This document shows, one piece after another, positions 1-64,000 of a stretch of DNA of 64,000 bases; positions within the stretch are counted from its first letter, which is position 1; every line of letters begins with the position of its first letter. Below the pieces are notes generated by a model. That model was not told the origin of the DNA and did not search any database. It saw nothing but the letters and a program-made list of their open reading frames with translations. Origin of the DNA: Bdellovibrio bacteriovorus (GTDB lineage: Bacteria > Bdellovibrionota > Bdellovibrionia > Bdellovibrionales > Bdellovibrionaceae); NCBI RefSeq assembly GCF_001592745.1, contig NZ_LUKD01000005.1:1-64000 (forward strand), in the 5' to 3' direction. The position numbers and the translations under genes were made by a program.

Positions 1-20
1 AGATAGATAGATAGATAGAT
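1..20. repeat. AGAT tetranucleotide microsatellite
   Basis: Five perfect AGAT units open the window, and the run may continue to the left of it. Short tandem tetranucleotides can vary by slippage. A sequence-end artefact is also possible because it sits exactly at the edge. The next 87 bases, up to the first gene, hold nothing I can name. Confidence 0.7.
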
Positions 21-107
21 CGGCCCCGATGCAAAGCTTGTGGACTCTAAAGAATATAATTCGCGAAGGAAAATCAGCTGGCCAGATCGTCAAATGTTCC
101 TTTTGAC

Positions 108-512
108 CTACCGACGAACGCCCCAGCCATACAAATCGATATAAATACTGTCATTGATAAAAGCGAAGCGCAGTCTGCCGTGATGGGAGCCTTCAAACCA
201 CGGACGGAACTCTACGCGTGTGAGGCACACCTGTTCTGGAGCCAAAATAGGCGGGCAGTTGCTTTGGGCCCAATAGCTGGAGCCCATAATAAAGACTCCG
301 CGCAACTGAACGGGGTGGTTGCCGGTGTTTCTTAAGGTGAAGTCCACCCAGCGGCTGAAGTTGATCCATTGACTGCCGAAGTTGTATGAATAGTAGCGAT
401 CGCCTTTGGTTTCGATTTGACCTGTTTGTGTTTTGATCTCTACCGGAGTTGGAGCTGCGAAAGAAGAGACTGACAATAACAAACCTAAAAGAGCAGGCAT
501 TAGAACTTTCAT
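108..512 (-). CDS. Secreted choice-of-anchor (ASH/HYDIN-like) domain protein
   Basis: This is a secreted protein of 134 residues. The start is the ATG at 512, because GGAGG lies five bases upstream and a clean signal peptide follows (MKVLMPALLGLLLSVSSFAA). An upstream in-frame start would add five residues without a better ribosome site. The mature part reads like one ASH/choice-of-anchor D beta-sandwich: an FTLRNTGNHPVQL strand, two cysteines framing APEQ (CPPILAPEQVC), the VEFRPWFEGSHHGRL segment, and a closing DLYGWG. Such domains are usually tandem in large surface proteins, so a single stand-alone copy is unusual. The binding partner is unknown, and the role is probably periplasmic or on the surface. 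Confidence 0.75.
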   Translation of the reverse strand: MKVLMPALLGLLLSVSSFAAPTPVEIKTQTGQIETKGDRYYSYNFGSQWINFSRWVDFTLRNTGNHPVQLRGVFIMGSSYWAQSNCPPILAPEQVCLTRVEFRPWFEGSHHGRLRFAFINDSIYIDLYGWGVRR

Positions 513-588
513 ACAAACCTCCGACACCTTTATTTTTTACCAATAAGAAATTGGTCGCAAAGTTTTTCCGTAGTATGCTTTCGTTGTC

Positions 589-1779
589 ATGAATGAGTCT
601 GTTTGGTCGCCCATGAAATTATCTTTGTACCGGTCCTTCTGGATCTGTGCTTTTTTGTCAAATTTGGGGACGTGGATTCAAGATGTGGCGGCCAGTTGGG
701 TGATGACACATTTAAATACCTCTCCGCTTGTTATTTCACTGCTAGCCTTTTCGACGAATCTTCCGGTTTTGTTCTTAAGCATTCCCGCTGGATTTGTGGC
801 TGATCTAGGACATCGCCGGCGCATTCTTCTTTTTGCGCAAGGTCTTATGTTCGTAGCGGCGGGTTTGCTTGCATATCTAGTGTGGCAGGAAAAAATCACC
901 GAACTCAGTTTGTTAGCGTTGGCCCTGACAATGGGGATTGGATTTGCAATGACGAATCCCGCGTTTCAATCTGTGCTGACGGACTTAGTTCCGCATCCCA
1001 TGCAGCAGCAAGCTGTGCTTGTGTACTACATGGGAATTAACATCACGCGAGTGCTCGGGCCTACAGTCGGCGGAGGTTTGCTGAGCGCCTTCGGCCCCAG
1101 TACAGCTTTCTTAGTCAACAGCATTTCATTCTTGGGGCTTATTTGCTTTTTCTGGATTTGGCCCGTGAAAGAAGAACATGCTGAAACAAAAAAGAAAATC
1201 ACTCTGACGGAAGAAGATTGGAAGCCTCTTTTCTCTCTTCACAATTTAAAGCTCTGGGTTGAAATTTTCTTCGTCACCTTCTGCGCGTCTTCCATGTGGG
1301 CGCTTTATCCCACGCGCGGACGGGTCGAGATGGCCTTAAATTCTTGGCAGTATGGATCCCTCTTAGGATGTTTCGGCTTAGGAGCTTGTATTAGCGCGTT
1401 TTTGTCAGAAAAGATCATGCAACCCCATCGCACAAATAATTCGCTCGCGGGTTCGTACATTGTTTATGCGTTGGGAATTTTATTGTTGGGTTTGGCTCCA
1501 AACTTCTCAGTCATGTGTCTGGCGATGTTCTTATGTGGAACCGGTTGGTTGGTGCTATCAACATTGATGAATATGAGTTCTCGCCAGATCACTGGCAAAT
1601 CGCACTTGAAGGCGACGATGTTGGGCGTTTTTCTTGCGGTGTTTTATGCGGGCATGGCGATCGGCTCGGTCAGTTGGGGAGCCGTTGCTCGTTTAAGCCA
1701 AACATCGTGGGCGCTCGTTATTGCGGCCGCAGCGTTGGCCTTGATTGGATTTGCGAAGGGACTTCGTGCGCGCGTTTAG
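589..1779 (+). CDS. MFS transporter, MFS_3/EntS-like exporter
   Basis: This is a 396-residue inner-membrane transporter with about 11-12 hydrophobic segments along its whole length. The N-terminus (NLGTWIQDVAASWVM) and the loop after helix 2 (PAGFVADLGHRRRIL, the family's G-x-x-x-D-R-x-G-R/K-type loop) are typical of the MFS_3 branch that includes the enterobactin exporter EntS. Members of this branch export small molecules or drugs, and the substrate cannot be read here. It ends at the family's core and lacks the soluble C-terminal tail of some MFS_3 proteins. No strong ribosome site precedes the ATG. The stop overlaps the convergent zinc-ribbon-like gene by four bases. Confidence 0.85.
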   Translation: MNESVWSPMKLSLYRSFWICAFLSNLGTWIQDVAASWVMTHLNTSPLVISLLAFSTNLPVLFLSIPAGFVADLGHRRRILLFAQGLMFVAAGLLAYLVWQEKITELSLLALALTMGIGFAMTNPAFQSVLTDLVPHPMQQQAVLVYYMGINITRVLGPTVGGGLLSAFGPSTAFLVNSISFLGLICFFWIWPVKEEHAETKKKITLTEEDWKPLFSLHNLKLWVEIFFVTFCASSMWALYPTRGRVEMALNSWQYGSLLGCFGLGACISAFLSEKIMQPHRTNNSLAGSYIVYALGILLLGLAPNFSVMCLAMFLCGTGWLVLSTLMNMSSRQITGKSHLKATMLGVFLAVFYAGMAIGSVSWGAVARLSQTSWALVIAAAALALIGFAKGLRARV

Positions 1780-1982
1780 TGAACGCGGTGATTGCGAGGT
1801 TCTTTTTCAGAAGAGCAACAAGGGCATTGAGCTTTTTCTTGAAGCACATGAAACTCGGCCGCTTGTTCATAGCTAAATTCCAAAGCTCCACCACAGATAT
1901 CGCAGTTATTCACAGCTTTGCGAAAGTCCTCACGCTTATTGAATTCTTCAGTGGGGAGGATATTGAATTTAAAGATTTCCAT
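1776..1982 (-). CDS. Small CxxC/CxCC putative zinc-binding protein
   Basis: This 68-residue protein has an AAGGAG-like ribosome site seven to eight bases before its ATG, which supports a real gene. Two cysteine clusters, CDICGG near residue 27 and CPCC near residue 54, could form a four-cysteine zinc knuckle. The rest is charged and has no signal peptide, so it is probably cytoplasmic. It is convergent with the MFS gene and overlaps its stop. I do not recognise a named family, and zinc binding is inferred from cysteine spacing only. Confidence 0.65.
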   Translation of the reverse strand: MEIFKFNILPTEEFNKREDFRKAVNNCDICGGALEFSYEQAAEFHVLQEKAQCPCCSSEKEPRNHRVH

Positions 1983-2150
1983 GGGATCTCCTTTACTGCC
2001 TTAGCACTGCGCACTTCGGCGTCTTAATACTCTTATCGGCGCGCATCGTCTCAACTTGAGACTAAATTTGCGGTCATTGAGGCGGTTTGAGCGCTGCATT
2101 ACGTCCGGTTTTATTAGTCTATAGCCAAAGGTCTGGGTAAAATCCCTGCC

Positions 2151-2642
2151 ATGAAAGACTATATCCACTACCTGCAAGAAGTCTTAGGCCTGCAAAACGT
2201 GATGCTTCCAGCGTCTGAATCTGGTTCTACGAAGGCTCATTTCTTCACTCAAGAAGGTGCTTTTGCACCCACATCCGTGCAGCAAAAAGAATTGGTTTTT
2301 CTCAATATTCTGACTCAAGCCAAAGAAAGTTTCTTCCTTCCTGAGGTGCGCGATCTTTTCGACAAGATGAAGACTGCGATGAAGCTCAAGAACATCCAAG
2401 TTCTCGAACTCGACTGCACGGTGGAAGATCGCTCGCAACTTCCGTCAGAACTGGCACAGATTTGCGAAAGTCGTGTGGTCGTCGTTTTCAGTTCTTTTCC
2501 TAAGGATTTGGGAGAGTTGATTTTCAAAGGCCCTGGCAAATGGATTGAAACCTACAGCCCGGCCTATTTGCTTGAAGATGCTGCGGCAAAAAAGGTCGTG
2601 TGGAATGATTTGCAAAAAGTGATGAAGGAACTAGGGTTATGA
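2151..2642 (+). CDS. Degenerate uracil-DNA glycosylase-like protein
   Basis: This is a 163-residue cytoplasmic protein. The second half follows the pattern of family 4/5 uracil-DNA glycosylases: LFDKMKTAMKLKNIQVLELDC, then a hydrophobic strand VVVVFSS, then TYSPAYLLEDAAAKKVVWNDLQ, which matches the family's T-Y-H-P-(A/S)-x-L-L ... K ... W-x-D-L end. The functional histidine of that motif is Ser here. The N-terminal G-E-A-P-G-type uracil pocket and the iron-sulfur cysteines are not visible. It is therefore probably a non-catalytic or repurposed UDG-fold protein. The stop overlaps the nfeD start in an ATGA, so the two are likely co-translated. Confidence 0.6.
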   Translation: MKDYIHYLQEVLGLQNVMLPASESGSTKAHFFTQEGAFAPTSVQQKELVFLNILTQAKESFFLPEVRDLFDKMKTAMKLKNIQVLELDCTVEDRSQLPSELAQICESRVVVVFSSFPKDLGELIFKGPGKWIETYSPAYLLEDAAAKKVVWNDLQKVMKELGL

Positions 2643-3913
2643 TCAAAGTCATCGCCACTCTTTTCGTAACTCTGTTTCTGGCAGCTCAGGTTGAAGCGGC
2701 CTGCACTTTAGCGGTTACTATCAACGAAGCAATCACAGCCTCCACTTCAGACTATTTGGCTCGCGCAGAAAAAAGAGCGAAAGAACAAAAGTGTGATTCG
2801 TTATTTGTCCGTATGAATACTCCAGGCGGAAGTTTGCAAAGCACGCGTTTGATCGTCGAACAAATTCTGGCTTCAGACATTCCTTATCTTTGTTTGATCA
2901 CTCCTAGCGGAGGCGGCGCAGGCAGTGCCGGGGCCATTATTCTTCAAGCCTGCCACGTCAATGGCGGCTTAACTGCAACGAATATTGGAGCCGCGACGCC
3001 TATTCTGGGAACAGGTGAAGCCACTCCTGAAGACTTACGCAAAAAAATCATCAACGACACCGTTAGCTGGCTTGAAGGAGTTACACAGCTACGCGGTCGC
3101 AACTTGGAATTTGCGAAAGAAATTGTCACTGAAGCAAAATCACTGAGCAGCGAAGCCGCTCACAAAGCGAAAGCTTTAGACATCTTGGCACAAAACGAGT
3201 CTGAATTTTTAAAACAATCGGAAGCGCGAACAGTTTTAATAAATGAAAAGAAAGAGCTTTCGGTCAAAGTGGGGGAGTTGCAAGAATTCGCCCCTGATCT
3301 CCGTTATAAAGTTTTAGGCTTTATCGCAGACCCCGAGTTTGCATATCTTCTTTTTATGGGAAGCTTAGGGCTTCTTTATGTCGAAATCACAAATCCAGGG
3401 ATGATTGCGCCAGGAGTGATCGGTGGCATCGGACTAGTCCTTTCCCTGGTAGCTTTTCATAAGTTGGATGTTGCTTGGGGAGGATTGGCTTTGATCCTTC
3501 TAGGTATCGCTTTCCTTGTTTTAGAAATATTTGTGACTAGCTTCGGTCTTTTGGGAATCGGTGGTTTAGTCGCGGTGTTCGTTGGAAGTTTATTTTTATT
3601 CGATGCTCAATCGACGGGATATACGTTGCCATTGTCCCTGATTATTTCTGTTGTCGCTGTACTGGGCGTTTTCTTTTTAGGAATTGGCTATCTGGCGCTA
3701 AAGACGATTCGTCATAAAAGCAAAGACGCCGATGCTGATTTGGCCAATCACACGGGTGTAGTGATGACAGTCGAAGCTCACGGGCATCGTGGGCAGATTC
3801 AGATCATGGGTGAAACATGGATCTTCGTTTCGGAAGATTCGTTACAGGTGAACGACCGCGTGCAAGTCACCGGTCGCCAGGGTCTTACTTTAAATGTAAA
3901 AAAAGTTTTATAA
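2639..3913 (+). CDS. NfeD family membrane serine protease (ClpP-class)
   Basis: This is a 424-residue full-length NfeD. A signal peptide (residues 1-20) is followed by a ClpP-like protease domain with RMNTPGGSL near residue 58, a catalytic-type Ser in GAGSAGAII near residue 96, and the later Lys region SSEAAHKAKALDIL. About four membrane helices span residues 235-360, and an OB-like NfeD domain (about 370-424) closes it. NfeD proteases cleave stomatin-family partners, and the partner gene follows 11 bases downstream with a GGAG site. The start overlaps the preceding UDG-like gene. The three form one operon ending at the terminator near 4710. Confidence 0.92.
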   Translation: MIKVIATLFVTLFLAAQVEAACTLAVTINEAITASTSDYLARAEKRAKEQKCDSLFVRMNTPGGSLQSTRLIVEQILASDIPYLCLITPSGGGAGSAGAIILQACHVNGGLTATNIGAATPILGTGEATPEDLRKKIINDTVSWLEGVTQLRGRNLEFAKEIVTEAKSLSSEAAHKAKALDILAQNESEFLKQSEARTVLINEKKELSVKVGELQEFAPDLRYKVLGFIADPEFAYLLFMGSLGLLYVEITNPGMIAPGVIGGIGLVLSLVAFHKLDVAWGGLALILLGIAFLVLEIFVTSFGLLGIGGLVAVFVGSLFLFDAQSTGYTLPLSLIISVVAVLGVFFLGIGYLALKTIRHKSKDADADLANHTGVVMTVEAHGHRGQIQIMGETWIFVSEDSLQVNDRVQVTGRQGLTLNVKKVL

Positions 3914-3923
3914 GGAGAAAATA

Positions 3924-4673
3924 ATGGAATTTTTAATAGCCATAGTCATCATCGGTGGAATCATCCTAAGTTCCATGGTCAAAATTCTTAACGACTGGGA
4001 GCGCGGTGTTGTTCTTCGTTTAGGTAAAGCTGTCGGCGTGCGTGGCCCCGGCCTCATCCTGCTTATTCCTTTCGTTGAACGCATGATTAAGATCGACACA
4101 CGTACAATCGCCATGGACGTGCAACCTCAAGACGTCATCACCAAAGACAACGTGAGCATGCAAGTAAATGCCGTTGTTTACTTCAAAGTGATTTCTCCGC
4201 TAGAGGCGATCACAAAAATTGAAGACTACTACTTCGCAACAAGCCAACTTGCGCAAACAACTTTGCGTTCGGTAATGGGACAATACCCTTTGGATGACGT
4301 GTTAGAGCACAGAGACAAGATCAACTCGGCTCTTCAAGGTATCTTGGATAAGCACACAGAAGCTTGGGGTATCAAGGTCACGATGGTGGAAGTAAAACAG
4401 ATCGACCTTCCAAAAGAAATGCAAAGAGCGATGGCACGTGAGGCGGAAGCAGAACGTGAGCGTCGTGCGAAAGTTATTAGTGCCGAAGGTGAAGTTCAGC
4501 GTGCGCAGAAACTTCAAGAGGCTTCAAATACTTTGGCTGGATCTCCTTCCGCTTTGCAGTTAGCTTACCTGCAAACCTTGACGGAAATCGCAGGGGACAA
4601 GACGAACACGGTCATCTTTCCTTTGCCGCTGGATATCATTAAGCCACTTTTGGATGCCCAAAAGCAAAACTAG
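3924..4673 (+). CDS. Slipin/stomatin-like SPFH membrane protein
   Basis: This 249-residue SPFH protein has one N-terminal membrane helix (about residues 2-20), then the stomatin signature ERGVVLRLGK, GPGLILLIPFVERMIKIDTR and the PQDVITKDNVSM segment. A long charged alpha-helix (AMAREAEAERERRAKVI) follows, typical of oligomerising SPFH proteins. Slipins form membrane scaffolds and are processed by, or act with, the neighbouring NfeD protease. The nfeD-slipin order is a classic conserved pair. The ribosome site AAGGAG lies just before the ATG. Confidence 0.93.
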   Translation: MEFLIAIVIIGGIILSSMVKILNDWERGVVLRLGKAVGVRGPGLILLIPFVERMIKIDTRTIAMDVQPQDVITKDNVSMQVNAVVYFKVISPLEAITKIEDYYFATSQLAQTTLRSVMGQYPLDDVLEHRDKINSALQGILDKHTEAWGIKVTMVEVKQIDLPKEMQRAMAREAEAERERRAKVISAEGEVQRAQKLQEASNTLAGSPSALQLAYLQTLTEIAGDKTNTVIFPLPLDIIKPLLDAQKQN

Positions 4674-4709
4674 ACTTTCATCTGCGCTCATCTGTGCGGT
4701 TTAATAGGG

Positions 4710-4740
4710 GGGTAAGGCATGAAGCCTTGCCCTTTTTGTT
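4710..4740 (+). terminator. Rho-independent terminator after slipin gene
   Basis: A nine-pair stem GGGTAAGGC / GCCTTGCCC (one G-U pair) with a five-base loop is followed by TTTTTG. It separates the NfeD-slipin operon from the SpoIID-like gene that starts about 25 bases later. Confidence 0.85.
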
Positions 4741-4765
4741 TTAAATCTTCATGGATGGAGTGTCA

Positions 4766-5923
4766 GTGAAACTGATTTGGGCGTCTTTGTGTTTCATCTT
4801 TGTGTATGTCAGTTTTCTTTCCGACGCGCAATCCTCCCTCATCCCAGGGTCGGAGCTAGTGCGTGTTCGTCTTTTATCTACATCTCAAAAAGTTCAAATC
4901 TCGGGCCTGGGCCTTAAATTTCACAATTTAGATCGTCCTTATCGCCAGGTTGCGATTCCTGACAGTGGCCAGGCAGAGGTGCGCTTGATGGAAAGAGAAG
5001 GGAAGAAGGTTTGGTCTTTAAGAATCAACAATAAAGATCCTGAAACTCTTTTCTCTGAAAAGTTTCTTTATATCCAAGGTGAAAACTTGCGGGTGGGTGC
5101 ACAAGCATTGCCAGAAAAAGTTCTTCTTCACGCCAGTAAAGAAAAGGTCGACGTCGTCGGCGTGATGCCCTTAGAAGATTATGTCGTGGGAGTGCTTGCC
5201 AGTGAAATGCCTTTATCTTGGCCCATGGAAAGCTTAAAAGCCCAAGCCGTGGCGGCAAGATCCTACGCTCTTGCTGTTATGAATGAACGCAAAGACAAGC
5301 CCTATCATTTAGAAAGCAGCATCTTAGATCAGGTTTTCCGGCACGTTCTTGCCGAAGATGAAAACGATCCTTTGATTAAAAAAGCTCTGCAAGCGGTTAG
5401 GGAAACTCAAGGGCAAAAGCTGTATGCCTCTAATGATAAAGTTCTTAAAGCGTTCTTTCATTCTGATTGCGGTGGTAAAACGACGACAGCCAAAAGTGTC
5501 TGGAATCATGGAGTGAATACCGGAACAGCGATAGACAGTTCGTGCCCGACAAACCCGCGTGCGAATTGGAAGCTGTCCTTATCTAAAGAAGAGTTGCATA
5601 AGCGCCTGCAGCTTCCACCGATTGCAAAAATAGATTTTATTCGCAACGCCGCCGACAAGCGTGTTCTTACGGTGAAGGTCGCCATGAATGATTCTTCCTT
5701 CGCCGAGATTCCAGCCAATGATTTCCGGCAAAAGATCGGGTTCACGGAACTTCGCAGTACAATGTTTACAATGAATAAAGTCGGTGAAAATTTTGTATTC
5801 GAAGGTCGTGGTTTTGGCCATGGCGTTGGATTATGTCAATGGGGGAGCCGTGCGCTCTCGCGTTCCGGAATGAATTATAAACAGATCTTAACACACTATT
5901 ACCCCTTAGCCCGACTTAAGTAA
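4766..5923 (+). CDS. SpoIID/LytB domain protein (peptidoglycan amidase-like)
   Basis: This is a secreted SpoIID-family protein of 385 residues. I chose the GTG at 4766 because GGAG lies five bases upstream and a good signal peptide follows (MKLIWASLCFIFVYVSF). The in-frame ATG at 4751 has no ribosome site and would extend the signal peptide. Family hallmarks are PLEDYVVGVLASEMP, AQAVAARSYAL, FFHSDCGGKT and the C-terminal GRGFGHGVGLCQWGS. SpoIID proteins are lytic transglycosylases acting on denuded glycan, and the related LytB enhances an amidase. A role in remodelling self or prey wall fits a predator but is inferred. It sits alone between terminators. Confidence 0.9.
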   Translation: MKLIWASLCFIFVYVSFLSDAQSSLIPGSELVRVRLLSTSQKVQISGLGLKFHNLDRPYRQVAIPDSGQAEVRLMEREGKKVWSLRINNKDPETLFSEKFLYIQGENLRVGAQALPEKVLLHASKEKVDVVGVMPLEDYVVGVLASEMPLSWPMESLKAQAVAARSYALAVMNERKDKPYHLESSILDQVFRHVLAEDENDPLIKKALQAVRETQGQKLYASNDKVLKAFFHSDCGGKTTTAKSVWNHGVNTGTAIDSSCPTNPRANWKLSLSKEELHKRLQLPPIAKIDFIRNAADKRVLTVKVAMNDSSFAEIPANDFRQKIGFTELRSTMFTMNKVGENFVFEGRGFGHGVGLCQWGSRALSRSGMNYKQILTHYYPLARLK

Positions 5924-5959
5924 ATACAGCGAGCCAGTGAATCCTCCGAAAAGTTGAAT

Positions 5960-7783
5960 ATGAAAACATCAGCTTTTTTAGTGAGTCTTGTCGTCGTGAG
6001 TTTCTCATCATCTTCTTTGGCAACAGAGGCGGAAATGCCTTGTATCGATTGCGGTGTTACGGAAAATAAACCCGTCAATTCGCTGAAGTCCTTCGCGCAA
6101 GCCTTGAACTCGGGAAACACCCATTGGATCGATGGGTATTTTTATGCTGACACCAAAGTCGTCGGTAAAGAGTTAGATGTCACATTCAAAAATCCCAAGG
6201 ATCTGGAGCTTTCACAAAGTTCTCAAAGCAAAGTCAATTCCGCCTATCTCGCTTTTCTTTCGCAAAAAAGTCTTAACGACGCTGTCGCTTACGCTCATAA
6301 AAGTGGTGTCTCGTTCAATCATGAAGAAAAGCTTTTACTTTTAAGCATGATCGGAAGTCGCCTTTCTGCTGGTTACAGCGCGACGGGGACAGAGAATAAA
6401 AACTTAGAAGCGGTTTATCAAAACGCCGTTCGCCAGCAAAAAGAGGGTGGCATCTGTGGAGACATTCATCGCGTTCTTGGTGAGGTCGCAAAGAGCTTGG
6501 GTTTCGAAGCCGTGGGCCATCACAACGGTCAGTGGCAGCAGAATCTAGATAAAGACAAAGTTGGCGGACACGCGATTCTTCATTTCCGCGATCCCAAAAC
6601 GGGTGAATACTATGTGCAAAACTATTCTCAGCTTTACAATACAAAGCAGAAGACACTGCAGTCTGCGGTCGATGTTTCCTCTAAAATTTTAGGCGTCCTG
6701 ACAGGAACTCAATATGTTGAGTCTCGTCCTGGAAAAGTGCATGAGTATGTTCCCGCGACTTCGCAATGGGTGCAAGAGTCGATCAAAGGTGTGGCGCTTT
6801 TCAAACCTGATCAAAGTGCTTTCACAGTGCGTGCTTCTAATAACGAGCAGACCATTGCTGTGCAAATGGGAACAAAAACGGTTAAAGGCTTTATGTTGGG
6901 CACTCAAGTTCGCACTGACGAAGGCACGTATCGTCTTGAAGCTGCAGGCCTTTCCGCTCGAACGGGGGCAAGCATTATTTCTGATGGAAAGTTGATCGAT
7001 GAGGTGAAGGTCACAGCTGAAACTTACGGTGGCGCCCTTCGTTTAACGGCTCCCGGTTTTGACCGCATGACGAATACCTTCAAAGACGGTGAAAGAAGCA
7101 CCTTGTTCTTTGGTTCGGATCTTAAAGGGTCCGCGCGTATCAATAATACGACCGGAAAAGTTGAACTCAGCACCTCTACTTTTGATTTTAAACCCAAAAG
7201 CGGTGACCAAGATAAGAATACAACTTCAGGCGTTCGCACGGAACTCAAAGCAGGTGTAGAGCATGAATGGAAAGAGCTGAACTTAAAAGCTTCTGCCGAC
7301 CGCACTTGGAGCTTCATGCCAGTTCAATTAGAACAGAAACATCAACGAGAATTCCAAACAACTTATGACCGCGTCGGTGTGATCTATGACACCAGCAAGC
7401 CCGATAAAAAGGAAGCTTATCTTGTTGTGGGGGCGGATGTTTATTTCTTGGAAGGAGTGAATACATCCTCCGCGATTGCCGTTCGCAACTCTATTAAGGC
7501 TGTTTTGCCGACAGAGAAGTTAGGCACTTTCAGCGTGAGTGCCGATCTGGGACGCATCGTTGACAACAAAAGCAAAGACCCCTTTTACGACATCAAGCCA
7601 GCTTCCTCGGTTTCTGTAGAATGGACGAAGAAGCTTAATAAAATGTTCGAGTTGGGCGCCAATGTGTCCCACACGCGCGGAAATCAAATCACGCCATTTG
7701 GAGTTATCGGTCCGGTGTCACCAGTTATGGGAACAACTCAAAACAAAGTCCAAGGAATGGTCTTCTTGCACGGTAAGTTCTAA
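5960..7783 (+). CDS. Secreted transglutaminase-like domain fused to C-terminal beta-barrel-like region
   Basis: This 607-residue secreted protein starts at the ATG at 5960, which gives a signal peptide. A TTG two codons earlier is the only alternative. CIDCG follows the signal peptide. Around residues 160-225 lies a papain/transglutaminase-like pattern: GGICGDIHRVLGEVAKSLGF (nucleophile-type Cys), GGHAILHF (His), and YYVQNYSQLY where Asn replaces the usual Asp. The remaining 350 residues are strand-rich, with alternating polar/hydrophobic segments, and end in MVFLHGKF, a terminal Phe as in outer-membrane barrels. Inference: a periplasmic or surface thiol enzyme anchored by its own barrel. Substrate is unknown. 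Confidence 0.7.
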   Translation: MKTSAFLVSLVVVSFSSSSLATEAEMPCIDCGVTENKPVNSLKSFAQALNSGNTHWIDGYFYADTKVVGKELDVTFKNPKDLELSQSSQSKVNSAYLAFLSQKSLNDAVAYAHKSGVSFNHEEKLLLLSMIGSRLSAGYSATGTENKNLEAVYQNAVRQQKEGGICGDIHRVLGEVAKSLGFEAVGHHNGQWQQNLDKDKVGGHAILHFRDPKTGEYYVQNYSQLYNTKQKTLQSAVDVSSKILGVLTGTQYVESRPGKVHEYVPATSQWVQESIKGVALFKPDQSAFTVRASNNEQTIAVQMGTKTVKGFMLGTQVRTDEGTYRLEAAGLSARTGASIISDGKLIDEVKVTAETYGGALRLTAPGFDRMTNTFKDGERSTLFFGSDLKGSARINNTTGKVELSTSTFDFKPKSGDQDKNTTSGVRTELKAGVEHEWKELNLKASADRTWSFMPVQLEQKHQREFQTTYDRVGVIYDTSKPDKKEAYLVVGADVYFLEGVNTSSAIAVRNSIKAVLPTEKLGTFSVSADLGRIVDNKSKDPFYDIKPASSVSVEWTKKLNKMFELGANVSHTRGNQITPFGVIGPVSPVMGTTQNKVQGMVFLHGKF

Positions 7784-7879
7784 TTTATTCGGGAAGAAAC
7801 GAAGAGCTAGAAATAAAAAAAGGATCTTCGCAAGGAAGGTCCTTCGTAAAAGTTTGGAAAGTCTAAATTCAGTTAAATT

Positions 7880-7957
7880 TTAGAATCCCAAAAAGACTCG
7901 AGCTGCGAACATAAAAACTGCGCCCAAGATCAATGCATTAGTTGCTGTGATAGTCAT
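7880..7957 (-). CDS. Small hydrophobic peptide (25 residues)
   Basis: An ATG at 7957 with AAGGA seven bases upstream opens a 25-residue frame ending in TAA. The peptide begins MTITATN and is a single membrane helix (ALILGAVFMFAARVF) ending LGF. A longer in-frame extension to 8125 has no ribosome site and an unconvincing composition. Such tiny membrane proteins are often missed. The function is unknown. Confidence 0.5.
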   Translation of the reverse strand: MTITATNALILGAVFMFAARVFLGF

Positions 7958-8179
7958 GACTAATTCCTTTATATTTTCGCTACAATCCCATTTCGGTAAG
8001 GTGAGGAAAAATCTTAAATATTTTCTTTTTCGTCGAACTTTTTGCCATCTCAAGATGTGACAGTAGTGCCCATTTTGCGCACCTGCCACAGACGTTAGAC
8101 GACAAACAGGCTGCTGTTTCAACACGAGAAATGTGACTATTGTATTGTGGTTTCAATAGTTTGGCGCACTTTTAGTGGG

Positions 8180-8196
8180 TTGGCACAAGCATCGCA
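8180..8196 (+). promoter_or_regulatory. Candidate sigma-54 promoter
   Basis: TTGGCACAAGCATCGCA matches the -24/-12 pattern, with GG and GC exactly ten bases apart. Only the -12 element deviates (TCGCA instead of TTGCA). It lies 56 bases before the lipoprotein gene at 8252, in the right orientation. No activator site was identified. Confidence 0.35.
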
Positions 8197-8251
8197 ATAG
8201 TATCCTCGTGAGCGGTCCCTTTTAAACCGGACTGCTTAAAGAGAGGCTGAT

Positions 8252-9019
8252 ATGAAAACATTCAACTCAAAACTGATCCTAACGATGGCAGCATTCGCAC
8301 TTATGGGTGTAGGTTGTGGTCAAAGCAATCAGTTCCAAACGAATTCAGTAGTTCAGCCACCACTCATTGGCGGAGAAGGTATCATCCCTGATTCTCCAGA
8401 TGGAAGTGGCTCTAACAATAACGGTTCCACTGCAACAGGTTCAAACACTGTGACATTCACTCCGGTGTCTATCTCAGAGTTTAACTCTTACGTAGCAATG
8501 CATCCGTTGAACAACCCAACGAACTTTAAACTGACAGTTGATTTGAACAACGCAGGTAATGGTAGATACGCAGGTGTCGTAAAAATCTCTTACGTAGACA
8601 CTGGTTACCAATATGAAGGTAAGTTTGAAGCGGGTTCCGGCACAAACGTAAGCTATAAAGGTATGAAAGATAACGGTTTGATGGAAGCTGAGTTCAACAG
8701 ATGGTTCATCATCAATGGTAAGTACTACTTCTCTGCATACTTCCAAGATGCTTACGGTGCGATCGTGCTAGTAGTTGATAACTATATCAACCAAGGTGAC
8801 GCTCAAGGTTCAGGAACATTGTCGGGCTCTGTTTACTACAAAAACTTTGCTCAATCCTATGTTCAACAATCACCTTACAGAAAATGCTGGTACATCTATG
8901 ACGGTCCTTACAACTGCCGCGCTTCTGCTGTGATGAACAAAAACACTCCATACCCTGGAGACGGTTACAGAAAGCTTGGTACATTCTCAGGACTTTCTAA
9001 AGCAGCAGCGATCAAATAA
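8252..9019 (+). CDS. Lipoprotein of unknown function
   Basis: This is a 255-residue lipoprotein. The signal peptide ends in the lipobox GVGC (Cys near residue 22). An N/G/S-rich linker (DGSGSNNNGSTATGS) follows, then a beta-rich domain with many Tyr and Gly. The C-terminal part contains CWYIYDGPYNC, a possible disulfide pair. The ribosome site is AGAGAGG before the ATG. It lies 80 bases before another lipoprotein gene, and the pair ends at the terminator near 9736. Codon use is uniform (GGT, AAC, ATC preferred), suggesting high expression. I recognise no family. Confidence 0.8.
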   Translation: MKTFNSKLILTMAAFALMGVGCGQSNQFQTNSVVQPPLIGGEGIIPDSPDGSGSNNNGSTATGSNTVTFTPVSISEFNSYVAMHPLNNPTNFKLTVDLNNAGNGRYAGVVKISYVDTGYQYEGKFEAGSGTNVSYKGMKDNGLMEAEFNRWFIINGKYYFSAYFQDAYGAIVLVVDNYINQGDAQGSGTLSGSVYYKNFAQSYVQQSPYRKCWYIYDGPYNCRASAVMNKNTPYPGDGYRKLGTFSGLSKAAAIK

Positions 9020-9099
9020 GAGTGACGGATAACGAAGTAGAAATTAGATAGAAGTTTAACTAGGGATTAAAAGAAAGAATTGGAAACTAGGAGAGATTT

Positions 9100-9711
9100 A
9101 TGGAAAGACTTAACAAAAAGACTTTAAGTTTTCCAGCAATGGTATTCACAAAAGCTTTAGCAGCGCTGGGAATTGTTCTGACACTGGCAGCGTGTGGTAA
9201 AGGTGGTAGCGGCGGGACAACGCCGATCGTGGGTATCAATGGTTGCCAAAACTGCGGTGGTATTACTGCTCCAACAGTGATCACAACTTTTAGCAGCCAA
9301 GCATCGACCAACGCATTTACTTTGTCGAATATGCAAGTGTATGCGCAGGCGGGTTTGATTCAGCCAAATGCTTCAGGTTACAACTATAAGTGGTACAACG
9401 GTCCCATTGCGATGCAAGGAACTCTCACTGTACCAACTACGTTCTACGATACTACAAACTCAGGCTGTGTGGTGCCAGCAGGAACTTACTACTTGCAGAC
9501 ATACTCTGTAGGACAGCTTGGCAACCTAGGTGCAAACGTATCAGTTCCAGCATTGCTAACAACTGCGGGTAACATCGAGTTGAAGATCGAATCTACTGGA
9601 GTTGCTGGAGGCGGTTTCGTCGATGAAGGTCGTAAGCTTTATGCAAAAGTTACGATCGTACGCGCGAATGGCTACGTATGTTCAGCGATGTTTGCTGATA
9701 CGATCTTGTAA
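9100..9711 (+). CDS. Lipoprotein of unknown function
   Basis: This is a 203-residue lipoprotein with a longer signal peptide ending in the lipobox LAAC (Cys near residue 32). A Gly-rich linker and a CQNCGG pair follow. The mature part (about 150 residues) is strand-rich and contains two more Cys (SGCVVPAGTYYLQ and YVCSAMF). AGGAGAG lies just before the ATG. It is the second gene of a likely two-gene unit with the lipoprotein at 8252, and a strong terminator follows. No family is recognised. Confidence 0.8.
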   Translation: MERLNKKTLSFPAMVFTKALAALGIVLTLAACGKGGSGGTTPIVGINGCQNCGGITAPTVITTFSSQASTNAFTLSNMQVYAQAGLIQPNASGYNYKWYNGPIAMQGTLTVPTTFYDTTNSGCVVPAGTYYLQTYSVGQLGNLGANVSVPALLTTAGNIELKIESTGVAGGGFVDEGRKLYAKVTIVRANGYVCSAMFADTIL

Positions 9712-9735
9712 TATCAAAACTTAAGAATAACTTGC

Positions 9736-9766
9736 GCCCCAAGGATAAAACCTTGGGGCTTTTTAT
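9736..9766 (+). terminator. Rho-independent terminator
   Basis: A perfect nine-pair stem GCCCCAAGG / CCTTGGGGC with a six-base loop and a T-run follows the lipoprotein pair by 24 bases. Confidence 0.92.
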
Positions 9767-9826
9767 TTCAAAAGCCTTACATAATAATTGCTTGCGCTTC
9801 GAGGAAAGTCTAGGTCTAATATCGGT

Positions 9827-10705
9827 ATGGAATTACCTCTTTGGATCGACTTCTTTGATGAGCTTCAAAATGTCCGGGGACGTTCTCAGAATACGGTGAT
9901 GGCATATCGCCGTGATTTAGAACTCTACATGGAATACAAAAAAACCAACAAAACGGTGAGCGGATTTTATGAGTTTATGAAGAAAAATAAACTCTCCACG
10001 CGTTCTCAAGCGCGCGTGATTTCTTCTCTGCGCACGTATTTCAAGTTCTGTGAGACACGCGGGATGAAATGTGAGGAGCTTCGTGAGCTTCGTCCGCCGA
10101 AAGTGAAAGTCGGACTTCCTAAAGTTTTAACTCCACAAGAATTCCAAATGCTTTTTGATGCGGCTGAAGTGCAAGATCCTATTCGCACAGCTCGCAATCA
10201 GCTGACTTTGCTTTTCTTGTATGGCTTGGGTTGCCGCGTTTCTGAATTGATTGCTTTAAACATCGTAGACTTCAATCCGACGGATCGTTGGATCAAAGTT
10301 CTAGGTAAAGGCAGCAAAGAGCGTTTGGTTCCTTTGACTGAAAAGCTTGCGGAAAATCTAACCACTTATCTTAAAGAACACCGTCCGATGTTAGTGAAAG
10401 AAAACAGCCCTTCGATCTTGATTAATGATCGCGGTCATCGTCCTTCACGCGTCGATGTGTGGAGATGGTTGGCAGCTTGGTCTTTAAGAGCGGGATTCCC
10501 AGAACCTGTGAATCCACATCGCTTCCGTCATGGATGCGCGACGGCTCTTTTGGAAAGTGGTGCGGATCTTCGTTCGATTCAAATGTTGTTGGGTCACGCA
10601 AGTATTCAAACAACACAAATCTATACGAGTGTAACGACAAATACGATGTCGCGCACGATTGAAGAACACCATCCGCTGTCGCAGATGGTCGAAGTGGACA
10701 AATAG
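9827..10705 (+). CDS. Tyrosine recombinase XerC/XerD-like
   Basis: This is a 292-residue tyrosine recombinase, the length expected for XerC/XerD. The start is the ATG at 9827 (MELPLWIDFF). An upstream TTG would add 13 atypical residues. A SAM-like N-terminal domain (about 1-90) carries RGRSQNTVMAYRRDL. The catalytic domain holds Arg in GCRVSEL, Lys in GKGSKERLVPL, HRFRHGCATALLE (H-x-x-R), the second His in LGHASIQTTQIY and the nucleophile Tyr of that motif. It presumably resolves chromosome dimers at dif. No integrase-specific extensions or att sites are seen. Which Xer it is cannot be decided from sequence alone. Confidence 0.9.
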   Translation: MELPLWIDFFDELQNVRGRSQNTVMAYRRDLELYMEYKKTNKTVSGFYEFMKKNKLSTRSQARVISSLRTYFKFCETRGMKCEELRELRPPKVKVGLPKVLTPQEFQMLFDAAEVQDPIRTARNQLTLLFLYGLGCRVSELIALNIVDFNPTDRWIKVLGKGSKERLVPLTEKLAENLTTYLKEHRPMLVKENSPSILINDRGHRPSRVDVWRWLAAWSLRAGFPEPVNPHRFRHGCATALLESGADLRSIQMLLGHASIQTTQIYTSVTTNTMSRTIEEHHPLSQMVEVDK

Positions 10706-10720
10706 ATCGTCCGAACCTCG

Positions 10721-10754
10721 AAGGGGCTTCAGAATAAGAAGCCCTTTGTTTTTT
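10721..10754 (+). terminator. Rho-independent terminator after xer gene
   Basis: A stem AAGGGGCTTC / GAAGCCCTTT (seven Watson-Crick G/C-rich pairs, then a G-T and A-T pairs) is followed by GTTTTTTT, 15 bases after the recombinase stop. Confidence 0.85.
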
Positions 10755-10791
10755 TCGTAAGTCGAGATTTCTTTTGCAAAGATATTTCGGC

Positions 10792-12240
10792 ATGAAAATA
10801 CAGTCTTTAATTCGTGAAAATGATCGTCTGGTGCCAGTGGAAGTCGAACTTTCTTTGATTCCTGGGTTGCCACAAATTCAATTCTTGGGTCTTCCTGATC
10901 AAGCCATCAAAGAAAGCATTCATCGAATCAAAAGTGCCATTCGTGCTCAAGGTTTTGAATTTCCGAAAGCGCAGCAGATTTTAGTGAATCTTCGTCCTTC
11001 GCATTTGAAAAAGTCTTCGCGAGGGTTGGAACTCGCCGTGGCTTTGGGTTTACTTTGGGAAAGTGAACAAGTCCCCAAGCCTGCGGAGGATTCTGTTTTG
11101 GTCTATGGAGAATTGTCATTAAACGGTTCTGTCTTTGAGCCCGACGATCTGACGGAAGATTTTGAAACTAGCGAAGATCGTGTTGTGTGGACAGGGGCGG
11201 GAAGTCATCGCAAAACTCCTTTTATGCGTGCCTGTTTGAAGGAGCTTCGTGATTTGCTCGCACCTGAAATTCATCCTGCAGTCGCACGAGAATATTTAAT
11301 TGAAAGACCGATGTTCGGTTTAGATCTTCGTTTTCCCGAAAGACAGGCTGAACTTTTAAAACTCATTGCGATCGGTGAGCATTCGTTGTTGCTTGCGGGA
11401 CCTGCCGGTTCTGGAAAAAGCACCATCGCAAAATCTTTGTTGTCTTTATTGCAAGAGCCTTCGCAAGAAGATTTTCATGAGATCTTTCGCAATAACAAAG
11501 AATCAAAGATCCCCCTAAATTGGCGTCCTATGGTTCATCCCCACCATTCAACATCGCCCCTCGGTTTGATCGGTGGGGGTGTGCCTCCTTTTAAAGGAGA
11601 ATTTTCTCGCGCACATAAAGGCATCCTCGTTCTTGATGAACTTTTGGAGTTCAATCCACGCGCTCAAGAAACTTTGCGTGAACCCATGGAAGAATTCCGC
11701 ATTCGTCTTAGACGGGGAAGGTATATTGAAGAACATCCTGCGGAAGCATTGGTGATCGCGACGACAAACTTATGTCCATGCGGCGATTGGGTTCCACAAT
11801 CCAAAGTGGTTTGTGGTCGTTCGCTAAAGAAATGCCAATCCTATATGGAAAGACTGTCGGGACCTCTTGTCGACCGCTTTCAAGTTTTGTTCTTTACGCA
11901 AAAACGCGAAAGCGGATCTACGGTACTGGGCGCCGATATCTTAAAACACCTTGAAGAGGTTCGCCTTTTCCGAAAAAAAACCGCTCTTCATGATTTGAGA
12001 TTTAGGAAGGTGTCGGCCCGTTGGAGCTGGGAAGAGCTGATCGAGGATCTTCCTCGTTTTTACCTAGAAGAACTCTTTCCTAAAGAGATGATCTCTCGTC
12101 GCAGGGATTTAGCAACGCTTCGCGTTGCGAGAAGTTACGCCGACTTAGAGATGTGTGAAAAACTCGAACCCCGGCATGTAGAGCGTGCTCTGAAAGTCAC
12201 TTATGTACCGTTTGAGGCATTGAAACGCCTGGGTTGCTGA
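10792..12240 (+). CDS. ComM/YifB-type Mg-chelatase-like AAA+ ATPase
   Basis: This is a 482-residue ComM-family protein. I chose the ATG at 10792 (MKIQSLIRENDRLVPVEVEL), which gives the usual family N-terminus. An upstream TTG adds six residues. An N-terminal ChlI-like domain (FLGLPDQAIKES, VNLRPSHLKK) precedes the AAA+ core with Walker A GPAGSGKST near residue 205, the GGGVPPFKGEFSRAHKG segment, Walker B VLDELLEF, and an ATTNLCPCG sensor region. ComM hexamers help branch migration during natural transformation. The lone position between xer and tRNA-Cys gives no further clue. Confidence 0.88.
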   Translation: MKIQSLIRENDRLVPVEVELSLIPGLPQIQFLGLPDQAIKESIHRIKSAIRAQGFEFPKAQQILVNLRPSHLKKSSRGLELAVALGLLWESEQVPKPAEDSVLVYGELSLNGSVFEPDDLTEDFETSEDRVVWTGAGSHRKTPFMRACLKELRDLLAPEIHPAVAREYLIERPMFGLDLRFPERQAELLKLIAIGEHSLLLAGPAGSGKSTIAKSLLSLLQEPSQEDFHEIFRNNKESKIPLNWRPMVHPHHSTSPLGLIGGGVPPFKGEFSRAHKGILVLDELLEFNPRAQETLREPMEEFRIRLRRGRYIEEHPAEALVIATTNLCPCGDWVPQSKVVCGRSLKKCQSYMERLSGPLVDRFQVLFFTQKRESGSTVLGADILKHLEEVRLFRKKTALHDLRFRKVSARWSWEELIEDLPRFYLEELFPKEMISRRRDLATLRVARSYADLEMCEKLEPRHVERALKVTYVPFEALKRLGC

Positions 12241-12315
12241 GCGGTTCTATGCAGACTGTCCGTCTTTCCAATTGACTTAAAGAGCCCTAAACCTTAAATT
12301 GAGACTCCTTTTTAA

Positions 12316-12389
12316 GGTGGTGTAGCCAAGTGGTTAGGCCGCGGTCTGCAAAACCGCTCACGCCGGTTCAATTCCGGCCGCCACCTCCA
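12316..12389 (+). tRNA. tRNA-Cys (GCA)
   Basis: The cloverleaf folds cleanly. The seven-pair acceptor stem GGTGGTG / CGCCACC has one G-U pair. The anticodon loop CTGCAAA reads GCA at 12348-12350, the T-arm is CCGG TTCAATT CCGG, discriminator U is present as expected for Cys, and CCA is encoded at 12387-12389. Confidence 0.97.
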
Positions 12390-12484
12390 ATTCCTTCTTC
12401 TCGAAAATTTAGAAAAATTAGAATTCGCGACTAAGAGACTTCAATTAGTTAAAAGTTTTCGACGTCTAAAGCATTTTCGTTACA

Positions 12485-13120
12485 TTACTTTATCTTCATT
12501 CCATTTTCTCGCAGGCAACTATGCTCACGAGAAAACTCAATTTCGGTGGCTTTATCATCCTTATCAAACGTAAACGTAAAAGAGGAGCCGTGCTTAAAAT
12601 TCTTACATATATCTGTAGGTGTTAAATTAATATTGAAATAATAAATTGAGGAATCATCCACTACACTGGGTTGACCCAAAAGTTTTATGATTTGGTCTTT
12701 GTTCTGACCGAGTTTAAAGTTTGCAATAGAAACATCGGTTGATTTTACTTTTCTACACGTAGAGTTTTTTCGGCCTGACAAAGTGGCGGACTGAACTAAC
12801 TTTTCTTCACCAAAAACTGTAAATACAATCGTTCCAATTTTATTGTTATTGTAACAGTACGACTTCTGCCCATTTTTTGATGAGGAATTCTTTGTGGTCC
12901 CCAGTTTTTTGAACAAGACTTCTGTTGAATCTTCTCCAATAGTTATTCCAAGTATTGATGAATCTTCACGAGGAATAACTGTGCTATAAATTCTTGCGTC
13001 TGCCATTCTTCCGTTTTTAAGGGAAACTGTACCTCGCGGGTAACAATCACTCTCTTTGGGGCAGGCTATCGCGGATACTGTAGACAATAAGATAGAAACG
13101 TAAATTTTGAAGTGATTCAT
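12485..13120 (-). CDS. Secreted protein with two BamE/SmpA-like repeats
   Basis: This 211-residue protein has a signal peptide (cleavage near AIA-CPK). Two segments resemble BamE/SmpA-type beta-beta-alpha modules: LGITIGEDSTEVLFKKLG near residue 57 and FKLGQNKDQIIKLLGQPS near residue 133. Six Cys could pair outside the cytoplasm. AGGAG lies upstream of the ATG. The gene is markedly more AT-rich than its surroundings, as are its two divergent neighbours. I see no assigned function. Partners of the Bam complex or a periplasmic sensor are possible, unsupported guesses. Confidence 0.7.
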   Translation of the reverse strand: MNHFKIYVSILLSTVSAIACPKESDCYPRGTVSLKNGRMADARIYSTVIPREDSSILGITIGEDSTEVLFKKLGTTKNSSSKNGQKSYCYNNNKIGTIVFTVFGEEKLVQSATLSGRKNSTCRKVKSTDVSIANFKLGQNKDQIIKLLGQPSVVDDSSIYYFNINLTPTDICKNFKHGSSFTFTFDKDDKATEIEFSREHSCLRENGMKIK

Positions 13121-13321
13121 GTTTAAATTATTCTCCTAAATCTATAAATAAGAAAACAAAATATTGTTAATATCAATGTGTTGACCTGAGGCATGTTCGC
13201 CTAGAAAAAGCAATTAGTCGGCATACACACAAAATAATTTAGTTTATTTCCATTCTACTAGGGCTTTGACTAAACTTTTGTAAATTTATTCCGATTAGTA
13301 TCGTGTGGACCTGGAGGAAGT

Positions 13322-13888
13322 TTGAAATTTCGGACGAGTGACCTATCAATTTCACTTGCACGCAGAATGACAATACTTCATTTCTTTAAGCTATTTTTTA
13401 TAGTGGTATTACCAATTTTTTTGCTCCTTTTAATTCTTGAAACCACGAGTTATTACCATCATGTCGATCACTCTATGAAAGCTGCAATAGCAATTGCATC
13501 AGATATGTCTGGTCTTTTTATTTTGACTGCGGTGATGTTAGGCTTTGTTTTACGCGGATTTTATTTCCAGATAGCGTTTAGCGAAGTTGAGATCCTAGAA
13601 AATAAAATCCTGATTCATAATCGCGGAAAAGTTAAAGAATATCCAATTGCTTCATTTAGAAAAATTGTAGTTGCAACTCCGCCGCAAGTTCTCTTGTTAT
13701 CCACCCGCGAACAAAAATATGCCGCTATCGCAGTTTTTAGAAAAGGTTTTCATTTGTTCAGCTCACCTCTAATATTAAGAATTGTACCGATTGAGATTGC
13801 GGAAGAATCGGTAATTCAAATAGCTGCTGAATTGAAAATGCCAGCTCAAAAAGCTGGATTAAGTGGTATTAGTCGGAAGATTTCGTAA
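13322..13888 (+). CDS. Two-helix membrane protein with PH-like soluble part
   Basis: This 188-residue protein probably starts at TTG 13322, since GGAGG stands four bases upstream. Two membrane helices (about residues 20-42 and 55-80) precede a soluble domain of alternating strands (VEILENKILIHNRGKVKEYPIA...) that resembles bacterial PH/YcxB-like domains. No motif is decisive. The next gene follows 11 bases later with a GTG start, so the pair is an operon. AT-rich composition matches the neighbouring orphan gene and suggests acquired DNA. Confidence 0.6.
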   Translation: MKFRTSDLSISLARRMTILHFFKLFFIVVLPIFLLLLILETTSYYHHVDHSMKAAIAIASDMSGLFILTAVMLGFVLRGFYFQIAFSEVEILENKILIHNRGKVKEYPIASFRKIVVATPPQVLLLSTREQKYAAIAVFRKGFHLFSSPLILRIVPIEIAEESVIQIAAELKMPAQKAGLSGISRKIS

Positions 13889-13899
13889 GAGGAGTCTGT

Positions 13900-14196
13900 G
13901 TGCTTAAAGAAGCTAAAATAAACGCATGGTTATTATTTGGTCCTTATGGCGTTGCGTTTATCTTTCTTCTTATTAGCCCTTTATTATCCGATTACGGCTA
14001 TTTAAAAGTCCTAATGTCTGTAGGGTTTGCTTTGATACTATTTGCAAAGCTTTCGTTAAAGTTGCGTAGCAAGAAATTGATTGAATGGGGCAGTGGGGAT
14101 ATGACTAGAACAGAAAAAATCATTTACTACTTTGGATATCTGGTATGCCTTCTTGTAATAGTTAATGTTTGTTATATCTATATAATGACTTACTAG
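13900..14196 (+). CDS. Small three-helix membrane protein
   Basis: This 98-residue protein starts at GTG 13900 with GGAG five bases upstream. Three hydrophobic segments (about 10-28, 33-50, 75-95) fill most of it, joined by a short basic loop (KLRSKKLIEW). It follows the PH-like membrane protein by 11 bases and is likely co-transcribed. It is AT-rich, and no family is recognised. Confidence 0.6.
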   Translation: MLKEAKINAWLLFGPYGVAFIFLLISPLLSDYGYLKVLMSVGFALILFAKLSLKLRSKKLIEWGSGDMTRTEKIIYYFGYLVCLLVIVNVCYIYIMTY

Positions 14197-14256
14197 CAAA
14201 GTTGCCTACGTGAGCCGCAGAGCTGCTTTAGGTATGAAACTGATTACACTCTCCGG

Positions 14257-14862
14257 CTATGGTTTCTTAAAACTTCGCCGTTTAGCTTCAACCTTAGATC
14301 TAATAATACAACCTACAGCGTGATCATTAATAAGCCCCATCGCCTGCATGAAGGCGTACACTGTTGTTGGTCCTACGAACTTCCAGCCTTGTTTCTTTAA
14401 TGCTTTTGAAAGCGCTATTGATGCTGCCGAGGTTGAAGCCGTTTGAGGTGTTGCAAGATCCTTCTTGTCGGGCTCAAAACTCCAAATATAAGCGGCTAGG
14501 GAGCCGTGAGTCCGAACGATTTCTTGCGCCATCTTGGCATTGTTGATGACGGCTTCGATTTTTCCTTTGTGGCGGATAATACCTTCGTCTTTAAGTAATC
14601 TTGTGACGTCTTTCTGGGTGAACTTTGCGACCTTGTTGAAATCAAATTGATGAAATGCTTTGCGGAAGTTTTCTCGTTTAGCGAGTATCGTGCGCCAACT
14701 TAAACCCGATTGAAATCCTTCGAGAGACAGCTTTTCAAAAAGGCGATAGTCATCGCCAACTGGGAAGCCCCATTCCTCATCATGATACTTTAAAAACTCG
14801 GGAGCTGAGGCGCTCCATGTGCAGCGCTTTTTTCTGTCAGGAAAGTGGATGGTCTTGCTCAT
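14257..14862 (-). CDS. tag: DNA-3-methyladenine glycosylase I
   Basis: This 201-residue base-excision enzyme removes 3-methyladenine from alkylated DNA. The family signature is clear: RCTWS near residue 13, YHDEEWG near residue 26, and GLSWRTILAKRENFRKAF. The zinc ligands are Cys and His at the N-terminus and the His and Cys of NDHAVGC near the C-terminus. The length is normal. It is followed on the same strand by unrelated genes further upstream (YciI, TetR) with about 50 bases between, so it may be read from its own promoter. Confidence 0.93.
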   Translation of the reverse strand: MSKTIHFPDRKKRCTWSASAPEFLKYHDEEWGFPVGDDYRLFEKLSLEGFQSGLSWRTILAKRENFRKAFHQFDFNKVAKFTQKDVTRLLKDEGIIRHKGKIEAVINNAKMAQEIVRTHGSLAAYIWSFEPDKKDLATPQTASTSAASIALSKALKKQGWKFVGPTTVYAFMQAMGLINDHAVGCIIRSKVEAKRRSFKKP

Positions 14863-14909
14863 AGTTTATCGCTTTGGAAAAAGTGAATAAAAAAATCGGG
14901 AAAAAAGAT

Positions 14910-15197
14910 TTATGCTTTCAAAAGATCGGCGAAGCGTTCATCTAATTTAGAAGGACTGATCTCTAAGATTTCCGCTTCAACAACTTTCTCAATCACAAAG
15001 GGATCTTGATCCACACGCTTTTGAATGATTTCAAAAGAAGAGTTTTTGGCAATAATAGCGCCGCCTAGTTGAGGCTTTATGCCGCCAGCCAGAATGAAGA
15101 TGCCATCTTCAAATCCTTGCTTCAGCCACTGCATGTGACCTTCCATAAATGCGCCCGCGCGGTCGCGGTTTATAAACTTCAATAAAATGATAAACAT
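14910..15197 (-). CDS. YciI-like small protein
   Basis: This is a 95-residue protein of the YciI-like fold (alpha/beta ferredoxin-like dimers). The start is the ATG at 15197, preceded by AGAGGAA. A longer frame to 15239 runs into the TetR gene without a ribosome site. Visible features are FIILLKFINRDRAGAFMEGHMQWLKQG, where the His is in the usual YciI position, and DGIFILAGGIKPQLGG. The biochemical role of the family is mostly unknown. It lies 17 bases after the TetR gene and is almost certainly co-regulated with it through the palindromes at 15818-15863. Confidence 0.8.
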   Translation of the reverse strand: MFIILLKFINRDRAGAFMEGHMQWLKQGFEDGIFILAGGIKPQLGGAIIAKNSSFEIIQKRVDQDPFVIEKVVEAEILEISPSKLDERFADLLKA

Positions 15198-15214
15198 GTG
15201 TTCCTCTTGTGTGT

Positions 15215-15784
15215 TTAAGAAATTTTGGATTGCAGCCATTCTTCCATCTGACGAACTTCATTTTTTATAAACTTCTCATCATGGAAAGTATTTGCCAGAG
15301 TGGCGATCCCTTGACTGCGCGCAAGGATGTGCAGGGCAAGTTCATCGGCTTCTTTTTTGCAGCCAGCGGCTGCGAATTGCTTACCTAGCCAGGTTCTGAA
15401 CAAGCTCATCAGTTTGTTCGCGTGAGTCTTAGAGGCATGATCCATTTTTGCAAGTTCCGTACAAAGTGTACCGACGGGACAACCGTATAATTTAATTTTC
15501 GCCTGGTTCATAACTAGCATATGAAGGAATTTGCCAATTCGTTCCGCCGGATTTTGTCCATCGGCTTCCCACCTATTCAACATTTCTTGGGTGCGATGCA
15601 GGCGCAACTTGATCACAGATTCAAGGATTTCATCTTTGGTTTTGAAGTGGTGATAAAAATTTCCGCGAGATATTTTTACCTCGTTAGCGATATCAGCAAA
15701 AGAGGTGTGTTCAAAACCTCTTTGATAAAAAAGTACATCCGCTGATTCAACGATGTGTTCGCGGGTTGATTTTTCTAAAGGCAT
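15215..15784 (-). CDS. TetR-family transcriptional repressor
   Basis: This is a 189-residue TetR regulator. The ATG at 15784 has GAGG five bases upstream and gives the usual short N-terminal arm. The helix-turn-helix is TSFADIANEVKISRGNFYHHFKTKDEIL near residues 29-57, and the ligand domain carries a CPVGTLCTELAKM segment as in the LmrA/YxaF-type C-terminal family. Two perfect 16-bp palindromes stand 34 and 64 bases upstream, so autoregulation with the downstream YciI-like gene is likely. The ligand is unknown. The two Cys flanking VGTL might sense thiol-reactive compounds, which is a guess. Confidence 0.9.
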   Translation of the reverse strand: MPLEKSTREHIVESADVLFYQRGFEHTSFADIANEVKISRGNFYHHFKTKDEILESVIKLRLHRTQEMLNRWEADGQNPAERIGKFLHMLVMNQAKIKLYGCPVGTLCTELAKMDHASKTHANKLMSLFRTWLGKQFAAAGCKKEADELALHILARSQGIATLANTFHDEKFIKNEVRQMEEWLQSKIS

Positions 15785-15817
15785 ATCGACCTCAAAGGGG
15801 AGGAGTTGACATCTCAA

Positions 15818-15863
15818 TAGGACAAGTGTCCTAACCGACCTTAGAAGTAGGACGACCGTCCTA
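15818..15863. promoter_or_regulatory. Tandem palindromic operators for the TetR regulator
   Basis: TAGGACAAGTGTCCTA (15818-15833) and TAGGACGACCGTCCTA (15848-15863) are perfect TAGGAC-N4-GTCCTA palindromes, 30 bases centre to centre, close to three helical turns. They sit directly upstream of the TetR gene, as an autoregulatory operator pair would. Confidence 0.75.
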
Positions 15864-15937
15864 AAGAGTCAAGGGTTTGATTTTTGAGTTTAAATAAGAT
15901 GATTGTGCGTCAGACTGAAAACGCAAAGAAAGAATAG

Positions 15938-16063
15938 TTATCGATTAAGATAAAACGCCATAAATACCAGCGTCCCGATCGACGGCAGAATAAACGTCAA
16001 CCCCAGAATAATAAGAGTTTTAATTCGGATCTGCTTTTCATTGTCTTCGGTTGTTTTGCTCAA
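15938..16063 (-). CDS. Small single-helix membrane protein (41 residues)
   Basis: A TTG at 16063 with GGAG eight bases upstream starts a 41-residue protein. A charged N-terminus (SKTTEDNEKQIRIK) is followed by one hydrophobic helix (TLIILGLTFILPSIGTLVF) and a short tail. Frames that start further upstream lack a ribosome site. Function is unknown. Confidence 0.5.
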   Translation of the reverse strand: MSKTTEDNEKQIRIKTLIILGLTFILPSIGTLVFMAFYLNR

Positions 16064-16433
16064 AAGAGGTTCTCCTTCACTGTACGGATTATTTATAAGG
16101 CGACATTTACTTTCAAAGCAACTTCGAGTTGTCATGATCTTGAATGCCGAACCAGGCAACAAAGATCTTTAACATGAAATTCGATCGTGACGTGAATCCA
16201 ACATTACAAATATCTGAAAAGAATTCTGATAATTCGGCTTTGTTCGGATGTTGTTAGTAAAATAAAAGCTCAACGAATTGAAAATTTAATTCTTCGCAAA
16301 ATATCCCAGCCGAATCGTGGACCTAAACTGATTTAAATCACACAAAATAATATGAATGTGGGGATTTGGCCCTTTAGAGAACATAAACAACTCCCGAAAG
16401 GTTTATTACCGAAACATTACTGGAGTGAAATAA
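16064..16433. other. AT-rich intergenic region before KH protein gene
   Basis: This divergent intergenic region of 370 bases contains no convincing gene. It holds a perfect 12-bp palindrome TGATTTAAATCA (16329-16340), which fits the core TGAT-N4-ATCA of FNR/Crp-family sites, then TAATAT at about 16348. GGAG eight bases before the ATG at 16434 serves the KH gene. The operator assignment is a pattern match only. Confidence 0.35.
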
Positions 16434-16760
16434 ATGACGGGCCCAAGCGAGATCAAAGTTATTAAAAAGCGTCCTGAGCTTAAAGACCTGGATTCAGGTC
16501 GAGTGCGTGAGGAAGGCAAGGAATTGTTGCAGACATTGATTCGCGGCTTGGTTGATCATCCGGATTCTATCATCGTGACATACAGTTTCGGTGATAAGAC
16601 GACTGTTTATAAAGTCGAATGCGATCAAAAGTGCCTAGGCCAAATCATCGGCGCTAAGGGCAAGAATATCAACGGCGTGCGCGCGGTGATCAGCGCGACG
16701 TTGGCGCGAAAAGGTGTTCGCGCCATTGTTGAAATTCCGTACTACTGTGTCGACGCTTAA
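16434..16760 (+). CDS. KH-domain RNA-binding protein (KhpA-like)
   Basis: This is a 108-residue protein. The C-terminal 75 residues form a single type II KH domain with the RNA-binding loop IIGAKGKNINGVRAVI (G-x-x-G = GAKG), as in KhpA. An N-terminal extension of about 30 charged residues (VIKKRPELKDLDSGRVREEG) is longer than in typical KhpA. KhpA with KhpB binds small RNAs and mRNAs affecting cell division and envelope genes. There is no khpB or rpsP neighbour, unlike the usual context, so this may be a second KH protein. Its stop overlaps the convergent gene by four bases. Confidence 0.82.
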   Translation: MTGPSEIKVIKKRPELKDLDSGRVREEGKELLQTLIRGLVDHPDSIIVTYSFGDKTTVYKVECDQKCLGQIIGAKGKNINGVRAVISATLARKGVRAIVEIPYYCVDA

Positions 16761-17182
16761 GGTTTTACATCGACATCGAATTCGCCTTTTTCGCCATTCA
16801 CGAAAAGGCGGATCTGCCAGCGACCTGCCATGACGAAGTAAGCTTCAGAGACGAAGTAAATACCCTGATCCTGTTTCACAACTTTGACCGGGCCTGAACC
16901 GTGACCATGATGGCCCATGTTCATCCAAAGATCGACTTTCAAATTTTGTGGATCCACCATCACGGGTTCGCCGTTAGCAGAGGCGTACCCATAGAATTTT
17001 ACTAGGAACTGAGACTCTTCAGAATCAGACGGTCCTTTTGTGAATTCAATCGAAGCGCAAACATTTGACGTTTTGAAATAAACAGGGCATGCCGCGCCAG
17101 CTTGAGCTCTGGCATTTGCACTGAAGAGAAGACCCGCAATAAGAAGAGCTGCTCCTAAAATAATAGAACCAATAAGTTTCAT
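16757..17182 (-). CDS. FixH/YtkA-like periplasmic protein, Met/His-rich
   Basis: This 141-residue protein has an N-terminal hydrophobic signal/anchor (about residues 5-26). One beta-sandwich domain has the pattern seen in YtkA/FixH-like proteins: LKVDLWMNMGHHGHGSGPVKV, then YFVSEAYFVMAGRWQIRLFV. The Met/His cluster (MNMGHHGHG) could bind copper. It is the last gene of a minus-strand operon with a barrel protein, a second FixH-like lipoprotein and a redoxin. AAGGAAATG-type ribosome site (GAGAAGGAA before the ATG). The metal role is inferred from residues and context. Confidence 0.7.
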   Translation of the reverse strand: MKLIGSIILGAALLIAGLLFSANARAQAGAACPVYFKTSNVCASIEFTKGPSDSEESQFLVKFYGYASANGEPVMVDPQNLKVDLWMNMGHHGHGSGPVKVVKQDQGIYFVSEAYFVMAGRWQIRLFVNGEKGEFDVDVKP

Positions 17183-17191
17183 TTCCTTCTC

Positions 17192-18091
17192 CTACCGAGG
17201 CCACCGTTGTTGGTAGCTGATATTAAATGTTTTTGATAAACTTGAATTCACGGGATTGCCAATCCAACTTTGGTCGCTGTAGCTGACAGTGACCGCAGAT
17301 GCGAGATTGATCATGTAGCTGCCTGAAAATCCTAAGGTGAAATTTCTTTGAGCTGTGCCATCGCTACTCGTTGCGCCTGAAAGCCGAATCGCATCTTCAT
17401 ATAAATAGGTGAGTGCAGAACCCACGCGATAATCGCCACGATTCCATCCAAGGCCTACGGTCTGAGTGGTTCCAAATCCAGGCTTTACTTCAACGTCTCC
17501 ACCATAGGCCTCGTTCGAAATCGTGCGCGGTAAAGAGTAGTGAATTTCTCCGTTATAATTGGCGTCCCAGGTCGCCCAGGCTTTCATCAAAGCGACGCCA
17601 CCGCCCAGGGAATAAAAACCGCGACCGCGAATGTCTGTGGCTGTTGTGATAGAGGAATCGTAAATGGAAGGGCTTGTTGGCAAGGTCACTTGTAAAAAAG
17701 TCAGACCTTTGGGTTTCCATCGAGAATAAGTTCTTTCAGGAAAAGTTTCATGTCCCAGGTATAAAGAAATATCGCCAACTCCGCTAGAATCAGAAGAGTT
17801 GTCAGCAGACTTCATCATCACCGGGATCGAAAATCCGGCTTGCAAGCTGTCGCTCACCAAGGACGCGCCTTCAAGTTTCAGTGTTTGCGCTAAGTTTCCA
17901 TCCTGACGACGCAGCCATTTGCCATTGGCTAAAACTTCATCGCTGACTTGCGCGTAAGAATACGTACTTGTTACCTGAGCTTTGTCGTCAGCTAAAATCA
18001 GCGCGGGAAAAGAAAAACTTCCACCACAACAACTTGCGGCCAAAGACAGCGAGCCACTAAAAAGAATCAAGACAAATACAAAATATTTCAT
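17192..18091 (-). CDS. Outer-membrane beta-barrel-like protein with N-terminal CC motif
   Basis: This 299-residue secreted protein has a signal peptide ending ...LSLAA. The mature protein begins SCCGGS, a vicinal Cys pair. The rest is a run of amphipathic strands with aromatic girdles (YSYAQV, GFYSLGGGV, YRVGSALTYLY, FTLGFSGSYMI) ending in ISYQQRWPR, as in small outer-membrane channels. Its start overlaps the stop of the preceding FixH-like lipoprotein gene in an ATGA, so the products are made together. The ligand is unknown. The CC pair next to a CPCS redoxin suggests redox or metal handling. Confidence 0.7.
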   Translation of the reverse strand: MKYFVFVLILFSGSLSLAASCCGGSFSFPALILADDKAQVTSTYSYAQVSDEVLANGKWLRRQDGNLAQTLKLEGASLVSDSLQAGFSIPVMMKSADNSSDSSGVGDISLYLGHETFPERTYSRWKPKGLTFLQVTLPTSPSIYDSSITTATDIRGRGFYSLGGGVALMKAWATWDANYNGEIHYSLPRTISNEAYGGDVEVKPGFGTTQTVGLGWNRGDYRVGSALTYLYEDAIRLSGATSSDGTAQRNFTLGFSGSYMINLASAVTVSYSDQSWIGNPVNSSLSKTFNISYQQRWPR

Positions 18092-18507
18092 GGAACGATC
18101 ATTGAGGCGTATGAAGAGTCAATCGTGACTCCGTTGTTTTTCAGTGTGAAGCGAATATCCCAATCTCCGGGCATCAAGAAGTACACGTCGGTGATGCGGT
18201 ATTGAGTCGCATTGATTTTTTCGATTTTTACGGGAATCGAGCCATGGCCCATAGACGGCATCCAAAGACTGACCGCCAATTCATTGAACTGATCCGAAGG
18301 CGCTGAAAAATTTAAAACGAATGCATTGGCTTGTTCACTTGTCGGCGCATTTTCCCAGCTGATCTTAGCCATAATACGAACTTTAGAAAAGTAAGCGCCG
18401 TCGGCCATCGGCTTATTCTGCAGATGTTGGTCATCGTCCGAGACATAATCAGGATTCGCGCAACTCGCAAACAAACAGACACTTAAAATGAGCATCAGAG
18501 CTTTCAC
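18088..18507 (-). CDS. FixH/YtkA-like lipoprotein
   Basis: This is a 139-residue lipoprotein starting at GTG 18507. GGAGG lies eight bases upstream, within the end of the redoxin gene, whose stop directly abuts this start. Lipobox FASC (Cys near residue 16). The domain parallels the protein at 16757: LAVSLWMPSMGHGSIPVKI, then YRITDVYFLMPGDWDIRFTL. Met and His in MPSMGHG are candidate metal ligands. The two related proteins in one operon probably arose by duplication, one lipid-anchored and one soluble or membrane-tethered. Confidence 0.7.
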   Translation of the reverse strand: MKALMLILSVCLFASCANPDYVSDDDQHLQNKPMADGAYFSKVRIMAKISWENAPTSEQANAFVLNFSAPSDQFNELAVSLWMPSMGHGSIPVKIEKINATQYRITDVYFLMPGDWDIRFTLKNNGVTIDSSYASMIVP

Positions 18508-19053
18508 TTAGCTGTCCTCCCTTTGGATGTAGCAACCTAAAGCGCGGCCTTCTTTGTGACGAGGCGCTTTGCCTGCATGAATGTCTTCAAGAACTTCTTT
18601 TAAGAAAAACTTTTTCGCACTGGGGCCGACGTGGCTGTCGGTCACGCCGCCGTGATAGACCATTTCGCCTTTCTTATTAAAAACGAACGCATGAGGTGTT
18701 TTCAACGCACCCAGTTCGTTGGCTAGCTTAGATTTTCTATCTTGAATGACAGGAAAGGGAAGTTGAGCTTCGGCAAAATGTTGTTTGGTCTCTTCGACAG
18801 TTTCATCGGAGTTGGAATGAACACCCACAAACTGCATGCTTTTATATTCTTCCGATAATTTTTTCAGTAAAGCTTCGTGGCTGGCAGAGCAGGGACATTT
18901 AGCAGAAACAAAAATCAAGACCGTTGCCTCTTTATCTGATGTCGAAAACTGGTATTCTTTTTGTGAAGTGACATCGTTTCCGTCAAAAGTCGGCAGGGCC
19001 CATGAAAACGATGCCCAAAGTGTCAGCAGAATTAGAGTCGAAAGTCTTTGCAT
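18508..19053 (-). CDS. Thioredoxin-fold redoxin (AhpC/TSA-like), secreted
   Basis: This 181-residue secreted redoxin has a signal peptide (to about residue 19) and a thioredoxin fold with the active site VSAKCPCSASHEALLKKL near residue 50. FVGVHSNSDETVEETKQHF, FPVIQDRKSKLANELGALKTPHAFVFNKKGEMVYHGG (cis-Pro TP) and KAPRHKEGRALGCYIQ follow. The CPCS site and the C-terminal GCYI Cys resemble redoxins of the 'alkyl hydroperoxide reductase/thiol-specific antioxidant' group. It is first in the operon with FixH-like and barrel proteins, and probably acts on thiols or metal-binding partners in the periplasm. Confidence 0.82.
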   Translation of the reverse strand: MQRLSTLILLTLWASFSWALPTFDGNDVTSQKEYQFSTSDKEATVLIFVSAKCPCSASHEALLKKLSEEYKSMQFVGVHSNSDETVEETKQHFAEAQLPFPVIQDRKSKLANELGALKTPHAFVFNKKGEMVYHGGVTDSHVGPSAKKFFLKEVLEDIHAGKAPRHKEGRALGCYIQREDS

Positions 19054-19187
19054 AAGGCCTTTCTAACACACGAGGTCTATCTCGCAAACGCCACCAAATG
19101 TTGCGTAAATCCACCTGTACGGCGCAATGCGTTTCAAATAGGCCTCTTTCCATACCTTTTTAAAAAGGATTTCTGTAAACTTTCCGT

Positions 19188-21275
19188 ATGTTTACAAAAC
19201 TTAAGGCCCTCCGAGCACGATTCATTCAATACAAGCGAAGTGGAAAAGTCCACAGCGACCTCGATGTTTTGTTATCTGGCGCTAAAGAACAACGCCAATT
19301 AGAAGATCAACTGCAATGGCTGGTGAAGCTGATGCAGTGGATTCGCTATGAAGGATCTGTTGATTCTCACTTGGAAAAAGAAACAGGCCGTCTGCCTGTA
19401 GCTCGCTTGCGCTTTTTGCTTATGGTACTCGACAGGAATCCGGAATGGAAAAAGAACGTCGCGCGCATTCTTCGTACGGTTGTTCATGAAGTCAGTGGTA
19501 TTGAGCTTTATACCGATACGGGACTTCCCAAGGAACTTGGAATGTGGAGTGAGTTTTCAGATCGTCTGATGATGAAGCTTCTGCCCACTCCGCCTTTGGA
19601 TCACGAGTTGGGATATTTGTTTTGGGCGCTCTTTCCAGACAAAGATGATCCATTGTGGTTGGCATCTATCGACAACGTGACCTTTGATAAACTGGTGGAG
19701 CTTTTTCAGTACGAAGTCGCAGCTGAGGAGCGTGACTGGAACCGTTTGCAAAGTGATCTTGAAGACGCTTTGGTTTACCTCGTCATTCAAGTTCGTGCGA
19801 TTGGGCTTTCGCCAGCGATACGCACGCGTTTAGATAAAACAAATTTCCGTGACTCTGCGTTCTTTGCGATGATGCGCGGGCATGAAGAGTTTATGAATGC
19901 TTATCTTGCGGGTGATCGCAACCAGGCCTTTGAAAAAGCATCGCGCTTTCGCATGATTGTGTGGGAGTGCCGTCGAGAGCTCGTGCAAGTCCACAAGCAT
20001 CTTGACGAGTACGGCGTGAGCATCTCGTTGGTGTTCCAGATCGCAAAACTCAGCACTTATTTACAACGCATCGACAGTCTGCTTGAGATTTTGTTAACCG
20101 AGCGCCTGGATAGTCGTAAAGTCACAAGTTTCTTTTCAAAACTCGTTCAGGAAAATCAGGATCTGCGCAGTATCAAATCTTTGTTCTCGCAAAACATCGC
20201 TTTATTCGCCCGCAAAGTCGTAGAGCGTGCTGCCGAAACGGGAGAACACTACATCACGCGCACGAAAGAACAATACCGTCACATGCTCGCGGCCGCCGGC
20301 GGTGGTGGTGCGGTGACGGCGATCACGGTTTACGTGAAAGTAGGTATTTTGGCCTTGGGGTTGGGCGGTTTCGTCGAAGGTTCTTTAGCTTCGATCAACT
20401 ATGCGCTGAGCTTCGTGCTCATTCATCTTGCGGGCTTTACGCTTGGAACGAAGCAGCCGGCGATGACAGCGCCAGCGCTAGCCGAAAAAATGGAAGACGT
20501 CGATACTGAAAAAGGGATGGCGGATCTTGTGACCGAGATCACGCATTTGATTCGCTCGCAGGTGGCGTCTATTCTAGGTAACGTGATGTTCGTTATTCCA
20601 ACGGTCATCTTAATTGATACGGCTTTCTTTTTATTGGTTGGACACAATATCATGTCGATGGAAAAAGCCGTTTCTGCTTATAAATCCGTAGATATCTTAG
20701 GCCCCACGGTTATCTATGCTGCTTTCACGGGAATTCTTCTTTACTCGTCAAGTTTGATTGCCGGGTGGGGAGATAACTGGTTTGCTTTAAATTCTTTGCG
20801 TAAAACTCTTGCTCGCAGCCCTAGCTTGCGCGCTATTTTTGGTAAAAGAGGCGCTCGCAATATCGCGGTCTTTTTAGAAAATAATATTTCAGGTCTCTTA
20901 GGTAATATCTCTTTAGGTATCTTGTTAGGAATGGTGCCCGAGATCATGAAGTTTTTAAGCATTCCTTTGGATGTGCGACACGTAACGCTGTCATCGGGAA
21001 CTTTAGCGGGCGCTTTACCTGTGCTAGGCCTGGATTTCTTAAAGACCTGGGACTTTTGGCGCGCGGTGATTGGGATCTTTTTTGTTGGCGCGTTCAACGT
21101 GCTTGTGAGTTTTGGTATGGCATTTTACACCGCGATCAAAGCTCGTGGCGTGAATGTCACTGAAAGACGGGCGATCCGCCGTGCGATCGCAAAAAGATTT
21201 TTCGCGAATCCTTTGAGCTTCTTTATACCCGTCGGAGCCTCCATAAGGTCTTCGTCGAGTGGGAACGAACATTGA
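19188..21275 (+). CDS. Gcr-family 'site-specific recombinase' membrane protein
   Basis: This 695-residue protein matches the family annotated as site-specific recombinase Gcr (Pfam SpecificRecomb), recognisable from GEHYITRTKEQYRHMLAAAGGGGAV and GSLASINYALSFVLIHLAGFTLGTKQPAMTAPALA. The N-terminal 370 residues are helical and soluble, and the C-terminal half has about six or seven membrane helices (for example near 375-420, 470-490, 505-525). No recombinase catalytic motif (Tyr, Ser or DDE) is visible, so the name is doubtful and a membrane role is more likely. Its stop overlaps the glycosyltransferase start (TTGA). Confidence 0.8.
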   Translation: MFTKLKALRARFIQYKRSGKVHSDLDVLLSGAKEQRQLEDQLQWLVKLMQWIRYEGSVDSHLEKETGRLPVARLRFLLMVLDRNPEWKKNVARILRTVVHEVSGIELYTDTGLPKELGMWSEFSDRLMMKLLPTPPLDHELGYLFWALFPDKDDPLWLASIDNVTFDKLVELFQYEVAAEERDWNRLQSDLEDALVYLVIQVRAIGLSPAIRTRLDKTNFRDSAFFAMMRGHEEFMNAYLAGDRNQAFEKASRFRMIVWECRRELVQVHKHLDEYGVSISLVFQIAKLSTYLQRIDSLLEILLTERLDSRKVTSFFSKLVQENQDLRSIKSLFSQNIALFARKVVERAAETGEHYITRTKEQYRHMLAAAGGGGAVTAITVYVKVGILALGLGGFVEGSLASINYALSFVLIHLAGFTLGTKQPAMTAPALAEKMEDVDTEKGMADLVTEITHLIRSQVASILGNVMFVIPTVILIDTAFFLLVGHNIMSMEKAVSAYKSVDILGPTVIYAAFTGILLYSSSLIAGWGDNWFALNSLRKTLARSPSLRAIFGKRGARNIAVFLENNISGLLGNISLGILLGMVPEIMKFLSIPLDVRHVTLSSGTLAGALPVLGLDFLKTWDFWRAVIGIFFVGAFNVLVSFGMAFYTAIKARGVNVTERRAIRRAIAKRFFANPLSFFIPVGASIRSSSSGNEH

Positions 21276-21994
21276 AATCAAAGATCTCTATAGTTATTCC
21301 CGCGTACAATGAAGAGCAGCGCTTGCCTAAAACTTTGCAAGCGTTGAAGTCATTTGTCGCCGAAGAAAATCCCGATTGGGTGATCACGGAAGTTCTGGTT
21401 GTCGATGATGGATCAACGGATCAAACAGCAACAGTCGCGCAGAATGATCGTGAAGGATTTCCCCTGGTGCGCTTGATATCGTTGTCTCCCAATCAAGGAA
21501 AAGGTGCGGCTGTTCATGCAGGCTTTAAAGAGGCTACGGGCGATTATATCTTGGTGGCCGACGCCGACATGGCGACTCCGTGGGAGGAACTCTTTAAACT
21601 TTTTCCGTCGACGGTAAAATCAGACATGGTCATGGGGTCGCGAGGCCTCGTGCATAGTCATATAGAAAGACGTCAGCACTGGATTCGCCAGAACATGGGA
21701 AAGACATTTAATAAGATATTAAAGCTTCTGGTCGGACTTCCTTATCAGGATACGCAATGTGGTTTTAAACTTTTGCGCAATGATGAGGTGTTTCGCTCTG
21801 AAATCTTGCCGCGCTTGCAAGTGACAAGGTTTGCGTGGGATGTGGAGCTGATAGTTCTTCTCTTAAGAAGAAATAAAATCGTGACGGAAGTGCCGATTCG
21901 TTGGCGTCATCAAGATCACTCGCACGTGCACATTATTCGCGACAGTTTAGAAATGTTGTGGACGGTGATTAAACTGAAACTGCGCCTTCGCTGA
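21272..21994 (+). CDS. Family 2 glycosyltransferase, dolichyl-phosphate glucosyltransferase-like
   Basis: This 240-residue GT2 enzyme begins at TTG 21272, which overlaps the previous stop. The GT-A fold is clear: SIVIPAYNEEQRLPKTL, VVDDGSTDQTATVAQ, NQGKGAAVHAGFKEATGDYILVADADMATP (the D-x-D metal site), GSRG, and QDTQCGFKLLRNDE with the acceptor-site region. This set is close to dolichyl-phosphate beta-glucosyltransferases (Alg5/YkcC type) that charge a polyprenyl phosphate with a hexose. A later acceptor transferase is not encoded nearby. The tight coupling to the Gcr-like membrane protein hints at a joint membrane function, by inference. Confidence 0.88.
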   Translation: MKSKISIVIPAYNEEQRLPKTLQALKSFVAEENPDWVITEVLVVDDGSTDQTATVAQNDREGFPLVRLISLSPNQGKGAAVHAGFKEATGDYILVADADMATPWEELFKLFPSTVKSDMVMGSRGLVHSHIERRQHWIRQNMGKTFNKILKLLVGLPYQDTQCGFKLLRNDEVFRSEILPRLQVTRFAWDVELIVLLLRRNKIVTEVPIRWRHQDHSHVHIIRDSLEMLWTVIKLKLRLR

Positions 21995-22335
21995 CGGAAA
22001 AAGTTCGTTGTCATAAAGAACAATTCTGTGATCTCAAACAAGAAAATGAAGACTCTTAGCGTCATTTACGTTGTTTTAATATTAAGCAGAAACCAAGCTC
22101 ATAAATAATGTCTTCTATAAGGGTTTCTTATATTTAACCGCGTTCCTGTCTTAAATTTGAGCTGAGGTTCCACTTTGGAACTACCAGTGCCATGACAGAA
22201 AATTTCACTTTTTTAGGTGGAAAAAAAAATTGAAGTGGTTCCAAAAGAGTACTTGATAAATCTTTCAACCTGAAATGAAGTGCCTACCCATAGAGGACTT
22301 CAATAGTTGGAGTCCATGGATATGGGGGGACTTTA
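21995..22335 (+). other. Long leader/promoter region of the subtilase gene
   Basis: This 341-base region contains no gene I can support. It has a perfect inverted repeat GTTCCACTTTGGAAC at 22167-22181 and a further GGTTCCA half-site at 22237. There is also a near-perfect repeat GGACTTC ... GGAGTCC around 22292-22315, and a GGGGGG ribosome site before the ATG. These may be operators or RNA hairpins. No -10/-35 pair is convincing. Confidence 0.4.
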
Positions 22336-23964
22336 ATGAAAAACGTATTTGCACTCATCGTTACGGTGTTGTTTGCGACTGCGGCTCAAGCTGAGCGTGT
22401 GATTGTTATTATGAAGGATAAACAAGCCTTCAAATCGGCACACATGGCGTATAAGATGAAGGGGTCTTATGCACTTAAAGGTTTCAACTGGGATCAACAA
22501 CCAAATGGATTGGGACAAGTTGATGGTAAAGTTGAAGACAGCCTTGAGAATCTAAATACACTAATCATCGACACAAACAGCGAGTCAGAGATTGCTAAAT
22601 TGAAAGCAAATCCTGCAGTTGCTTATGTTGAAAAAGAGATTTTCCACGAGGCGCCACGCCCAGTGAAAGGTTTCTTGGCGAAAGCTCAAAAATCTCAACA
22701 AAAAGTAGGTCAAAAAACTCCATGGGGTATCCATGCAGTTAAAGCTCCTCAAGCATGGGCTCTATCTAATCAAGGCCAAGGCGCTCGCGTTCTTGTTCTA
22801 GATACTGGTATTGATCAAGCTCACCCTTCTTTGAAGTCTAACTTCGAAAAAGGTCAAGACTTCACTGGTGACAGCAACGGTTCTGATTACACAGACCACG
22901 TTGGTCACGGTACTCACGTAGCGGGTACTATCGCTGGTGCGATCGATAAAACTGGTTTCACAGGTGTTGCTCCTAAGGCGAAAATCCTTGCGGGTCGCGT
23001 TTGTTCTGAAAATGGTTGCTCGAACGTTTCTATCGCTCAAGGTATCAACTGGGGTATCCAAGAAAAAGTAGACGTTATCTCTATGTCTTTGGGTGGTATG
23101 TGGTCGACTCCTGCTGAACGCGATGCTGTTGCTAAAGCAGACAAAGCGGGCATCACAGTGGTTGCAGCTTCTGGTAACAACGGTTCAAACCGCGTTTCTT
23201 ACCCAGCAGCTCTTTCTACAGTGATTGCAGTAGGTGCTACTGATATCAACAACCTTAAAGCAGACTTCTCTCAGTACGGTCCTGAATTGGCGATCGTAGC
23301 TCCAGGTGTTGCAGTTGTTTCTTCTGTACCACAAGGAACTGGCCGCGAGTCTTCTGTAACAATCTCTATCGGCACTAAATCTGCAAAAGTTGCTTCAACG
23401 ACTTTCCAAGGTGCGAAAGAAGTATTGACTCCTGAAATCAACGTTCTTGTTCCAGCAGGTCTTGGTAAAGACACTGATTTCGCGAACATCGATGTAAAAG
23501 GTAAATATGCTTTGATCAGCCGTGGTGAAATCACTTTCGCTGACAAAATCAAAAACGCTATCAAAGCGGGTGCGGCTGGCGCGGTTATCTACAATAACGC
23601 TCCTGGCTTGATCAACGGTGCTTTGACTGATGATGGTTCAGTTCTTCCTATCGCGGTGTTCATGATCGAACAAAACGTAGGTCAAGAAATCTTGAAATCA
23701 ATCACTGCAGGTCAAACTGTAAAAGCAACTCTTCAAACGATTGCTACAGACTACGCTCCGTTTGATGGTACTTCAATGGCGACTCCTCACGTATCAGGTG
23801 TTGTTGCTCTTATGAAGTCTGCAAACAAAGCTTTGACGGGTGCTCAAGTGAAAGCACTTCTAAAACAAACTGCAACAGCATTGGGTCCTAACACGAACAA
23901 TGAATACGGTGCAGGTCTTGTGAACGCTGAAGCGGCAGTTGCTGCAGCTATCAACGCGAAGTAA
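22336..23964 (+). CDS. Secreted subtilisin-like serine protease (S8) with PA insertion
   Basis: This is a 542-residue exported protease. A signal peptide (about 1-19) precedes an inhibitor I9-type propeptide (about 20-105). The S8 core has Asp in RVLVLDTGID, His in HVGHGTHVAGT, the oxyanion Asn in VVAASGNNGS and Ser in FDGTSMATPHVSG. A PA-type domain is inserted between the Asn and Ser motifs (about 340-460, with KGKYALISRGEITFADKI and GAAGAVIYNN). Codon choice is strongly biased (GGT, AAC, GTT), indicating high expression. Digestion of prey protein is a reasonable inference. It is a single-gene unit with a strong terminator. Confidence 0.95.
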   Translation: MKNVFALIVTVLFATAAQAERVIVIMKDKQAFKSAHMAYKMKGSYALKGFNWDQQPNGLGQVDGKVEDSLENLNTLIIDTNSESEIAKLKANPAVAYVEKEIFHEAPRPVKGFLAKAQKSQQKVGQKTPWGIHAVKAPQAWALSNQGQGARVLVLDTGIDQAHPSLKSNFEKGQDFTGDSNGSDYTDHVGHGTHVAGTIAGAIDKTGFTGVAPKAKILAGRVCSENGCSNVSIAQGINWGIQEKVDVISMSLGGMWSTPAERDAVAKADKAGITVVAASGNNGSNRVSYPAALSTVIAVGATDINNLKADFSQYGPELAIVAPGVAVVSSVPQGTGRESSVTISIGTKSAKVASTTFQGAKEVLTPEINVLVPAGLGKDTDFANIDVKGKYALISRGEITFADKIKNAIKAGAAGAVIYNNAPGLINGALTDDGSVLPIAVFMIEQNVGQEILKSITAGQTVKATLQTIATDYAPFDGTSMATPHVSGVVALMKSANKALTGAQVKALLKQTATALGPNTNNEYGAGLVNAEAAVAAAINAK

Positions 23965-23989
23965 TTAGATTTTAAAATCTAAATTAAAG

Positions 23990-24020
23990 ACGGCTTCCTT
24001 CAAAAGGAGGCCGTTTTTTA
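23990..24020 (+). terminator. Rho-independent terminator after subtilase
   Basis: A stem ACGGCTTCCTT / AGGAGGCCGT (one mismatch) with a short CAAA loop is followed by TTTTTT. It begins 26 bases after the protease stop. Confidence 0.88.
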
Positions 24021-24057
24021 TTTGTGGCCCGCTGTAAGAGTTGTCATAATCTTTGAT

Positions 24058-26286
24058 ATGCAGCACTTACCAGCAATGATTTCCGATTTAGCCCTGATTC
24101 TTGGTACCGCGGGGCTAGTGACTTTGATCTTTAAAAAACTCAATCAGCCCATTGTTCTTGGATATCTTGTTGCGGGCTTTCTGGTCGGTCCTAAGACCAC
24201 AATCTTCCCAACCATTGTCAGTAATGACAGCATTCACCTGTGGGCCGAGATTGGCGTTATTTTTCTTTTGTTCGCCCTGGGCCTTGAGTTCAGTTTTAAG
24301 AAGCTTTTCCGGGTGGGTGGTTCTTCGAGTTTCACGGCTATTTTAGAAATCTCGTTGATGATTGTTTTTGGTTACGTGACGGGTCGTCTATTAGATTGGT
24401 CGCCGATGGACAGTCTTTTCTTGGGTGGAATCTTAGCAATCTCGTCCACGTCAATTATCATTCGTACCATCGAAGAGCTGGGATTCAAAAATCTTCGCTT
24501 CGTCAGTCAGGTCTTCGGGATTTTAGTTATCGAAGATCTTGTGGCCGTGCTTTTGATGGTCCTTCTAACAACCGTGGCTTTAACTCGCGATTTTGCGGGC
24601 ACTGAAATGTTGGGTGCTATCGTAAAGCTTTCTTTCTTCCTTTCTATCTGGTTTGTGGCCGGGATCTTCATGCTGCCTTCGTTTATGAAAAAAGCCCAAA
24701 AGCTTTTGAACGAAGAAACCGTTCTGGTGGTCGCTGTGGGTCTTTGCTTAGTGATGGTGGTTTTTGCAAGTTCCGTGGGCTTTTCTTCAGCTCTGGGCGC
24801 CTTTATCATGGGTTCTATTTTGGCAGAGACCATTGAAGGTGAGCGTATTCATCATCTTGTTGGTCCCATCAAAAATCTGTTTTCAGCCGTGTTCTTTATT
24901 TCCGTCGGAATGTTGATTGATCCGATTGTGATTCGCGACAACTGGAAAGAAGTTTTGATTTTATCAAGTGTCGTTCTTGTCGGTAAGACGTTCAGTGTTA
25001 CATTGGGATCTGTGCTTGCCGGACAAACGCTCAAGTCTTCGGTGCAATCAGGAATGAGTCTTGCGCAAATCGGTGAGTTCTCATTCATCATCGCCACCTT
25101 AGGCTTAAGCTTAAAAGTCGTAAGCGAAAAGATTTATCCGATTGCGGTGTCAGTTTCGGTTGTAACGGCATTTACGACACCTTACATGTTAAGATCTTCG
25201 GGCAAAGTGTATGCTTTTTTAGAGAAAGTTCTTCCCGCCAAGTTGATCGCGGCTCTTGATAGCTATAGCGTGATTTCTTTTTCCATGTCAGGAAATAAAG
25301 AATGGAAAGAGCAAGTGCGCTCTTACATTTTGAAGGTTGTTTTGAATTCTGTCGTTGTCGTAGCGATCTTTCTTCTGATGGCGCGCGTGTTTCTGCCGTT
25401 TCTGTTAGAAAGACAGGTTGAAGAAGGGCCGGCTAAATTTATTTCTTTAAGTGCCACTCTGGTGTTAACGGCTCCGTTTCTTTGGGCCTTGGCATTTGGT
25501 CGCACCAAACAGTTTGAGATTCTGTTGGTCGAACAAGGTAAAGGAAATCATAACTACGTATTTCTGGTTTCGCGCATTATGCTAGCCGTCGGTTTATTGG
25601 GTGCCATGGTGGCTCAGTTCGTACCTCTTGCTTGGGCGGTGGGAATCACGCTTTGGATGGTGGTGGTTGTTGGTTATGTTCTTTCCCAAAAATTGCGAGA
25701 TATCTACGAGTGGTTTGAAAATCGTTTTCTTTCCAATCTTCATGATGACGTCCAAAAGAAGCACGCGCGAAAGAGCAACCGAGCGTTGGCGCCTTGGGAT
25801 GCGCACATCACCGAGTTCACCATTCCGCCGGAAGCTCCCTACGTAGGGACGCCTTTTCATCAACTTTCGATTCGTGAAAAGTATGGTGTTACGATCGCCT
25901 TGATTGAACGTGGACGCAAAAGAATCACCGCCCCAGGGCGCAATGAGTGCCTGATGCCTCATGATCAGGTTCATGTTATCGGAACAGATGCGCAGCTGAT
26001 TCGCTTTAAGTCGTTCATCGATTCTGAAAACTTTGATGTTTCCCCAGCGATGAGTGTCGGAGAAGCTTCGCAATACAGTCTGGAACAGTATGTGATGACC
26101 GAGGATTCTCCGTACTTGAATAAGACCATTCGTGAGTGCGGGTTGCGTGAAGCGACAAATGGCTTAGTGGTGGGTGTTGAACGCGAAGGAATGCGTATTT
26201 TGAATCCGGATTCTTCAGAGACTTTGCAAAAAGGTGATGTTCTTTGGATTGTCGGTGACCGTACAAAAATCCTGCAACTTGATTAA
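24058..26286 (+). CDS. Kef/CPA2-type cation:proton antiporter with two RCK-C domains
   Basis: This 742-residue transporter starts at ATG 24058 (a TTG 12 codons upstream is less likely). Residues 1-390 hold about 12-13 membrane helices of the Na/H exchanger fold, including VIEDLVAVLLM and GFSSALGAFIMG. A second hydrophobic stretch (about 420-540) precedes two TrkA-C/RCK-C domains (TIPPEAPYVGTPFHQL... and VMTEDSPYLNKTIREC...). No nucleotide-binding TrkA-N domain is present. It likely exchanges K+ or Na+ for H+ at the inner membrane. The order KefB core, extra helices, two RCK-C matches some RosB-like antiporters. Stop overlaps the convergent aldehyde dehydrogenase by four bases. Confidence 0.88.
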   Translation: MQHLPAMISDLALILGTAGLVTLIFKKLNQPIVLGYLVAGFLVGPKTTIFPTIVSNDSIHLWAEIGVIFLLFALGLEFSFKKLFRVGGSSSFTAILEISLMIVFGYVTGRLLDWSPMDSLFLGGILAISSTSIIIRTIEELGFKNLRFVSQVFGILVIEDLVAVLLMVLLTTVALTRDFAGTEMLGAIVKLSFFLSIWFVAGIFMLPSFMKKAQKLLNEETVLVVAVGLCLVMVVFASSVGFSSALGAFIMGSILAETIEGERIHHLVGPIKNLFSAVFFISVGMLIDPIVIRDNWKEVLILSSVVLVGKTFSVTLGSVLAGQTLKSSVQSGMSLAQIGEFSFIIATLGLSLKVVSEKIYPIAVSVSVVTAFTTPYMLRSSGKVYAFLEKVLPAKLIAALDSYSVISFSMSGNKEWKEQVRSYILKVVLNSVVVVAIFLLMARVFLPFLLERQVEEGPAKFISLSATLVLTAPFLWALAFGRTKQFEILLVEQGKGNHNYVFLVSRIMLAVGLLGAMVAQFVPLAWAVGITLWMVVVVGYVLSQKLRDIYEWFENRFLSNLHDDVQKKHARKSNRALAPWDAHITEFTIPPEAPYVGTPFHQLSIREKYGVTIALIERGRKRITAPGRNECLMPHDQVHVIGTDAQLIRFKSFIDSENFDVSPAMSVGEASQYSLEQYVMTEDSPYLNKTIRECGLREATNGLVVGVEREGMRILNPDSSETLQKGDVLWIVGDRTKILQLD

Positions 26287-27683
26287 AGTTTCAGGTCAAT
26301 CATCAGCTTCATAAGTTTCAGCTTAAAATCAGAGTAGGGTGGGTAAATCAAGCGCAGCAGACGTCCCATCCAAGACTGACGTAAAATGGCCTTTTCGTGT
26401 GAGAAGTTTTTAAAACCGAAAAAACCATGGGAGCTACCCATGCCACTGTGCCCAACGCCACCGAAGGGAAGATGGGGGTTCGCAAGGTGAATGACGGAGT
26501 CATTCACGCAAACTCCGCCGGAGGAAGTCTCTTTCAAGATATGCTCAATATTGAGTTTGCTTCGAGAGTAAATATAAAGTGATAAAGGCTTTTCGCGCTC
26601 GTTTATATAGTGAACGGCATCAGCGATATCTTTAAACGGCACAAGTGGCAGAAGTGGCCCAAAGATTTCTTCCTTCATGATTGCGGCGTGTGGATCTACT
26701 TTTTCTAAAACTGTGGGCGCGATATAGTGAGAGCCAACGTCGACATCTCCGCCATAGGAAATTTCTGCGTTGGAGTTTTTAGCTTCTTCAATCATATTCG
26801 CCAGGCGACGGGTGTGATGAGTCGATACGACACGAGCGAGATGTTTTGATTTTTTCTGCTCTTCTTTTTTGCCGTAAAACTCCTCGATCTTTTTAAAAAG
26901 TTCCGTTTTAAACTCCGCAAGAATTTCGCGCTGAACAAGAATGTAGTCAGGTGCGACACAGGTTTGCCCGGCATTAAGAAACTTGGCCCAGGCTATTTTT
27001 TCTGCGGCCAGCGATATGTTGGCGGAGGCGTCAACGATCGTAGGGGATTTTCCGCCTAGTTCCAAAGTCAGGCTTGTCAGATGCTTGCTTGCGGCCTCCA
27101 TGATGATCTTTCCCACGCGTGTACTGCCAGTGAAGAAGATGTGATCGAAGGGCAGGTTTAAAAGTTCGCTTGTGGTTTCGGGGCCGCCTTCAATCAGTTT
27201 TATATGCTCTGGAGCGAAGGTCTCATCCATCATCCTCTTTAAAAGACGGGATGTATGCGTTGTAAATTCAGAAGGTTTTAATAGGGCACAGTTTCCCGCC
27301 GCAATAGCCGAAATCAAAGGTGCTAGAGTGAGTTGAAAGGGATAGTTCCACGGGGCGATGATTAAACAGACCCCGCGAGGTTCGTAAGAAATCGAACTAT
27401 TCGAGCCTAGTAAAAGCAAAGGTGTTTTAACTTTTTGAGGGCGGGACCATTTTTTTAAATTCTTTTTTGCAAACTGAATTTCATGAAGTGTCGGATAGAC
27501 TTCAGTAATTAAAGTCTCGGCTTCCGGTTTTTGAAAGTCGTGACTTAAAGCCTTGATGATGTCGGGGATATTTTTACGAATGACGGCATCGAGTTTATTC
27601 AAATATTCCACGCGCGTTTTGATAGGCTCTTTGCGCAGCTGAAGACTGAAATGTTTCTGATGAAGGAATATTTGTTCAAGCAT
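26283..27683 (-). CDS. NAD(P)-dependent aldehyde dehydrogenase, class 3-like
   Basis: This 466-residue enzyme oxidises aldehydes to acids. Motifs are SYEPRGVCLIIAPWNYPFQL, GSTRVGKIIMEAA, LELGGKSP (general-base Glu) and NAGQTCVAPDYIL (catalytic Cys). It also has EEIFGPLLPLVPF and NPHLPFGGVGHSGMGSSHGFFGF. The short N-terminus and the hydrophobic basic C-terminal tail (LLRLIYPPYSDFKLK) are characteristic of ALDH3/AlkH-like fatty aldehyde dehydrogenases, so membrane-lipid aldehydes are a likely substrate. The upstream gap of 120 bases suggests its own promoter. Confidence 0.93.
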   Translation of the reverse strand: MLEQIFLHQKHFSLQLRKEPIKTRVEYLNKLDAVIRKNIPDIIKALSHDFQKPEAETLITEVYPTLHEIQFAKKNLKKWSRPQKVKTPLLLLGSNSSISYEPRGVCLIIAPWNYPFQLTLAPLISAIAAGNCALLKPSEFTTHTSRLLKRMMDETFAPEHIKLIEGGPETTSELLNLPFDHIFFTGSTRVGKIIMEAASKHLTSLTLELGGKSPTIVDASANISLAAEKIAWAKFLNAGQTCVAPDYILVQREILAEFKTELFKKIEEFYGKKEEQKKSKHLARVVSTHHTRRLANMIEEAKNSNAEISYGGDVDVGSHYIAPTVLEKVDPHAAIMKEEIFGPLLPLVPFKDIADAVHYINEREKPLSLYIYSRSKLNIEHILKETSSGGVCVNDSVIHLANPHLPFGGVGHSGMGSSHGFFGFKNFSHEKAILRQSWMGRLLRLIYPPYSDFKLKLMKLMIDLKL

Positions 27684-27804
27684 GTATTTATGTTAGAGGA
27701 CCAGGTAAAGGAAGCAACGCCTATTTTAAAGACGAGTACAAAATCTTGTTGAAATATCTGTTAAGAATCAGGAGCGGCGAGCCGCTTTGGACTCAAACCG
27801 CACT

Positions 27805-28812
27805 TTAGAAAATCTTTGAACAACGGGCGGGCATCACGCGATTTTTCTGCTGCACAAGGCTCCACAGAATTTTAGAACCTAATTCATTATTCATCAACTC
27901 TGGGTGAAACTGTAATAACATTCCGCGCCCATTTTTAAACTCAGTGGCTTCGGTGATGCCATCATGGCTTCTTGCCGCGATTTGCAGCATTCCACCTTCT
28001 TTAAAAATCACCGACTGGTGATGAAGAGAATTGACGGTCATTTTCATATTTCCGTCAGCAAATGGTTTTAAAAGGTTGTATTTCGTTTCCACGACGTCAA
28101 TAGGGTGCCAGTCATTGCCATGGGCGACTTTGTCGCCGATGTGAAAAGGAATATCTTGGATAAGTTGATATCCCAGAGCGACCGAAGTGATCTGAGATCC
28201 TCGGCATACTCCTAAAAGAAATCCTTTTTCTTGTGCAACATAAGACTTGATAAGTGCCACTTCGAATTGGTCACGAGCGGGAATGGTGTTGCGCGAATGA
28301 AAGTTCTCTTTTTTATAAAGGTGGGTGTCGACATCATCGCCGCCCATAGCCACCATCATGGGGAACTTTTCGGCGATCTGCTTAAAGAGTTCCCGAGTCT
28401 CTTCCTGGCTCAAGCCAAGGTTGGCGTTGATGGGAAGAATGTAAGAGGTCTGTCGAGATTGTTGGAAAATGCGTTTGAAATTTTGCACACGCAAAGAATT
28501 GCGTGTGTAGTCTTTGGGAAGATTGGCAATAAGAAGAGCGCGACTTTCGCGGTCCTCTTGCGAGAGAGCTTTAAAGCCGTGCAAAGGTAAAGCGGGCACA
28601 CGTCCTTCAAATAGCTCCATGAGGTCGGGGTTTTTGCCTAAATTATTTAAATACCGTTGTGCTGCTTGTTCGGGTGTTTCTGATTGTCTGACTGGCAAAA
28701 TCAGCGGCGCCATGGCTTCGCTAACATGCCATTCAAAAAGTTTCAGACTTTCTGCCGCGAAGGCGGAAAGTCCTTGAAGAGTCAGTGCTAAGAATAAGAG
28801 AAGGCACTTCAT
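27805..28812 (-). CDS. Secreted class-I glutamine amidotransferase-like hydrolase (peptidase C26)
   Basis: This is a 335-residue protein. ATG at 28812 begins a signal peptide (MKCLLLFLALTLQGLSAFAA), and a longer frame to 28839 would spoil it. The catalytic triad of class-I amidotransferases is visible: Cys in FLLGVCRGSQITSVALGYQ and His-Glu in LLQFHPEL. Gly-Gly-Asp-Asp (AMGGDDVDTHLY) is typical of gamma-Glu-GABA hydrolase/PuuD relatives. The export signal is unusual for this family, whose members are mostly cytoplasmic. A periplasmic gamma-glutamyl hydrolase is inferred. The gene follows the barrel gene at 28823 by about ten bases. Confidence 0.85.
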   Translation of the reverse strand: MKCLLLFLALTLQGLSAFAAESLKLFEWHVSEAMAPLILPVRQSETPEQAAQRYLNNLGKNPDLMELFEGRVPALPLHGFKALSQEDRESRALLIANLPKDYTRNSLRVQNFKRIFQQSRQTSYILPINANLGLSQEETRELFKQIAEKFPMMVAMGGDDVDTHLYKKENFHSRNTIPARDQFEVALIKSYVAQEKGFLLGVCRGSQITSVALGYQLIQDIPFHIGDKVAHGNDWHPIDVVETKYNLLKPFADGNMKMTVNSLHHQSVIFKEGGMLQIAARSHDGITEATEFKNGRGMLLQFHPELMNNELGSKILWSLVQQKNRVMPARCSKIF

Positions 28813-28822
28813 TAATATCCCT

Positions 28823-29557
28823 TTAGATATCAAATACAAGACCAGTGGAAAGAGCTACGGAGCTATTCTTGATTTCTGTTCCTTCAGCACTTTCTTTATT
28901 TACTTTATTTAAGCCCAATTGGTAGTCACCTTGAATCAGGACTGAAAACATATTGTTGATGCGAAGAACGCCGCCGACTCCGAGGCCTGCGCGAAAATCC
29001 GTTTCGTTCGCTGAATCTTTGATGTCTACGCTGCCTGTAAGACCTCCCGTGCCGGTCATTTTCGCTTCTTGTAGCAGTCCGACAACGCCACCGCCTTTAA
29101 TGAAGAAGTGTGTGGCTTCTGGGTCTTGAAAGGCATATCGAACGTAGAGGGGGGCTTCCAGATACTTAAATTTGTAATCAAACGCTGCTCTGCCCGGTGC
29201 AACAATCACATCGTCAGAGCTATAAGGATAAGAAAGTTTGGCTCCACGCTCTGAATAATAGAGACCTGTTTCAAACTGCAGTTGAGATCGGCCTAAGCGC
29301 AAACCTAAACCGGCTTGCATGCCGCCGATAGTTTCTAATTCCGCTCCATTTTTTCCTTCAACGCCACCGAATGTTGAAGAAGTGTAACCAATAACAGGTT
29401 CCAAATGTACGAAAGAAGATCGTGGTTCGATGGCATCCATGCGGGAATATCCGGCGGCCCCTTGATTGTTGCGCATGCTTTTAAAGGATTTTGCAGAAGC
29501 GATTGATGAAAAACCCATCACGATAGAAGCAGCGGTAACAAAGATCTTTGTTTTCAT
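28823..29557 (-). CDS. Outer-membrane beta-barrel (PorT/OmpA-like) protein
   Basis: This 244-residue secreted protein has a signal peptide (MKTKIFVTAASIVMGFSSIASA) and a strand-rich mature part typical of small eight-stranded barrels: GMQAGLGLRLGRSQLQFETGLYYSERGAKL, FKYLEAPLYVRYAF, FRAGLGVGGVLRI, SVLIQGDYQLGL and SVALSTGLVFDI. Such proteins span the outer membrane. The AGGAG ribosome site is just upstream. It probably shares a transcript with the secreted amidotransferase-like gene downstream. No ligand or function is known. Confidence 0.8.
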   Translation of the reverse strand: MKTKIFVTAASIVMGFSSIASAKSFKSMRNNQGAAGYSRMDAIEPRSSFVHLEPVIGYTSSTFGGVEGKNGAELETIGGMQAGLGLRLGRSQLQFETGLYYSERGAKLSYPYSSDDVIVAPGRAAFDYKFKYLEAPLYVRYAFQDPEATHFFIKGGGVVGLLQEAKMTGTGGLTGSVDIKDSANETDFRAGLGVGGVLRINNMFSVLIQGDYQLGLNKVNKESAEGTEIKNSSVALSTGLVFDI

Positions 29558-29696
29558 TTGAATCTCCTGTTTGCAGTTCTAACAAAGCAAAGACGGTGCC
29601 GAAGGAGCAAGAAAAGTGTGAGGAGATTTTTAAGTTTATTTGAGGACTTAGAACGATGTCTCGTTATGAGATGGTAAAGATGTGAACGCGGCACTA

Positions 29697-29729
29697 ACAA
29701 AAAAAGGCGTTGAACAGATAAACAACGCC
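29697..29729 (-). terminator. Rho-independent terminator (minus strand)
   Basis: A stem AGGCGTTG / CAACGCCT with a 10-base loop has its T-run on the minus strand (29697-29703), 16 bases after the CoA-binding protein stop. Confidence 0.85.
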
Positions 29730-29744
29730 TGGCACTTCAAGGGC

Positions 29745-30113
29745 TTATTTTTCAAACTGATTGGTTCTTAGCATCACGAGCGTGCAGGCTTCTAAAGTTT
29801 CAATGCCTGCATTCTGCAATGCGGTTTCAATTTCTCGCGACTCCGTGCCCGGATTGAAAATCACACGACGTGGTTTTAGTTTTATGATCTTGTCGACATG
29901 CTGTTCAAGATTTTTAGGATTCATATAAAGAGTGACCGTATCGATACCTTGAAGATTACTGAGTGAGGCGACAACGGGGACGCCTTCGATTTCGTCCAAG
30001 CCAGGATTTACGGGAAATACCGTGTGTCCGTATTCTCGCAACATCTTCATTGCGAGGTAAGAATAACGTTCTGGATTTTTACTGGCTCCGAGAATGGCGA
30101 CTTTTTCTTTCAT
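29745..30113 (-). CDS. CoA-binding protein (YccU-like)
   Basis: This is a 122-residue single Rossmann-fold CoA-binding domain. VAILGASKNPERYSYLAMKML is the nucleotide-binding start, then GHTVFPVNPGLDEIEG, VTLYMNPKN and RRVIFNPGTESREIE complete the family pattern. Members bind CoA, and the role of the single-domain type is not established. It likely shares a transcript with the small Cys-containing gene upstream (40-base gap) and ends at the terminator near 29697. Confidence 0.88.
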   Translation of the reverse strand: MKEKVAILGASKNPERYSYLAMKMLREYGHTVFPVNPGLDEIEGVPVVASLSNLQGIDTVTLYMNPKNLEQHVDKIIKLKPRRVIFNPGTESREIETALQNAGIETLEACTLVMLRTNQFEK

Positions 30114-30153
30114 ACGGAAAGTATATGTCGCCTGATTGGGGCCGTCATCTCTT

Positions 30154-30336
30154 TCAGCGGACTTTTGTGTTTTTATTGATGAAGATCACCGGGCAGAGTC
30201 CCGCTTGGCAGCAGAGCTTTGCGACATCCTTTGACCTCGCACGATCCGTATCGATCGCGTTAATAAGTTTAACGGCTTCTACTGAGAGTTGTGAACTTTG
30301 ACAGTCGCTTCCGGAAACTAAACGAACCACTCGCAC
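30154..30336 (-). CDS. Small Cys-containing protein of unknown function
   Basis: This 60-residue protein starts at GTG 30336 with a perfect GGAGG six bases upstream, which is why I accept it. It has four Cys (one in SDCQSS, then LCCQAGLC), no signal peptide and a mixed alpha/beta composition (VVRLVSGS, VIFINKNTKV). A metal or redox role is possible from the cysteines but unproven. It is followed by the CoA-binding gene. The 255 bases upstream carry several hairpins. Confidence 0.55.
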   Translation of the reverse strand: MRVVRLVSGSDCQSSQLSVEAVKLINAIDTDRARSKDVAKLCCQAGLCPVIFINKNTKVR

Positions 30337-30591
30337 TGAACACCTCCGCCTTCTTTAGGATAAGGCGGGAATTTGCGGGGAATCTAGTTGTTGAGAATAA
30401 TTCTTAGCAAGTGAAAGCAGGTTGAGAATCCCTCCCGGGGAGGAGGCTGTAGGCTGTAAACCTACAAAGTCAGGTGGGTCTGTCTTTGTGGAAATCCCGT
30501 TCTGAATCAGGTCTGTCTCAGAATGAGGAGAGCTTGAAAAATACCGTGCCAAAACTCTAGACGAAAGTGTGTATTGTGCCGATAAGTCTAT
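30337..30591. other. Hairpin-rich divergent intergenic region
   Basis: Three inverted repeats are visible: CCTCCC-G-GGGAGG (30431-30443), TGTAGG ... CCTACA (30448-30466) and TTCTGA ... TCAGAA near 30500. They lie between a minus-strand small gene and a plus-strand lipoprotein gene. A minus-strand frame crosses the region but lacks a ribosome site. No known riboswitch consensus fits. Confidence 0.4.
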
Positions 30592-33159
30592 GTGCAAACT
30601 GTGGATCGTCTTTTCAATAATGCGCAAGTATTTCGCAGGGTTTACCTGCTGTGCCTGTGCTTTCTTTTGCAGGCTTGTACAGAGCGAGATCTCCAAGTTC
30701 AAATGCTCGCGTCGCAAACTTTGGATGTGGGTTTATCCACGCCAGCAAATCCGACAAACAAAATAACTGGGATTCCTGTGTCGTTGGCATTGCCGAAGAT
30801 GGCAGATGCCGCTTCGTTGAAAGCAGAGATGTTCGAAATTCAAAACGCCACGCGTGAAGGAGACATATCCTGTGATAGTGACACCAATGTCTGTTCGTTT
30901 CTGGTTTCAGTCGCGGTGGAGAATGGTGTTGTCGCCTCAAATGTTCGTATCAAGCTCAATGCGGGAAATTTAAATTGGCGAGGCAGCAAAAGAACATTTG
31001 CTATTGAAGAGCAAAATCTCACGATCTCCATCCAAATTGTGCCACCGACAATCACTTCGTTTGTTTTAAAAAATGGCGATGCTTATTCTAACTCTTTAAG
31101 CATTCCCTACATAGTAACCGGGGAACGCATTGCTGAAGTTTATGTGACAGAAGATGCCACCTGTAACTCGGGTGGAGCTTGGGGACCTGCCTCCGGTAAT
31201 GTTGCGGTTTTGAGTGGTGAAGGAGTTAAAACCTTTTATTTAAAAGCCAAAGACGCCGCGGGTAATGTGACGTCGTGCACTCTGACGGACTCGATTGAAG
31301 TGGATTTAACGGCTCCAGAAATCACTGTTGCCGCTATGCCTGTGAGTGCGGGATCTATGAGCTCGACATTTTCATGGAGCTTGGGATACTCCGGCTTTTC
31401 GACTATCTCACTGTCACCGTCAGATATTGTTCTTTCGGGGGCATCGGTGGGCTGCAGTGTCGCTGTGAATGGGACGGGTGATAGTCGAAATATCGTTATT
31501 ACAAATTGTTCCGGAAATGGGCCGCTGTCAGTCACGGTGAACGAAAACACGGCACAAGATGAAGCTGGAAATCATGCAGCTCAACTTTTGTTATCGCCAG
31601 TGACGATTGATAATATTGCACCAGCTGTGATCATTACTTCACCGGCAGAGAACTTTCAGTTTCCGAGCCGAACACAATGGGCCTCTGTTTCTGGTACTTG
31701 CAGTGAGAATGGTAAGACCATCTCATTTAACTGGCCGACTCAAAGTATTGTGACGTGCACCGCCGATACTTGGAACGCCTTAATTGATTTTAGTAGTGCG
31801 GTGTCCGCAAATTCTGTGTCTTTGACGGCGACTCTGACAGATGCTGTCGGTCATTCAAGTTCTATAAGTAGAACATTTCTCTTACCTGTAGTTGAAATCT
31901 ATTCGAATCTTTATTCCTTCGCTGCCGTGAAAGGTGGCAAGGTGATCACTTGGGGTGAGTCGAGTTGGGGTGGTAATAGCTCTGCCGTTGCAAGTGATGT
32001 TTCAGCAAATGTCGTGAAGGTGGCTTCGACCTCGATTGCCTTTGCTGCAGTTAAAGCCAATGGATCTGTTGCGACCTGGGGGGATAGCGCTGCAGGAGGA
32101 TCTAGTTCAACTGTTGTCAGTCAACTGAGCTACGGAGTTAAAGACGTCTATGGAACGGGTTCTGCTTTTGCGGCAGTAAAAGTGGATGGCTCTGGCGTCA
32201 CTTGGGGTAATGGTGCCCTTGGAGGGGATTCTTCTTCCGTCAGTGCCGCATTGACCAGTGTTAAAAGCATTGTGAGTAACACCGGCGCCTTTGCCGCTAT
32301 CAAGGCGGATGGTTCTGTTGTGACCTGGGGCTCGAGTTCCATCGGGGGAAATAGCTCGACTGTGGCCTCGCGATTGTCTTCAGGAGTTGTGAGTGTGAAG
32401 TCGAACGACGGCGCTTTCGCGGCTTTGAAGTCCGATGGCTCTGTCGTAGCGTGGGGTAACTCTTCCAATGGGAGTTCGTTGCCTGCGGAGCTTGTTGCTT
32501 CCACAAATGTTGTGAAACTCTTCAGTAATAATTTTGCATTCGTGGCTTTAAAGTCTGATAGTTCTATTGTTGCTTGGGGTGGAGGAGCCGGAGGCCTTAA
32601 TGGAGGAATAACACCTTCAGAGCTGACGGTTCCTGGAGCTGGAGTCCTGGAAGTGGTTTCAAGTTTTTCGGCATTCACTGCGAAAAAAGATGATGGCAGT
32701 GTTGTATCCTGGGGAAGCTCAGACGCTGGCGGTGTTGCACCAACCGAGGCAACGACCGCGGGAAATATTGCGGCTGTTTTCGCTACTCAATATGCCTTTG
32801 CGGCATTAACTCAGGATGGTCGCGTGATTGCGTGGGGTGGTACAGCCTGCGGATCTTCAAACTGCGGTGGGACAGCGCCGACATCGGTGACGGCCGTAGG
32901 TTCCAATGTAGTGAAAATTTTTGCGAACAGAAATGCCTTTGCTGCGATTAAGTCAAACGGATCGGTGGTGACTTGGGGGCATCCTTCTTATGGTGGCGAC
33001 TCAAGTAGTGTGGCTGCCGCATTAAGTTCCAATGTCGTAAAAATATATTCGACTAGCAAAGCTTTTGCTGCCGTAAAAACAGACGGGACGGTGGTCACAT
33101 GGGGAGACGCAGGCTATGGCGGAGACAGTTCAGCCGTCTCCGCAGAGCTTGCACCTTAA
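30592..33159 (+). CDS. Large lipoprotein with Ig-like and RCC1-like repeat domains
   Basis: This is an 855-residue surface lipoprotein. GTG at 30592 is the assumed start. The next GTG, at 30601, is equally possible, and neither has a clear ribosome site. The signal ends in LLQAC (lipobox Cys near residue 29). A 410-residue N-terminal part has beta-sandwich (bacterial Ig-like) segments such as ITSFVLKNGDAYSN and TVDLTAPEITV-like linkers. Residues 441-855 are ten tandem 41-residue units with the core F-A-A-(V/I/L)-K-x-D/N-G-S-V-V-T-W-G. These are likely propeller blades. It probably acts as an adhesin or sensor on the surface. The stop abuts the convergent gene stop. Confidence 0.8.
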   Translation: MQTVDRLFNNAQVFRRVYLLCLCFLLQACTERDLQVQMLASQTLDVGLSTPANPTNKITGIPVSLALPKMADAASLKAEMFEIQNATREGDISCDSDTNVCSFLVSVAVENGVVASNVRIKLNAGNLNWRGSKRTFAIEEQNLTISIQIVPPTITSFVLKNGDAYSNSLSIPYIVTGERIAEVYVTEDATCNSGGAWGPASGNVAVLSGEGVKTFYLKAKDAAGNVTSCTLTDSIEVDLTAPEITVAAMPVSAGSMSSTFSWSLGYSGFSTISLSPSDIVLSGASVGCSVAVNGTGDSRNIVITNCSGNGPLSVTVNENTAQDEAGNHAAQLLLSPVTIDNIAPAVIITSPAENFQFPSRTQWASVSGTCSENGKTISFNWPTQSIVTCTADTWNALIDFSSAVSANSVSLTATLTDAVGHSSSISRTFLLPVVEIYSNLYSFAAVKGGKVITWGESSWGGNSSAVASDVSANVVKVASTSIAFAAVKANGSVATWGDSAAGGSSSTVVSQLSYGVKDVYGTGSAFAAVKVDGSGVTWGNGALGGDSSSVSAALTSVKSIVSNTGAFAAIKADGSVVTWGSSSIGGNSSTVASRLSSGVVSVKSNDGAFAALKSDGSVVAWGNSSNGSSLPAELVASTNVVKLFSNNFAFVALKSDSSIVAWGGGAGGLNGGITPSELTVPGAGVLEVVSSFSAFTAKKDDGSVVSWGSSDAGGVAPTEATTAGNIAAVFATQYAFAALTQDGRVIAWGGTACGSSNCGGTAPTSVTAVGSNVVKIFANRNAFAAIKSNGSVVTWGHPSYGGDSSSVAAALSSNVVKIYSTSKAFAAVKTDGTVVTWGDAGYGGDSSAVSAELAP
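31912..33159 (+). repeat. Ten degenerate 41-residue repeats within the lipoprotein gene
   Basis: Each unit begins A-F-A-A-(V/I/L)-K, continues D-G-S-V-V-T-W-G and often ends G-G-(D/N)-S-S-x-V. The period is about 123 bases. The last unit ends with the gene (SAELAP). The units differ at many silent and coding positions, so they are old duplications, not fresh copies. Confidence 0.9.
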
Positions 33160-33552
33160 TTAAGCCGCACGTTTTTCAGCGCGTTTTTTCCAAACGGGTT
33201 GCATCTTTTTATAGAACTTCACATTGCTTTCAAACGACTTCGTGTACTCTTTTGTATACTTGTTGAATTTTTTGTCTAACCAAGCGTAGTAGCAAGTGTA
33301 CATGTAGTTCGTAAAGAACTTTGTCATCCATTGATGAGGGCCGTCGACTGGGAATTCATACTTGCTAAAGAAGTAGGGTATTTCCTGATTGAAAGAACGC
33401 CACCATTCCATAGCTTCTTTTTTATGTACAAAGTTTCCGACAAACAAAGGTTTGCCTTCAAATGTAAACCCCACTTCATAGCCATGACCTACAGGTTTAA
33501 AGTAAGATTTGAATTCATGCCCGTAATATTCGTAATGCTTTGTTTTGTTCAT
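33160..33552 (-). CDS. Protein of unknown function, aromatic-rich
   Basis: This is a 130-residue cytoplasmic protein with GGAGG eight bases before the ATG, a strong start. It is unusually rich in Tyr, Phe, Trp and Lys (YEYYGHEFKSYFKPVGHGYEVGF, WWRSFNQ, YMYTCYYAWLDKKF). No signal or membrane helix is seen. Its stop touches that of the convergent repeat lipoprotein (TAATTAA). I recognise no family. Synteny with surface-protein genes gives no clear role. Confidence 0.7.
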   Translation of the reverse strand: MNKTKHYEYYGHEFKSYFKPVGHGYEVGFTFEGKPLFVGNFVHKKEAMEWWRSFNQEIPYFFSKYEFPVDGPHQWMTKFFTNYMYTCYYAWLDKKFNKYTKEYTKSFESNVKFYKKMQPVWKKRAEKRAA

Positions 33553-33801
33553 CGAAACGTCCTCCTCATATTTTGGATGGTAACATTTCGGTGTTTCCAG
33601 CTAGGAGTTAACGAGACCAAGTAAAGAAAAACGCTGCTCGACGTTTGTGATGTTGCGAGAAAAAGTTTTCTAGAATTTATCTCTAGAAACTGCATCGCGA
33701 TGGGATTTTCGTTTCAAGCTAGGACACTTCCTAACACAATCCTGACAAAACCATAGCAGAGTGTACCTTTAAATTCCGCAATGTTCGCCGAAGAGTTTAA
33801 G

Positions 33802-36210
33802 ATGAAGTCACTAGTGCGTATTCGGGAACTTCTTTTGCTTACTTCTTTCTTCGCGTCCGGCTGTACGCTAGAGCTTGCATTACATAAGTCTGTTTCTTTG
33901 CCGCCTACGGTGACGGCTCATAAAATCAATGAAGTTGTTTTGGATGAAATTTTGTTGGAACTCGAAGGGCAGTGTCCCGAAGACGTTTTGCAGGTCCGTC
34001 TTCTTGTAGAAGGCGAAACTTTAAATGCCAACTGCGATCCTTCGACATTAACATTTATTGTGAATTACAAGGTCCCCCATCCAAACAATGATCGACTGAT
34101 TCTGTTTGAAGCCTCTTCAGTTTATCCGGATGGAAAGGCCGTTCCAACGACTTACGAAGTGAATTACAAGCGTCCTTCTGTTCCTTCGCCTATTATCACA
34201 TCAAATAGCGGTCGCGACTTTGTAACAAACGATACGACTCCGTTCTTACAAGGCACATGTTTGTCTGAAAAAACAAACGGAATGGAAGTTAAAATTGGCG
34301 GTGGAGCTTGGAACAACGCTCTGATTTCTTGTACCTCAGGCACTTGGTCTTTAACTCTTCCGGTGTTAACAGGAAATCCCGAAACCGATCATCTGATTCA
34401 AGTGCGTTCTCTCAATTCATTAAGTCAGGATCCTTATTCTGAACCAGACGCTATCGCGATTCGTGTTGACACCGTTCCTCCAAATCCACCGCTATTGCCA
34501 GCCGCCGCGGACGCGGGTATTCGCCCCGTATGGACGTGGGTGAGTGGCGGTGGCGGCGGGAATGGAGTTTATCGCTATAAAATTAATGATTCAGATCTTT
34601 CTTCAGGCGCTACGGTGACGACGTCATTGAGTTATGCCTCCGTCAGTGATGTCGCTTTTGGGACTCATACGTTGTATGTGCAAGAACGTGACGAAGCAGG
34701 AAATTGGTCAGCATCCGGCATCCAGGTTCTGACCGTGAAGTGCGGGCCGGGAAATTACTTAAGTTCCGGTTCGTGCGTGCAGTGTGCACCAGGGACTTAT
34801 CAGCCATCAAACAGTATCTCGGCTTCTTGTGTGAGTGCCGGTACAGGTACTTATGTTGATAGTGCCGGAGCTAACACAGTCACAGCATGTACTAATAAAC
34901 CCGCACACGCTGCAAGTGTTAGCTATGGCGCAAGTTCGGGTTTAACAAGCAACTCGTGTCCGATCGTGAGCATCGACACGTGTGAAACGAATTACACGCA
35001 AAATGGTCTTACATGTCGTGCGTTGTGTGCCACGGATAAATACTGGGACGGAAGCGCGTGTGCTGATGTGGGTTCAGGATTTTATTCCCCTGCGAATAAC
35101 GACACACGCTTTGCATGTACCAATGTTCCCGTTCACGCAACGGCGGTGGTCTATTCTGGTTCGGGAAGTGGTGCTAACAGCTGTCCAGTAAGTTCGGTTC
35201 TAACTTGTGACATCGGCTATGATCCAAGTGGCGATCACTGTACAGATAACACGCCAGATGCTTTAGTATTCGCAGCTCAGTCTGGTGTGGAGCTTTCTAC
35301 GTTGACCACTTCAAATACTCTCACCCTGGGTGGCTTTGATGGTCCACTTATCGCTAATTGCACGGGTTGTTCAGCGATTGCGCGCAACGGCGTTTGGGGT
35401 GGCACTTCTGTAGGCGGCTTTATGCCCGGGGATACGATCACGATCCGCCGCACTTCATCTTCGTCCTTCTCTACGGCGGTGACGGCCCAGGTAACTTTAG
35501 GAAACGTCACTTCCAACGCTTGGTCAGTGACAACGCGTGCCGCACTTTCTTGTACAAGCACACCATGGGGAGCACTAGCTCACGGAGCAACAGTCCAGGG
35601 TTTTTCACAGTCCGCTCCAACATCTGCTTGTTCTGCTATTGCAGAGACGCGCACATGCACAGATGGAGTGCTGTCAGGAAGCTTTAATGAAGTAGCGTGT
35701 AACGATGGTTGTACGGGAACACCTTGGGGTAATGTATCACATGGTTTCTTAGGTACTGCTTATTCGGCGACTTACGCTGTGGCACCCACAACTTGTGCAT
35801 CGTTGTCGCAGGCGCGGGGTTGTACCAACGGAAGTATGGCAGGATCTTACACCATCACTTCCTGTCAGGATTATGCCGCGGTTTCTTTAAGTATATCGTA
35901 TAGCACCGTCAGCTTCGGGTCATTGGGAGATCAGAGAACCACCGCAACCATCACGCCCGCCGGTGGCGTGGGAAGTGGTGGATATAGTTATGAATGGATT
36001 CTAGGCACAGTTAGCAATAACAACGGCGGGATGGGTTCTACAGGTATCGTCACCGGTGGCGGGACTAGCAATAGTCTATCGTTAGAAGGTCGCTGCGGAG
36101 GTTCAGAAATGACTTTCCAAGTGCGGGTGCGGGATAATACCTCTGGCGTTTGGTCAAGCTGGAGCAACGGTTCTTTGCAGGCGGGGCGCTGGGAAGGTAA
36201 CTGTGATTAA
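33802..36210 (+). CDS. Large Cys-rich lipoprotein with Ig-like and ephrin-receptor-like repeats
   Basis: This is an 802-residue surface lipoprotein. ATG 33802 begins a signal peptide with lipobox FASGC (Cys near residue 21). The next ATG upstream (33781) adds seven residues. Ig-like segments occupy about 100-320. A Cys-rich stretch (about 320-500) has CGPGNYLSSGSCVQCAPGTYQPS and TACTNKPAHAASVSYG-type units, resembling GCC2/ephrin-receptor modules. Two C-terminal units share C-T-x-T-P-W-G ... H-G ... C ... C-T-(D/N)-G-x-(L/M)-x-G-S (for example CTSTPWGALAHG). Likely an adhesin. It follows the repeat lipoprotein in the same direction after a convergent gene. Confidence 0.78.
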   Translation: MKSLVRIRELLLLTSFFASGCTLELALHKSVSLPPTVTAHKINEVVLDEILLELEGQCPEDVLQVRLLVEGETLNANCDPSTLTFIVNYKVPHPNNDRLILFEASSVYPDGKAVPTTYEVNYKRPSVPSPIITSNSGRDFVTNDTTPFLQGTCLSEKTNGMEVKIGGGAWNNALISCTSGTWSLTLPVLTGNPETDHLIQVRSLNSLSQDPYSEPDAIAIRVDTVPPNPPLLPAAADAGIRPVWTWVSGGGGGNGVYRYKINDSDLSSGATVTTSLSYASVSDVAFGTHTLYVQERDEAGNWSASGIQVLTVKCGPGNYLSSGSCVQCAPGTYQPSNSISASCVSAGTGTYVDSAGANTVTACTNKPAHAASVSYGASSGLTSNSCPIVSIDTCETNYTQNGLTCRALCATDKYWDGSACADVGSGFYSPANNDTRFACTNVPVHATAVVYSGSGSGANSCPVSSVLTCDIGYDPSGDHCTDNTPDALVFAAQSGVELSTLTTSNTLTLGGFDGPLIANCTGCSAIARNGVWGGTSVGGFMPGDTITIRRTSSSSFSTAVTAQVTLGNVTSNAWSVTTRAALSCTSTPWGALAHGATVQGFSQSAPTSACSAIAETRTCTDGVLSGSFNEVACNDGCTGTPWGNVSHGFLGTAYSATYAVAPTTCASLSQARGCTNGSMAGSYTITSCQDYAAVSLSISYSTVSFGSLGDQRTTATITPAGGVGSGGYSYEWILGTVSNNNGGMGSTGIVTGGGTSNSLSLEGRCGGSEMTFQVRVRDNTSGVWSSWSNGSLQAGRWEGNCD

Positions 36211-36236
36211 ACTATATAAATCACATGTATATAGTT
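36210..36236 (+). promoter_or_regulatory. 9-bp inverted repeat upstream of pirin operon
   Basis: AACTATATA and TATATAGTT are a perfect inverted repeat with a nine-base spacer. The repeat overlaps the previous stop and lies about 66 bases upstream of the pirin gene. It would suit a dimeric MarR-type regulator of a pirin/OsmC operon, which is inference. Confidence 0.5.
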
Positions 36237-36302
36237 CATAAAAAATAAGAAATATCATTTATATTAACTTGACGGTAGTTTCTTCTTCATAGGGAGAAAC
36301 AT

Positions 36303-37004
36303 ATGATTCAAGTAAGAAGATCAAACGAACGCGGACAGGCTCACCACGGTTGGCTCAACTCAAACCACACTTTTTCTTTTGCCGAGTATTATGACGAAAA
36401 AAACATGGGCTTTAGCGTCCTGCGTGTGATCAACGAAGATCGCATCGAAGGTGGGACAGGTTTCGATACTCACGGGCATCGGGACATGGAAATCATTTCT
36501 TATGTGATCGAAGGTGCCTTAGAGCACAAAGATTCCATGGGAAATAGCACCATCATTAAACCTGGCGAAGTGCAACGCATGAGCGCGGGCACAGGAGTTC
36601 GTCACTCTGAATACAATCATCTTCACGATCAGACGACGCACTTTTTGCAAATCTGGATTCAGCCGCAAGAAAAAGGGCTGACTCCCGGTTATGAGCAAAA
36701 AACTTTTTTCGGAAGTGATTTATCCTGCAGTGATCTTGTTTTAGTGGCTTCCAAAAATGGTCGTAACGGGTCTATCACCATCAACCAAGACGTGGATATG
36801 TACGCGGCCAAAGCCCAAGACGCCGGAGAAAAGCTTCTGAAAACTTATGAACATCGCCATCTGTGGGTGCAAGTGATCAAAGGCGATGTGCAAGTGGAAG
36901 GGGAAACTTTAAAATCGGGCGACGGCGCCGGAATTACCGGAGTTGAACGCTTGAAAGTTCAATGGAGCGAAGGCGCAGAGTTTATTCTTTTCGACCTTCC
37001 TTAA
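36303..37004 (+). CDS. Pirin family protein (bicupin, YhhW-like)
   Basis: This 233-residue bicupin has the pirin signature: RSNERGQAHHGWLNSNHTFSFAEYYD, FDTHGHRDMEIISYVIEGALEHKDS (His and Glu metal ligands), RMSAGTGVRHSEYNH and LQIWIQP. Family members bind Fe or another metal and some cleave quercetin, while others act as redox sensors. GGGAGA lies before the ATG. It opens a three-gene operon with an uncharacterised protein (12-base gap) and OsmC, which points to oxidative or electrophile defence. A perfect inverted repeat lies upstream. Confidence 0.92.
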   Translation: MIQVRRSNERGQAHHGWLNSNHTFSFAEYYDEKNMGFSVLRVINEDRIEGGTGFDTHGHRDMEIISYVIEGALEHKDSMGNSTIIKPGEVQRMSAGTGVRHSEYNHLHDQTTHFLQIWIQPQEKGLTPGYEQKTFFGSDLSCSDLVLVASKNGRNGSITINQDVDMYAAKAQDAGEKLLKTYEHRHLWVQVIKGDVQVEGETLKSGDGAGITGVERLKVQWSEGAEFILFDLP

Positions 37005-37016
37005 AAGGAGAGCGCC

Positions 37017-37433
37017 ATGAAATGGCAAATGCAAGAAATCAACAAAGAGCTTAAAAATCTTCACCGTCTATTTTTAGAAAGAGAACGCTTGGAGGCGGAA
37101 AAGCTTTTGCAAAGAAAACTCTCTTCTTTCGATTTCCTCTTTTTGTTAACCCAAGACGAGAATTTTGCATGGATGAGACCCTTTTCAACTTTGATAGCCG
37201 ATGTGGACGCCTTCCTCGATGAAGAAGAAGTCCCAGCTTGGAATTTACAGGACGTGCGAGATCAAATAGTGTTTGTTTTGCAGCACGAGGGCTCGCTTAT
37301 TAGGGACCGCATTCAGAGTTACTTGGGTTACGATGGTGAATTTATTTTGGCCTACTCAAAACTCAATGCTCTCTTGTCAGTAGTTCCTGAAAAGGCAGAA
37401 ACAGAATTAAGAATGGAGGCAGCAAATGGTTAA
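37017..37433 (+). CDS. Uncharacterised helical protein between pirin and OsmC genes
   Basis: This is a 138-residue cytoplasmic, helix-rich protein. AAAGGAG lies before the ATG. The N-terminus is strongly charged (LKNLHRLFLERERLEAEKLLQRKL), followed by SSFDFLFLLTQDENFAWMRPFSTLIADVDAFLDEE, a pattern I cannot tie to a named family. Overlapping the OsmC start by eight bases shows tight translational coupling in the pirin/OsmC operon, so it may help the same oxidative-stress response. Confidence 0.75.
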   Translation: MKWQMQEINKELKNLHRLFLERERLEAEKLLQRKLSSFDFLFLLTQDENFAWMRPFSTLIADVDAFLDEEEVPAWNLQDVRDQIVFVLQHEGSLIRDRIQSYLGYDGEFILAYSKLNALLSVVPEKAETELRMEAANG

Positions 37434-37806
37434 AGCGCAAAGAAAATCAGACGCCATGGTGGCTGAACTCAAAGTCAGAAATCATCACTTCGTTGCCGGG
37501 CTTGTTGAAAAATTAGGAGGACACGATGAAGGTCCCAATCCTCACGAGTACGTGGAAGCCGCTTTGGCGGCTTGCACGGTTTTAACTGCGCAGATGTATG
37601 CGGCTCGAAAGGGCATCCCCTTAGAGTCCACAGATGTGGTTGTTAAAATTGTCTCTGAAGGGGAAGAAACTCAAATCAGTCGTCAGATTTCTTATCGCGG
37701 TGATCTCACACAAGAACAGCGCGATCGTCTTTCAGATATTCTGGAAAGGTGTCCTATTCACAACCTTTTAGAAAGCAAGATTACAATCAGCACGACGGTC
37801 TCTTAA
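37426..37806 (+). CDS. OsmC/Ohr-family peroxide-detoxifying protein
   Basis: This is a 126-residue OsmC-type protein. The two redox Cys are in LAACTVLTAQMYA and ERCPIHNLL, with HEYVEAALAAC as the typical dimer helix. The enzyme reduces organic hydroperoxides via these cysteines. The start overlaps the preceding gene by eight bases. The short YYYR-like N-terminal strand of larger OsmC proteins is reduced. With pirin it forms a likely stress operon. Confidence 0.9.
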   Translation: MVKAQRKSDAMVAELKVRNHHFVAGLVEKLGGHDEGPNPHEYVEAALAACTVLTAQMYAARKGIPLESTDVVVKIVSEGEETQISRQISYRGDLTQEQRDRLSDILERCPIHNLLESKITISTTVS

Positions 37807-37906
37807 ACGGACTGTCAAATTAAAGTGAAGACCCTTGTGATAGAGTCCAGTGAAGATGGACACTGAATGGGCTCCATGATACCAAAGAATTAGCGGGGAG
37901 TTTTGC

Positions 37907-38758
37907 TTGAAACAAGTTTTGGTAACAGGAGCTTCTACGGGGATTGGTTTTGATCTAACAAAGAGCCTTTGTGAAAAAGGTTATCGAGTGTGGGCTGGTG
38001 TCAGGCGGCCTGAAGTCTTACAGTCTTTGCAATCTCGTTTTCCCCAGCAGCTTGAAGTTTTAAAGTTGGACGTTACCAATGAACAAGATATTCAAGATGC
38101 TTTCGAAAAGATCCGTCGTACAGTTAACACTCAAGATGAGTTGATATTAGTGAATAATGCCGGGGTTGCGGTAGGTGGCCCGATTGAAGCTTTGCCACTC
38201 AAAGAGTGGCAGGATCTTTTTAACGTGAATGTCTTTGCACCGGTTCGACTGACACAAATATTCCTTCCGCTGTTGCGGGAAACCCAAGGTCGTATTATCA
38301 ATGTGGGCTCGATCAGTGGTCAAATTTCCACACCGTTCTTGTCGCCATATTGTTCGTCCAAGTTTGCCTTACGTTCTTTCAATGATTCCTTAAGAAGAGA
38401 GCTTTTGCCATTAGGTGTAAAAGTCGTTCTTTTCGAACCCGGTCCGGTGCGCACGGAAATCTGGTCAAAATCAATTTCTCACAGCGAAGATCAGCAAAAG
38501 GGCATGAGCGAAGAAATGCGCAAAGTTTACGGGCCTCAATTAGAAGCTTTAAAGCAGGGCGTTCTTGATACGGTGAAAACTGCGATTCCGGTCGAGGAAG
38601 TAACAAAAGCCATGCTTCACGCCATAGAAAGCAGATCGCCGGAACGCTACTATCTTCTAGGAAAGAATGTAAAGATTTTTTCTTTGATGAGTCGCCTACT
38701 GCCAGCAGCTTTGATCGATAAAATGATGATGCAAGGTTTTAGAATGAAGCGCACCTAG
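37907..38758 (+). CDS. Short-chain dehydrogenase/reductase
   Basis: This 283-residue SDR enzyme starts at TTG 37907 with GGGGAG six bases upstream. Classic motifs are VTGASTGIG near the N-terminus, LVNNAGVAVGG, the Ser in NVGSISGQISTP, and the catalytic YCSSK. FEPGPVRTEIW and the C-terminal FRMKRT basic tail follow. The cofactor-binding GASTGIGF followed by the basic RRPE (residue 30s) suggests NADPH. The substrate is unknown, with lipid or retinol-like dehydrogenases as close matches. Convergent four-base overlap with the fic gene. Confidence 0.9.
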   Translation: MKQVLVTGASTGIGFDLTKSLCEKGYRVWAGVRRPEVLQSLQSRFPQQLEVLKLDVTNEQDIQDAFEKIRRTVNTQDELILVNNAGVAVGGPIEALPLKEWQDLFNVNVFAPVRLTQIFLPLLRETQGRIINVGSISGQISTPFLSPYCSSKFALRSFNDSLRRELLPLGVKVVLFEPGPVRTEIWSKSISHSEDQQKGMSEEMRKVYGPQLEALKQGVLDTVKTAIPVEEVTKAMLHAIESRSPERYYLLGKNVKIFSLMSRLLPAALIDKMMMQGFRMKRT

Positions 38759-39441
38759 GCGTCATTCAAAACCAGTCGATAGGACCGTTGAACATTCGTA
38801 AGAAGTTTCAAAACAGCATTTCCCGGCGTCGCAGAAACTCGATCGCTAGAGAGAGTTGCGACCATGCCATCTAACTTCGTATCAAAGCTCATAGGCAAAT
38901 AGCCATTAAGTCCTAAGAGCCAGTCACTTAAAAGAACTGACGTCCGACCGTTGCCATCCTCAAAAGGATGCAAGCTCACTAGCCAGTACTGGCAAAGAGC
39001 TGTTGCGATGAGCGGATCAAGCTGAGCTTTGTTCGTTAGAATGTCTCTTTCAAAGTGCTGAAGAGTCAAAGCAAGATCTTCAGGCGGGCAAGCCTCAAAT
39101 GGTCCTAGATAGACAGGCTTGGTGCGAATCTCTGACTTCACTTGATTAGTTAAAAGGGCATTGAGATTTAAGATGTCTTGCCATGTCGGAGCTTCGTTGG
39201 CTTGGATTTTTTCGGCTACATAAGAGTTGGCTTGTTGCCAGGATTCGACTCGCCCATGGCGAAGACTTCCGGAATATTTAAGGCGGTAAGGGGCCATGCG
39301 AATCAGCCCCTCTTGAAGATGCTCCGTTGAAAGAGAATCTAATTCCAGCTGAAGGCCTTTGACGTTAAATATCTCTGCTTGAATCTGCGAAGATTCAGCT
39401 TCGGTAAAACCGCGTGAAAGACGCTCCAGCCAAACACTCAT
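38755..39441 (-). CDS. Fic domain protein (AMPylase-like)
   Basis: This 228-residue protein has a Fic domain with the intact catalytic motif HPFEDGNGRTS near residue 158, so it may transfer AMP or another nucleotide to a target protein. The N-terminal half is helical and carries EGLIRMAPYRLKYSGSLRHG. A canonical S/T-x-x-x-E-G/N inhibitory helix is not seen, though EHLQEG is a weak near-match. No antitoxin-like partner gene is adjacent. Its start overlaps the stop of the upstream secreted protein gene in TAATG, so the two are translated together. The target is unknown. Confidence 0.85.
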   Translation of the reverse strand: MSVWLERLSRGFTEAESSQIQAEIFNVKGLQLELDSLSTEHLQEGLIRMAPYRLKYSGSLRHGRVESWQQANSYVAEKIQANEAPTWQDILNLNALLTNQVKSEIRTKPVYLGPFEACPPEDLALTLQHFERDILTNKAQLDPLIATALCQYWLVSLHPFEDGNGRTSVLLSDWLLGLNGYLPMSFDTKLDGMVATLSSDRVSATPGNAVLKLLTNVQRSYRLVLNDA

Positions 39442-40031
39442 TATTTTTTGATTTCAATCATCTTAGCATTGTAAGCATACGGAGACCATTGCGAGCCCCC
39501 TTGCCATACTTCTTCAACTTCAATACCGATGTTGGCTGAAAACTGCAGATTCATTGTTGCAAGTTTTCCTGGTGCCAATGTCAGTTCATAGTTTTCAGGA
39601 GAACAATAAGTCAAAGTCGAGTTGCATCCATAAAGAGAATAACGATTTTCGTCGCGGCTTTTATGAGTGCGATCCAAAAGGACTTCACCGTCATCGCCTG
39701 CTAATACGATCTTTGTCGTGTACTTAACGCCATCATATTCTTCTGTCGCTTCGTCACTTTCAAAATAGAAAACACCTGTCATTTCACCGCGCAATTGATT
39801 TTGAGAGTCCGGAGTCAACGGAGATTGTTCGATCGAAAGATACAGATGCCCCACCACCACTTTACCTTCGCTATCAGTGTAGCGGGCTTTGTTCGCAGAT
39901 TTTAAAACAAAGTTTTTCGCAAATTCTTTTTCAACGATCGTCGATTTAGCTAAAGCCGTTTGCGGAAAAGACACCGTGCTTGCCATGCCTGCTGTCAACG
40001 TAAGAACACTAGCCAATAACTCTTTTTTCAT
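39441..40031 (-). CDS. Secreted protein of unknown function, coupled to Fic gene
   Basis: This 196-residue protein has a long signal peptide ending near QTALA (about residue 28). The mature domain is strand-rich with a charged pattern (SEGKVVVGHLYLSIEQSPLTPDSQNQL, MTGVFYFESDEA, VLLDRTHKSRDENRYSLYGC). The two Cys (GCNSTLTYC) could form a disulfide. AGGAG stands six bases before the ATG. Co-translation with the downstream Fic gene is evident from the stop/start overlap, but a functional link is untested. No family is recognised. Confidence 0.75.
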   Translation of the reverse strand: MKKELLASVLTLTAGMASTVSFPQTALAKSTIVEKEFAKNFVLKSANKARYTDSEGKVVVGHLYLSIEQSPLTPDSQNQLRGEMTGVFYFESDEATEEYDGVKYTTKIVLAGDDGEVLLDRTHKSRDENRYSLYGCNSTLTYCSPENYELTLAPGKLATMNLQFSANIGIEVEEVWQGGSQWSPYAYNAKMIEIKK

Positions 40032-40132
40032 ATGGAACTCCTAAAATGATTCGAACTGCGAGTCGCTTTATACCGCAAAAAAGAGGGTTTCCCTAGAGGA
40101 ATAAAATTCAGGAGTGTTGACAGATTTGACAC

Positions 40133-40774
40133 TCAGTTCATCCGGCTGCGTTCGATGCCTTGGAGGCGGCTTGATGTATTGGTTGTTTTGATGATCTTCG
40201 AGTATCCGACGCCCCAACGGGAATAAACTTTCGCTACGTCCATGACCGGGACGTCTAAGATCTTTACGTCTAGGCGGGGCACCACATAAAGATTCCCACT
40301 AAAGGCGGTGGGAACGCCCGGAACGAAGATCACCACTCTTTCGTCATCAAGGTACTCAACAATGAAGACGAGAGCGTTCATCTCGTCCGTGCGTGTTAGT
40401 AAAGCGGGCTCAAAAAGTTTATTAGTCTTAGAAGGAATCAGTCTTTCGGAAAACTCTTTCATCACATGATACATCTTAAAGTGACCCAGAGTTTTTTCTT
40501 CGAGCCAACGTCCCACTTTTTGGCCCTTTTCGGTCTGGGCGATAAAACCTAGGAGCATGGATAGAAGCACAAAGATCAATATGATCGCCAGTTTCATTGC
40601 GTGCGGGGTTTGCAAGAATTGAGCAGGGAACAGAGCCTGAGCTATTGGGGTTGCCAAGCGTTCTAAGGTGATCAGGATTTTCTCAAAAAGAAATATTAAA
40701 AGTAGAACAGGCAGAATGACGCTGGCTGCAGCCATCAGACTTGATTTAAAAAAATCTTTAAAACGATTCACCAT
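40133..40774 (-). CDS. DUF502 family inner-membrane protein
   Basis: This 213-residue protein has two N-terminal membrane helices (about residues 10-32 and 60-82) and a soluble domain with the DUF502 pattern (EALVFIVEYLDDERVVIFVPGVPTAFSGNLYVVP: the G-x-P-x-A-x-S/T-G core). The family is membrane-associated with unknown role, sometimes near cell-envelope genes. TTAA-rich gap upstream. The C-terminus ends in a basic tail (LQGIERSRMN). Confidence 0.85.
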   Translation of the reverse strand: MVNRFKDFFKSSLMAAASVILPVLLLIFLFEKILITLERLATPIAQALFPAQFLQTPHAMKLAIILIFVLLSMLLGFIAQTEKGQKVGRWLEEKTLGHFKMYHVMKEFSERLIPSKTNKLFEPALLTRTDEMNALVFIVEYLDDERVVIFVPGVPTAFSGNLYVVPRLDVKILDVPVMDVAKVYSRWGVGYSKIIKTTNTSSRLQGIERSRMN

Positions 40775-40837
40775 CAGATCCCCTACGTCATCAGATCAAC
40801 GGAAGGGGTGAAGATAAAGATGGAAGGGCGGACGTTT

Positions 40838-40872
40838 GGTAAAAAACAAAAGGCCAGGAATTCCTGGCCTTT
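40838..40872 (-). terminator. Terminator after the 943-residue protein gene
   Basis: AAAGGCCAGGAA / TTCCTGGCCTTT is a perfect 24-base palindrome. On the minus strand it is followed by TTTTGTTTTTT, 26 bases after the stop at 40898. Confidence 0.85.
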
Positions 40873-40897
40873 AAGACGAACTTATTTGAATCGAGCG

Positions 40898-43729
40898 TTA
40901 TTTAACAAGGGGATTTACTTCGTTAACTAAAGCCGCATCCCAAGAAGGCGTTAAAGAGTAGTTTTTAATGCGTGTTCCAGACACGTTGTAAGAAGAACTC
41001 ACCCCTTTACCCGCAGTTCCTGCAACCGCTGCAGAAAGAACGGCTTGGAAAGTAAATGGACTTGCTGTCAAAGATTTACCGAAGTCAGCGTAAGCTGTCG
41101 TAAACGCACGGCGATCACCACGATCCAAAGCGGCCTTCATATCACGAAGATTCACGATTGCTTCACCTGTGGCATCCAATGTTGCTTCTTGAGCTTGGCG
41201 GATACAAGTGTCGATAACGTTGTTGTAGATCGTGCCACACATGCCGATAGGATCGGTCGAAGAAGAGTTGTTTCTGCGATCAAATCCGTTACCGCGCACG
41301 TAACCATTCAGGAACACTTGCGCATCTCTTTCAAGTTTTCTTGAAGCCATGCGGTCTGTCGCCAAGGCCATTAAGAAGTCTGTCGCTGATTTATCAAAAG
41401 TCAGTTGGAATGAAAGAGCTCCGTAACCCAAGTTGCCGATTTTAGGAACTTCAACGTAAAGCTCTTTATGCATTCCCGTTAAAGCGACAAGTTGGTTCAC
41501 GACACGTTGAAGCTCAGAGCCTTTCGTGTGCGTATCCGTGTAAGACACGATGAACTGACCCATATAGCCAGAGTCTTGAAGTTCGTTCGTATTCACGTCA
41601 CGAACATTGTAGCGGCCTGCAGAGAACGCCACTGTTGAGTTCTCAATCCAGTTGAACATACGACTGTCGCGCGCTTTCAAATAAACAGAATAGTTCGCGT
41701 CACCCAAAGTATTGTCAGGGAAGTATTGAGTTAATTGAGTCTGGTTGATGCGACCTTTACCCCAGCTAGCTGTGATATAAGGAACACCCATGCTGATCGT
41801 GCGCATATGACCACGAGCAATATTGTCTTGCTTCGTAACCGCCATGACGACTTTTTCGCCCGTCGTGTTCACCAACTTTTGAGCGTCCAGGGCAATCCCT
41901 TTGAATACGAAGTTTTCCAAAGCTTTCGCGCCTTGAGAGTCCGCTGTGTTGAATACCCACGAGAACTGAGAGTCTGTGGATTTAAATTGGTTGGCAGAAT
42001 AAGCCACCGTCAATGTCGTACCAATAGAAGCACCGAAGTTATTCATTTTAAGCGCAGTGCGGTTCACATAGTAGATATTGTCGTTTACTTTTTGGATGTC
42101 TGTTTTCCACTGACCAATGGCGATGTAGTTAACGCCTACGTTTAAGGCCACGTACGCTGCACCGGCAGAGAACATAACTCCACCCATTTGCGCAAAGCTG
42201 ATAGAGTCACCGATTTTCAGTTTTTTAAGGTCATTCAATGAAGAAGGGACGGAAGGAACTTTAACATTTTCCGCTTCATAACCTGTTTTAACAATCGTAC
42301 GGAATGTTTTTTCAGTTCCAGCGATAGGAGCCATGCCCAAGGTCAAAGCGGTTCCTGGTTTCCAAGCAGAATACTGAGCAACCACGGCGCCACCGATAGC
42401 TCCGGTAACAGCCATTTTCTTTTCAACCAAGAAGCCTTTGTTTGAAGAAGAAGGTTCGATAAATTTACGGCTTGTTCCCTGAGAAACAGTAGGGACTACG
42501 AACTGAGAATCCAAGCTCGTGATCTTCGTTGGCGTTTGAATATCTAACGAAAGAATAGGAGAGAAGCTGAATTTCCAGGTGTTCTTTTTATTGCGAACAA
42601 CTTCTTGTGTCGTTTCAGTGCGTTCTTCTTCATGAGTTTCTGAACGCTCTTCTTGACGAACGCCTGTACGCTCTTCGTCGCGCGTTTCCGTACGAGTTTC
42701 TTCGCGTGTTCCTGTGCGTTCTTCTAAAACAGTTTCGGAATGATGTTCCGTCACTGTTTCATCAGTAAACGTGACGCGTTCACCGGTTTCAGTCGTCGTT
42801 GTTGAAGTCGCATTGCCCTGGAAGGAGCCATTAGTAAGTACAGTCACGTTGTCAGTGTCGTCGACGATGCCGTTTCCATTGGTATCGACCCAACCATAGA
42901 CTGTCGTTTTGGATCTGTCTTCAACTGCGGAATAGGTCGACACCGTGATCGTGCGAGCGCGATGTAATACGCCGGACCCATCAACATAATCGGCAGGATT
43001 TGAAATTGTTGTTGTTGTATTCGCGTTGGAAACGCCCGTTGTGGTGTATCCGGAAATATCGACAGCTCCCTTTGTCCAAGGTGCTTTAGTCCCAGAGTTT
43101 TTCAGTGCATCACGCACATCTTGAGCGCTTGTTGGCGCTCCATTGATAACCCAATAGTTTGAAACGTCTGCACCATTAAATGTTTGGGTTTCCGAAGGTG
43201 TTAACTGACCTGCATTGGCTAGGACTTGGTCAATAACGTCTGAGACCGTCCAAGATGGAAGGTAGCCACCACCAAACTGCATGTCGAAATGACTGCTTTG
43301 GGAGGTAACTACGCTATAGGGAGTAACAACCTCAGTGCGAACAACCGATGTCGTTGTCCAAGTTCTGGTGACAGGAACGGTGTAGGTATAAGGAACAGTC
43401 ACCGTTGTTGTTGTCGTAACAGGGACTGTGTAAGTGTAAGGGACATCGACAATCGTTGTTGTCGTCACTGGAACTTTCACCGTGTTCGTGTGAAATACTA
43501 CGGTCTCAGTGATTTTTGGCGATACGCCGTTTGGATTGACGTAAACGAAACCCAAACCATTAAAGATGGGTGAGTTCTGCATGAACGCCGTCATGTCAGT
43601 GCTGAAGTTAGTTTTGTAAGTGGGTTTATAAAGCTTCGCAGCTTCTTCTAAAGTGAGCGGCGGAGTTTGCTCTTGAGCGTGAACGACAGACGCAGTCACC
43701 AAAAGGGACAGGAAAACCTTTAAATTCAT
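40898..43729 (-). CDS. Large secreted repeat-containing protein of unknown function
   Basis: This 943-residue exported protein starts at ATG 43729 with an AGAGG site. A longer frame upstream lacks a signal peptide at its start. The signal peptide ends near VVHA. Residues 86-121 hold two and a half copies of VPVTTTT-x-V-x-VPYTYT. Near residue 290 DTNGNGIVDDTDN fits an EF-hand/dockerin calcium loop. Residues 337-376 are five charged octads (E-R-T-G/E-x-R/T-x-E). Residues 380-943 are strand-rich, with GAIGGAVVAQYS and MGGVMFSAGAAYVALNVG-like stretches and two Cys (MCGTI, DTCIRQ). No family recognised. It could be a barrel-anchored surface protein. Confidence 0.75.
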   Translation of the reverse strand: MNLKVFLSLLVTASVVHAQEQTPPLTLEEAAKLYKPTYKTNFSTDMTAFMQNSPIFNGLGFVYVNPNGVSPKITETVVFHTNTVKVPVTTTTIVDVPYTYTVPVTTTTTVTVPYTYTVPVTRTWTTTSVVRTEVVTPYSVVTSQSSHFDMQFGGGYLPSWTVSDVIDQVLANAGQLTPSETQTFNGADVSNYWVINGAPTSAQDVRDALKNSGTKAPWTKGAVDISGYTTTGVSNANTTTTISNPADYVDGSGVLHRARTITVSTYSAVEDRSKTTVYGWVDTNGNGIVDDTDNVTVLTNGSFQGNATSTTTTETGERVTFTDETVTEHHSETVLEERTGTREETRTETRDEERTGVRQEERSETHEEERTETTQEVVRNKKNTWKFSFSPILSLDIQTPTKITSLDSQFVVPTVSQGTSRKFIEPSSSNKGFLVEKKMAVTGAIGGAVVAQYSAWKPGTALTLGMAPIAGTEKTFRTIVKTGYEAENVKVPSVPSSLNDLKKLKIGDSISFAQMGGVMFSAGAAYVALNVGVNYIAIGQWKTDIQKVNDNIYYVNRTALKMNNFGASIGTTLTVAYSANQFKSTDSQFSWVFNTADSQGAKALENFVFKGIALDAQKLVNTTGEKVVMAVTKQDNIARGHMRTISMGVPYITASWGKGRINQTQLTQYFPDNTLGDANYSVYLKARDSRMFNWIENSTVAFSAGRYNVRDVNTNELQDSGYMGQFIVSYTDTHTKGSELQRVVNQLVALTGMHKELYVEVPKIGNLGYGALSFQLTFDKSATDFLMALATDRMASRKLERDAQVFLNGYVRGNGFDRRNNSSSTDPIGMCGTIYNNVIDTCIRQAQEATLDATGEAIVNLRDMKAALDRGDRRAFTTAYADFGKSLTASPFTFQAVLSAAVAGTAGKGVSSSYNVSGTRIKNYSLTPSWDAALVNEVNPLVK
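42602..42721 (-). repeat. Five 24-base tandem repeats coding charged octapeptides
   Basis: Reading on the minus strand, the units are ERTGTREE, TRTETRDE, ERTGVRQE, ERSETHEE and ERTETTQE. They form a highly charged, probably helical or extended, linker between the N-terminal and strand-rich parts of the 943-residue protein. Such arrays can change length by slippage. Confidence 0.9.
43367..43474 (-). repeat. 48-base tandem repeats coding a Val/Thr/Tyr motif
   Basis: Two complete 16-residue units and a four-residue start of a third read V-P-V-T-T-T-T-x-V-x-V-P-Y-T-Y-T. Strictly alternating beta-branched residues suggest a stacked beta structure. Confidence 0.9.
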
Positions 43730-43846
43730 TTGAACCTCTTTAATTGCCAAATGGGTATAAAGGGTAAGGCAACTAAACAGGAAGATAAGATTTCTTGTTC
43801 CGGATATTCTGGAAAATTATTCAGTTATTCTGGGAATATTATTTAG

Positions 43847-43929
43847 TGGTGCGCGGAGAGGGACTTGAACCCTCACGCTTGCGCATACGCCCCTCAAACG
43901 TACGTGTCTACCAATTCCACCATCCGCGC
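43847..43929 (-). tRNA. tRNA-Leu (GAG)
   Basis: On the minus strand the gene begins GCGCGGATGG. The acceptor stem GCGCGGA pairs with TCCGCGC, discriminator A is followed by encoded CCA, the long variable arm (ATGCGCAAGCGT) is typical of class II tRNAs, and the anticodon loop TTGAGGG reads GAG (43893-43895). Confidence 0.96.
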
Positions 43930-44164
43930 GCGAGGCTTTATCAGACCATTGTCATTTCCCAGAGTCAATATATTGCAATACGCAATAAAATCACCCCCTA
44001 GACCTCAAAATGCACACATTTTTAGCAAAAATCTTTAACCTGAATATGTAGCCTACCAGTCCTATGAGTAAGAGCACGGACGCTCTTAAGACGGAAACAA
44101 GAAGACGCTAGGATGGCACTGCTTGATTCCGAGGCCAGGGAAGGCCGAATAAAGGAGAAGGACA

Positions 44165-44290
44165 ATGACTGAATTACATGACGTAGCAATGTTCTGCATC
44201 TTTTACTCAGGAGTCGTGATGTACGCTCTCTGGGTCACAGTAGCCCGCCGGCCCCAAAGGGTGGAAGTGAAGAATAAAAGGGCTTCTTAG
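44165..44290 (+). CDS. Small membrane protein (41 residues)
   Basis: An ATG at 44165 with AAAGGAG seven bases upstream opens a 41-residue frame that ends at TAG 44290. It reads MTELHDVAMFC, then a single membrane helix (IFYSGVVMYALWVTVA), then a basic tail (RRPQRVEVKNKRAS). A terminator 67 bases downstream supports a separate transcript. The leader contains AAGAGC-ACGGAC-GCTCTT at 44071-44088. Function is unknown, and such peptides often modulate membrane complexes. Confidence 0.6.
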   Translation: MTELHDVAMFCIFYSGVVMYALWVTVARRPQRVEVKNKRAS

Positions 44291-44356
44291 TATTGAGTTT
44301 TAAATTCTATGTATTTTGCGACTCTTCGAAGGTTTGGTGGTTCCCTTCGTGAGTCC

Positions 44357-44385
44357 GGGGGAGGGATGACCTCCCCCATTTTTTT
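44357..44385 (+). terminator. Rho-independent terminator
   Basis: GGGGGAGG / CCTCCCCC with a five-base loop and a run of seven T follows the 41-residue gene. The T-run touches the stop of the convergent gene at 44384. Confidence 0.9.
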
Positions 44386-44881
44386 ATTTCAGGCGTTCTA
44401 GAACACAAGTGCCTTTGGAGTTCTCGATTTTCCATTGGATCAGCAACTGACCCTGAGCATTCACGCTCATGCCGACAGCATCATCCCATTTGCGACGGCA
44501 AGGATGACTTCCAGGAAATGGATAGTTATCGCATGTCGACCATTCCGAACCTTTTGTTCGCATCGCATACGCATTCTCAGTGACACGCACTTCTGAATTT
44601 TTATAATAGTCTGCGAAGTTCATGTGCTCTAATTCTGAACTTGAAGTCAGTGGCAATGCTAAGGTGTTGTGTTCTGCTGTAAATAGCAAAACTCCATTTG
44701 CGGAATCGGTTTCGACAGTGACAGGAGTTCCTTCGAAGTACATAAGTTGCAAAACGCCGATTCGGGAGTTATCAACTTTGCAGCCTTGAGCCACTTGGTA
44801 AGTGCCTTCAAGAGAACGTGCGGGAGCAGCAAATACGTTCAGAGAAGAAAGAAAAATAAATGCCGAAAGAAGCATTTTCAT
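44384..44881 (-). CDS. Secreted protein of unknown function
   Basis: This 165-residue protein has a signal peptide (MKMLLSAFIFLSSLNVFAA) and GGAG six bases upstream of ATG. The mature part is strand-rich, begins SLEGTYQVAQGCKV and contains four Cys (GCKV, STCDN, HPCRRKW, GTCVLERL), probably forming disulfides. The profile resembles lipocalin-like or secreted small beta proteins, but no family is certain. It is transcribed away from the gene at 45157 and shares its upstream region with it. Confidence 0.7.
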   Translation of the reverse strand: MKMLLSAFIFLSSLNVFAAPARSLEGTYQVAQGCKVDNSRIGVLQLMYFEGTPVTVETDSANGVLLFTAEHNTLALPLTSSSELEHMNFADYYKNSEVRVTENAYAMRTKGSEWSTCDNYPFPGSHPCRRKWDDAVGMSVNAQGQLLIQWKIENSKGTCVLERLK

Positions 44882-45027
44882 AAGGGTCTCCTTTATTATC
44901 CATTCGAGGTTGTTAAAACAGGGTGGATATTACCAGAGACCGCCCCGAATCGCTAAAGTAAGAAGAAACCGCGATGGAATACCACAAAAACCGTGAATGA
45001 GGATTGCAACACTTATAGGAGTGTCTA

Positions 45028-45074
45028 AGGTCTTTACACTCTTTCTTTTTACAGAAAAGTGTTTGCGAAGACCT
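45028..45074. other. Extended stem-loop in divergent intergenic region
   Basis: AGGTCTT / AAGACCT encloses an inner ACACT...AGTGT stem, giving a 47-base hairpin between two divergent secreted-protein genes. It could be an RNA structure in a leader or a cruciform operator. The function is not established. Confidence 0.4.
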
Positions 45075-45156
45075 ATGGATGGGCCGCCTTTTTTTCAAAA
45101 CCTCTTGAGAATTCTCCGAAATCACTGGTATACGTGCCTCACTCAGTGAGGACCCT

Positions 45157-45585
45157 ATGTTTAAGAAAATTTTGATTTTGATGGTTCTTTGTTTTTCGTC
45201 GAGTGCGGCAATGGCGAACCCTAATCCTTGGATGCGCGTATGTCGTATAGCGGAAGGTTTCTTTCAAGGTTTGGTTGTTGAAGGAACTAAAGATCAGTTC
45301 TTGTGGACTTGTTCTTTTGATAATTCTTTTGTCGGTGCGGACGAGTTCTTCGTCTATAAGACAGATAAGAAAATCGCTTTATCTTTAAATGCCTATTTAA
45401 GCGGTGTTAGTTCAACCGCTTCTTCTTGCGAAAGCTTGAATGCAACAACGGTGCGTGCTGAGGCTATCAGCGGTCAGATGATCACCATGTGTCAGTTTGC
45501 GGATGGGTCTTTGTTAGATCTTTCATCTTTGAAATCGGGTTACAAGAGTCCCATGAACTCAAAATTAGACCGAGGTCTAAATTAA
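45157..45585 (+). CDS. Small secreted protein of unknown function
   Basis: This is a 142-residue protein with a signal peptide (MFKKILILMVLCFSSSAAMA). The mature part has four Cys (RVCRIAEG, WTCSFDNS, SSCESLN, TMCQFADG), probably pairing outside the cytoplasm. No characteristic motif. No strong ribosome site is apparent (GTGAGGACCCT before the ATG). It is divergent from a similar-sized Cys-rich secreted protein at 44384, but the two do not look clearly homologous. Confidence 0.7.
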   Translation: MFKKILILMVLCFSSSAAMANPNPWMRVCRIAEGFFQGLVVEGTKDQFLWTCSFDNSFVGADEFFVYKTDKKIALSLNAYLSGVSSTASSCESLNATTVRAEAISGQMITMCQFADGSLLDLSSLKSGYKSPMNSKLDRGLN

Positions 45586-45661
45586 CGCGAGCAGAGCGTT
45601 ATCGTTCGTTTTCATATATATAAATTTGCCCTTCGGTGATTCTTTCCCGTAGGGTGAATTT

Positions 45662-46792
45662 ATGACGATACCAAATATTGCCTTCGGAAAATCGGAGTCC
45701 CTTACTTTGGGGGTTGAAGTTGAATTGCAGATCATTCAACCGCAAACTCGCGACCTCTATCCGATATCTCCAGAAATTCTTGATGAGTGGTCGTTGCCAG
45801 GGCCTCACTTAAAACCTGAAATTTTCCAGAGTATGTTGGAGATCGACACTCCTATTTGCAAAAATGTCCAAGAAGTCGAAGAGACACTTTTGCTTTCTGC
45901 CCGGGAGCTTCACCGCATTTGCCAAAAAAGCGGGGCGCGTATTTCATCCAATGGCACGCATCCCTTCGCACGATGGCAGGATCGTATTTATTATCCGTCC
46001 GAGCGATATGAGTATGTGATTGAACGCAACCAACATATCGCCCGCCGTTTGATGATTTATGGACTGCACGTTCATTTGGGAATGAAAGATGGCGATCGCT
46101 GCATCCAAATGATGAACGAATTTCTTTATTATCTTCCTCATATGTTGGCCCTTTCAGCGAGTTCACCTTATTGGTCAGGTCGTGACACGGGGCTTGCGTC
46201 TTCTCGAATAACGATCTTTGAATCTCACCCTGCGGGAGGACATCCTTGCAAGGTGGAATCGTGGGCGGACTTTGAAAGCATCATTTATAAGCTGACGAAA
46301 AGTAAAAGTATCGAAAGCTTTAAAGATGTCTGGTGGGATCTTCGTCCTAGCCCCAATTACGGAACGTTAGAAATCCGCATTTGTGATGGTCTTCCTGGAA
46401 TCCGCCGCACCAGTCGCCTGGTGGCCTTTATTCATTTGCTAGCTCGCTATCTGGAAAAAAAGTTGGATCAAGGACAAAGCCGACCTACGCCACAGGATTG
46501 GTTTATTCGTGAAAATAAATGGCGTGCTTCTCGTTTCGGTTTGGATGCTGATGTGTTGGTAGATAACGAGGGCAATACGAAATCGGTGCGCCAGGATATT
46601 TTAGATTTAATCAACGAGATGAAAGAAGATGCCGCAGCCATGCGCTATGAACAGTATTTAAAAGATCTCGTTGAAAAAGACATGGCTTCACCCAGTTATC
46701 TTGAGCAACGTTTGGTTTTTGAACAGAGCCAAAAACTAGAATCCGTCGTCGACTCTCTTTGTGATTATTTTGAAAATGATTTGAAAGTATAA
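45662..46792 (+). CDS. YbdK-type carboxylate-amine ligase (GCS2 family)
   Basis: This 376-residue enzyme belongs to the glutamate-cysteine ligase 2 family. Features are SLTLGVEVELQII at the N-terminus, HLKPEIFQSMLEIDTP, GLHVHLGMKDGDRC, and WWDLRPSPNYGTLEIRICDG. YbdK-type enzymes have weak gamma-glutamylcysteine activity in E. coli. The in vivo substrate is uncertain, though an ATP-dependent amide ligation is expected. Single gene, cytoplasmic, with a terminator after the next gene. Confidence 0.9.
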   Translation: MTIPNIAFGKSESLTLGVEVELQIIQPQTRDLYPISPEILDEWSLPGPHLKPEIFQSMLEIDTPICKNVQEVEETLLLSARELHRICQKSGARISSNGTHPFARWQDRIYYPSERYEYVIERNQHIARRLMIYGLHVHLGMKDGDRCIQMMNEFLYYLPHMLALSASSPYWSGRDTGLASSRITIFESHPAGGHPCKVESWADFESIIYKLTKSKSIESFKDVWWDLRPSPNYGTLEIRICDGLPGIRRTSRLVAFIHLLARYLEKKLDQGQSRPTPQDWFIRENKWRASRFGLDADVLVDNEGNTKSVRQDILDLINEMKEDAAAMRYEQYLKDLVEKDMASPSYLEQRLVFEQSQKLESVVDSLCDYFENDLKV

Positions 46793-46820
46793 AAAACTCA
46801 CGGGTTTTTCGCCCGTGAGT
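46790..46820 (-). terminator. Terminator after Ser/Thr-rich secreted protein gene
   Basis: ACTCACGGG / CCCGTGAGT with a seven-base loop. On the minus strand it runs into TTTTTT, immediately after the gene ending at 46830. Confidence 0.85.
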
Positions 46821-46829
46821 CTTCGCTCC

Positions 46830-47321
46830 TTAGAAGGTGCTTGTTCCACCGGGTGTTGAAGACGGTGTTGTTGTTGAAGGAGTTGTGGGAGTTGTTTGGT
46901 TTTGCAAATCCCGTTGGTTTTCTTCCATAGTTCTTTGCATTTCTAGCTGAGATTGTTCAAGTTCGCTTTGTCCCGGTTGCATAGTGTTTTGAGATGTCTG
47001 AGGTGTATTCGTTGTTGTAGGGGCGCCTTGAGGTCCCATCGGAGCGCCACTGACTGATGAAGTTGAAGTACCTAATGTTGATCCCGTGTCTGACGTACTA
47101 GTTGTGGCTGAACCAGTGGTTGTGCCTGAAGGTGTAGTTGTAGACGTTGTTGTTCCCGTTGGAGAACTTGTCACAGAGCCAGTTGTTCCGGTTGTTCCCG
47201 TAGTTCCACTCGTGGTGGAGCCCGTGGAAGTTCCCGTTGAACTAGGTGACGTCGTCATTTGTGCCATGCCTATGCTAGCTGCAAAGAGGCTAGTTAAGGC
47301 GACAATAAGTAGAGTTTTCAT
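46830..47321 (-). CDS. Secreted Ser/Thr/Gly-rich low-complexity protein
   Basis: This 163-residue protein starts at ATG 47321 with GGAGG five bases upstream. The signal peptide is MKTLLIVALTSLFAASIGMA. Most of the mature part is a low-complexity chain of T, S and G (TSTGSTTSGTTGTTG-like), then PGQSELEQSQLEMQRTMEENQRDLQNQ and another T/P-rich tail. It is probably disordered and extracellular or periplasmic, perhaps as a stalk or glycosylation target. A long antisense frame exists only because of the simple codons. Confidence 0.7.
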   Translation of the reverse strand: MKTLLIVALTSLFAASIGMAQMTTSPSSTGTSTGSTTSGTTGTTGTTGSVTSSPTGTTTSTTTPSGTTTGSATTSTSDTGSTLGTSTSSVSGAPMGPQGAPTTTNTPQTSQNTMQPGQSELEQSQLEMQRTMEENQRDLQNQTTPTTPSTTTPSSTPGGTSTF

Positions 47322-47428
47322 AAAAACCTCCTTGATATTCTTGCAGACTTCATTGTCTCGCTGTTTGAACCTCGGCGAAACCCCTGACAAAAAATCTTGA
47401 AGAGAAGCCCTGCTTAAGGAGGGGAAAA

Positions 47429-47463
47429 TAAAAAACTTCCCGCATTTAAAGTGGGAAGTTTTT
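47429..47463 (-). terminator. Terminator after PfpI gene
   Basis: AAAAACTTCCC and GGGAAGTTTTT form a strong stem with a T-run on the minus strand, 23 bases after the stop at 47486. It can also act on the other strand. Confidence 0.85.
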
Positions 47464-47485
47464 TATTATAATCTGACGAATGACA

Positions 47486-48064
47486 TTAGATAGAAGCATC
47501 GATACCTGGTCTTTGAATGTGACGACCCTCTGCAAATTCCTCGATCATCTTGCGATTGAAAGCTGGAATATCTTCAGGTTTACGACTGGTGACTAAGCCA
47601 TTGTCGGTGATCACTTCTTTGTCTTCCCACGTGGCTCCGGCATTCTTTAAGTCGGTCTTGACGGAAGGGTACGAAGTCATGCGACGCCCTTTCACCATGC
47701 CTGTTTCAATAAGTAATTGCGGGCCGTGGCAAATGGCGGCAATGGGCTTACCAGAGTCAGCGAATTTTTTTGTAAACTCGACAGCCTTGCTTTCCTTGCG
47801 AAGCTTGTCGGGATTCATCACGCCGCCAGGCAGAAGCAAGCCGTCGTAATCATCGGGTCGGGCCTTTTCAACGGTTAAATCCACCTTGATGGACTTTCCC
47901 CAATCTGTTTTCGCCCAGCCTTTGATTTCGCCTTCTTTTAAAGAAATCACTGTGGTTTTTGCCCCAGCATCATCCAAAGCTTTCTTCGGTTCAAAGAGTT
48001 CTGATTCTTCAAAACCATCGGTTGCAAGAATCGCAATATTTTTTCCTTTTAATGAGGGTGTCAT
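47486..48064 (-). CDS. DJ-1/PfpI family protein (YhbO/PfpI-like)
   Basis: This is a 192-residue protein of the DJ-1/PfpI superfamily. The nucleophile elbow AICHGPQLLIE (Cys near residue 113), the acid FEESELFEP near residue 18, and YPSVKTDLKNAGATWEDKEV are typical of the YhbO/PfpI group. Known members act as deglycases/chaperones protecting against reactive carbonyls, though this is debated. GAGG upstream. The BON-domain gene lies 13 bases upstream on the same strand, so a stress operon is likely. Confidence 0.92.
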   Translation of the reverse strand: MTPSLKGKNIAILATDGFEESELFEPKKALDDAGAKTTVISLKEGEIKGWAKTDWGKSIKVDLTVEKARPDDYDGLLLPGGVMNPDKLRKESKAVEFTKKFADSGKPIAAICHGPQLLIETGMVKGRRMTSYPSVKTDLKNAGATWEDKEVITDNGLVTSRKPEDIPAFNRKMIEEFAEGRHIQRPGIDASI

Positions 48065-48077
48065 GACTGCCTCCTTT

Positions 48078-48836
48078 TTAATGCCTTGGTGTCGACGACG
48101 TTCTTCCTTTTTTGGAAGTCGTTTTTTCTACGGTTGTGGACGCGGGAAGAGCGTTGCTACTCTCTTCATCTTCCTTCTTAACTCGAATATTATTTATTAT
48201 GTCTTTGACGCCAAGACAGTGCTCCGCACAGTCTTCTGCCAAATGCTTCATTTTTCTTTCCGGAACCGTACCAGTAAGAGTGACGATGCCATTGTCCACT
48301 TCAAGGTCAATATCTTGCGCATCGATTTGCCCGTGCCGAGTTAACATCTCGCAGATCTCTTCTTTGATGCGGTCATCTGATCTTGTAAATCCACGTGGCC
48401 CTTTTCCGTAGTATTGACCTTGGCCTTCTTGTTGATTTGTAAAATAGCTGGAAGAAGATGAGGAGCCAATGAATCCAGAAGAAGGCGCATAAGCAGGGGA
48501 GTTGACATTTTGTTCCCCTGAGTTTTGGCGATAGGCCCTGTCTAATTCTTCGCGGTATTCTGAAGAACCCTGATAGCGCGGTTGAGGGTAAGCTCTTCCG
48601 GTGTAGTCATATGAAGAGTCATAGTTTCTTTTTTGATAATATTCTGTTGGACGTGAGTAGTCGGAGCGGTCGTCTCGGCGAAGGCGACGGCGTTCTTCAG
48701 AAAACGGGACTTCATTTCTATAGCCGGACCTTTCATCCATGGGATCACGCTCGTACCAATCCTCGCGCTCATCGATTTTGCGCGGACGACTTTCCTGGTT
48801 GCGACCATACATAGAACCACGGGACTGTTGTGCCAT
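48078..48836 (-). CDS. BON-domain protein with Arg/Tyr-rich N-terminus
   Basis: This 252-residue protein begins at ATG 48836 with AGGAGG seven bases upstream. The first 150 residues are charged, low-complexity and rich in Arg, Tyr, Ser and Asp, with no signal peptide. A single BON domain (about 160-220) reads RIKEEICEMLTRHGQIDAQDIDLEVDNGIVTLTGTVPERKMKHLAE. BON domains bind membranes or lipids. A long disordered N-terminus without export signal is odd for the family. Operon with PfpI. Confidence 0.85.
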   Translation of the reverse strand: MAQQSRGSMYGRNQESRPRKIDEREDWYERDPMDERSGYRNEVPFSEERRRLRRDDRSDYSRPTEYYQKRNYDSSYDYTGRAYPQPRYQGSSEYREELDRAYRQNSGEQNVNSPAYAPSSGFIGSSSSSSYFTNQQEGQGQYYGKGPRGFTRSDDRIKEEICEMLTRHGQIDAQDIDLEVDNGIVTLTGTVPERKMKHLAEDCAEHCLGVKDIINNIRVKKEDEESSNALPASTTVEKTTSKKGRTSSTPRH

Positions 48837-49041
48837 AGTAATATCCTCCTGAGCATTGCTATTGAAAGCATCAGCATGAAATAGAATTCACTCTAAAACA
48901 CATTACATTTTTGAATGATCTAGTGACATTCGTCACAGCCAGGGCCGTGGTTACTGCTATCAAACACGATGAGTGAAAATGGATCTTGGCCTATCATTAA
49001 TACGGTCCCAAAAATCGAGGATGAAACAACTGGAGGTTATT

Positions 49042-49635
49042 ATGAAAAAAAGTATTATTGCAATGCTGGCGGTAGGACTGAGTTCTTCCCTTGCTTTGGC
49101 GACTTCCGTTAAAGAAAACATGACAGATACAGAAGCAGCCACAAAATCTTTAGGCAGTGCTTTGGAAAAAGAAATGGAAAACATGAATACGACTTCCGTG
49201 AATCAAGCAGCTGAAGAGAGCAGCTATGATCGCAGTTTGGCAACATCTGAAGCGAGTCGTGATCCATCGGAAGTTTCTTCTTCTACGGGTTCTTCAGCAA
49301 CATCGCGCTCACCTGGCAGCAGCGGATCTTCATCGAGTTCTTCTGGAGCGGCGATGGGTGGTGCAGCTGCCGGTGCAGCGGGCGTGACGGCAATGGATCA
49401 AGCAGGCACTGGTCAGTCTGATACTGATTTGACCCGTCGTGTGCGTCAGTCCTTGGTGAATGACCCTGGCCTTTCTGTTCGTGCTAAAAACATCACGGTA
49501 ATTTCCGAAGGCGGCAATATAACGCTCAAAGGGGCTGTTGCCACTAATCAGGAAAAAGCCCGTGTCGAAGAGTTGGCTGAAGGCGTTCAAGGCGCCAAAA
49601 ATGTAGATAATCAAACTGAAGTTTCGAACTACTAG
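49042..49635 (+). CDS. Secreted BON-domain protein
   Basis: This 197-residue exported protein starts at ATG 49042 with GGAGG five bases upstream. The signal peptide is MKKSIIAMLAVGLSSSLALA. A helical segment (TDTEAATKSLGSALEKEMEN), a Ser-rich linker with a GAAMGGAAAGAAG glycine stretch, then a BON domain (about 130-197) with DLTRRVRQSLVNDPGLSVRAKNITVIS and NITLKGAVATNQEKARVEELAEGVQGA. It is divergent from the other BON protein, sharing its promoter region. OsmY-like proteins of this type appear in osmotic and envelope stress. Confidence 0.88.
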   Translation: MKKSIIAMLAVGLSSSLALATSVKENMTDTEAATKSLGSALEKEMENMNTTSVNQAAEESSYDRSLATSEASRDPSEVSSSTGSSATSRSPGSSGSSSSSSGAAMGGAAAGAAGVTAMDQAGTGQSDTDLTRRVRQSLVNDPGLSVRAKNITVISEGGNITLKGAVATNQEKARVEELAEGVQGAKNVDNQTEVSNY

Positions 49636-49661
49636 ATTGTAGCAACTACTAGGAGGTGGTT

Positions 49662-50240
49662 ATGCCAAAACAAGGAAGAAAAGTGGTTTTCGGTATTTTT
49701 CAAAATCGTTCCGGACTTGAAAGCTGCGTAAGCACTTTGAAGATGGAAGGCTTCCGCCCCGAGGATGTCTCTGTGTTGATGCCTGACAAAGGCGATACAG
49801 CGACATTCGCTCATGAAAAAGGCACTAAAGCACCGGAAGGTGCGGCTATCGGTAGCGGAACTGGTGCTGTTGTCGGTGGTACATTAGGTTGGCTTGCGGG
49901 TATTGGCGCGATTGCGACCATTCCTGCGTTCGGCCCACTTGTTGCCGCAGGCCCTATCATGGCGGCTTTAGCCGGACTGGGAGTCGGTGGTGCCGTTGGT
50001 GGCGTTGCCGGAGCCTTGGTCGGTATCGGTATTCCAGAATACGAAGCCAAACGTTATGAGAAATTTGTTAAAGAGGGCGGCATTCTTCTTTCTGTTCACG
50101 TCGATGATTCAGATTGGGAGGATAAAGCAGAACGCATTCTTGAATCGTGTGGAGCTAAAGATGTCTCTAGCTCTAGCGAGGTCAGCCAAAAATCGGCTGA
50201 AGAACGCGCTAATAATATGAACCGCTCATCACAGATTTAA
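49662..50240 (+). CDS. Glycine-zipper general-stress-like protein
   Basis: This 192-residue protein begins at ATG 49662 with AGGAGG five bases upstream; an earlier GTG is less likely. Residues 5-45 form a small alpha/beta unit (VVFGIFQNRSGLESCVSTLKMEGFRPEDVSVL) like general-stress YflT-type domains. A Gly/Ala-rich zipper (GSGTGAVVGGTLGWLAGIGA...) of about 75 residues fills the centre and could insert in membranes, and the C-terminal segment repeats the alpha/beta pattern. It follows the BON gene closely. Confidence 0.8.
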   Translation: MPKQGRKVVFGIFQNRSGLESCVSTLKMEGFRPEDVSVLMPDKGDTATFAHEKGTKAPEGAAIGSGTGAVVGGTLGWLAGIGAIATIPAFGPLVAAGPIMAALAGLGVGGAVGGVAGALVGIGIPEYEAKRYEKFVKEGGILLSVHVDDSDWEDKAERILESCGAKDVSSSSEVSQKSAEERANNMNRSSQI

Positions 50241-50250
50241 TCTGTTCTTT

Positions 50251-50284
50251 AAAGACCCCCTCGACCAGAGGGGGTCTTTTTCTT
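50251..50284 (+). terminator. Rho-independent terminator
   Basis: AAAGACCCCCT / AGGGGGTCTTT with a seven-base loop and T-run closes the BON/glycine-zipper unit. Confidence 0.92.
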
Positions 50285-50309
50285 TTTAGAACGTCCTCGG
50301 AGGCCCGCA

Positions 50310-51368
50310 GTGAAAAAACGCACACTCATAATTATCATCTGCCTGCTCGTTGTCTTTCGCATAGCCCTTCCTTACATGATTCTTTATCCATTGAACGTCT
50401 TCATGGGGGATTTCTCAAAGGTATTTTTGATTCGCGCAGATGACTTAAGCCTGAGTTTTCTGCGCGGGGCTTATCGTTTAGAGGCCATTGAAGCAAAAAT
50501 TAAAGATCCACCACTCAGCTTTCTAAAGATTGAATATATAGACGTCTCTTTAGCATGGAGAGATTTGTTTCAAGGAAATCTTAGAACTGATATCGTTGTT
50601 GAAGGAATGAAGTTTGATTTAAATGATCAGCTTTTGGAGGCCGTAAAGAAGAACGCGGAAGCTTCGGCAAAAGATACGCAAGAGTTGGGAAAAAAAGTTT
50701 TACCGATTCGCATCTCGCGCGTCGATATTAAAAATTCAGAAGTTGCCGTAGCTGATATGAAAGGTCTTCCGGAAGAGCTTAAGATTAAAATCACCCAGAT
50801 CGACGGACGTATAAGCAATGCCACGGCAACAGAAAAAGATCCTCTCACTTTGGCAAAGATTAAGGCCGTTTTGCAAGACTCCGCAACTATGTACGCCGTG
50901 GGTGAAGTCAATCAGTGGAAAACACCCGCAGAATGGCTTCTTTCTTTTGAAGCCAAAGAGTTCGATATTACTTCGCTCAATCCTTTCTTAACGCATAAAC
51001 TTCCTCTCAACTTTACCGGTGGAAAAATGGATGTGTACGCCGAGGTCAAAGGAGAAAATAATGGACTCAAAGGGTATATAAAACCATTTGTAAAAGACAT
51101 GCAGGCTGTGGGGAATAAAAAAGATTTTCAAGGCATCAAACATTTCGGCATAGAAATTTCAGGAGAGTTAGCCAATTTGATCTTTAGCAGAAAGTCCGAC
51201 AAAACTGTCGCCACCATGGTGAACTTTTCTTACGAAAAAGGGACACTCAATTTAGATAAAGGTGGCATTGTGAGCAGCGCTTTAGCCCATGGCTATACCA
51301 AGGAGCTGCCTACGGGCCTGGAAAATAAATATAAAATGAATAAGAACACAAATGAAGAAAAGGAGTAA
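50310..51368 (+). CDS. AsmA-like DUF748 family membrane-anchored protein
   Basis: This 352-residue protein starts at GTG 50310 with GGAGG six bases upstream. One N-terminal membrane helix (about 4-24) anchors a long beta-rich periplasmic part with the DUF748/AsmA signature: FLRGAYRLEAIEAKIKDPPLSFLKIEYIDVSLAWRDLFQGNL and IVVEGMKFDL. AsmA-like proteins may bridge membranes for lipid transport. The next gene, an OmpA-like lipoprotein, follows by three bases, so they are an operon. Confidence 0.82.
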   Translation: MKKRTLIIIICLLVVFRIALPYMILYPLNVFMGDFSKVFLIRADDLSLSFLRGAYRLEAIEAKIKDPPLSFLKIEYIDVSLAWRDLFQGNLRTDIVVEGMKFDLNDQLLEAVKKNAEASAKDTQELGKKVLPIRISRVDIKNSEVAVADMKGLPEELKIKITQIDGRISNATATEKDPLTLAKIKAVLQDSATMYAVGEVNQWKTPAEWLLSFEAKEFDITSLNPFLTHKLPLNFTGGKMDVYAEVKGENNGLKGYIKPFVKDMQAVGNKKDFQGIKHFGIEISGELANLIFSRKSDKTVATMVNFSYEKGTLNLDKGGIVSSALAHGYTKELPTGLENKYKMNKNTNEEKE

Positions 51369-51371
51369 GTT

Positions 51372-51938
51372 ATGAACGTGAAGCTGATGTCTCTTCTTTT
51401 AATTTCAGGATTTGTATTTGGCTGTGCCACGGATGAAAAGAAAGAGGCTGAGAAAACAGCAGCGGCGGCGGGACCAAGCATTGAAGCCAAACAGGTGGCA
51501 GCTGAAGAGGAAGCCTCATACGTGACAGAGTTTGCTTTCAAAAAAGGTTCAGCGACATTGTCAGACGGAATGAAAAAAAATATTTTACAGGTCATGGATC
51601 AAGCTAAGAAGTCAGGCGAGATCAAAGAGTTTAAAGTCATTACATGGGGAGACTCTGAATACCCATCAACTCACACAGAGAAGCTTTCACAAGCTGAAGT
51701 GGAGCTTGTAAAGAAAAGAAATACGGCCATTCGCAAGTACATCGAAGGGGCGAGTAAAGGTGTCGATGTCGAAACATATAGTATGGCAGAAAGACCCAAT
51801 GCTTTGCAGGAGATGTTGAACACATCTGACGCGCGCGTAAAAAAATCTTTGGAAGTGGCGGGAGTTCCCACAACAGACACTGCAGTTAAAACTCCTTCGA
51901 AAGCTTCAAAAGCCATCGTGATGGCTATCACAGAATAG
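51372..51938 (+). CDS. OmpA-like lipoprotein (paralogue 1)
   Basis: This 188-residue lipoprotein has lipobox VFGC (Cys near residue 18). A helical linker is followed by an OmpA-C-like alpha/beta domain: EFAFKKGSATLSDGMKKNILQVMDQAKKSGEIKEFKVITWGDSEYP, then VELVKKRNTAIRKYIEG and YSMAERPNALQEML. The peptidoglycan-binding Asp/Arg pair of true OmpA-C is not clearly preserved. The gene at 52502 encodes a clear paralogue with the same order of motifs (RPNALQ..., SKA..VMVY). Located three bases after the DUF748 gene. Confidence 0.82.
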   Translation: MNVKLMSLLLISGFVFGCATDEKKEAEKTAAAAGPSIEAKQVAAEEEASYVTEFAFKKGSATLSDGMKKNILQVMDQAKKSGEIKEFKVITWGDSEYPSTHTEKLSQAEVELVKKRNTAIRKYIEGASKGVDVETYSMAERPNALQEMLNTSDARVKKSLEVAGVPTTDTAVKTPSKASKAIVMAITE

Positions 51939-52138
51939 TTTTCATTCTTGCAATTCTTTAAGCAGCCCATGCGGAAATTTTCCCCGCAAGCTCTGGGGCA
52001 CCTTGGGCTGCTTGTCGAAAAATTCCTGTTTAATTCTTTTATATTCGATCTCAATCATTTTTTCGTTTGGTCTGATTCCTGCTCTAGTGAATGTGCAGCC
52101 CGTATGGTCGTGACTGCGATTAAACAAAAGGAGAAAGC

Positions 52139-52426
52139 ATGACGCCTTCTACAAGCCCTGAACAAAGAGGTACTAATAATGGATCGCAAAAACCACAACA
52201 GTTCGGTTCCCAAACCGGAAATTCCAGTCAACCCCTCAAATTCGGGGAAGGGTCCAGAAATTCGCAAGGAGGATCAAATCAACAACAAGGGAACCAATCC
52301 AGAAATCCCAACCAAACCGGTCAATCCAACCAACAGGGATCAAACTCCGGAAATCAACGAGGATCCACGGGTCCGAATCAAAACCAAAGTCAAAATATGG
52401 GCGGCTCACGCTCTGACAAACGTTAG
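52139..52426 (+). CDS. Q/N/S/G-rich low-complexity protein
   Basis: This is a 95-residue low-complexity protein with a strong AGGAG five bases before ATG. Composition is Gln, Asn, Ser and Gly (SNQQQGNQSRNPNQTGQSN-like), with no signal peptide and probably disordered. A second frame (52179-52433), shifted by one base, codes an alternative protein with four P-E-I motifs and an AGAGG ribosome site eight bases before its ATG. Either or both may be expressed. I list this one because of the better site. Lies between the two OmpA-like paralogues. Confidence 0.5.
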   Translation: MTPSTSPEQRGTNNGSQKPQQFGSQTGNSSQPLKFGEGSRNSQGGSNQQQGNQSRNPNQTGQSNQQGSNSGNQRGSTGPNQNQSQNMGGSRSDKR

Positions 52427-52501
52427 ACATTAATTTGTAGTTTTACCAGATAGGGCCCCATGGTGGGGCCTTCTCTGATTATCAAGGAAAGGAAGTTCAG
52501 A

Positions 52502-53047
52502 ATGAGAACTATCAACAAAGTAGCAGTAGGTTTAGCATTTCTCTCTTTGGTTTCAATGAAGGCAGTAGCAGCTGTTGACTCTGAAACAGAAACAGCTTCT
52601 AAAAACTTGGGCGCATCTATGGTTACAGAAATTTCTTTTGATGAAGGTCAATCGGCATTGAATGACTCGGCAAAAGAAGAAATCCGCGGCTTGATTAAAT
52701 CCGCAAAAGAAAGCGGCAAGATCGACGAATTGAAAGTGGCAGCGTGGGCTGACCGCGAATATCCTGCGAAAGACACGAAAGCGTCGAAGTCTGATATCGA
52801 TCTTGCAAAGAAGCGTGGCGAGAACATTAAGTCTTTCGTGAAAAAAGAACTTTCAGTGAATGACGTCAATACTTACAACATGACTGAAAGACCCAACGCA
52901 CTTCAAAAATTCTTCAAAACACCAACTGAAAAAACAAAAACAGCTCTAGAGCAAAGCGGTTCAGCTCCTAAAACTCAGGACGAAACGGGTTTCTTTGGTC
53001 AAAAAGCGAAAGCTTCTAAAGCTGTGATCATGGTTTACATGGAATAG
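52502..53047 (+). CDS. OmpA-like secreted protein (paralogue 2)
   Basis: This 181-residue protein starts at ATG 52502 (GGAAAG site), giving a signal peptide ending near KAVAA. The mature part starts DSETETASKNLGASMVTEISFDEGQSALNDSAKEEI, resembles the 51372 lipoprotein throughout (LKVAAWADREYPAKD, NVKKRGENIK-like helix, YNMTERPNALQKFF, KASKAVIMVYME) and lacks its lipobox. Soluble periplasmic version of the same fold. Shares the TASKNLG motif with the BON protein at 49042 (TEAATKSLG). Probably arose by tandem duplication. Confidence 0.85.
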   Translation: MRTINKVAVGLAFLSLVSMKAVAAVDSETETASKNLGASMVTEISFDEGQSALNDSAKEEIRGLIKSAKESGKIDELKVAAWADREYPAKDTKASKSDIDLAKKRGENIKSFVKKELSVNDVNTYNMTERPNALQKFFKTPTEKTKTALEQSGSAPKTQDETGFFGQKAKASKAVIMVYME

Positions 53048-53085
53048 TGATTTACTAATTAATGACACCTGTGAAGGAGGCTCAC

Positions 53086-53676
53086 ATGAGAAATCTGAGT
53101 GTACTAATGCTGGTTTTAGGTTTCCTTGTATCCGCACAATCTTACGCTGGCTTTTACATTGAACCCGGTATCACTTATGAAAAAGGTGATAACGAGTTAG
53201 AGTGGCCGGCACCACTTGGCGATTCCACCGGAAATACGAAGGGGTTGGGTGTGAATCTCAAATTGGGTTATCACTATGACTCAGTCTTCTTCATGGGCCT
53301 AGATGGATCTTACTCACAACCTAAGTTCGAGCACTCGGCAACTGATTATGATGCGGATGCCAAGTCGTCTCTGTACGGGGTGATCTTAGGTGGCCAAATG
53401 CCAAACATCGGTTTGCGCATTTGGGGTGGATACATCTTTGGCGGAGAACTGGATCCCGAAGAAAGCGGTGGTGTGGACGTCAAGTTCACAGGAGCGAAGG
53501 GGCCCAAAGTCGGACTTGGATTTAAGATTTTCATGGTCAGCTTGAACGTTGAATACATGGATCTTGAATACGACGACTCCGAGATTGAACAAGCTGGTCC
53601 AATCTCAGGAGAGATCGACAACAAATTGAAAAATAAATTAGGTTTAGTCAGTATTTCATTGCCACTGACTTTATAA
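53086..53676 (+). CDS. Outer-membrane beta-barrel protein
   Basis: This 196-residue exported protein starts at ATG 53086 with GGAGG five bases upstream. The signal peptide is MRNLSVLMLVLGFLVSAQSYA, and the mature part begins GFYIEPGITYEKGD. Alternating aromatic strands (LKLGYHYDSVFFMGLDGSYSQ, SLYGVILGGQMPNIGLRIWGGYIFGG, VGLGFKIFMVSLNVEYMDLEYDD) end in SISLPLTL. An eight-stranded barrel is expected. It closes the stress-like cluster with a terminator 20 bases later. Confidence 0.82.
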   Translation: MRNLSVLMLVLGFLVSAQSYAGFYIEPGITYEKGDNELEWPAPLGDSTGNTKGLGVNLKLGYHYDSVFFMGLDGSYSQPKFEHSATDYDADAKSSLYGVILGGQMPNIGLRIWGGYIFGGELDPEESGGVDVKFTGAKGPKVGLGFKIFMVSLNVEYMDLEYDDSEIEQAGPISGEIDNKLKNKLGLVSISLPLTL

Positions 53677-53696
53677 AACCTGTTTTCTGCGAGTTT

Positions 53697-53734
53697 AAAG
53701 AGCCCTTATACAGGAAGTGTAAGGGCTCTTTTTT
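53697..53734 (+). terminator. Rho-independent terminator
   Basis: AAAGAGCCCTTA / TAAGGGCTCTTT with a short loop is followed by TTTT. It ends the cluster that begins with the BON protein at 49042. Confidence 0.9.
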
Positions 53735-53736
53735 AT

Positions 53737-53808
53737 GGTGCCTGCTTCTTTTTTGGGTCTACGCTGCATCAAATGATGCGCCGTAGACCCAAAAAAGAAG
53801 CAGGCACC
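53737..53808. repeat. 72-bp palindromic element, copy 1
   Basis: Arms begin GGTGCCTGCTTCTTTTTTGG and end in the exact complement, with 27 pairs in the outer stem, two mismatched bases, then a six-pair inner stem around AA. It has T-runs on both strands, so it could also stop transcription both ways. It ends two bases before the DMT gene stop. A near-identical copy lies at 54691. Confidence 0.95.
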
Positions 53809-53810
53809 TT

Positions 53811-54659
53811 TCAAAGACTGAGTAAGAAGGCGCCGAGTCCGATCGCGCAGGCGCTGAGGATTTGTTTTCTCGTCAGTGATTCTTTTAGGAAGTAAGAAAA
53901 GATCACTGCGAAGAAGATCGAAGTGTTGCGCAGAGAAATCGCGAAGCCCGGTGCGGAAATCTTTAAGCCGTAAAGGAAAATCAAGAACGAAGCCGTGGCG
54001 CCGGCTCCCGTTGCGATCACAGTCCAACCTTTTGTTTTCACGGTGTCGCGAATTCTTTCAAACGGATTTTTTCGAATACTCCAAAATAAAAACGGCAGGG
54101 ACACAACCATCGCGATAAAAAACAATGTGCGCGGTTCCGCGCCTCTTTCCAAAGCTTGATGGTAGGTCAAATGATAGCCGGCGATGAACACCGCGCTTAG
54201 ATAAGACCAAATATCTTCTTTCTTAAATACCGAAAGATCGTCTTTCGTTCGTCCCGCCAAATTCATAGTAAAAATGCCGGCAAGAATTGTAAATGCGCCG
54301 AAGTATTGTAAAAAAGCCGCGCGCTCTTGTAAAAAGATGGTCGAGATCATCCAGACGACGATCATCGCCCCACCGCGCATGATGCTATAAGATTTTCCTA
54401 GGCTGGTCGTGCGCAAGGCTTTCGCCAAAGTTAGAAAATAAAGTCCTTCAAAAATTCCCGAAAGAAATCCCAGGGCACCGACCGTATTATTCGGAAACTC
54501 CAACTGGCCAAATACGAACACAGTCATAAAAGTAAAAAGCCCCGACAATAAAATCGTGAGAAAAAGAAAGCTTTCTTTATCTTGCGAGGATTTAGCTAAG
54601 GCATTCCATCCCGCATGTAAAAAAGCCGAACCAATAAGCAATAAAGGACCCGTAGCCAT
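53811..54659 (-). CDS. EamA/DMT family membrane transporter
   Basis: This is a 282-residue inner-membrane protein with about ten helices in two EamA halves (for example FLHAGWNALAKSSQDKESFLFL at the N-terminus and ATASFLIFLYGLKISAPGFAISLRNTSIFFAVIFSYF near the C-terminus). The drug/metabolite transporter family exports amino acids, metabolites or drugs, and the substrate is unknown. The gene is flanked on both sides by the 71-72 bp palindromes and stands alone on the minus strand between plus-strand operons, as if moved or bracketed as a unit. Confidence 0.88.
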   Translation of the reverse strand: MATGPLLLIGSAFLHAGWNALAKSSQDKESFLFLTILLSGLFTFMTVFVFGQLEFPNNTVGALGFLSGIFEGLYFLTLAKALRTTSLGKSYSIMRGGAMIVVWMISTIFLQERAAFLQYFGAFTILAGIFTMNLAGRTKDDLSVFKKEDIWSYLSAVFIAGYHLTYHQALERGAEPRTLFFIAMVVSLPFLFWSIRKNPFERIRDTVKTKGWTVIATGAGATASFLIFLYGLKISAPGFAISLRNTSIFFAVIFSYFLKESLTRKQILSACAIGLGAFLLSL

Positions 54660-54690
54660 ATAAAAACCACCATACCTGCTTTTCCCGAAA

Positions 54691-54761
54691 GGTGCCTGCT
54701 TCTTTTTTGGGTCTACGCTGCATCAATGATGCGCTGTAGACCCAAAAAAGAAGCAGGCACC
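54691..54761. repeat. 71-bp palindromic element, copy 2
   Basis: This copy matches the one at 53737 except for one loop A missing and one C-to-T change in the right arm. It lies 31 bases upstream of the DMT gene start and 26 bases upstream of queA. No target-site duplication is apparent at either copy. Confidence 0.95.
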
Positions 54762-54787
54762 CTCAAAATATGGTATGAACGGGGCTC

Positions 54788-56919
<2,132 letters not shown>

Positions 56920-56986
56920 ACTAAAATATTGATTCTTCTCAAGAATAATGCTGAATTTTACTGTCAGTTATTAACTTGGAGGAATC

Positions 56987-57325
56987 ATGTTATTCGGACT
57001 TCTTGCATCCACAGCTCATGCACAAACAGCAACAGGCACTCAACCCTCAGCCTTTGAAATGTTTGTGCCATTTATCTTCATCTTCGTTATTTTCTATTTC
57101 CTCATCATCCGTCCTCAAGCCAAAAGACAAAAAGATCACCAGAAGTTTTTGTCAGAAGTTAAACGTGGCGATGAAGTGATCACTTCATCTGGTATCTTGG
57201 GTCGCGTGGAAGGCATCACAGACCAATTCGTAACTTTGGAAATCGCTGACGGCGTTAAAGTAAAAATGCTTCGCAGTCAGATTGCAACATCTCAGAAGGC
57301 AGCAACAGCAGAGGAAAAGAAATAA
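56987..57325 (+). CDS. yajC: Preprotein translocase subunit YajC
   Basis: This 112-residue inner-membrane protein has one helix (about residues 22-42, FVPFIFIFVIFYFLIIRPQ, the family's hallmark RPQ end). A cytoplasmic part with KRGDEVITSSGILGRVEGI and VTLEIADGVKVKMLRSQI follows. YajC binds SecDF. GGAGG-like AGGAATC precedes the ATG. Its TAA overlaps the secD ATG by one base. Confidence 0.95.
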   Translation: MLFGLLASTAHAQTATGTQPSAFEMFVPFIFIFVIFYFLIIRPQAKRQKDHQKFLSEVKRGDEVITSSGILGRVEGITDQFVTLEIADGVKVKMLRSQIATSQKAATAEEKK

Positions 57326-59019
57326 TGGAAGGACTTCGTTGGAGATCTATTCTCGCAGCACTAGGAGTGGCGGCAGCCATCGTTTGGGTACTACCAAACG
57401 TTGTTAATTTCGGTGAAAAGGCATGGTGGCCTTCGAAACAAAAGCTGAACTACGGTTTGGACATCCAAGGTGGTTTGCACTTGGTTATGGGTGTGGACGT
57501 AGATGGCGTAGTTTCTGAAAGCACGCACCGTCTTATCACGTCAATGAAAGCGGACATGCAAAAAGAAAATGTCGCTGTGAAAGACGTGAAGTCCGTAAAC
57601 CCAAATTTGGGTGAAGTGACTATCGACGTGAACGATGCTGCGGGTAAAGCAGCCGTAGAAAAATTCTTGGCAGACAAGTACTCAACAGTACTTCAAGTGA
57701 TGAGCTCCACAGATACATCTATCACGACTCGTTACTTTGATGCTTACTTGAATGACTATAAAAACCGCGTGATTCAACAAGCGATTGAAACAATCCGCAA
57801 CCGTATCGATGAGTTCGGTGTGGCGGAGCCTTCAATCTCTCAACAAGGTGCCAACCGCATCTTGATCCAACTTCCTGGTATGGAAGATGCAGAAAAAGCA
57901 AAGCAGTTGATCAATACAACGGCTAAATTGGATTTCATGATCGTTTCTAACGAAAAATCCCCGCAAGAACTTCAAGCGATGATCGCTGAAGCTGAAAAAG
58001 CAGGGAACTACAGCATGACGACGATGAAGTACTCTGATTACGTGACGAAGTTGAATGCAGACCTTGCTTCAAAGCTTCCAGCGAAATCCGTGATCTACTT
58101 CGAAAAGTCTGCCAACGCGACAACAATGGAAGCGGGCGCAATCCCATTCCTTCTTAAAACAGACACAGATTTGGGTGGAGACTCTTTGGATGACGCTTTC
58201 GTTGGTTACGACCAATATGGTGCTCCTCAAGTTTCTTTGCACTTCAACTCTGCAGGCTCGAATAAATTCGCGGACCTAACAGGCAACAACGTCAACAGAC
58301 AGATGGCGATTGTTTTAGATAAAGTTGTGAAATCAGCTCCAAGCATTCGTGACCGTATTGCTGGTGGCCAAGCGGTGATCACTTTAGGTGGTGGTCGTGA
58401 CCGCAATGGCATGATGGAAGAAGCGAAAATGATTTCAACGGCTCTTCGCGCGGGTGCTTTGCCAGCGTCTTTAGAGCAATTGGAAGAGCGTCGTGTAGGT
58501 CCAACATTGGGTGCTGACGCTATCAATAAAGCGAAATTGGGTTCTTATGTAGGTGCTGCAATTATCGTTTTGTTCATGTTGGCGTATTACAGAGCGCTGG
58601 GCGTGGTGGCGAGCATTTCATTAGGGATCAACGTTCTTGCTTTGTTTGCTTTGATGACAAGCATGGGCTTCACTTTAACGTTGCCAGGTATTGCAGGTAT
58701 TGCTTTGACGGTGGGTTTTGCGGTTGATGCGAACGTTCTTATTAATGAGCGTATTAAGGAAGAGCTCCGTTTAGGCCATAGTATGGCTGTCGCAATTAAA
58801 GAAGGTTATCACCGTGCGATGTCGGCGATCATCGATGCCAACGTGACGACGGCGGCAACTGCGGTTGTGTTATTGTACTTCGGTACAGGTCCCGTGCGTG
58901 GTTTCGCAGTGACTCTATTGATCGGTATCGTGACTTCTATGTTTGCAAACGTGTTTGTATCGAAAGTCATCGTGGATCTTTTGGTTCATAAATTTAAAGT
59001 TAAAAAGTTGGCAGTGTAG
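57325..59019 (+). CDS. secD: Protein translocase subunit SecD
   Basis: This 564-residue subunit of the SecDF proton-driven protein export complex has six membrane helices: one at the N-terminus and five in the C-terminal 200 residues. The first periplasmic domain starts with the conserved GLDIQGGLHLVMGVD. FGVAEPSISQQGANRILIQLPG, VGPTLGADAINKAK and GFAVDANVLINERIKEEL follow. Export of numerous secreted proteins in this genome depends on it. It starts at ATG 57325 in TAATG with yajC. Confidence 0.97.
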   Translation: MEGLRWRSILAALGVAAAIVWVLPNVVNFGEKAWWPSKQKLNYGLDIQGGLHLVMGVDVDGVVSESTHRLITSMKADMQKENVAVKDVKSVNPNLGEVTIDVNDAAGKAAVEKFLADKYSTVLQVMSSTDTSITTRYFDAYLNDYKNRVIQQAIETIRNRIDEFGVAEPSISQQGANRILIQLPGMEDAEKAKQLINTTAKLDFMIVSNEKSPQELQAMIAEAEKAGNYSMTTMKYSDYVTKLNADLASKLPAKSVIYFEKSANATTMEAGAIPFLLKTDTDLGGDSLDDAFVGYDQYGAPQVSLHFNSAGSNKFADLTGNNVNRQMAIVLDKVVKSAPSIRDRIAGGQAVITLGGGRDRNGMMEEAKMISTALRAGALPASLEQLEERRVGPTLGADAINKAKLGSYVGAAIIVLFMLAYYRALGVVASISLGINVLALFALMTSMGFTLTLPGIAGIALTVGFAVDANVLINERIKEELRLGHSMAVAIKEGYHRAMSAIIDANVTTAATAVVLLYFGTGPVRGFAVTLLIGIVTSMFANVFVSKVIVDLLVHKFKVKKLAV

Positions 59020-59029
59020 AAGGTACAGC

Positions 59030-59962
59030 ATGACAATTAAAAATGATTCTTTCGGACGTTTTGATTTTGTAGGAAAAGCCTGGTTGTTTGGTGGCATTTC
59101 CTTGATTTTGACTATTGTTTCTTTGATCTACCTTGCGGTGAACGGGATCAACTATGGTATCGACTTTAAAGGTGGTACTGAAATCCAAGTAAAGTTCGCT
59201 CAAGCAGTGACGATCCAGGATCTTCGTAAGTCTATCGATGACCTTAAGTTAGGTGAAGTCGGTGTTCAATCTTTCGGTGAGGGCAATGAATACATCGTTC
59301 GTTTCCAAGGCCGTGTGGGTAAAACAGACAAAGAGACGAATGAGATCTTAAATGCGGATCTTGGTAAAATCCGTAACGTGATCACAACTCAGTTTGCTTC
59401 TCAAGGCCCTGACATCCGTCGTGTCGACACGGTGGGACCTCAGGTGGGTGCAGAGTTGAAACGTAATGGTGTTCTTGCGGTATTCTACTGCTTGCTGGTA
59501 ATCTTGATCTACGTTGCACTTCGTTTCGACTATAAGTTTGCTCCGGGCGCAGTTCTTTGCTTGTTCCATGATGCGGTCATCACATTGGCTGTTTTCGTGG
59601 CGGTAGGTAAAGAAGTGAACGTAGCTATCCTTGCGGCGATCATGACTTTGATTGGTTTCTCTCTGAACGATACGATCGTCGTATTTGACCGTATCCGTGA
59701 AACTGAAGGTCACTATCACGATAAAGGTTTTGGCTTCGTTATCAACAGATCTATCAATGAGATGTTGGTTCGTACTTTGATCACTTCAGGAACGACGTTT
59801 GTATCTGCGATCTGCTTGTACATCTTTGCAGACGGAACTGTTGAAGATATCGCCTTCGCTATGTGCGTGGGTATCTTCTTCGGAACTTACTCTTCTATCT
59901 ACGTAGCAGCTCCGCTGGTACTTTTGATGGAAAAGTTGAACCTTAAAAAAGCCAGAGCGTAA
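59030..59962 (+). CDS. secF: Protein translocase subunit SecF
   Basis: This 310-residue protein partners SecD. ATG 59030 is chosen because it gives the canonical start, and the longer frame overlaps secD's end by 77 bases. Six membrane helices and the usual motifs are present: GINYGIDFKGGTEIQVKF, VGPQVGAELKRNGV, DYKFAPGAVLCLFHDAVIT and SLNDTIVVFDRIRE. The secD stop is ten bases upstream, so this is an operon. Confidence 0.96.
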   Translation: MTIKNDSFGRFDFVGKAWLFGGISLILTIVSLIYLAVNGINYGIDFKGGTEIQVKFAQAVTIQDLRKSIDDLKLGEVGVQSFGEGNEYIVRFQGRVGKTDKETNEILNADLGKIRNVITTQFASQGPDIRRVDTVGPQVGAELKRNGVLAVFYCLLVILIYVALRFDYKFAPGAVLCLFHDAVITLAVFVAVGKEVNVAILAAIMTLIGFSLNDTIVVFDRIRETEGHYHDKGFGFVINRSINEMLVRTLITSGTTFVSAICLYIFADGTVEDIAFAMCVGIFFGTYSSIYVAAPLVLLMEKLNLKKARA

Positions 59963-59972
59963 TAAGGACGGA

Positions 59973-61703
59973 ATGAACCCTTTATGGAAGTCGCGTGATT
60001 TAACGATAGAAGCGGAAGTGCCCTCGACAGTCGAAGGGCAATGGCCGCCTCTCATCGGTAAGATTCTTGCGGCTCGAGGGTTCGCGGCTTCTCCCGAAGT
60101 GGAGAAGCTTCTTTTCCCGAAGCTCGCGGACTTGAAAGATCCTCTTTTGTTAAAGGGGATGTCTCAAGCTCTTGAGCGCCTAGGTCGGGCGTATCTCAAT
60201 AAAGAAAAAATCTGTATCTATGCGGACTTTGACTTGGACGGAACGTCAGGTCTGGCTTTGCTTAAAACCGGCATGGTGGCTTTAGGTTTCCCTGAAGTTT
60301 TGCACTATCAGCCAAAGCGCCTTTCTGAAGGCTACGGATTTCACGTAGCGGCCGTCGAAGAACTTCATAAGCAGGGTGTGAGTGTTATCATCACGGTCGA
60401 TGTCGGTATCACCGCCCATGCGGCCGTCAATCGCGCCAAAGAATTGGGCGTGGATGTGATCCTTACGGACCACCACTTGCCGGCTGACACGATCCCTAAT
60501 GCCTACGTCGTTGTGAATCCGAATCAAGGTGATTGCCCTTCAGAGATGGGTTATCTTTGCGGCGCGGGTGTGGCGTTCTATCTTTTACGTGGGTTAAAAC
60601 GCTACTTTCAAGATCATGAACAACTCCCTAAAAACAATTGGGATTTAAAAGAAGTTCTCGATTATTTCACGATCGGGACTTTGACGGACATGGTTCCTTT
60701 GGTGGACGACAATCGTGTCCTAGTGAAACATGGTTTGGTTAAACTAGCGGAAACCAAAAAAGCGGGCCTTCGAGCTTTACTTGAAGAGTTGGACCTTGTG
60801 GATCGCCCTTTAACAAGTCAAGACGTCGCGATCCGCTTTGCCCCTAAACTCAATGCGCTTTCGCGTATGGAGTCGGGCGTACTGCCTATTGATATTTTCC
60901 TTTTAGATGATGCCGCAAAGGCGCGTAACATGGTTCGTGAAGTTATGAAAAATAACTCCACCCGTGTGCAACTGCAAAATGACGCCGAGATCGAAGCTCA
61001 AGCTTTACTTAAAGAGTGGCCTCATCAGGATTTCGTTTTTGTCGCCTCAAAAACCTTCCATCGCGGCGTCGTAGGTCTTATCGCAACGAAGCTCACGCAA
61101 GTTTATAACAAGCCGGCCTTTGTGGGGTCGGTGGGTGATGACGGCATGATCGTGGGAAGTGCGCGTTTGCCGCAAGGTCAGGAAGCTTGCTTGGTCGAGG
61201 CGATGTCCAGCGCTCAAGATTTCTTAAGCCGGTTCGGGGGGCACTCGGCCGCCGCAGGATTTGAAATCGCAGAAACTCGCGTAGCTCATTTCATTGAAAA
61301 ACTGAGTGGCCATTTTTCTGATCTTCGTGAAAAACCGAAGCCTTTAGAAATCTTCTATGATGTTGAGGCGAAGCTTTCTGAAGTCGGGGCGCCGTTAATG
61401 AAGTGGTATGACTTCGTGGGGCCTTTCGGTACTGGCTTTGCAATTCCATTGATTCATTTTTCAAATATTCAAATTTTGTCCAAACGAGAGTTAAAGGGTG
61501 GTCACCTGCGTTTAAGAATCGCAGATCCGGATGGTCGCTCCTCTTCAGAAGCGCTGTTATTCACGCCGACACCTCGTCAGTTGGACACTTTACAAAACGT
61601 TCCCGGCTTTTACCATATTCTGGGCGAGCTTCAGTGGAACTACTATGCCGGTCAAAAAACCGTGCAGATTCTTATTCGTGATTTAAAGGTAGCTAGCACA
61701 TGA
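59973..61703 (+). CDS. recJ: Single-stranded-DNA-specific exonuclease RecJ
   Basis: This 576-residue DHH-family 5'-3' exonuclease works in recombination and mismatch repair. DHH motifs are YADFDLDGTSG, DVGITAHAAVNRAKELGVDVILTDHHLP, YVVVNPNQGDCP and FTIGTLTDMVPL; the DHHA1 motif GGHSAAAGFEIA lies near residue 418. The first motif uses Phe-Asp-Leu where Tyr-Asp-Val is usual. The start is an ATG after a GGACGG site, ten bases after secF. It overlaps queC by four bases. Confidence 0.95.
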   Translation: MNPLWKSRDLTIEAEVPSTVEGQWPPLIGKILAARGFAASPEVEKLLFPKLADLKDPLLLKGMSQALERLGRAYLNKEKICIYADFDLDGTSGLALLKTGMVALGFPEVLHYQPKRLSEGYGFHVAAVEELHKQGVSVIITVDVGITAHAAVNRAKELGVDVILTDHHLPADTIPNAYVVVNPNQGDCPSEMGYLCGAGVAFYLLRGLKRYFQDHEQLPKNNWDLKEVLDYFTIGTLTDMVPLVDDNRVLVKHGLVKLAETKKAGLRALLEELDLVDRPLTSQDVAIRFAPKLNALSRMESGVLPIDIFLLDDAAKARNMVREVMKNNSTRVQLQNDAEIEAQALLKEWPHQDFVFVASKTFHRGVVGLIATKLTQVYNKPAFVGSVGDDGMIVGSARLPQGQEACLVEAMSSAQDFLSRFGGHSAAAGFEIAETRVAHFIEKLSGHFSDLREKPKPLEIFYDVEAKLSEVGAPLMKWYDFVGPFGTGFAIPLIHFSNIQILSKRELKGGHLRLRIADPDGRSSSEALLFTPTPRQLDTLQNVPGFYHILGELQWNYYAGQKTVQILIRDLKVAST

Positions 61704-62398
61704 AACCAGCAAAAAAAGTCGTTGTTCTTTTATCGGCGGGGTTAGACTCGACGGTGAATGCATTTGATGCCGTTAAGCACGGCCATGAAATTGTTCTGGC
61801 TTTGACTTTCAACTATGGCCAGCGAGCCGCTCAAAAGGAAATCGAATCAGCCGCAAAACTAGCGGCGCACTTAAAGGTTCCGCATAAAGTGGTGGATTTG
61901 CCTTGGTTCAAAGATTTTAACACATCATCTTTGTTAGTTGAAGATCAAGCGGTTCCAGTCGGGGCTCAAGTTGAAATCGATAATATGCAAAAATCGGCGG
62001 AATCAGCGAAGTCCGTGTGGGTTCCTAATCGCAATGGCATTTTTTTGAATATTGCAGCGGCTTACGCGGAGGCTTTAGGGGCAACAGCCGTGATTCCGGG
62101 ATTCAACGTCGAAGAAGCTGCGACTTTCCCGGATAACTCCAAAGAGTTCATGGATACGGCGACGAAAGCTCTGCACTATTCGACATCAAATCATGTGACG
62201 GTGGGTTGCTATACAGTTCACTTGAAAAAAACGGACATTGTTCGTTTAGGTCATGGATTGAAAGTTCCTTGGGAGATGATCTGGCCTTGTTACTTCTCTG
62301 GAGAGCAGTGGTGTGGGCAGTGTGAATCTTGCCAACGTTCTAAGCGCGCGTTCGCGTCGGCGAATGTGGATGTGAAACATCTGTTTAAGGATTACTAA
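61700..62398 (+). CDS. queC: 7-cyano-7-deazaguanine synthase
   Basis: This 232-residue enzyme makes preQ0 from carboxy-deazaguanine with ATP and ammonia. The PP-loop VLLSAGLDSTVNAFDAVKHGHE, the ALTFNYGQRA segment, VPNRNGIFLNIAAAYAEALGA and the zinc site CYFSGEQWCGQCESCQRSKRAF (four Cys) are canonical. It supplies the substrate route used by tgt and queA upstream. ATGA overlap with recJ. TAATG-type overlap with the DUF366 gene follows. Confidence 0.97.
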   Translation: MKPAKKVVVLLSAGLDSTVNAFDAVKHGHEIVLALTFNYGQRAAQKEIESAAKLAAHLKVPHKVVDLPWFKDFNTSSLLVEDQAVPVGAQVEIDNMQKSAESAKSVWVPNRNGIFLNIAAAYAEALGATAVIPGFNVEEAATFPDNSKEFMDTATKALHYSTSNHVTVGCYTVHLKKTDIVRLGHGLKVPWEMIWPCYFSGEQWCGQCESCQRSKRAFASANVDVKHLFKDY

Positions 62399-62964
62399 TG
62401 AAAACACTTTTTATAGAAAAGAAATTTCCTTACGATGGAACTCAACTGCATTCCCTATTTGCGTATCTGGATCATAAGGTTTTAGGACCGTCGATTGTTT
62501 CTTGGCAGGGAGCTTGCTCTATCTCTTTTGATCACATGGTGGATGGAGAAGACCTTTTAGAACAAGCGGAGATCAAAGGCGATGAAATGCTTCATTTCAT
62601 CATCGAAGTCTTTGATCGTGATTTGTTTTCAGGCGTGGCTTTGCAAAGGCTTTTTGCTTCGATCACGCGTGACTACTTACAAGCTGCATCTTCTGCTTTG
62701 GTGGGTAAGTCGTTGGTGCGTGAGGGGGATGATATTTACCTGGATGATCGCAAGCTGAGTATCAGCATTGCTACGAAATCGCCCGTATCGGTGATGGTGC
62801 ATTTTGCGATGAATATCACTAATGACGGAACACCGGTAAAAACTTTGTCTTTGCAGGACTTGAAATTAGATCCTCGAAAAGTTTCCGAGGACCTCATGGC
62901 GAAATTTAAGAAAGAATATGATTCGATAGTCGTGGCGACGCAGAAAGTGCGCCCCGTTTCTTAG
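62398..62964 (+). CDS. DUF366 family protein
   Basis: This 188-residue protein begins at the base where queC ends. It fits the DUF366 pattern: FIEKKFPYDGTQLHSLFAYLDHKVLGPSIVSWQGACSI, then MLHFIIEVFDRDLFSGVALQRLFASI and LSISIATKSPVSVMVHFAMNI. Function unknown. Coupling to queC suggests a link to deazapurine or tRNA modification, which is inference. Cytoplasmic. Convergent four-base overlap with the next gene. Confidence 0.85.
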   Translation: MKTLFIEKKFPYDGTQLHSLFAYLDHKVLGPSIVSWQGACSISFDHMVDGEDLLEQAEIKGDEMLHFIIEVFDRDLFSGVALQRLFASITRDYLQAASSALVGKSLVREGDDIYLDDRKLSISIATKSPVSVMVHFAMNITNDGTPVKTLSLQDLKLDPRKVSEDLMAKFKKEYDSIVVATQKVRPVS

Positions 62965-63377
62965 TGATGGTCGTGAGCGGAAGAAGGTTTTTCTTCTGCG
63001 AGTTTAGGCAACGGAAGCTTGTAACTGACTTCGTTTCCAACAGCGCCATCACGCACGGCTTTTACTTTCAGTTCGCCTTTTAATGGGTACTTCTTCGTAG
63101 GCGCGCAGTGAAAGTGATTTCCTCCCATGACGGAGCACTTAAAATCCACTTTGTCTTTTCCATTCACGGCAGAAACCTCGATTTTAGAATTCTTGACGGT
63201 AGGGTACTTAAATTCCATGTCTAAAAGAAAAATGTGGGCGTCTTGTTTTTCATCTAACATAAGCTCGGTATGAAAGGCTCCGGGCATGCGAATATGTCCG
63301 CCGTGAGGGCCTTCCTTGTCTTCGCCATGGGCTAGGGCTATAAATGGTGTCAGAATCAATAGAGATAGTAATTTCAT
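62961..63377 (-). CDS. Periplasmic His-rich protein, probable metal binding
   Basis: This 138-residue secreted protein has a signal peptide (MKLLSLLILTPFIALA) followed by HGEDKEGPHGGHIRM. Later GGNHFHCAPTKKYPL, and the tail SSAHDHH. His-rich ends and a Cys suggest binding of copper or zinc. The body is a beta-sandwich-like domain without a known family. It is divergent from the copper ATPase gene at 63508, separated by 130 bases with an inverted repeat, so a shared copper response is likely. Confidence 0.75.
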   Translation of the reverse strand: MKLLSLLILTPFIALAHGEDKEGPHGGHIRMPGAFHTELMLDEKQDAHIFLLDMEFKYPTVKNSKIEVSAVNGKDKVDFKCSVMGGNHFHCAPTKKYPLKGELKVKAVRDGAVGNEVSYKLPLPKLAEEKPSSAHDHH

Positions 63378-63425
63378 AGTGTTTTCCTTATTTATCAGTC
63401 TTTCTAGGAATGAGACGTGGGTTTT

Positions 63426-63457
63426 GTGACATAAATCTAAATATTTATTTCTGTCAC
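63426..63457. promoter_or_regulatory. Inverted repeat between His-rich protein and copA
   Basis: GTGACA (63426) and TGTCAC (63452) form an interrupted inverted repeat with a further ATAAAT/ATTTAT pair inside. It lies in the divergent promoter region. A metal-responsive regulator could bind it, but no known consensus matches. Confidence 0.35.
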
Positions 63458-63507
63458 TAAAACCAGGGTGGTCTCCTAATACAGTTCAGAAGGCGGGCAG
63501 GTTTAAA

Positions 63508-64000
63508 ATGGATGCTGAAAAACTAGATCAAACTGAAAAATCAACTGAACTTCAACTTATGGGTATGACCTGCGTAAATTGCGCGGCCAAGGTGGAAAAG
63601 ACCCTCAATTCTTTTCCAGATATTAAAGCTTCGGTCAATTTTGCGACCGAGAAAGCGCACGTCGAGTTCTTAGGAAATACCGATGTTTCTCAACTTTTAA
63701 AAGCCATTCAGGATATTGGCTATCAAGCTTATGAAGTCAGTAACGAAATAGAATCCTCCAAATTTAAAGAGGAAGCGGCGGCGGAATACAAAAAAGAACT
63801 TCGTCATTTTATTATTTCCTTAGTTCTGACGATCCCGTTTCTTATCGAAATGGTTTGGATGTTCACAGGAGCACATCACGAGTTTATCCCGCGCTGGGTG
63901 CAATTGGTTATGGCGACCCCGGTGCAGTTCTGGATCGGTTGGAGATTCTATCGGGGTTCCTTCTTTGCTCTAAGATCTAAGAGCGCTAACATGGATGTCT
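63508..64000 (+). CDS. copA: Copper-transporting P1B-type ATPase, N-terminal part (truncated by window)
   Basis: An ATG at 63508 opens a frame running off the window. The first 70 residues form a heavy-metal-associated domain with the metal site GMTCVNCAAKVEKTL. The first membrane helices follow (RHFIISLVLTIPFLIEMVW), then VQFWIGWRFYRGSFFALRSKSANMDV, the classic SANMDV start of P1B-ATPases. These pumps export Cu+ across the inner membrane. The transmembrane CPC site, DKTG and HP motifs lie outside, so Cu over Zn/Cd is inferred from the HMA motif (V-x-x-C-A) and length. No clear ribosome site. Confidence 0.88.
   Translation, partial: MDAEKLDQTEKSTELQLMGMTCVNCAAKVEKTLNSFPDIKASVNFATEKAHVEFLGNTDVSQLLKAIQDIGYQAYEVSNEIESSKFKEEAAAEYKKELRHFIISLVLTIPFLIEMVWMFTGAHHEFIPRWVQLVMATPVQFWIGWRFYRGSFFALRSKSANMDV

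Follow-up and report, generated by a model that had tools for sequence, protein, structure and literature searches.

Passage of ionic copper across the Gram-negative outer membrane is, to our knowledge, poorly understood outside TonB-dependent transporters. A cluster of tightly joined genes in Bdellovibrio bacteriovorus, in a stretch of 64,000 nucleotides (contig NZ_LUKD01000005.1, hereafter the window), raises the question of whether a channel, a redox enzyme and putative metal carriers form one envelope pathway. A sequence-only reading had regarded four genes as a single operon, possibly for copper or thiol handling. Gene order, homology, folds and conserved residues were computed here and are used below to define the conserved unit, the nature of its proteins and the function they may serve.

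The locus and its conservation in Bdellovibrionota

Four open reading frames on the minus strand of the window encode, in order of transcription, a redoxin (18508..19053, start ATG), a YtkA-like lipoprotein (YtkA1; 18088..18507, start GTG), a predicted outer-membrane barrel (17192..18091, start ATG) and a second YtkA-like protein, which is secreted and contains a Cys pair (YtkA2; 16757..17182, start ATG). The junctions were found exactly as the sequence-only reading had described them: the stop codon of the redoxin gene lies directly against the start of YtkA1 (18508/18507), an ATGA (18088-18091) is shared by YtkA1 and the barrel, and a gap of nine bases (17183-17191) follows before YtkA2. The same holds for the motifs CPCS (redoxin 53-56), MPSMGHGS (YtkA1), MNMGHHGHGSG (YtkA2) and LAASCCGGS, which includes the reported SCCGGS (barrel). 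The flanks, a KH-domain protein (16434-16760, plus strand) and a divergently encoded membrane protein of PF10136 (19188-21275, plus strand), recur only within the genus among the loci read. The operon promoter is expected in the divergent intergenic region 19054..19187 between the redoxin and PF10136 genes; a promoter and terminator scan of the locus gave no better signal than shuffled sequence.

With the barrel as bait, homologues were found in 39 of 60 relatives in an initial search; a profile built from 25 members then detected the barrel in 181 of 369 genomes in the phylum Bdellovibrionota. At 117 barrel loci the surrounding DNA was read and its open reading frames were scanned with barrel, redoxin and YtkA profiles, the taxonomic family of each locus being taken from the table of the phylum-wide barrel search. 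Redoxin, YtkA and barrel followed each other in this order and on the same strand at 106/117 loci, with at least one intact triad in 17 of the 18 families of the phylum; YtkA directly preceded the barrel at 116/117. Distances were short, with 50 bases or fewer between redoxin and YtkA in 105/106 cases and between YtkA and barrel in 113/116. Four of the 11 loci without a triad lie near contig ends, and seven have enough room yet no redoxin. No other neighbour cluster occurred in more than 20 of the 117 loci, which serves as a built-in control, and gene order and key residues persist at barrel identities as low as about 19-25%, whereas flanking genes do not, so that the conservation is far beyond chance. 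Lack of a conserved gene order elsewhere had been set beforehand as a possible refutation; the order proved to be conserved across the phylum.

A second YtkA gene is present at about half of the 117 loci, upstream, downstream or divergent, and is thus a common accessory rather than a core component, although extra YtkA copies do cluster at the barrel locus and all four genes recur in one relative (locus L007, genome G006). The conserved unit is therefore a three-gene core of redoxin, YtkA lipoprotein and barrel plus an optional extra YtkA. Of the postulated four-gene unit, the order of the first three genes stands, whereas YtkA2 falls outside the core and the extra YtkA is mobile. Genome G214 holds two complete triads, one adjoining a histidine kinase and PCuAC-SCO (L150, contig C3) and the other ZrgA and YtkA (L151, C18).

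No barrel was found in plasmids. A contig search with alignment A2, in which one tight pattern was used, returned 11 loci, all Bdellovibrionales, and the single barrel sequence gave no match. Plasmid relatives of the redoxin exist at about 26% identity; the one viewed (Legionella) had no YtkA or barrel annotated beside it.

The channel, the lipoprotein and the redoxin

The barrel gave no convincing match in Pfam or NCBIfam, but its sequence profile (A1) found FapF (E 6.7e-11). Its structural model (mean pLDDT 81) superimposed best on FapF (5o65; Z 26.9, rmsd 2.4, 261 residues) and on the COG4313 channel Pput2725 (4rl8; Z 24.7, rmsd 2.6, 252 residues), the next structures scoring far lower (Z about 18). 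Since the sequence profile alone reaches FapF, homology and not merely a shared fold is supported. The barrel is a member of the FapF/COG4313 channel family, which bears out its description as an outer-membrane-like channel. It shares with its relatives the fold over nearly the full length and an N-terminal segment preceding the first strand; it differs in being undetected by Pfam, in a vicinal Cys pair that is invariant and close to the N-terminus of the mature protein, and in its linkage to YtkA and redoxin, while the known members are linked to aromatic-degradation or Fap amyloid genes.

The Cys pair (C21-C22; 18026..18031, minus strand), which would occupy positions 3-4 once the signal peptide is removed, occurs in 116 of 117 barrels, the sole exception being an open reading frame truncated at its start, and 107 of these 116 have no further Cys after it. 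By inspection the signal peptide ends SLA/AS-CC. The barrel was also considered as a lipoprotein, but the residues ahead of the pair differ between homologues (S, A, P, V; A, G, N) and are not lipobox-compatible throughout; cleavage by signal peptidase I about two residues before the pair fits better. The crystallized COG4313 channel has 12 strands, and its lumen is blocked by ~14 N-terminal residues that reach inside (PMC4493636). The structural alignment begins at residue 22 of the barrel against residue 4 of 4rl8, where the model has a pLDDT of 41-52, and the pair is thus placed by homology only; it would sit in the lumen-plugging segment. It is retained at loci without the redoxin and is therefore probably more than a substrate of this enzyme, which favours a role as metal ligand. 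In one congener the barrel gene (L013, G012:C1:2483074-2483967) has an in-frame TGA, from a pseudogene or a sequencing error.

The two Met/His-rich proteins, which had been called FixH-like, belong to YtkA (PF13115) instead. YtkA2 matches above the cut-off (3.5e-8) and YtkA1 just under the curated one (1.3e-4), and all 17 members of alignment A4 match; FixH (PF05751) had no match in the genome and appeared in only 3/17 relatives (best E 0.0031). No YtkA-type genes besides YtkA1 and YtkA2 were found in this genome. YtkA2 has a signal peptide that appears cleavable by inspection, whereas YtkA1 is a lipoprotein by its lipobox FASC-A (Cys16; 18460..18462, minus strand), with the lipid Cys in 114/116 homologues and mostly A or G, here Ala, at +2. 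A predicted soft-metal site comprises M83-P-S-M86-G-H88 (18244..18261, minus strand; M83 in 114, M86 in 101 and H88 in 106 of 116) together with M112 (18172-18174, minus strand; 108/116); W116 is conserved in 114/116. The YtkA1 model (pLDDT 86) is nearest to Helicobacter pylori CrdA in both its apo and silver-bound forms (Z 12.0), unrelated Ig-like folds following at 9.2, and M83, M86 and M112 line up with CrdA Met residues in a weak sequence match (E 0.052). CrdA binds copper, its Met cluster being a proposed Cu(I) site (PMC9182242), and YtkA1 is by analogy probably a copper-binding lipoprotein.

The redoxin, with a signal peptide judged cleavable by inspection, matches Redoxin (PF08534, 8.8e-13), AhpC-TSA and DUF6436; among 17 homologues PF00578 was found in 17 and PF08534 in 16. 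It carries the motifs CPCSxSH, TPH and a C-terminal LGCxI. Across the 106 triads, all of which include it, conservation is high for C53 (105) and C55 (104) of the C53-P54-C55 motif (18889..18897, minus strand), H59 (96), TP (106), H121 (104) and C174 (18532..18534, minus strand; 106). An identity as SCO1/SenC was rejected: PF02630 matched 0/17, the protein is absent among the SCO matches of the genome, and its motif is CPC and not CxxxC. The nearest solved relatives are 2cvb, 2ywi and 3u5r. With the thiol-disulfide isomerase-like redoxins (2cvb, 2ywi) and TlpA/ResA it shares the redoxin fold and the TP motif, and with 2cvb and 2ywi also the CP and the terminal GC; unlike all of these it has CPC instead of CxxC, TPH, and a tie to the present operon at the loci studied. 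One redoxin of the L169 lineage (L085:4874-5437) has CPA for CPC and TPT for TPH, with YtkA and barrel still adjoining.

Genomic neighbourhood

A PCuAC-SCO cluster with another YtkA adjoins three loci (L150, L159 and L161) from three genera and two families. About 0.8 SCO genes would be expected by density in the 1.05 Mb of DNA read (2-3 per 3.75 Mb), and the adjacency is thus suggestive only. Divergent histidine kinases occur at five loci, followed in L150 by a RegA-like response regulator, and RND efflux genes lie near some loci; no copper regulator, pump, multicopper oxidase, Cu-ATPase or RND partner is conserved at the 117 loci. COX2 is nearly universal, and no co-occurrence link between barrel and COX2 was seen. 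The two clear SCOs of the genome under study lie elsewhere, in two operons (L173:3936-6726 on C9 and L174:3871-6678 on C8). Each also encodes a protein resembling sulfatase-modifying factors and a NirK-like multicopper protein, which carries a copper oxidase domain and, at its C-terminus, a cytochrome c part; other periplasmic copper users are thus present.

Some members of the phylum encode, on the redoxin strand and 33-71 bases ahead of that gene, a small membrane protein with one helix and a conserved C-terminal SGLxPP (L034:2605-3003, L037, L038:2546-2971, L149:2231-2632, L165), possibly a fourth component in its clade. The same clade has, directly downstream of the barrel, a secreted, diverged protein with an MHHDGG motif and no Pfam match (L038:4912-5499, with equivalents in L034, L036, L037, L039, L148 and L149), which may replace YtkA2.

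Proposed copper handling and alternative readings

We see about an even chance that the core is a cell-envelope module of the outer membrane, where it would handle a soft metal by means of a dithiol-plugged channel, Cu(I) being the likeliest metal. The COG4313-type barrel would be the conduit, and the vicinal dithiol of its mature N-terminus, lying in the lumen, would bind Cu(I) and gate or select. On the periplasmic side, the membrane-anchored YtkA lipoprotein would receive or deliver Cu(I) at its Met/His site, and the secreted redoxin, with its CPC and C-terminal Cys, might hold the dithiol and/or the copper reduced. TlpA, which keeps the cysteines of the CuA site reduced, offers a parallel for the latter role. 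From there, YtkA2, SCO or PCuAC could carry the copper on to the proteins that use it in the periplasm (COX, NirK).

The fixed triad, the homology to FapF/COG4313, the invariant Cys pair, the CrdA-like fold, the PCuAC-SCO neighbours and the clustering of YtkA genes speak for such a Cu(I) module. Against it stand the lack of tracking with COX2, the mere three loci with SCO/PCuAC, the low pLDDT of the barrel N-terminus and the want of an adjoining copper regulator or pump; moreover, the substrates proposed for COG4313 channels are hydrophobic molecules (PMC4493636). The envelope pathway for copper or thiols that the sequence-only reading suggested is thus partly upheld by the conserved order of the genes, the fold that YtkA1 shares with a copper protein, the channel's invariant Cys pair and the occasional PCuAC/SCO neighbours, with the amendments that the unit has three genes and that the carriers are YtkA proteins. 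The nearest functional parallel would be YtkA/CtaK, which works with Sco in CuA assembly in Bacillus subtilis (PMC13344008, PMC9145763). There too a YtkA-family lipoprotein with conserved His and Met stands beside a thioredoxin-fold protein, with a common theme of redox and copper; however, the redoxin here is not SCO, the envelope is diderm, a link to COX2 is missing, and an obligate outer-membrane channel partner sets the present module apart.

The direction of transport is less clear-cut. The parts could work outward in copper efflux or detoxification, with YtkA trapping Cu(I) and the barrel discharging it to the exterior, after the manner of PcoB/PcoC or CrdA. YtkA1 has the fold and the Met cluster of CrdA, a copper-resistance determinant, the Pco system likewise pairs a copper carrier (CopC/PcoC) with an outer-membrane copper barrel, PcoB (7pge), with which the barrel model pairs at Z 13.7, well under FapF and with no Pfam match to PcoB/CopB, and some loci have the RND genes close by. 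We regard efflux as rather unlikely all the same: no multicopper oxidase, Cu-ATPase or copper regulator is conserved at the locus, and the SCO/PCuAC neighbours indicate supply. With the CtaK and SCO/PCuAC links on one side and the CrdA and PcoB parallels on the other, supply is slightly preferred over efflux.

A redox-gated channel for a non-metal substrate, in which the redoxin would reduce a disulfide of the plug and so open it, YtkA being a structural partner, appears improbable. Plugged COG4313 channels linked to hydrophobic substrates, and a Cys-pair barrel sharing an operon with a thioredoxin-fold enzyme at 106/117 loci, would suit it, but the pair persists at the seven loci with room for a redoxin yet without one, and it is YtkA with its Met/His site, rather than the redoxin, that is the barrel's obligate partner. 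Export of polypeptides in the manner of FapF, together with a maturation enzyme, is very improbable: FapF is the nearest solved relative of the barrel and one clade has the small membrane-anchored SGLxPP protein just upstream, but a candidate substrate gene conserved phylum-wide was not found.

Returning to the proposed Cu(I) module, each of its components belongs to a known kind of protein. What is apparently undescribed is how they are combined, how constant this arrangement is in the phylum, and the invariant Cys pair: no account of a redoxin-YtkA-barrel operon or of the pair was found in the open-access literature. More tentatively, the module may represent a kind of metal channel new to the outer membrane: a COG4313-type barrel with a dithiol plug that serves as Cu(I) relay or gate, is loaded or unloaded by the tethered YtkA and is kept reduced by the redoxin. 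Such a channel would be widespread in Bdellovibrionota and perhaps ancestral there. The invariant dithiol of this probably plugged channel offers a defined target for mutation and would make copper traffic testable in predatory bacteria, and it would suggest a function for one branch of the large and poorly understood COG4313 family. The triad is common to predatory Bdellovibrio and much of its phylum, and it probably handles copper in the cell envelope.
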